Shown: in pieces, positions 1-17,504 of the stretch
Position numbering within the stretch: position 1 is the first letter of the stretch
How the letters are laid out: each line of letters begins with the position of its first letter
Assembly: GCA_023443625.1 (NCBI GenBank)
Contig: JAEZTQ010000006.1
Span: forward strand, 1-17,504
Source of the DNA: Bacillota bacterium
Lineage (GTDB): Bacteria; Bacillota_A; Clostridia; Lachnospirales; Lachnospiraceae
Direction of reading: 5' to 3'
DNA: 17,504 bases
Position numbers and translations under genes: made by a program
Notes under the pieces: model-generated
The model's input: only the letters and a program-made list of their open reading frames with translations
What the model was told of the DNA's origin: nothing
Databases searched by the model: none

Positions 1-77
1 TAGGTAAATGTTTATTCTACTTGCATAGAACAGAGAAATATCCTCCTTTTAAGAAAAAAGAAAGGAAAACTCGGAAA

Positions 78-1166
78 ATGATAAAAAAAGTTTTGATAAT
101 AGATGACTCTGCACTTATGAGAAGGGTTCTCTCTGATATAATAAATTCAGATGATAGATTTCAGGTCATTGAAACAGCTACCAATGGATTAGAAGGTTTT
201 GAGGTTTTAAAAACAAGGGCAGATAGTTTTGATGCGGTCTTATTAGACATTAACATGCCTAAGATGAACGGTATTGAAATGTTGGAGAAGTTAAAAGAGC
301 AGAATGTTAAAGCGACTGTAATCATCGTAAGCACAATAGCTAAAAAAGACGCAACAGAAACAATCAAGGCACTTGAATTAGGAGCATTTGATTTTGTAAA
401 AAAGCCTGACAACTACCTTGAAGTGAAGGGCAACATTTTTTCAAACAATATCATAAGTTGTCTAGAAGTAGCTACTAAGGCTGATTTGAGAATCGATAAT
501 AAAAAGATACCGATTATCAAACAACAGATACAACCTGTAAATCAATTATTACAAAAGAAATCATCGGTGAAACCTCATCAATATGTGAACAAATTAATAG
601 CAATTGCATGTTCCACAGGTGGTCCAAAGGCATTGCATGAAGTTATACCTAAAATACCTAAGAATGTAGATGCAGGGATCCTAATTGTTCAACATATGCC
701 CGGTGGTTTTACCAAATCCTTAGCGGACAGGCTTAATGAATTGAGCCCCCTTAACGTTAAAGAAGCGGAGGATGGCGATATCATTACCAAGGGTACTGTG
801 TATATAGCTAAGGGTGGGTACCAGATGAGGGTTAAGAAGCAGGAGGATGGCAGGCAATGCATATCCATTTCAGCGGAACCTGCTAGACATGGTTTACTGC
901 CTTGTGCAGACATCATGTTTGAATCGCTGGAGCATATTAATATGGATCAAATTACCTGTGTTGTATTAACAGGTATGGGTGGTGACGGCACTGCAGGGAT
1001 AAGAAGATTAAATAAAAAACAAAATATTTATGTGATTGCACAGGATGAAGAGACCAGTGTGGTATATGGAATGCCAAAGGTGATATACGATGCAGGTCTA
1101 GTAGATGAAGTAGTAGCCTTAAATAAAATCTCTGATGCCATCACAAAGAATGTGGGGGTGCAATAA
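78..1166 (+). CDS. cheB: CheB: chemotaxis protein-glutamate methylesterase/deamidase
   Basis: Removes methyl groups from glutamates of chemoreceptors (and can deamidate glutamines), resetting receptor sensitivity after CheA phosphorylates it. The 362-residue protein has the family's two domains. The N-terminal response-regulator receiver (about 1-120) has acidic pair D9-D10, phospho-acceptor D57 in LLDINMP, S85/T86 and K109. After a variable linker (about 125-168), the C-terminal esterase domain carries the catalytic triad: S179 in ACSTGGP, H206 in VQHMPGG and D303 in TGMGGDGTAG. I chose the ATG at 78 because the homologous sequence (MIKKVLIIDD) begins there. The frame is open upstream to the window edge, but that stretch is lysine-rich and unlike a receiver domain. 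A modest AGGA lies about 11 bases upstream. The stop abuts the cheA start, so the two genes are probably translationally coupled. Confidence 0.96.
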   Translation: MIKKVLIIDDSALMRRVLSDIINSDDRFQVIETATNGLEGFEVLKTRADSFDAVLLDINMPKMNGIEMLEKLKEQNVKATVIIVSTIAKKDATETIKALELGAFDFVKKPDNYLEVKGNIFSNNIISCLEVATKADLRIDNKKIPIIKQQIQPVNQLLQKKSSVKPHQYVNKLIAIACSTGGPKALHEVIPKIPKNVDAGILIVQHMPGGFTKSLADRLNELSPLNVKEAEDGDIITKGTVYIAKGGYQMRVKKQEDGRQCISISAEPARHGLLPCADIMFESLEHINMDQITCVVLTGMGGDGTAGIRRLNKKQNIYVIAQDEETSVVYGMPKVIYDAGLVDEVVALNKISDAITKNVGVQ

Positions 1167-3242
1167 ATGGATGTAAGTCAATATCTTGAAATTTTTATTG
1201 AAGAGACCAAAGAACATTTACAAAGTTTAAACGAACATCTTTTGATTCTAGAACGTGAACCGGAGAATGAAAGTACAATCAATGAGATTTTCAGAGCAGC
1301 CCATTCTTTGAAGGGAATGGCTGGTACCATGGGCTACAAAAGAATGCAACGTTTAACCCATGACATGGAAAATGTATTCTCCGAAATTAGGAATGGCAAG
1401 ATGAAAGTATCCTCTGAACTTGTGGATGTATTATTCAAAGGTTTAGATGCTTTGGAAAACTATCTGGGGAATATTCAGGCTGACGCTAATGAAGGTGATA
1501 ATGATAATGAAGATATCATCAATGCTTTAAATGATATTCTTAATACAGGACTTGGTAATCCTAAAGTCGTTGTAGCGAATGCAGCAGTAGCAGCAACTAC
1601 AAAAAGCAGTGATGATAAAATGAAATTCAAGTACATAAAAATAGAAGAGCATGAGAAAAAGGCAATTGTTAAAGCTGGAACTCTAGGATATAACGTTATC
1701 GGCCTAACAATTTATATTCAAGAATACTGCGTATTAAAGGGTGCAAGAGCCTTCATGGTTAACCGCACTTTAGAAGATTTTGGGGAAATAATCAAACTAG
1801 ATCCCAGTGCACAGGATTTAGAAGATGAGAAGTATGATTTTGACTATTCTATCTTTATTATTACCAAAGAAAGCCCGGAAAAGCTTGCTAAGATTGCTTC
1901 TAATGTATCTGAAGTTAAAGAAGTGGTTGCTGATTATATCAAATTATCACAAGAGGACATTGTGAATTTTACCACCTCTTTAAAGCAGGATGAGATAGCA
2001 GCAATGCAAATAAAAACAGTGAGTAAAGAAACAAATTCATTGAAGGCTGGAAGTGCATCATCAGCAAAATCTGCGGCAAAACCTGTGGCAAATCGTTCTG
2101 TACGTGTTGATATTGATAAATTAGATGTTTTGATGAATCTGGTAAGTGAGCTTATAATTGCAAAGAACGGATTGATTTCAATTAGTTCAGCTTCAGATGT
2201 TGAGTTAGATCATGGTTTCCATGAGCAGATTGAATACCTGGAAAGAGTAACAACGAATCTTCATGAATCAGTAATGAAGACGAGAATGGTTCCTATTGAG
2301 AGCGTTGTTAATCGCTTCCCGAGAATGATAAGAGATTTATCTAAGAATTTAAATAAAGATATGGAATTATACATGACCGGTGAGGAAACGGAGTTAGATC
2401 GTACTGTTATTGATGAAATCGGTGATCCCTTAATGCATTTACTTCGTAATGCAGCTGACCATGGTTTGGAATCAAATGAGGATAGGAAAAAAGCTGGTAA
2501 GAATCCGGCAGGTTCTATTTATCTAGACGCATATCAAGATGGTAATAATGTCGTAATCGAAGTAAGAGATGATGGTGGTGGAATCAATACAGAAAAAATC
2601 AAGAGGAAAGCAATTGATAAAGGCGCTGTTACAGAAGAACAGGCATCAAGAATGACGGATAAGGATTTCATAGATATTCTATTCCAACCAAGCTTTTCTA
2701 CAGCAGAGATTGTTACTGATGTATCTGGTAGAGGTGTGGGTCTTGATGTGGTTAAAACAAAGATTGAATCTCTGGGCGGTGAAATTGAAGCTAAGACAAA
2801 ACTGGGAGAAGGATCTAATTTTATTATACGTCTACCCTTAACTCTAGCTATTGTACAAGCCCTTATGGTCATCATTGGTAGTGAAAAATATGCCCTTCCC
2901 TTAGGTAGCATTCAGACAGTGGAAAATATTAAGGTTAGTGATGTTAAGAATATACAGGGCAAAGAAGTTATAAATCTGCGTGGAACTGTAGTACCCATTA
3001 TACGTCTGGCAGATATCTTAAAATGCCAAATGCCTGAGGTTTCACCAGAGGAGTTGACTGTTGTTATTGTTAAAAAAGGTGACAGATTGGCTGGTATGGT
3101 GGTTGACGAATTACTTGGTCAGCAGGAGATAGTAATTAAATCTATAGGTAAATATATTAAGAATCATAAGATTATTAGTGGAGCAACCATACTTGGTAAT
3201 GGTGAGGTAGCTTTAATTCTCGATGTTAATTCATTAGTATAA
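1167..3242 (+). CDS. cheA: CheA: chemotaxis sensor histidine kinase
   Basis: Cytoplasmic kinase of receptor arrays; autophosphorylates and passes phosphate to CheY and CheB. All five domains are visible in 691 residues. P1 (about 1-105) is the HPt domain with H46 in RAAHSLKG. P2 (about 152-265) is the CheY/CheB-binding domain. P3 (about 312-370) is the dimerisation helix pair. P4 (about 371-555) is the ATPase, with an N-box around H424/N428 in HLLRNAADHG, a G1 box DDGGG at 468-472 and a G2 box GRGVG at 521-525. P5 (about 558-691) is the CheW-like domain. Linkers at about 130-150 and 285-310 are Ala/Ser/Lys-rich. The ATG follows the cheB stop with no gap; the SD is the G-rich GGGGGTG inside the end of cheB. 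Length and residues are normal for an active kinase. Confidence 0.97.
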   Translation: MDVSQYLEIFIEETKEHLQSLNEHLLILEREPENESTINEIFRAAHSLKGMAGTMGYKRMQRLTHDMENVFSEIRNGKMKVSSELVDVLFKGLDALENYLGNIQADANEGDNDNEDIINALNDILNTGLGNPKVVVANAAVAATTKSSDDKMKFKYIKIEEHEKKAIVKAGTLGYNVIGLTIYIQEYCVLKGARAFMVNRTLEDFGEIIKLDPSAQDLEDEKYDFDYSIFIITKESPEKLAKIASNVSEVKEVVADYIKLSQEDIVNFTTSLKQDEIAAMQIKTVSKETNSLKAGSASSAKSAAKPVANRSVRVDIDKLDVLMNLVSELIIAKNGLISISSASDVELDHGFHEQIEYLERVTTNLHESVMKTRMVPIESVVNRFPRMIRDLSKNLNKDMELYMTGEETELDRTVIDEIGDPLMHLLRNAADHGLESNEDRKKAGKNPAGSIYLDAYQDGNNVVIEVRDDGGGINTEKIKRKAIDKGAVTEEQASRMTDKDFIDILFQPSFSTAEIVTDVSGRGVGLDVVKTKIESLGGEIEAKTKLGEGSNFIIRLPLTLAIVQALMVIIGSEKYALPLGSIQTVENIKVSDVKNIQGKEVINLRGTVVPIIRLADILKCQMPEVSPEELTVVIVKKGDRLAGMVVDELLGQQEIVIKSIGKYIKNHKIISGATILGNGEVALILDVNSLV

Positions 3243-3265
3243 GAAGGGGGAGAAAGGAGGTTAAT

Positions 3266-3709
3266 ATGGAAACAGTGGATGCAAAGCAATTTATAGTAAC
3301 ATACCTGGGTAGTGAACAGTTTGGTATTGATATTAAATACATTGAAAATATTATTGTAATGCAAAGTATCACTAGAGTACCTAAAGCTCAGTCTTATTTT
3401 AAAGGTGTTATCAATCTAAGAGGTGAGATTATACCTGTCATGAGTCTTGGTAGTAAACTAGGATTGGTTGAAACAGAACTTACTGAGAAAGCAAGGATTA
3501 TTATTGTAAGACCAGAACCTCAAGCGGCTCCTGTAGGCTTAATTGTTGATGAGGTTAAAGAAGTCATAACCTTAGAAACATCAGCCGTTGAAAAGATGGG
3601 CTATGACGGAAAAGACAATAAAGCTAATTTCAGCATAGGAATTGGCAAATGTGGATCAGACTTAATTAACTTGTTAAATATCCAAGTGATAGTATTGGAC
3701 AAGGGTTAA
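3266..3709 (+). CDS. cheW: CheW: receptor-kinase coupling protein
   Basis: Scaffold that links chemoreceptors to CheA in the signalling array; it has no catalytic activity. The 147-residue protein is a single CheW beta-barrel domain, with the recognisable core VPKAQSYFKGVINLRGEIIPV at about 37-57 and a C-terminal half (ARIIIV...VGLIVDEVKEV) like that of CheA P5. A strong AGGAGG sits 6-8 bases before the ATG, and the gene begins 23 bases after cheA. Usual family length. The 90 bases between cheW and cheC hold no gene and no clear signal. Confidence 0.95.
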   Translation: METVDAKQFIVTYLGSEQFGIDIKYIENIIVMQSITRVPKAQSYFKGVINLRGEIIPVMSLGSKLGLVETELTEKARIIIVRPEPQAAPVGLIVDEVKEVITLETSAVEKMGYDGKDNKANFSIGIGKCGSDLINLLNIQVIVLDKG

Positions 3710-3789
3710 ATACATAATTTTTTAGCTAGTTACTAAAGATTGGTTTATTATCTTGATTTATGAGATTGCAATGATCTAATACAGATTGT

Positions 3790-3795
3790 GAGGTG
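3790..3795 (+). promoter_or_regulatory. Ribosome binding site that sets the cheC start
   Basis: GAGGTG lies 4 bases before the GTG at 3800. An earlier in-frame GTG at 3788 overlaps this SD and has no good SD of its own, so 3800 is preferred. Confidence 0.55.
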
Positions 3796-3799
3796 TATT

Positions 3800-4423
3800 G
3801 TGGCACATTTAGACTTAAATCAAATTGATAACATACAGTATGACGTACTACGTGAGATAGGTAATATAGGTGCTGGTAATGCAACTACTGCACTCTCGCA
3901 AATGATAAACTCAAAAATTGATATGAAGGTACCAAAAGTTGATTTATTAGAGTTTAAGGAACTCTCTGACATTATTGGTGGAGCAGAAAATTTGGTTACG
4001 GGGATTCTCTTTACATTAGAAGGCCAGATAGATGGTATGATGATGTTTATGATGGATATGAGTGCATCTAGGCATCTGGTTAAGCTTCTACTTGGTAGCT
4101 ATAGTGAAGTAGAGTCCTCAAGGGAATTTTCTGAGATGGAATTGTCAGCTTTAAACGAAATCGGTAATATAATAGCAGGAGCATATCTGTCATCACTCTC
4201 AGCACTAACCAATATATTAATTACATCCAGTGTTCCTTATTTAGCTATTGATATGGCAGGAGCTATATTAAGTGTTCCTGCTATTGAATTTGGAAAAATT
4301 GGTGATAAGGCTTTGCTGATTGAAACAGAATTTGGGGATGAGTCAGAGACGGTAAATGGTTATTTCATTTTGATTCCAACAATAGAATCATATAGCCTAA
4401 TACTTACATCTTTAGGACTATAG
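3800..4423 (+). CDS. cheC: CheC: CheY-P phosphatase
   Basis: Dephosphorylates CheY-P and binds CheD, forming the feedback arm typical of Bacillus, Thermotoga and clostridial chemotaxis. With the GTG at 3800 the protein has 207 residues, the usual CheC length. Both pseudo-symmetric active-site helices are present: E19/N22 in LREIGNIGAGN, and E120/N123 in LNEIGNIIAGA. Keeping two ExxN sites argues for CheC rather than FliY or the shorter CheX. An alternative GTG at 3788 would add four residues. The stop is 9 bases before cheD, fitting the well-known CheC-CheD partnership. Confidence 0.94.
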   Translation: MAHLDLNQIDNIQYDVLREIGNIGAGNATTALSQMINSKIDMKVPKVDLLEFKELSDIIGGAENLVTGILFTLEGQIDGMMMFMMDMSASRHLVKLLLGSYSEVESSREFSEMELSALNEIGNIIAGAYLSSLSALTNILITSSVPYLAIDMAGAILSVPAIEFGKIGDKALLIETEFGDESETVNGYFILIPTIESYSLILTSLGL

Positions 4424-4432
4424 GGTGAATAG

Positions 4433-4918
4433 ATGAACGAAATGATAAAAGTAGGGATGGCAGATTTAAATGTATGTGCCTCACCAAAAGCGCTAACAAC
4501 ATTGGGACTGGGATCCTGTGTAGGAATTGTGTTGTATGATTCTATAAGAAAAATAGCAGGATTGGCACATATTATGCTACCTGACAGCACAAAGATTATT
4601 AATAACGAAAACAAAGCAAAATTCGCAGATACAGGTATTGATCTATTAATTAGTGAGATGGTTAAAATAGGAGCTGAGCGCAGAGCCTTAATAGCTAAAA
4701 TTGCTGGTGGAGCCCAAATGTTTGCCTTCAGTAATAATAGTGAAATGATGAGAATCGGTGACCGTAATGTGGAAGCAACGAAAGCTAAATTGCAGGAATT
4801 AGGAATTGCTTTAAAGGCAGAAGATACTGGATTAAATTATGGTAGGACCATAGAGTTTTATCCTGAAACAGGGATTTTGCATATTAAATCTGTAGGAAAA
4901 GAAATTAAAATGCTATAA
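4433..4918 (+). CDS. cheD: CheD: chemoreceptor glutamine deamidase
   Basis: Deamidates specific glutamines on chemoreceptors and is controlled by binding to CheC. The 161-residue sequence has the family core: T23 and C29 in TLGLGSCVGI, followed by H46 in LAHIMLP. Together these give the Cys-His-Thr catalytic set expected from CheD structures. The gene starts 9 bases after the cheC stop with an AGGGTGA ribosome-binding site. Having cheB, cheC and cheD together means this organism combines methylation-type and CheC/CheD-type adaptation, as in B. subtilis. Confidence 0.95.
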   Translation: MNEMIKVGMADLNVCASPKALTTLGLGSCVGIVLYDSIRKIAGLAHIMLPDSTKIINNENKAKFADTGIDLLISEMVKIGAERRALIAKIAGGAQMFAFSNNSEMMRIGDRNVEATKAKLQELGIALKAEDTGLNYGRTIEFYPETGILHIKSVGKEIKML

Positions 4919-4948
4919 TTAGCTGCCTGATGGCAGTAGGAGGTTGGG

Positions 4949-5209
4949 ATGCGAGAAAGATATATACCGGCAGTTATTGTGCTTTTAGCTGCAGCAATTA
5001 CTGAAATTATCAATTTAGTAAATAAGGTAGATCGGCGTACAGCCCTAATACGATTACTGGTAGTAATAATCATATTTTATATTATGGGATTGATTATTAG
5101 AGCAGTAGTCACAAAAGTGTTAATCCAAGGACCTAAGGCTGATAGTATAGAAGCAGAAGAAATAGTGGAAACAGAAGAATTGTTAGAAGAAGTACCTATG
5201 GAAGAATAA
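4949..5209 (+). CDS. Small two-helix membrane protein with acidic tail, between cheD and sigD
   Basis: I do not recognise a named family. The 86-residue product has two predicted membrane helices (about 6-24 and 34-55) separated by a short charged loop (NKVDRRTALIR). A glutamate-rich cytoplasmic-looking tail follows (about 66-86, with repeated EE pairs ending in MEE). A GGAGG site precedes the ATG, 30 bases after cheD. B. subtilis has no gene at this position between cheD and sigD, so it is a lineage-specific operon member. A link to motility is inferred from position only. Confidence 0.75.
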   Translation: MRERYIPAVIVLLAAAITEIINLVNKVDRRTALIRLLVVIIIFYIMGLIIRAVVTKVLIQGPKADSIEAEEIVETEELLEEVPMEE

Positions 5210-5269
5210 AGATAAGATTACATCTATCATGATTTCTGCATACATAAGAGTTGAATTTCAGGAGGAGAT

Positions 5270-6037
5270 ATGAACGCTGAAAACAAACAAATGCTTTGGG
5301 AGGACTATGCAAAAAAAAGGACGCCAGAGCTCCAGGAAAAAATTTTAATTGAATATGCAGGATTGGTTAAATTGGTGGCAGGTCGTCTTAGCATGTACTT
5401 GGGATATAATGTAGAATATGATGATTTGGTAGGTTATGGTACATTTGGATTGATTGATGCAGTAGATAAATTTGATTATACAAAAGGTGTAAAATTCGAA
5501 ACCTATGCATCACTTAGAATACGAGGAGCAATATTAGATCAGATTCGTAAAATGGATTGGATTCCCAGGAGCATACGACAAAAACAGCGAAAAATAGATA
5601 TAGCCTGCCAAAGTTTAGAGAGTAAATTAGGTCGTATTGCTAATGATGAAGAGATAGCTTTAGAACTGGATATTACAGTTGAAGAATTGGAAACATGGCA
5701 GAATCAAACAAAGATTACTAATGTAATTTCCTTGGATGAATTTATGGATCAGGGTACTGAATCCAAGGTAGAACAAAGCTTAACAACGGACTATGAACAG
5801 CCAGATAAGATTTTTGAAAGACAAGAATTGAAAGAGATATTAATAAAGGTATTAGAGAGTTTAACTGAAAAAGAAAAAAAGGTCATTATATTATATTATT
5901 ACGAAGAATTAACTTTAAAGGAAATAAGCCATATTCTAGAGGTATCAGAATCACGTATTTCCCAATTACATACAAAGGCTTTACAAAAAATGAAATCAAA
6001 ACTGGGAGGTAATATAGAACTCGTATCCAGTTATTAA
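5270..6037 (+). CDS. sigD: Sigma-28 / SigD (FliA/WhiG family) motility sigma factor
   Basis: Directs RNA polymerase to late flagellar, chemotaxis and autolysin promoters. In 255 residues, region 2 (about 26-100) includes DDLVGYGTFGLIDAVDKFD and the -10-binding segment FETYASLRIRGAILDQIRK-DWIPRSIR. Region 3 runs from about 101 to 165. Region 4 (about 195-250) has the helix-turn-helix LTLKEISHILEVSESRISQLH. The phrase GAILDQIRxxDWxPRS is characteristic of sigma-28. AGGAGGAGAT lies just upstream of the ATG. Its place after cheD and before the SwrB-like gene matches B. subtilis. The anti-sigma FlgM gene is not in the window. Confidence 0.96.
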   Translation: MNAENKQMLWEDYAKKRTPELQEKILIEYAGLVKLVAGRLSMYLGYNVEYDDLVGYGTFGLIDAVDKFDYTKGVKFETYASLRIRGAILDQIRKMDWIPRSIRQKQRKIDIACQSLESKLGRIANDEEIALELDITVEELETWQNQTKITNVISLDEFMDQGTESKVEQSLTTDYEQPDKIFERQELKEILIKVLESLTEKEKKVIILYYYEELTLKEISHILEVSESRISQLHTKALQKMKSKLGGNIELVSSY

Positions 6038-6140
6038 ATATCCATTTTATATGGTTTATAAGATAATAGAACTATTTAGTAATTGTTGCTTTTGTGATAC
6101 AATCAACCATAAATATTTGTATACATGCTGGTAGATATTC

Positions 6141-6168
6141 CTTCAGAAAATCCCATCATTTTCTGAAG
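6141..6168 (+). terminator. Perfect 11-bp hairpin between sigD and the DUF342 gene
   Basis: CTTCAGAAAAT and ATTTTCTGAAG form a perfect inverted repeat around a 6-base loop (6152-6157). The 3' side is followed by CTTGTTGG rather than a run of T, so it is a poor intrinsic terminator. It could be a partial attenuator or an RNA-stability element that lowers expression of genes after sigD. It lies 46 bases before the next start codon. Confidence 0.45.
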
Positions 6169-6200
6169 CTTGTTGGTATTGTGATAGTGGATGCTATAAT

Positions 6201-6208
6201 AGGAGGGG
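6201..6208 (+). promoter_or_regulatory. Ribosome binding site that sets the DUF342 gene start
   Basis: AGGAGGGG ends 5 bases before the ATG at 6214. The frame is open for 40 more codons upstream, but that part crosses the 6141-6168 hairpin and has no SD, so the long version is rejected. Confidence 0.8.
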
Positions 6209-6213
6209 TACAA

Positions 6214-7818
6214 ATGAGAGGTAGAAACGGTTACTTTCAATTACTAATCAAGGATGATGGAACTTATCTGAAAATTGTTGAAGCAGAAGGGAAGGGAGAG
6301 GCTCTTTTTTTTGATGAAATCAGTAATTATTTGACTGACATGAAAATTTATGAATATGACAAAATCGCAGTTGGAAGAGCCATTACTTCACTAAAAGAAA
6401 CTGCTGAGGTAAAATTAACCAATGCTATTATAACTCCAATCAATGAATATGTTAAGATTAAAGTAGATGGAGAGCGTATGTATGCAGCAGGAAGATTCTA
6501 TCCGCCAACCAATAATGGACGAAACATAACAAGAGAAGATATCGTAAACGCTTTAGTAAGCGCAGGTGTAAAATGTGGTTTGGATGAAGAGGCAATCTCT
6601 GATTTTCTTCAAGAAAGGGAATACTGCAAGAATTATATTTTAGCAAAGGCTACGCCTGCAGTCCCGGGAAGTGATGCAGAGATAATATATCATTTTAATA
6701 CAGACCTTACCTTAAAACCAAAGAGAAATGAAGACGGATCGGTGGATTTTCATCAGCTGGATATGATTAGTCATTGTAATAAGGGTGATTTATTAGCAAC
6801 ATTAAAACCTATGGATCCTGGTAAACCTGGTATAGATGTCTGTGGCAATATTATTCGTCCTCTAAAGGTGAATAATCGTATTCTTAGACATGGCAATAAG
6901 ATAAGAGTGTCCGAGGATGGATTAAAGATGTATTCTGATGTTGATGGACATGTGAGCTTAACCGATGGGCGTGTATTTGTATCAGATACCTATGAAGTAT
7001 CGGCAGATGTTGATTCGTCTACCGGTGATCTTGTTTATGAAGGTAATGTTAATATAGCGGGAAATGTTATCACTGGCTTCTCTGTAAAAGCAAAGGGCAA
7101 TGTTGTTGTGAATGGTGTTGTTGAAGGCAGTTATATAGAAGCAGGGGGTCAAATAGTATTAAAACGTGGTATGCAGGGTATGAATAAAGGCGTTTTAAAA
7201 GCAAATGGTAACATTATTTCTAAATTTATTGAGAATGCTGAGGTTATTGCCGGTGGATATGTTTCCACAGAATCCATTCTCCATAGTAAAGTATCTGCAA
7301 AGGGAGATGTTATTGTAGGAGGCAGGAGAGGTTTTGTTACCGGTGGTGAAATAAGATCCGGTACCATGATATCAGTGAAAACAGCTGGATCTCAGATGGG
7401 GACCTTAACCTTGCTAGAAGTTGGTGTTGATCCTAAAATCATGGAGGAATACAGAGAGCTTGAAAAGAAAATAGCTACCATGATAGCAGATAAAGAAAAA
7501 ATTGCCCAGGCAATCGTTCTATTTCGTAAGAAACTCACTATGGGAGTACCAATTTCAGATGAGAAGAAGGATTATCTAAAACAGATAACGCAAAACAATA
7601 TTGTTCTTGACACTCAAATTAAAGAAGCACAAAAACGTTATGATGATTTACGTATTGATGCTGAGAATAATACTGCAGGAATCATTAAAGTATCCGATGT
7701 TGTTTATCCAGGAACAAAAATAGTGATTTCAAATGTTGTTTATTTTGTTCGTGATATGATACATTATAGTAAGTTTATGCGTGATCGTGCAGATATTAAG
7801 GTTACACCACTTGTATAG
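6214..7818 (+). CDS. FapA/DUF342 family polymer-forming protein
   Basis: A 534-residue member of the FapA (DUF342) family, common in flagellar and sporulation gene clusters of Clostridia. FapA of other bacteria is described as a flagellar-assembly-associated protein; the biochemical role is not settled. The N-terminal half (about 1-200) holds the conserved stretch around GRFYPPTNNGRNITREDI and ATPAVPGSDAEI. The middle has MDPGKPGIDVCGNII. Then comes a right-handed beta-helix-like region (about 275-410) made of repeats such as GNVNIAGNVITGFSVKAKGN and YIEAGGQIVLKRG. The C-terminus (about 410-500) is a charged coiled coil beginning near DPKIMEEYRELEKKI. It lies 176 bases after sigD, so it may be co-transcribed with it. 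No signal peptide is seen. Confidence 0.88.
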   Translation: MRGRNGYFQLLIKDDGTYLKIVEAEGKGEALFFDEISNYLTDMKIYEYDKIAVGRAITSLKETAEVKLTNAIITPINEYVKIKVDGERMYAAGRFYPPTNNGRNITREDIVNALVSAGVKCGLDEEAISDFLQEREYCKNYILAKATPAVPGSDAEIIYHFNTDLTLKPKRNEDGSVDFHQLDMISHCNKGDLLATLKPMDPGKPGIDVCGNIIRPLKVNNRILRHGNKIRVSEDGLKMYSDVDGHVSLTDGRVFVSDTYEVSADVDSSTGDLVYEGNVNIAGNVITGFSVKAKGNVVVNGVVEGSYIEAGGQIVLKRGMQGMNKGVLKANGNIISKFIENAEVIAGGYVSTESILHSKVSAKGDVIVGGRRGFVTGGEIRSGTMISVKTAGSQMGTLTLLEVGVDPKIMEEYRELEKKIATMIADKEKIAQAIVLFRKKLTMGVPISDEKKDYLKQITQNNIVLDTQIKEAQKRYDDLRIDAENNTAGIIKVSDVVYPGTKIVISNVVYFVRDMIHYSKFMRDRADIKVTPLV

Positions 7819-7908
7819 TGTGCATTATAAAACATAATTCACAGGGGAAGTTTGTGTAACTAATTTAAGGAGGAGAGCTGTCTGAAATAGGCAGAATGGA
7901 GGGTTGAT

Positions 7909-8220
7909 ATGGCAATAAGACCAATAGATATGGTGAAGACCCAGGAAGCGTCTCTGCTGAAGAATTTGGAAAGCCAAAAGCTTCAGAGTTCTGCCCTGCA
8001 GAGCGAGAAGAATTTTCACAATATGGTACAGCAGCAACAGCACAAGCCAACCAAGACTCCTCAGTCAGACAATACAGAGTATCGATACGATGCCAAAGAA
8101 AAGGGAAATAATCAGTACCAGAATCTTGGTAATAAGAAAAAAAATAAAGACAAAGAGAAAAAAGAAGATCTGAAATCAAAAAAAGCATCGAAAACTGGTG
8201 GAATTGATATTTTGATTTAA
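7909..8220 (+). CDS. Small Lys/Gln-rich conserved protein of the motility operon
   Basis: Function unknown. The 103-residue product has three parts: an N-terminal MAIRPIDMVKTQEASLLKNLE-like segment that is probably helical, a glutamine run (QQQQ near residue 42), and a very basic low-complexity region (about 63-95) of alternating K, E and N. It ends in IDILI. From memory, proteins with a MAIRPIDM-type start and an IDI-type end occur between DUF342 and SwrB-like genes in Clostridia, which supports a real gene. TGGAGGG lies 5 bases before the ATG, and the stop is 13 bases before the next gene. A second SD-like AAGGAGGAG at 7867-7875 has no usable start after it. Confidence 0.72.
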   Translation: MAIRPIDMVKTQEASLLKNLESQKLQSSALQSEKNFHNMVQQQQHKPTKTPQSDNTEYRYDAKEKGNNQYQNLGNKKKNKDKEKKEDLKSKKASKTGGIDILI

Positions 8221-8233
8221 CAACGGAGGCAAT

Positions 8234-8908
8234 ATGAACTCATTAGAAATAGCACTTATCATTATGGGGACAGTGGTTATTATAATCAGCTGCCTTCTGG
8301 TAGATAAAAGTAAGAAAACAACAGTGCAGACAGGTAGAAGTAGTGATAGTTCTCCAGATAAATTGTTATCTGTGGAGGATAAAAAGCAATTGAAAATTAA
8401 AGTAAATGAGCTTATATCCGAGGTGAGTGAAGATGTTGTTGGCAAAACAGAGGATACCCTTAGCAAAATATCAAATGAGAATATCATAGTAGTAAATGAA
8501 TTCTCTGAGCAATTATTGGAGAAGATTAACAGAAATCATGAAGAGGTTATATTTCTTTATAATATGCTAAATGATAAGGAGAAGGAGTTAAAAACTACGG
8601 TAAGGGAAATTGACGCTTATAATAGAAAGGCGCATGAAATCTTAGAAAGTAATGTAATTACTGAAGACAAGATCCCAGCTGAGGAGATTTATAATCTATC
8701 CAGTAGGGAGTATGCAGCAGATCTATTACAAGAATTGCAATTCGAAGACCTAGATAAGAATTCCTCCGAGAGTAGGAATGAAAATAGTAATGATGAAATC
8801 CTTTCCCTTTATTCCCAAGGAAAATCTGTAGTAGAGATATCAAAAGCCCTGGATCTTGGTCAAGGTGAAGTAAAATTGGTAATCGATTTATTTAATAAAA
8901 AGAACTAA
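8234..8908 (+). CDS. SwrB-like (DUF6115-type) membrane-anchored coiled-coil protein
   Basis: Probable counterpart of B. subtilis SwrB, which promotes assembly of the flagellar type III export apparatus and is encoded right after sigD. The 224-residue protein has one N-terminal membrane helix (about 4-23), a Ser/Lys-rich stretch, a long acidic coiled coil (about 50-140), an Asn/Ser-rich linker (about 172-186) and a C-terminal helix-turn-helix-like segment EILSLYSQGKSVVEISKAL at about 188-206. A membrane anchor, coiled coil and small HTH-like C-terminus make up the SwrB/DUF6115 layout. GGAGG precedes the ATG. The assignment rests on architecture and gene order, because primary sequence in this family is poorly conserved. 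Confidence 0.7.
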   Translation: MNSLEIALIIMGTVVIIISCLLVDKSKKTTVQTGRSSDSSPDKLLSVEDKKQLKIKVNELISEVSEDVVGKTEDTLSKISNENIIVVNEFSEQLLEKINRNHEEVIFLYNMLNDKEKELKTTVREIDAYNRKAHEILESNVITEDKIPAEEIYNLSSREYAADLLQELQFEDLDKNSSESRNENSNDEILSLYSQGKSVVEISKALDLGQGEVKLVIDLFNKKN

Positions 8909-8930
8909 TCGAAAGGCTTGGTGTAATAAA

Positions 8931-9641
8931 ATGAAATTGAAATATTATATGAGAGGCCTGGGAATTGGTATTATAATTACAACTCTAATTTTTGCCCTAG
9001 GTGGGAAAAAGGAGAAGCTTTCTGATCAGGAAATTGTGACACGTGCAGAAGCACTTGGTATGGTTGAAGAAGAGGATAATTCAAGTTTAGAAGAATTACT
9101 TAGTAAAATTGACCTTACAGGTACACCAATTCCAACCCCACCAAGTACTCCAACCCCTGACCCTGAACCTACAGTAGAACCAACAATATATCCAACAATT
9201 GAACCAACCACAAAGCCAACTCTTGAACCTACTCTAGAGCCAACGACTGAACCTACGGCGAAGCCAACAGCAAAACCAACGGCAAAACCAACGGCAAAGC
9301 CAACAGCAAAGCCAACAGCAAAGCCAAAGCCAACAGCAAAGCCAAAGCCAACAGCAGAACCTACCACAGAGCCAACAAAAGAGCCAACAGCTAACCCGAC
9401 AAAAGAGCCTAGTGCTCAAAATCCAGAGGATAATAAAAAGATTTCATTTACTATCGTATCTGGAATGGATTCTCAAAAAGTGGCTAATCTCTTACGTGAT
9501 AAAGGAATAATTGATGATGCCAAAGCCTTTAATCGATATATTGTTAAAGCAGGAAAAGCAGGTATTATTAGGGTTGGTAAATTTTCATTATACAAAGGTG
9601 CTTCATATGAAGATATAGTAAAGACTATAACAAAGAGTTAA
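8931..9641 (+). CDS. Membrane-anchored YceG/MltG-like protein with Pro-Thr repeat linker, no catalytic domain
   Basis: 236 residues: a short basic N-terminus, one membrane helix (about 8-24), an acidic helix (about 30-60), a long Pro/Thr-rich linker (about 64-162) and a C-terminal module (about 171-236). The module resembles the LysM-like subdomain of YceG/MltG endolytic transglycosylases: FTIVSGMDSQKVANLLRDKG, VGKFSLYKGASYEDIVKTI. The transglycosylase domain with its catalytic Glu is absent and the gene has a normal stop, so this is not an MltG enzyme. The layout suggests a cell-wall-spanning tether that carries a binding module outside the membrane. The SD is weak (AAGG about 14 bases upstream). 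It is the last gene of the motility region, followed by a terminator at 9697. Confidence 0.8.
   Translation: MKLKYYMRGLGIGIIITTLIFALGGKKEKLSDQEIVTRAEALGMVEEEDNSSLEELLSKIDLTGTPIPTPPSTPTPDPEPTVEPTIYPTIEPTTKPTLEPTLEPTTEPTAKPTAKPTAKPTAKPTAKPTAKPKPTAKPKPTAEPTTEPTKEPTANPTKEPSAQNPEDNKKISFTIVSGMDSQKVANLLRDKGIIDDAKAFNRYIVKAGKAGIIRVGKFSLYKGASYEDIVKTITKS
9252..9371 (+). repeat. 12-bp coding minisatellite (PTAK repeats)
   Basis: About eight 12-base units of the form CCAACAGCAAAG (encoding PTAK or close variants) run in frame. Two 6-base half units CCAAAG (Pro-Lys) are inserted at 9324-9329 and 9342-9347. Units at 9300-9311, 9312-9323 and 9330-9341 are identical; the outer units (9252-9263, 9348-9359, 9360-9371) have diverged. 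Changes in unit number would keep the reading frame and alter linker length. Confidence 0.9.
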
Positions 9642-9696
9642 TAAAGAAGAGGTATTATAGAAAGTGAAGGAAATTACTGGTATAAGTATAATATTT

Positions 9697-9721
9697 AAGG
9701 AGGGAGTTAGCTCCCTCCTTT
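9697..9721 (+). terminator. Intrinsic terminator between convergent genes
   Basis: AAGGAGGGAG and CTCCCTCCTT form a perfect 10-bp GC-rich stem with a TTAG tetraloop. The T run is short (TTT). The hairpin lies between the + strand YceG-like gene and the - strand rhodanese gene, so it may serve both directions. Confidence 0.85.
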
Positions 9722-9752
9722 AGTTCGTAATCATAAAAACAACGTATGAATT

Positions 9753-10157
9753 CTACTCATAGACTATATCATAGGGCCAATCGTTAATACCACCAAAGTC
9801 AATAACATCACTGTAACCAAGAGAAACTAATTCTTTTGCTGCAAGAGCACTTCTTCTACCACTACGACAGTAGACAAGAATCCTAGCATTTTTATCTGTA
9901 AGCATAGCTTCTGCTTTTTCTGTAATTTCTTCATTCGGTAGTAATATGGCATTTTCGATATGGCCTGTATCATATTCTTCTTTCGTTCTCACGTCTAGGA
10001 TAATATGATCCGTACTCTCTTCCATCATCTCCATCGCTTGACTTGCCGTTATTGTTTGATGTTGTAAAGCCTCTGCTTCTTTCTTTGAACTGCACCCAAT
10101 CAATAATGTTGTAATTACTAAGAGTAATAAGGCAATGGTAATCATTTTATAATTCAT
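9753..10157 (-). CDS. Rhodanese-domain lipoprotein
   Basis: Extracytoplasmic sulfur-handling protein. The 134-residue sequence begins with a lipoprotein signal peptide (about 1-21) ending in lipobox LIGC, with the lipidated Cys at 22 followed by SSKKE. A single rhodanese domain (about 35-134) follows, with VRTKEEYDTGHIENA and an active-site loop starting at C97 in YCRSGRRS, so the catalytic cysteine is retained. GAAAGGA lies upstream of the ATG. It is 36 bases downstream of the NapH-like gene and probably ends that operon. The physiological substrate cannot be read from the sequence; a role in thiosulfate, polysulfide or redox chemistry at the membrane fits the neighbours. Confidence 0.92.
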   Translation of the reverse strand: MNYKMITIALLLLVITTLLIGCSSKKEAEALQHQTITASQAMEMMEESTDHIILDVRTKEEYDTGHIENAILLPNEEITEKAEAMLTDKNARILVYCRSGRRSALAAKELVSLGYSDVIDFGGINDWPYDIVYE

Positions 10158-10193
10158 AATCGTGAATTCCTTTCACTTAATAAAGGTTTAAAT

Positions 10194-10772
10194 TTATTTA
10201 TTCCTTAATTTACATATTCCTTGTGTCATTGTACCCATAGGACAATATACGCACCAGGATCTAGGTTTATATAGAGACATTGTTATTAAACCCAAAATAG
10301 TGGAGGTAAGCATCACACTATAAAATCCAAAGGCAAACTGTGCTACCCAAGGTGCTATAATTGTACCATGATAAGCAAATTTCCATGGAACTTTAAAAGA
10401 CCATAGTACTTTTACTACCTGTTTCAGGCTTTCACTTCCTTCAAAAACTAAATAAGTTGAAAATATCATATTTATAAACATAATAAGAAAAAATATCAAA
10501 AAACCATAACGGAACCAATTTTTGCGAAGAAATGAAGGAATATCTTTATTTCTTGATAATTTCAGCTTATTTCCAACCAAGTCAAATAACTGACCTCTAC
10601 CACAATATTTATTACAATATCCTTTATTACCTTTTGTAATGGATATTATTAGTGGTATAACAAAACAAAATAGTCCTAACCAAGCAAAGATGATGTTAAC
10701 AAATCCTAGTATAAGATATAAAAGAGACATAATCCATAAATAATCATACCAATTCTTCTTTTTATTTTTCAT
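10194..10772 (-). CDS. NapH-like polytopic 4Fe-4S membrane protein
   Basis: 192-residue membrane protein with about four predicted helices (about 11-31, 32-46, 88-108 and 145-168). It has two cysteine clusters facing the same side: C53/C57 in GYCNKYCGRG, and C174/C177 plus C187 in WCVYCPMGTMTQGIC. This resembles the NapH/PceC-like proteins thought to pass electrons between the quinone pool and periplasmic or ferredoxin partners, but the clusters are not the canonical CxxCxxCxxxCP, so Fe-S binding is inferred. The ATG at 10772 is chosen because AAGGAGAGG sits 5 bases upstream; a longer in-frame version would start 10 codons earlier. The start overlaps the ferredoxin stop by 11 bases, implying translational coupling. 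Confidence 0.8.
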   Translation of the reverse strand: MKNKKKNWYDYLWIMSLLYLILGFVNIIFAWLGLFCFVIPLIISITKGNKGYCNKYCGRGQLFDLVGNKLKLSRNKDIPSFLRKNWFRYGFLIFFLIMFINMIFSTYLVFEGSESLKQVVKVLWSFKVPWKFAYHGTIIAPWVAQFAFGFYSVMLTSTILGLITMSLYKPRSWCVYCPMGTMTQGICKLRNK

Positions 10773-11010
10773 TGATCCTCTCCTTCGAAATATAAGCTTC
10801 ATTCATTGTAGTCTTTTCTATCCTTATAACAGATGCAGGACAGGCTTTTGCACACAAGGAGCATCCCACACACTTATCAGTATCAACCTCTGCATAGATG
10901 CCTTTTGTTATTGTCAGTGCATTTCTTGGACAAACTTTCATACATGACCCACAAGCTACACATTCTTTCTTATTTACGATAGCATATTTCTTTACCGTTT
11001 GTTTTATCAT
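10762..11010 (-). CDS. 2[4Fe-4S] ferredoxin
   Basis: Low-potential electron carrier. The 82-residue protein has two complete clusters: C17-x2-C20-x2-C23-x3-C27-P and C47-x2-C50-x2-C53-x3-C57-P, as in clostridial-type ferredoxins. It has extra basic residues at the N-terminus and a charged tail after about residue 66. GGAGG lies 5 bases before the ATG. It is the first gene of the minus-strand redox cassette and overlaps the NapH-like gene, making it the likely electron partner of that membrane protein. Confidence 0.92.
   Translation of the reverse strand: MIKQTVKKYAIVNKKECVACGSCMKVCPRNALTITKGIYAEVDTDKCVGCSLCAKACPASVIRIEKTTMNEAYISKERINEK
10777..10785 (-). promoter_or_regulatory. Ribosome binding site inside the ferredoxin gene that sets the NapH-like start
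   Basis: AAGGAGAGG on the minus strand, within the last codons of the ferredoxin gene, is well spaced for the ATG at 10772. Confidence 0.7.
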
Positions 11011-11109
11011 ACATACCTCCTAATCTAATTTTCTTAATTATATCTATCCTTTATTAGTTTTTCTGTAACTTAATCACTCTCACAAAAAAGATTGCTAATA
11101 ATTTCATAG

Positions 11110-11123
11110 CTTCTAATTAGAAG
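11110..11123. promoter_or_regulatory. 14-bp perfect palindrome upstream of the redox operon
   Basis: CTTCTAATTAGAAG is its own reverse complement. It sits about 100 bases upstream of the ferredoxin start and about 65 bases upstream of the rpsB -35 box, in the divergent intergenic region. It could be an operator for a dimeric regulator; which regulator is unknown. Confidence 0.35.
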
Positions 11124-11155
11124 GGTGGAATTTACTTTTGCAATTCAGTCTACTA

Positions 11156-11170
11156 ACTTGAGGGTCAAGT
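11156..11170. promoter_or_regulatory. Dyad ACTTGA-GGG-TCAAGT upstream of the rpsB promoter
   Basis: Perfect 6-bp arms with a 3-base centre, 16 bases upstream of the rpsB -35 hexamer. As RNA the 3-base loop would be tight, so a protein-binding dyad is more likely than a hairpin. It may belong to rpsB or to the divergent redox operon. Confidence 0.3.
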
Positions 11171-11186
11171 CATTATTAAATAGTGC

Positions 11187-11215
11187 TTGCTTTACTTATA
11201 AAATCATGTTATAAT
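11187..11215 (+). promoter_or_regulatory. Sigma-A promoter for rpsB-tsf
   Basis: TTGCTT (11187-11192) and TATAAT (11210-11215) are separated by 17 bases, with an extended -10 TG at 11207-11208. Transcription would begin near 11222, giving a leader of about 100 bases before rpsB. This is the best-looking housekeeping promoter in the window and implies that rpsB-tsf has its own promoter apart from the motility operon. Confidence 0.85.
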
Positions 11216-11313
11216 TTCAAAGGCAAATTACACGCATATTGATTCATTACAAGGTGCCAAATTATAATTCGGTCTGTAAAGAATATGACATATGCGGAAG
11301 AAAACAACCAAAT

Positions 11314-11319
11314 GGAGGT
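11314..11319 (+). promoter_or_regulatory. Ribosome binding site that sets the rpsB start
   Basis: GGAGGT followed by a 5-base spacer to the ATG at 11325; this selects the shorter of two in-frame starts. Confidence 0.85.
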
Positions 11320-11324
11320 CAATT

Positions 11325-12074
11325 ATGAGCGTTATTTCAATGAAGCAGTTATTGGAAGCTGGTGTACATTTCGGACACCAAACAAGAAGATGGAACCCTA
11401 AAATGGCGGAGTACATCTACACAGAGAGAAATGGTATCTATATCATCGACTTACAGAAATCTGTAGGTAAGGTTGATGAAGCTTACACAGCAATTAAGAA
11501 TGTGGTAGCTGATGGTGGTTCAATTCTTTTTGTTGGTACTAAGAAGCAGGCTCAGGATGCTGTTAAGACAGAGGCAGAGCGTTGTGGTATGTTCTTTGTT
11601 AATGAGAGATGGTTAGGCGGTATGTTAACTAACTTCAAGACTATCAAGAGCAGAGTAGAGAGATTAAAAGAAATCGAAAGAATGTCTGAAGATGGTACTT
11701 TTGATGTTCTTCCTAAAAAAGAAGTTATCCAACTTAAGAAAGAGTGGGAGAAGCTTGAGAAGAACCTTGGTGGTATTAAGAGCATGAAGAAGATTCCTGA
11801 TGCAATCTTTGTTGTTGACCCTAAGAAGGAAAGAATTTGTATTCAAGAAGCTCACAACCTTGGTATACCCCTTATCGGTATAGCAGATACTAACTGTGAT
11901 CCAGAAGAATTAGATTATGTAATTCCAGGTAATGATGACGCTATCAGAGCCGTTAAATTGATAGTTTCTAAGATGGCAGATGCTGTAATCGAAGCAAATC
12001 AGGGTGTTCAATTAACTAATTCAAGCGAAGAGACTGATGCTGAAGTTGATATTGAAGACGCAGTTACAGTATAA
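11325..12074 (+). CDS. rpsB: 30S ribosomal protein S2
   Basis: Essential small-subunit protein, needed for late 30S assembly and for recruiting S1-type function. It has 249 residues from the ATG at 11325. The family signature near the N-terminus is clear ([19 protein letters not shown], then [17 protein letters not shown]). The C-terminal half has [12 protein letters not shown] and [20 protein letters not shown]. The last 20 residues are acidic. GGAGG at 11314-11318 decides the start; an in-frame ATG at 11292 has no SD and would add 11 basic residues foreign to the family. Codon use is biased as expected for a highly expressed gene. Confidence 0.97.
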
Positions 12075-12147
12075 TTATAGATTAACATTATTATTTGAAA
12101 TGCTGACACCCAAATTTGCGGTGCTTTAAGCAGAATGGAGGATTTAT

Positions 12148-13080
12148 ATGGAAGTTACTGCTAGTATGGTAAAAGAGTTAAGAGAAATAACAAGTGCCGG
12201 AATGATGGATTGCAAGAAAGCTCTTGCAGCTACAGAAGGCGATATGGATAAAGCAGTTGAGTTCTTAAGAGAAAAGGGACTTGCTGCAGCTGAGAAAAAA
12301 GCAGGCAGAATCGCAGCTGAAGGTATTGTTGATGTCAATATTAGTGCAGATGGTAAAATTGCTGCTATTGTTGAAGTTAATAGCGAAACAGACTTCGTTG
12401 CTAAGAATGAGAAGTTTAGAGATTTTGTTGCTGCTGTCGTAGCACAGGCAACTAAGACTACTGCAGCTGATATTGAGACCTTCATGGAAGAGAAGTGGGC
12501 ACTTGATACTTCTAAGACAGTAAAAGAAGAATTATCTTCTTTAATTGCTGTTATCGGCGAGAACATGAATGTAAGAAGATTTACTAAAGTAGAAGCAACC
12601 AATGGTTTTGTTTGTTCTTATATCCATGGTGGCGGAAGAATTGGTATCCTTGTTGATGTTGAAACAACTGTTAACAACGCTGAAGTACAGGAAGCTGCTA
12701 AAAATGTTGCAATGCAGATTGCTGCTTTAAATCCTAAGTATGTAAATCAATCAGAAGTTTCCGCAGATTACCTTGCTCATGAGAAGGATATTATTAAAGC
12801 ACAGATTAAGAATGATCCTTCCAATCAGAAGAAACCTGAGAATATTATTGAGAAGATGATCGATGGTCGTTTAAATAAGCAATTAAAAGAAATCTGCCTT
12901 GTTGATCAGGTATATGTAAAAGATAGCGAGCTAACTGTAGCTCAGTATCTTGCAAATGTATCGAAACAAGTAGGTGCATCTGTAGCTATTAAGCGTTTCG
13001 TTCGTTTTGAGACCGGTGAAGGTCTTGAGAAAAAGAGCGAGAACTTTGCAGAAGAAGTTGCAAAGCAGATGGGGCAGTAA
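12148..13080 (+). CDS. tsf: Elongation factor Ts
   Basis: Nucleotide-exchange factor that reloads EF-Tu with GTP. The 310-residue protein opens with a UBA-like domain (about 1-45) containing the signature ITSAGMMDCKKAL. Next comes the N-terminal core with VEVNSETDFVAKNEKF at about 72-87 (the TDFV motif contacts EF-Tu), then a C-terminal core with CSYIHGGGRIGILVDVE. GGAGG lies 6 bases before the ATG. It follows rpsB by 73 bases and is presumably co-transcribed. Length is usual for the type with a complete second core. A strong terminator lies directly downstream. Confidence 0.97.
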   Translation: MEVTASMVKELREITSAGMMDCKKALAATEGDMDKAVEFLREKGLAAAEKKAGRIAAEGIVDVNISADGKIAAIVEVNSETDFVAKNEKFRDFVAAVVAQATKTTAADIETFMEEKWALDTSKTVKEELSSLIAVIGENMNVRRFTKVEATNGFVCSYIHGGGRIGILVDVETTVNNAEVQEAAKNVAMQIAALNPKYVNQSEVSADYLAHEKDIIKAQIKNDPSNQKKPENIIEKMIDGRLNKQLKEICLVDQVYVKDSELTVAQYLANVSKQVGASVAIKRFVRFETGEGLEKKSENFAEEVAKQMGQ

Positions 13081-13114
13081 GGTTAATTTAGCATAATTTT
13101 ATAATGAATATATA

Positions 13115-13177
13115 GGAGGCTCTAAAAGCCTGTAACTATCGCATATATGCGGTTTACAGACTTTTAGGGTCTCTTTT
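13115..13177 (+). terminator. Strong intrinsic terminator after tsf
   Basis: The 19-base arms 13117-13135 and 13154-13172 pair with one mismatch and two G-T pairs. The loop region contains a further perfect 12-bp palindrome CGCATATATGCG (13140-13151), so the hairpin can extend. It is followed by CTTTT. It closes the rpsB-tsf unit and marks the end of the conserved chromosomal segment. Confidence 0.9.
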
Positions 13178-13188
13178 AATTTAAGCTT

Positions 13189-13208
13189 AAAACCTCGTAA
13201 AACCTCGT
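13189..13208 (+). repeat. Tandem 10-bp direct repeat at the island junction
   Basis: Two exact copies of AAAACCTCGT back to back (13189-13198, 13199-13208), followed by the related GAAACGATAT. This lies in the 336-base gene-free stretch between tsf and abiEi (13081-13416), which otherwise holds only the terminator, a second repeat pair, and the putative abiE promoter and operator. Confidence 0.8.
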
Positions 13209-13232
13209 GAAACGATATGGAAACTGGGCTCG

Positions 13233-13252
13233 ATTTGCGTAAAATTTGCGTA
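13233..13252 (+). repeat. 11-bp-period direct repeat at the island junction
   Basis: ATTTGCGTA occurs at 13233-13241 and again at 13244-13252, a period of 11 bases (one helical turn). With the 10-bp repeats just before, this may be a set of protein-binding sites or the scar of an integration site. Confidence 0.75.
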
Positions 13253-13330
13253 CAACAATCCTTGGTGTAGCATAGTTTAAAAAACAAATAAAACAGTCTT
13301 TTGGCAACCTAAAATATAATAAAAATAAAC

Positions 13331-13358
13331 TTGCAATATTTCTAAAATATGTTAATGT
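13331..13358 (+). promoter_or_regulatory. Candidate promoter for the abiE operon
   Basis: TTGCAA (13331-13336), a 16-base spacer and TAATGT (13353-13358), with an extended -10 TG at 13350-13351. The -10 is imperfect. Transcription would start near 13365, upstream of the dyad at 13378-13397. Confidence 0.4.
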
Positions 13359-13377
13359 GGTTTATAAATAGAAGAAA

Positions 13378-13397
13378 ACAGTTTATATATGAACTGT
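13378..13397. promoter_or_regulatory. Candidate AbiEi operator (inverted repeat)
   Basis: ACAGTT and AACTGT are inverted around 8 AT-rich bases, ending 19 bases before the abiEi GTG. AbiEi proteins studied elsewhere repress their own operon by binding inverted repeats in the promoter region, so the position fits. A single copy of the left half site (AAACAGT) also occurs at 13291-13297. Confidence 0.5.
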
Positions 13398-13416
13398 AAT
13401 TGATAGAAAGTAAACG

Positions 13417-13956
13417 GTGAATAATATGAATCTATATTTTGAATTAATGCAAGTACCTGTATTTACAATGGAAGATGTTTGTAAGTATTATGATAAAATT
13501 GAAAGTGCACGTTCGGCAGTTAAGCGTCTCGTAAAACAGGGAACAGTGGTTAAAATACGAAATAATATGTATACCTGTATCAGTGGAGAAACCGGAGCAC
13601 CTATTGCCAATCGATTTCAAATTGCCAGTTGTATCACACCAACATCATATGTTTCACATCATACAGCAATGGAGTATTATGGTGTGGCTGATCAGGTTTA
13701 CTATGATGTATATGTTTCTTCAGAGACAAAGTTTCAAACATTTGATTTTTATGGTTACACATATCGATGTATTATGGCAAAATGTAAGCAAGGAATTGAA
13801 ACTGTAAAATACAGCGGCGGTGTTAAAATAACGAATAAAGAGCGCACATTGGTGGATTGTATTAAGGATATAGATAAAATATCAGGACTAGAAGAAACTA
13901 TGGCAAATGTCCAGGGATTGCATAATTTACAGGAAAAAAAATATTACAGTATTTAG
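13417..13956 (+). CDS. abiEi: AbiEi antitoxin/repressor, N-terminal two-thirds (frame ends early)
   Basis: Antitoxin and autorepressor of a type IV (AbiE) toxin-antitoxin system. This frame gives 179 residues. A winged helix-turn-helix (about 15-55: TMEDVCKYYDKIESARSAVKRLVKQG then VVKIRNNMY) is followed by the conserved AbiEi segments SYVSHHTAMEYYGV (about 77-90) and KITNKERTLVDCI (about 137-149). Reading then passes an A8 run and stops after LQEKKYYSI. The expected continuation is found in the -1 frame from 13941, and a full product would be 257 residues. Start: GTG at 13417 with AGAAAG 7 bases upstream; an ATG at 13426 is possible. As read, the protein keeps its DNA-binding domain but lacks the end of the C-terminal domain, which work on other AbiEi proteins shows is needed for neutralising the toxin. 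Confidence 0.85.
   Translation: MNNMNLYFELMQVPVFTMEDVCKYYDKIESARSAVKRLVKQGTVVKIRNNMYTCISGETGAPIANRFQIASCITPTSYVSHHTAMEYYGVADQVYYDVYVSSETKFQTFDFYGYTYRCIMAKCKQGIETVKYSGGVKITNKERTLVDCIKDIDKISGLEETMANVQGLHNLQEKKYYSI
13935..13941 (+). other. A-AAA-AAA slippery heptamer where the abiEi frame is lost
   Basis: The zero frame reads GAA AAA AAA TAT over an A8 run (13934-13941). A -1 slip on A-AAA-AAA, or one extra A in the DNA or RNA, joins ...LQEKK to ILQYLEVYNNQF..., the normal AbiEi sequence. Only a weak 5-bp stem (TACAG 13945-13949 with CTGTA 13977-13981) could act as a downstream stimulator. Confidence 0.6.
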
Positions 13957-14189
13957 AAGTGTATAACAATCAATTTCTGTATCAAAAGATAGGGTTTCTG
14001 TTATGGAACATAAGGACACAACTTGGTTTGTCAGATGCCTTTTTTGAAGTGTGTATGAAAAGGATTGGTAAAAGCAAACGGTACTTAACCAAGGATGCGA
14101 GTGATATGGTATATGACAATGTTTGGAAAATTATTGCACCAAAGAATATCGCCCATATAAAGAACGGAGAGGGTATTATAGATGATTGA
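13941..14189 (+). pseudogene. abiEi: AbiEi C-terminal portion in the -1 frame
   Basis: Eighty-two codons that continue AbiEi: ILQYLEVYNNQFLYQKIGFL, then LGLSDAFFEVCMKRIGKSKRYL and VWKIIAP, all typical of AbiEi C-termini. The stop at 14187-14189 overlaps the abiEii ATG at 14182 by 8 bases, the compact junction expected of an intact abiEi-abiEii pair, which argues that this frame is the authentic gene end. There is no convincing SD for independent translation; a GTG at 13959 would need re-initiation. I class it as a fragment because the DNA as given does not join it to the N-terminal part. Recoding or a missing A in the sequence would make it part of a functional 257-residue protein. Confidence 0.8.
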
Positions 14190-15126
14190 GTATAATAAAG
14201 CACAAATCGGACGGATTGCAACTAAGAACGGCTTTGTTCGAGATACGTTTGAAAAGGTGCTCCGATTAAAAGAAATATTAAAATTTATCAATGAGCATGA
14301 ATATCTACGAGAGCATATTTTGCTAAAGGGTGGTACAGCAATAAATTTGACGATATTTAATCTCCCGAGACTTTCGGTTGATATAGATATGGATTTCGTA
14401 CCAAACTATAATCGTGAAGTTATGGGCCTTGCACGAGAAAAGATAACACAAATACTAAAGGAATATATGTCACAGGAAGGATATCAACTTTCTCCGGTGT
14501 CAAGATTTAGCTTTAGCCTAGATGCACTTCACTTTCAATATCAAAATGCAGGTGGTAATCGAGATAGTATTAAGGTTGAAATAAATTATTCACTGAGAAC
14601 ACATATCTTGGAACCGGTAAAGTGCAAAATACTAACTGATATTTTTGAAGATGAGATGGAAATCCTTACACTTGCGCCAATGGAAATATTTTCGGCAAAA
14701 GCAAATGCATTAATGAGCAGAGCAGCAGCAAGGGATTTATATGATTTCAATAACATGGAGTATTATGGCTTATTTGGTGAGTCGGAGCGAGACCTGTTTC
14801 GAAAATGCATTATATTCTACAATACTATATCACAAGAAAAAGTGAATAAAACCTTTGACACGTCAGCTATCGATACTATAAACTTTTCAAAAATCAAAAG
14901 AGATTTATTTCCGGTTCTTAGAAAAAAAGATAACTTTGATTTGGACGAAAGAAAGCAGCGAGCAAAAAAATACATTAAGGAACTAATGATTGTAACTGCT
15001 GATGAAATGGAATTTATGAATGCATTCGAAAATAAAGAATATAAGCCAGAACTTTTATTTGATAATGAGAAGATAATTGAACGGTTGAAAGATCGTCCGA
15101 TGGCAATGTGGAAGATGAATCGATAA
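14182..15126 (+). CDS. abiEii: AbiEii-family nucleotidyltransferase toxin
   Basis: Toxin of the type IV AbiE system (DUF1814 nucleotidyltransferase fold). Relatives bind GTP, and the mycobacterial MenT relatives add nucleotides to tRNA 3' ends, so inhibition of translation is a likely outcome. Across 314 residues the active-site motifs are intact: G50-G51-T52-A-I-N, then R63-x-S65-x-D67-I-D69 (metal-binding Asp pair), E133 in KVEINY as probable third acidic ligand, and K173 with R180, R184, D185 and D188 in AKANALMSRAAARDLYDF. GGAGAGGG lies 8 bases before the ATG, which overlaps the abiEi stop. Arginine codons are often CGA, unlike the AGA/CGT-rich rpsB and tsf, suggesting acquisition by transfer. 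No frame damage is seen. Confidence 0.93.
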   Translation: MIEYNKAQIGRIATKNGFVRDTFEKVLRLKEILKFINEHEYLREHILLKGGTAINLTIFNLPRLSVDIDMDFVPNYNREVMGLAREKITQILKEYMSQEGYQLSPVSRFSFSLDALHFQYQNAGGNRDSIKVEINYSLRTHILEPVKCKILTDIFEDEMEILTLAPMEIFSAKANALMSRAAARDLYDFNNMEYYGLFGESERDLFRKCIIFYNTISQEKVNKTFDTSAIDTINFSKIKRDLFPVLRKKDNFDLDERKQRAKKYIKELMIVTADEMEFMNAFENKEYKPELLFDNEKIIERLKDRPMAMWKMNR

Positions 15127-15144
15127 ACGGTTGGAGGTGCAGGA

Positions 15145-17504
15145 ATGAATATAGAGGCTTATGACCTTGACTCACTTAGAAAAATAGTGCGAGCTCTTCA
15201 AAAAGAAAATGAAGCATTGAAATATAAGCTAAAAAAGGCTGATATAGCATACGATGCTCCTAATCCATTTGAGGAGACAATAGAGAGTATTAATGAGTAT
15301 GATCCTGATCAGGGAGAGCGTATTCTTGGAAGATATATAACAGAGGATTTAGCAAAACGATATTTTGCTATGTTTTGGGGTAGAGATGACGTTTATGCCA
15401 AAAGAGGTAAGAATGGCGGATATTTTCCACAGTGTGATAACAGATGGAATGATGCCTTGTGTCCAAAACAACGTGGTGAAAAAATGTTTTGTGATGATTG
15501 TGAGCACACAAAATGGACTAAGCTTGATTTGAAGAAAATTATAAGTCATCTTGTTGGCAAAAAAGAGGATGGAACAGATGTACTTGGAGTTTATCCGCTT
15601 TTACCAGATGGTACATGTAGATTTATAGTATTTGATTTTGATAACCATGAAAAGGATGCAGAGAAGACGGATTTTGCTAATACAGATGATGAATGGCATG
15701 ATGAAGTAGATGCACTTAGGAAAATGTGTGAGCAGAATGGCATTAAGGCTTTGGTTGAAAGGTCTCGTTCTGGAAGAGGCGCTCATGTATGGATATTCTT
15801 TAAAAGACCAATAGCTGCATCTTTAGCAAGAAATTTTGGCTTTCTTTTACTGGACAAGGGATCCGCTTCTATTAATTTGAAATCTTTTCACTATTATGAC
15901 AGGATTTATCCTTCTCAGGATGTTGCTAGCCGTATTGGTAATTTAATTGCTCTTCCATTACAAGGACAAGCTCTTACAAGTGGAAACAGTGCTTTTGTGG
16001 ATGAAAACTGGAATGCATATCCTGATCAATGGAAGGTTTTGTTAGAGAAAACAGAAAAGCTATCGTTGGAAGATATCGAGAAGTATATGGTAAAATGGCA
16101 GGTAGAACTTGCCGAAGCCAGGGGAATGATTGCGGGTGGAAGTAGACCTAAGCCGTGGAAAAAGAAGGAGGGATTTGCGAAAGCAGATGTTGTAGGAAAA
16201 GTCCATTTGGTTCTGAGTAATGGTGTATATGTTGATACGCTTAACCTAATGCCGCGTTTACAGAATCAGATCCGGAGTATGGCAGCCTTTGATAATCCTG
16301 AGTTTTATAAAAACAAGCGTCTTGGCTATTCGAATTATTATAATTTTAGTGCTGTATATCTTGGTAAAGATATAGATGGGTATATAAGGATTCCACGTGG
16401 ACTGAGGGAGTCTGTTATTGAAGAATGTGAGAAAGCTGGAATTGGTATAGATATTACGGATAAGAGAGAAAAGGGGCGTCCAATTAGAGTATCATTCAAC
16501 GGGGATTTAAGAACACAGCAAGATCTTGCTGCACAGAAATTACTTTCTTATACCGATGGATTATTGAGTGCGGCTACTGCATTTGGTAAGACGGTAGTAT
16601 GTAGCTACTTGATTTCGCAAAGAAAAGTGAATACTTTAATTTTGTTGCAGAGTAAAGATCTGCTAAACCAGTGGGTGGATGAACTAAATAAATTTCTGGA
16701 TATAAAGGAAGAGACACCAGAATATGAGACAAAGACTGGACGGAAAAAGAAACGAGAAAGTGTCATTGGAATTTTACATGGAAGTAAGAATACATTAACA
16801 GGAATTGTTGATGTAGCTATGGTTGGTTCTATGTATAGCAAGGGCAAATTCAATGAGTTAATCAATTCTTATGGAATGGTGATAATGGACGAATGTCATC
16901 ATGCTGCATCCAATACATCTATGGAGCTATTGCTGAAGGTTGATGCAAAATATGTATATGGCGTATCAGCTACGCCTAAAAGAGGCGATAGCCTGGACAA
17001 AATCATATATATGATGCTTGGGCCACTGCGTCATAAGTTCACTGCGCTTGAAAGAGCAGAAGAACAGGGCATTGGGTATTATTTTATTCCAAGGTATACC
17101 AGAGTGGTCGATACGTATGAAAGTAAAGATGATATAAATCATGCATATGGTTTGATTAGTTCCAGCAATGTCAGAAATGAAATGATTATTAGCGATGTAA
17201 GGGAATGTATCACAGCGGGACATACTCCGGTTATTCTTACAAAATATAAAGAGCATGCGAAACTTTTATATGACGAACTGAAAGGTAGTGCTGATCACGT
17301 ATTCATTTTGTATGGAGACAATACTGATAAAGAAAATGCTGAAATCAGAGTGTCTCTAAAAGTAGTTAAAAAGGATGAAAGCCTTATTCTGGTAGCAACA
17401 GGACAGAAAATTGGAGAAGGCTTTGATTTTCCAAGACTTGACGTACTGATGTTAGCTGCACCGGTTTCATTTGAAGGACGTCTGGAACAATATGTTGGAA
17501 GGTT
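15145..17504 (+). CDS. AEP primase-SF2 helicase fusion of the TOTE conflict-system type (3' end outside window)
   Basis: Large enzyme, 786 residues visible with no stop. Domains: N-terminal coiled coil (about 8-32); Cys cluster C97/C106/C116/C119 with H121, a possible zinc site; archaeo-eukaryotic primase domain (about 55-300) with hhDhD at FDFD 163-166, and S209-G-R-G-A-H214-V-W (second AEP motif), then RIYPSQD and RIGNLIALPLQ (about 253-273); linker; superfamily II helicase (from about 455) with motif I ATAFGKT 477-483, DECH box 582-585, motif III SATP 608-611 and motif V GEGFDFP. The window ends inside motif VI (QYVGR, 782-786). GGAGG is 7 bases before the ATG, 18 bases after abiEii, so it is probably co-transcribed with the toxin-antitoxin pair. 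Proteins of this type are predicted to act in defence against invasive DNA; activity here is inferred. Confidence 0.85.
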   Translation, partial: MNIEAYDLDSLRKIVRALQKENEALKYKLKKADIAYDAPNPFEETIESINEYDPDQGERILGRYITEDLAKRYFAMFWGRDDVYAKRGKNGGYFPQCDNRWNDALCPKQRGEKMFCDDCEHTKWTKLDLKKIISHLVGKKEDGTDVLGVYPLLPDGTCRFIVFDFDNHEKDAEKTDFANTDDEWHDEVDALRKMCEQNGIKALVERSRSGRGAHVWIFFKRPIAASLARNFGFLLLDKGSASINLKSFHYYDRIYPSQDVASRIGNLIALPLQGQALTSGNSAFVDENWNAYPDQWKVLLEKTEKLSLEDIEKYMVKWQVELAEARGMIAGGSRPKPWKKKEGFAKADVVGKVHLVLSNGVYVDTLNLMPRLQNQIRSMAAFDNPEFYKNKRLGYSNYYNFSAVYLGKDIDGYIRIPRGLRESVIEECEKAGIGIDITDKREKGRPIRVSFNGDLRTQQDLAAQKLLSYTDGLLSAATAFGKTVVCSYLISQRKVNTLILLQSKDLLNQWVDELNKFLDIKEETPEYETKTGRKKKRESVIGILHGSKNTLTGIVDVAMVGSMYSKGKFNELINSYGMVIMDECHHAASNTSMELLLKVDAKYVYGVSATPKRGDSLDKIIYMMLGPLRHKFTALERAEEQGIGYYFIPRYTRVVDTYESKDDINHAYGLISSSNVRNEMIISDVRECITAGHTPVILTKYKEHAKLLYDELKGSADHVFILYGDNTDKENAEIRVSLKVVKKDESLILVATGQKIGEGFDFPRLDVLMLAAPVSFEGRLEQYVGR

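Follow-up and report, generated by a model that had tools for sequence, protein, structure and literature searches.

Toxin-antitoxin (TA) genes are common near bacterial defence genes, where they may be either passengers or functional components. Here we describe a locus from a member of the Lachnospiraceae, carried on a 17,504-nucleotide stretch of DNA (the window, by which we mean this whole stretch), in which an AbiE TA pair lies directly upstream of a gene encoding an AEP primase fused to an SF2 helicase. AbiE is presented in Dy et al. 2014 (PMC3985639) as an autorepressed, bacteriostatic type IV TA system that can confer phage resistance and stabilise plasmids; the locus shares its antitoxin-repressor gene followed by a DUF1814/PF08843 nucleotidyltransferase gene with four toxin motifs, but differs in having a third gene, for the AEP-helicase, within 18 bp and in its frame-broken abiEi. 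With the TOTE conflict systems, outlined in PMC12458937 (citing Aravind et al. 2022) as comprising TPR, OB, TBP and Effector parts, the locus shares an AEP domain whose Pfam model (PF22548) bears their name. The CreTA guards of CRISPR-Cas, as introduced in PMC9458426, likewise place an addiction module beside a defence effector and make its loss costly; here, in contrast, the modules are protein TA systems, are exchanged, lie beside an AEP-helicase instead of CRISPR-Cas, and are guards by prediction. No description of AbiE with an AEP-helicase was found in the open-licence literature, as judged from titles and the starts of abstracts among the matches listed.

Organisation of the locus and its three genes

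The original prediction placed three genes on one strand, with an 18-base gap and its own Shine-Dalgarno sequence between abiEii and the primase-helicase gene. Both statements are correct: abiEi, abiEii and the AEP-primase/SF2-helicase gene, which runs from 15145 to beyond 17504, all lie on the + strand, in the following layout.

13059..13080, + strand: 3' end of tsf with a 21-bp sequence, a putative attachment site (one copy in the window)
13417..13956, + strand: abiEi, encoding the antitoxin/autorepressor, with the wHTH plus the initial portion of the C-terminal domain and an early stop (PADLOC AbiEi, weak PF13338)
13953..14189, + strand: remaining abiEi C-terminal domain, in a frame different from the start (matches ORFs of unbroken relatives)
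14182..15126, + strand: abiEii, predicted DNA-polymerase-beta-type nucleotidyltransferase toxin, 314 aa, motifs I-IV (PF08843, PADLOC, alignment)
15127..15144, + strand: gap of 18 bp that holds a Shine-Dalgarno-like GGAGG (aligned locally with L001, L002 and L067 from 15130-15132 on)
15145..17502, + strand: AEP primase - SF2 helicase, continuing past the window end (PF22548, PF04851, conserved motifs)

The abiEi frame opens with GTG at 13417 and stops at 13956 after 179 residues, and the rest of its C-terminal domain lies in another frame (13953-14189); the predicted 8-base abiEi/abiEii overlap (14182-14189) exists, but with this tail frame and not with the 13417-13956 frame. The product of the latter matches the PADLOC AbiEi profile (3.4e-73, positions 1-171 of 251) and PF13338 at 0.0021, below the family cut-off. 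The tail piece has no Pfam match; used as a separate query, it hits the same unbroken ORFs as the N-terminal piece, in L002 (13549-14313) and L035 (8241-8996). In L002, L035, L119 and L120 abiEi is a single open frame of 251-261 aa, and since the L002 relative (254 aa, 93% DNA identity to the window allele) is unbroken, the window abiEi is either genuinely disrupted or carries a sequence error, within a stretch rich in A. The family is recognised, but an intact AbiEi, with an N-terminal wHTH and a whole C-terminal domain, is missing upstream of abiEii in this allele. With abiEi broken, the proposed shared repression by AbiEi is doubtful in this allele, and, if the sequence is right, the guard would already be decaying. 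The predicted toxin is matched strongly by both PF08843 (3.7e-22) and PADLOC AbiEii (5.7e-122), and its motifs GG-x15-DID, K, R and RDLYD are intact in the alignment (GG-x15-DxD was checked separately), as expected of an AbiE toxin from the motif definitions given in PMC3985639 (hG[G/S]x15DhD, motif III Lys/Arg, motif IV +DxxD).

The third product carries the AEP-TOTE effector domain (PF22548, 1.3e-74; 251 bits, cut-off 27) and an SF2 helicase part (ResIII, PF04851, 6.8e-17; Helicase_C, 0.0025, below its cut-off). The window end truncates it at residue 786, full-length relatives having about 980-1000 residues. The primase motifs DFD and SGxGAH, four Cys and the helicase motifs FGKT and DECHH are all present, each of the named residues being shared by at least 93% of 95 full-length relatives. 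PADLOC PrimPol matches at 3.3e-57 and NCBIfam PrimPol_Msp at 6.3e-25, the latter with 87.7 bits against a cut-off of 200. An AEP core is also shared with two structures (PDB 7nqd and 7nqf, listed as TPR_REGION proteins), matched by the L002 relative at 1.1e-8, which we take to be the CRISPR-associated PrimPol CAPP; unlike CAPP, the AEP domain is here fused to an SF2 helicase, and the L120 relative additionally matches PF13091 (PLDc_2) in its C-terminus (9.7e-9). The PLD family motif is H-x-K-x4-D. We do not claim a catalytic C-terminal PLD nuclease, since the L002 relative has no PF13091 match, H-x-A-x-x-D stands in 5/7 C-termini examined (H being replaced by R in L006 and by N in L118), and HxK(x4)[DE] occurs in the C-terminal part of only 9 of 96 proteins, a set that includes the window protein, which ends before that region. 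The label 'TOTE-type' holds for the Pfam domain, but TBP (PF00352), a defining part, was found in none of 14 related genomes, all AEP-TOTE carriers and 8 with the AbiE-TOTE pairing (four archaeal controls were positive); membership in TOTE systems proper is therefore rejected. In the general neighbour tally, the TPR-OB (cold-shock domain) family was not among the 25 families listed for 63 upstream and 56 downstream neighbours.

One transcript across the three genes is plausible from the short gaps and a scan that found no + strand terminator-like site in 13050-15400. The same scan placed promoter-like sites of the + strand within abiEii (both strands together, 16 sites against an expected 11.1), so that a separate promoter may exist.

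Recurrence of the pairing across TOTE loci

An adjacency unique to this strain can be rejected, as the pairing recurs with several AbiE subtypes and in distant TOTE lineages. AbiEii lies close upstream of AEP-TOTE, on the same strand, in 20 loci: 16 from Clostridia (L006 and L007 sharing TOTE DNA) and 4 from Arcobacteraceae plasmids, spanning two phyla and five AbiE subtypes. These subtypes, A-E, are our own grouping by iterated profiles, in which B is loose and L118 was recovered with both B and E seeds. Measured up to the first start codon in the open frame, the gap is within 170 bp in 15/20 (L035 overlaps by 4) and 0.2-0.53 kb in L006, L007, L009, L017 and L047. A PADLOC AbiEi match was obtained in 8/8 upstream partner genes scanned, with all five subtypes covered, and AbiE presence switches state 9 times on a FastTree tree of 118 AEP-helicases.

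We consider it somewhat unlikely that these are two independent defence modules placed side by side in the same islands or hot spots, with short gaps arising from compact insertion and no functional link. Such a reading is opposed by the fixed orientation, since no close AbiEii in the other order or strand was seen among 168 TOTE loci, and none lay within 1 kb downstream of TOTE. It is also opposed by the neighbour counts, in which AbiEii is the commonest Pfam family of the 63 close upstream neighbours (9) and is not among the 25 families listed for the 56 downstream ones. A close gene on the same strand is found downstream of TOTE in 46 loci, nearly as many as upstream (52 loci), which counts against a linked cassette. 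These neighbour sets (A1 and A2) exclude genes that are shorter than 90 aa, lie on the opposite strand, are separated by over 300 bp or start at a contig edge, and seven loci were dropped as duplicates sharing TOTE DNA (L007, L012, L027, L047, L135, L151, L152; L047 differs from L045 in AbiE). Furthermore, four Arcobacteraceae plasmids, from a different phylum, carry the pairing with an identical 6-bp gap. These represent 4 of 22 plasmid regions read from 111 records and picked by eye for variety, three having been chosen because the first had the pairing. What speaks for unlinked modules is that TOTE has many other neighbours, including non-TA genes upstream (RNA methyltransferase, flavin reductase, AlbA_2 and GNAT proteins).

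Genome draws bear on the same question. One draw covered a related order, that of the Blautia genome G004, to which L012 led; in it 5/48 TOTE-bearing genomes carry the pairing, which is absent in 43/48. These are not five independent events, since the cassettes of G210 and G299 are related, with 90% identity in TOTE. A phylum-wide draw gave a close pairing in 0/30, and in both draws some TOTE hits lie near contig ends; G004 is included in the 48 and the 31. In the 48 genomes there are 52 hits to TOTE and 48 to AbiEii, those to AbiEii spread over 30/48. Uniform placement of the 48 AbiEii hits would lead one to expect about 0.012 same-strand upstream adjacencies within 1.5 kb, or 0.24 with an arbitrary 20-fold island factor, and 5 were observed. 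Among control genes in the same genomes, AbiEii lies within 3 kb of 0/33 HsdR and 0/84 AlbA_2, which again counts against unlinked modules, with Fisher tests of TOTE giving 0.0055 against AlbA_2 and 0.0018 against both, and 0.076, not significant, against HsdR alone. The nearest AlbA_2/AbiEii pair is 3.4 kb apart (G349, with TOTE between), the next 5.9 kb (G288), and no HsdR/AbiEii pair lies within 6 kb.

Exchange of the toxin-antitoxin half and probable mobility of the cassette

From 15130-15132 onward, TOTE DNA is 89-93% identical across the window, L001, L002 and L067, and the upstream pairs are AbiE-A1, HipA_2/DUF3037, AbiE-A2 and AbiE-B, respectively; homology starts at the abiEii/TOTE border and the upstream pair varies. 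Similarly, L119 and L120 carry AbiE-A and L122 carries AbiE-C before TOTE genes that are 84-86% identical, aligning from near the abiEii end. Other TA types also occupy this position: L071 has MNT-HEPN-like genes there, at a gap of 18, and an Acinetobacter plasmid has HigB together with a regulator, at a gap of 25. Contigs L047 and L045, 99% identical, differ by an AbiE insert, L045 having TOTE without AbiE; this gain or loss of AbiE as a unit also fits unlinked modules. A dedicated AbiE-helicase partnership is weakened by the exchange for other AbiE and, in some loci, other TA types. In a dedicated three-gene immune system of this kind, the AEP-helicase would sense or process invader nucleic acid and directly activate AbiEii, for example by drawing off AbiEi or by making 3' ends that AbiEii extends. 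A conserved gene order, three-gene blocks in L002 and the Arcobacteraceae, the membership of both enzymes in families acting on nucleic acids, and the extension of tRNA acceptor stems by MenT relatives, as summarised in PMC10435456, are consistent with it. We nevertheless judge it improbable: divergent AbiE subtypes and MNT-HEPN-, HigB- or HipA_2-type genes replace the AbiE half, which argues against specific AbiE-helicase contacts, and TOTE persists without AbiE.

The three genes form blocks bounded at genes. In L002, 21-bp tsf 3'-end repeats enclose the three genes; between the repeats no other + strand frame reaches 100 codons, which leaves no gene this long for mobility or replication. The repeat is present twice also in L067 and L035 (in L035 with 2-3 mismatches to the pattern) and once in the window, and the cassettes of all four share one insertion hot spot. 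The same site takes other cargo (in L207 two repeats flank a MATE transporter gene and a kinase-like gene, as judged by eye), which again speaks for unlinked modules. In Aliarcobacter (L199/L206) the three-gene block is 92% identical over 3.8 kb, with unmatched immediate flanks.

In another reading, the AEP-helicase serves a mobile element in its replication or maintenance, with AbiE simply as the addiction module of that element. The 111 plasmid records matching the AEP-helicase, the serine recombinases among close downstream neighbours (12/56, mostly near-relatives of one another) and the role of AEP proteins in plasmid replication elsewhere, as noted in PMC4158269, lend it some substance. 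The bare L002 unit and the fact that a chromosomal integrant needs no replicase leave it very improbable. The plasmid records read mostly annotate AEP-helicases only as DEAD/DEAH box helicases. No AEP-helicase relatives were found in viral contigs, and phage records yielded a single fragment at 74% identity (L161, unannotated), the 19 others among the matches listed, of 108 records, being below 60% identity, confined to the helicase part and none covering 80% of the query.

A proposed plug-in module for a probably defensive enzyme

Recurrence in other bacteria with the TA half swapped suggests, at the level of sequence, that the pair plugs in as a guard or suicide arm beside a little-known enzyme whose role is probably defence. 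We put at about even the chance that the three genes are a small mobile cassette, in which a TA module slots in immediately ahead of a free-standing AEP-primase/SF2-helicase effector and guards it, gates it, or both. AbiEi would repress the promoter before abiEi and, by read-through, also abiEii and the helicase gene; the primase-helicase would act on invading nucleic acid; the TA pair would make loss of the cassette costly; and phage take-over, by removing AbiEi, would allow AbiEii to stop growth as a back-up arm. Counting against this cassette are the majority of TOTE genes without a close AbiE, the TOTE gene of L045 without AbiE, the many upstream neighbours outside the TA class, the promoter-like sites within abiEii, the broken parts (abiEii in L035 and L047, TOTE reduced to a fragment in L121 and split in L204, besides abiEi in the window) and the single hot spot. 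As a more tentative extension, the cassette may exemplify a general defence architecture, with AEP-primase/SF2-helicase effectors in miniature mobile cassettes and an interchangeable upstream socket for TA modules (AbiE of five kinds, MNT-HEPN, HigBA, HipA_2/DUF3037) that would gate expression and provide a suicide arm if the effector fails.

Closely related effectors carry different TA modules or none, with the change at a gene border. Isogenic comparisons could therefore test guarding, regulation or back-up directly, and would also give a first function for the widespread AEP-helicases.

The three-gene block behind tsf

In the window tsf (TIGR00116), which follows an rpsB-like gene recognised by eye, is succeeded by three genes on the + strand, the last encoding a fusion of an AEP primase (PF22548) with an SF2 helicase, here called TOTE.

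Features of the block in the window
13417 (GTG) to frame stop 13956, + strand: abiEi
up to 14189, + strand: rest of the antitoxin domain, in a frame other than that of the abiEi start
14182-15126, + strand: abiEii (DUF1814/AbiEii)
15145 to beyond the window end (cut at residue 786), + strand: helicase gene

The single strand given in the original prediction stands, and the proposed 8-base abiEi/abiEii overlap holds for the tail frame ending at 14189 but not for the frame starting at 13417; the 18-bp gap between abiEii and the helicase gene, containing GGAGG, is as predicted. The abiEii product is a clear DUF1814/AbiEii protein with all four motifs defined by Dy et al. (PMC3985639). In the helicase protein the primase motifs DFD and SGxGAH, the helicase motifs FGKT and DECHH, and four cysteines are present, each shared by 93% or more of the 95 full-length relatives compared. 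Elsewhere in the window, 8931-9641 encodes a protein with a long PT-rich repeat run, perhaps a wall-spanning linker.

The AbiE and AEP-helicase halves are each already known; no description of their combination was found in the literature searched, among the matches listed. TOTE systems proper, described as TPR, OB, TBP and Effector (PMC12458937), contain TBP, whereas it was absent from all 14 TOTE-carrying genomes examined, 8 of which have the AbiE pairing; we therefore regard them as a different assembly and reject membership.

Frequency and form of the AbiEii-TOTE pairing

A helicase-query scan of genome contigs retained 80 loci of 278 relatives. TOTE occurred in 48 of 392 genomes drawn from the order to which G004 (a Blautia genome, locus L012) belongs, and AbiEii (PF08843) was searched in these 48 and seven more. 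It lay close upstream of TOTE on the same strand in 5/48 (G115, G210, G299, G349 and G379, the related cassettes of G210 and G299 both being counted), where uniform placement predicts 0.012 cases within 1.5 kb upstream. The main rival explanation, less likely but plausible, is plain co-location of AbiE and TOTE at hot spots, against which stand both the constant gene order and strand and the control families: in the same 48 genomes, AbiEii was within 3 kb of 0/33 HsdR and 0/84 AlbA_2 genes. The difference from HsdR alone is not significant (Fisher 0.076), and that from both families together gives 0.0018.

A phylum-wide draw gave a weaker result, with TOTE in 31/398 genomes and, besides G004, a close AbiEii in 0/30, one genome (G492) having AbiEii ~1.4 kb upstream. 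Given these two draws, the pairing is a minority arrangement, found mainly in Lachnospiraceae-like Clostridia and also on the four Arcobacteraceae plasmids examined. The adjacency from which the original prediction was made is not unique to its strain.

Profiles of five AbiEii subtypes (our own grouping by iterated profiles; B is loose) were run on 170 loci, 168 with a TOTE match, duplicates included; 20 of the 168 carry AbiEii within ~0.6 kb upstream on the same strand.

AbiEii subtype upstream of TOTE, by locus
A: window, L002, L035, L119, L120
B: L006, L007, L009, L017, L052, L067
C: L015, L047, L122
D: L121
E: L118, L199, L204, L205, L206

The gap is at most 170 bp in 15/20, and AbiEii lies further off in L055 (1.26 kb) and L162 (1.42 kb). 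None of the 168 has AbiEii within 1 kb downstream; L002 carries an AbiEii remnant ~1.36 kb past TOTE. The gene 5' of abiEii was AbiEi by PADLOC in 8/8 loci tested (L199, L067, L015, L122, L121, L118, L017, L120). Some copies are damaged: L035 and L047 have a broken abiEii, L121 has a mere fragment of TOTE, and in L204 TOTE is split.

The commonest family was AbiEii (9) among 63 close upstream neighbours and serine recombinase (12) among 56 downstream, AbiEii being absent among the families listed for the latter (25 listed); close same-strand neighbours of any kind were nearly equal in number (52 loci upstream vs 46 downstream). The 12 recombinases match Resolvase, most being 71-97% identical to the first of them, and the end of the helicase gene overlaps a serine recombinase gene or comes close to touching one in L003, L004, L005, L006, L009, L011, L013, L041, L059, L069 and L079. 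A protein of ~108-116 aa is encoded 3-24 bp 5' of TOTE in L017 (9611-9961; no Pfam match), L009 (2357-2686), L003 (719-1045) and L005 (325-654), in L017 and L009 between AbiE-B and TOTE. The helicase gene seems to decay often, since it is in two frames in L001, L015, L049, L050, L060, L070, L071 and L076, unless these are assembly errors. On an unannotated human faecal 'Bacteriophage sp.' contig, L161 9122-9751 is a terminal fragment 74% identical to window helicase residues 1-209.

Exchange of the upstream half and movement of the block

TOTE DNA is 89-93% identical among the window, L001, L002 and L067, with window alignments starting at 15130-15132, 4-6 bases past the abiEii stop, and the upstream pairs are AbiE-A1 (window), HipA_2/DUF3037 (L001), AbiE-A2 (L002; AbiEii 52% identical to that of the window) and AbiE-B (L067). 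Similarly, L119 and L120 (AbiE-A) match each other across the entire block and share 84-86% identical TOTE DNA with L122 (AbiE-C), the alignment beginning no more than 40 bp before the end of abiEii in L119 and immediately past it in L120. L045 lacks a 1.93-kb stretch of L047 containing AbiE-C; the two loci are 99.3-99.5% identical on either side of it, with ~11 bp common at the joint. AbiE presence changes state 9 times, a rough number given several long branches, on a FastTree tree of 118 AEP-helicases, and subtype E AbiEii of L118 and Aliarcobacter are 44% identical where their helicases are 29% identical.

Non-AbiE toxin-antitoxin types also occupy this place: MNT-like (by eye) and HEPN-like (PF08780) genes 18 bp 5' of the split TOTE of L071 (9223-9952), and HigB with a regulator 25 bp 5' of TOTE on an Acinetobacter plasmid. 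HipA-type genes near, not tightly beside, TOTE on three other plasmids carry little weight because such genes abound on plasmids.

In L002 a second copy of the terminal 21 bp of tsf lies 5.5 kb downstream.

Copies of the tsf 3' end
Window: 13059-13080
L002: 7711-7731 and 13216-13236
L067: 1776-1796 and 4204-4224
L035: 3190-3210 and 7993-8013

Apart from abiEi, abiEii and TOTE, no + strand frame between the L002 repeats reaches 100 codons; one minus-strand 116-codon stop-to-stop stretch overlaps TOTE, and no integrase-sized frame remains. In L067 and L035 the duplication encloses other inserts and AbiE-TOTE comes after. The motif (at most 1 mismatch) occurs in 25/299 genomes from the family of G002, the genome of L002, and twice in three of these: G002, G892 and G364 (on two contigs). 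A MATE transporter-like and a kinase-like gene, by eye, lie between the G892/L207 copies. Since copies flank different cargoes in L002, L067, L035 and G892, the tsf 3' end behaves like a putative attachment site for several small cargoes. In Aliarcobacter, L199 and L206 share a 3.8-kb homologous block whose ends lie ~80 bp before the first and ~10 bp after the last of the three genes.

A proposed role for the toxin-antitoxin half

AbiEi is described as neutralising AbiEii and repressing its own promoter, AbiEii as a nucleotidyltransferase-like, bacteriostatic toxin, and AbiE as able to stabilise plasmids and give phage resistance (PMC3985639); MenT relatives are described as extending tRNA acceptor stems (PMC10435456). 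Domains and island and plasmid neighbourhoods suggest that the AEP-helicase is a putative defence effector. Promoter-like sites predicted inside abiEii may give the helicase gene a separate transcript, and this gene can persist while the pair decays or goes, as abiEi is broken in the window, abiEii in L035, and L045 is AbiE-free. Since this position is filled by different toxin-antitoxin pairs, the most economical reading is a guard, expression and suicide module rather than a specific AbiEii-helicase reaction: the upstream pair would guard the helicase effector against loss, set its expression and supply a suicide arm.
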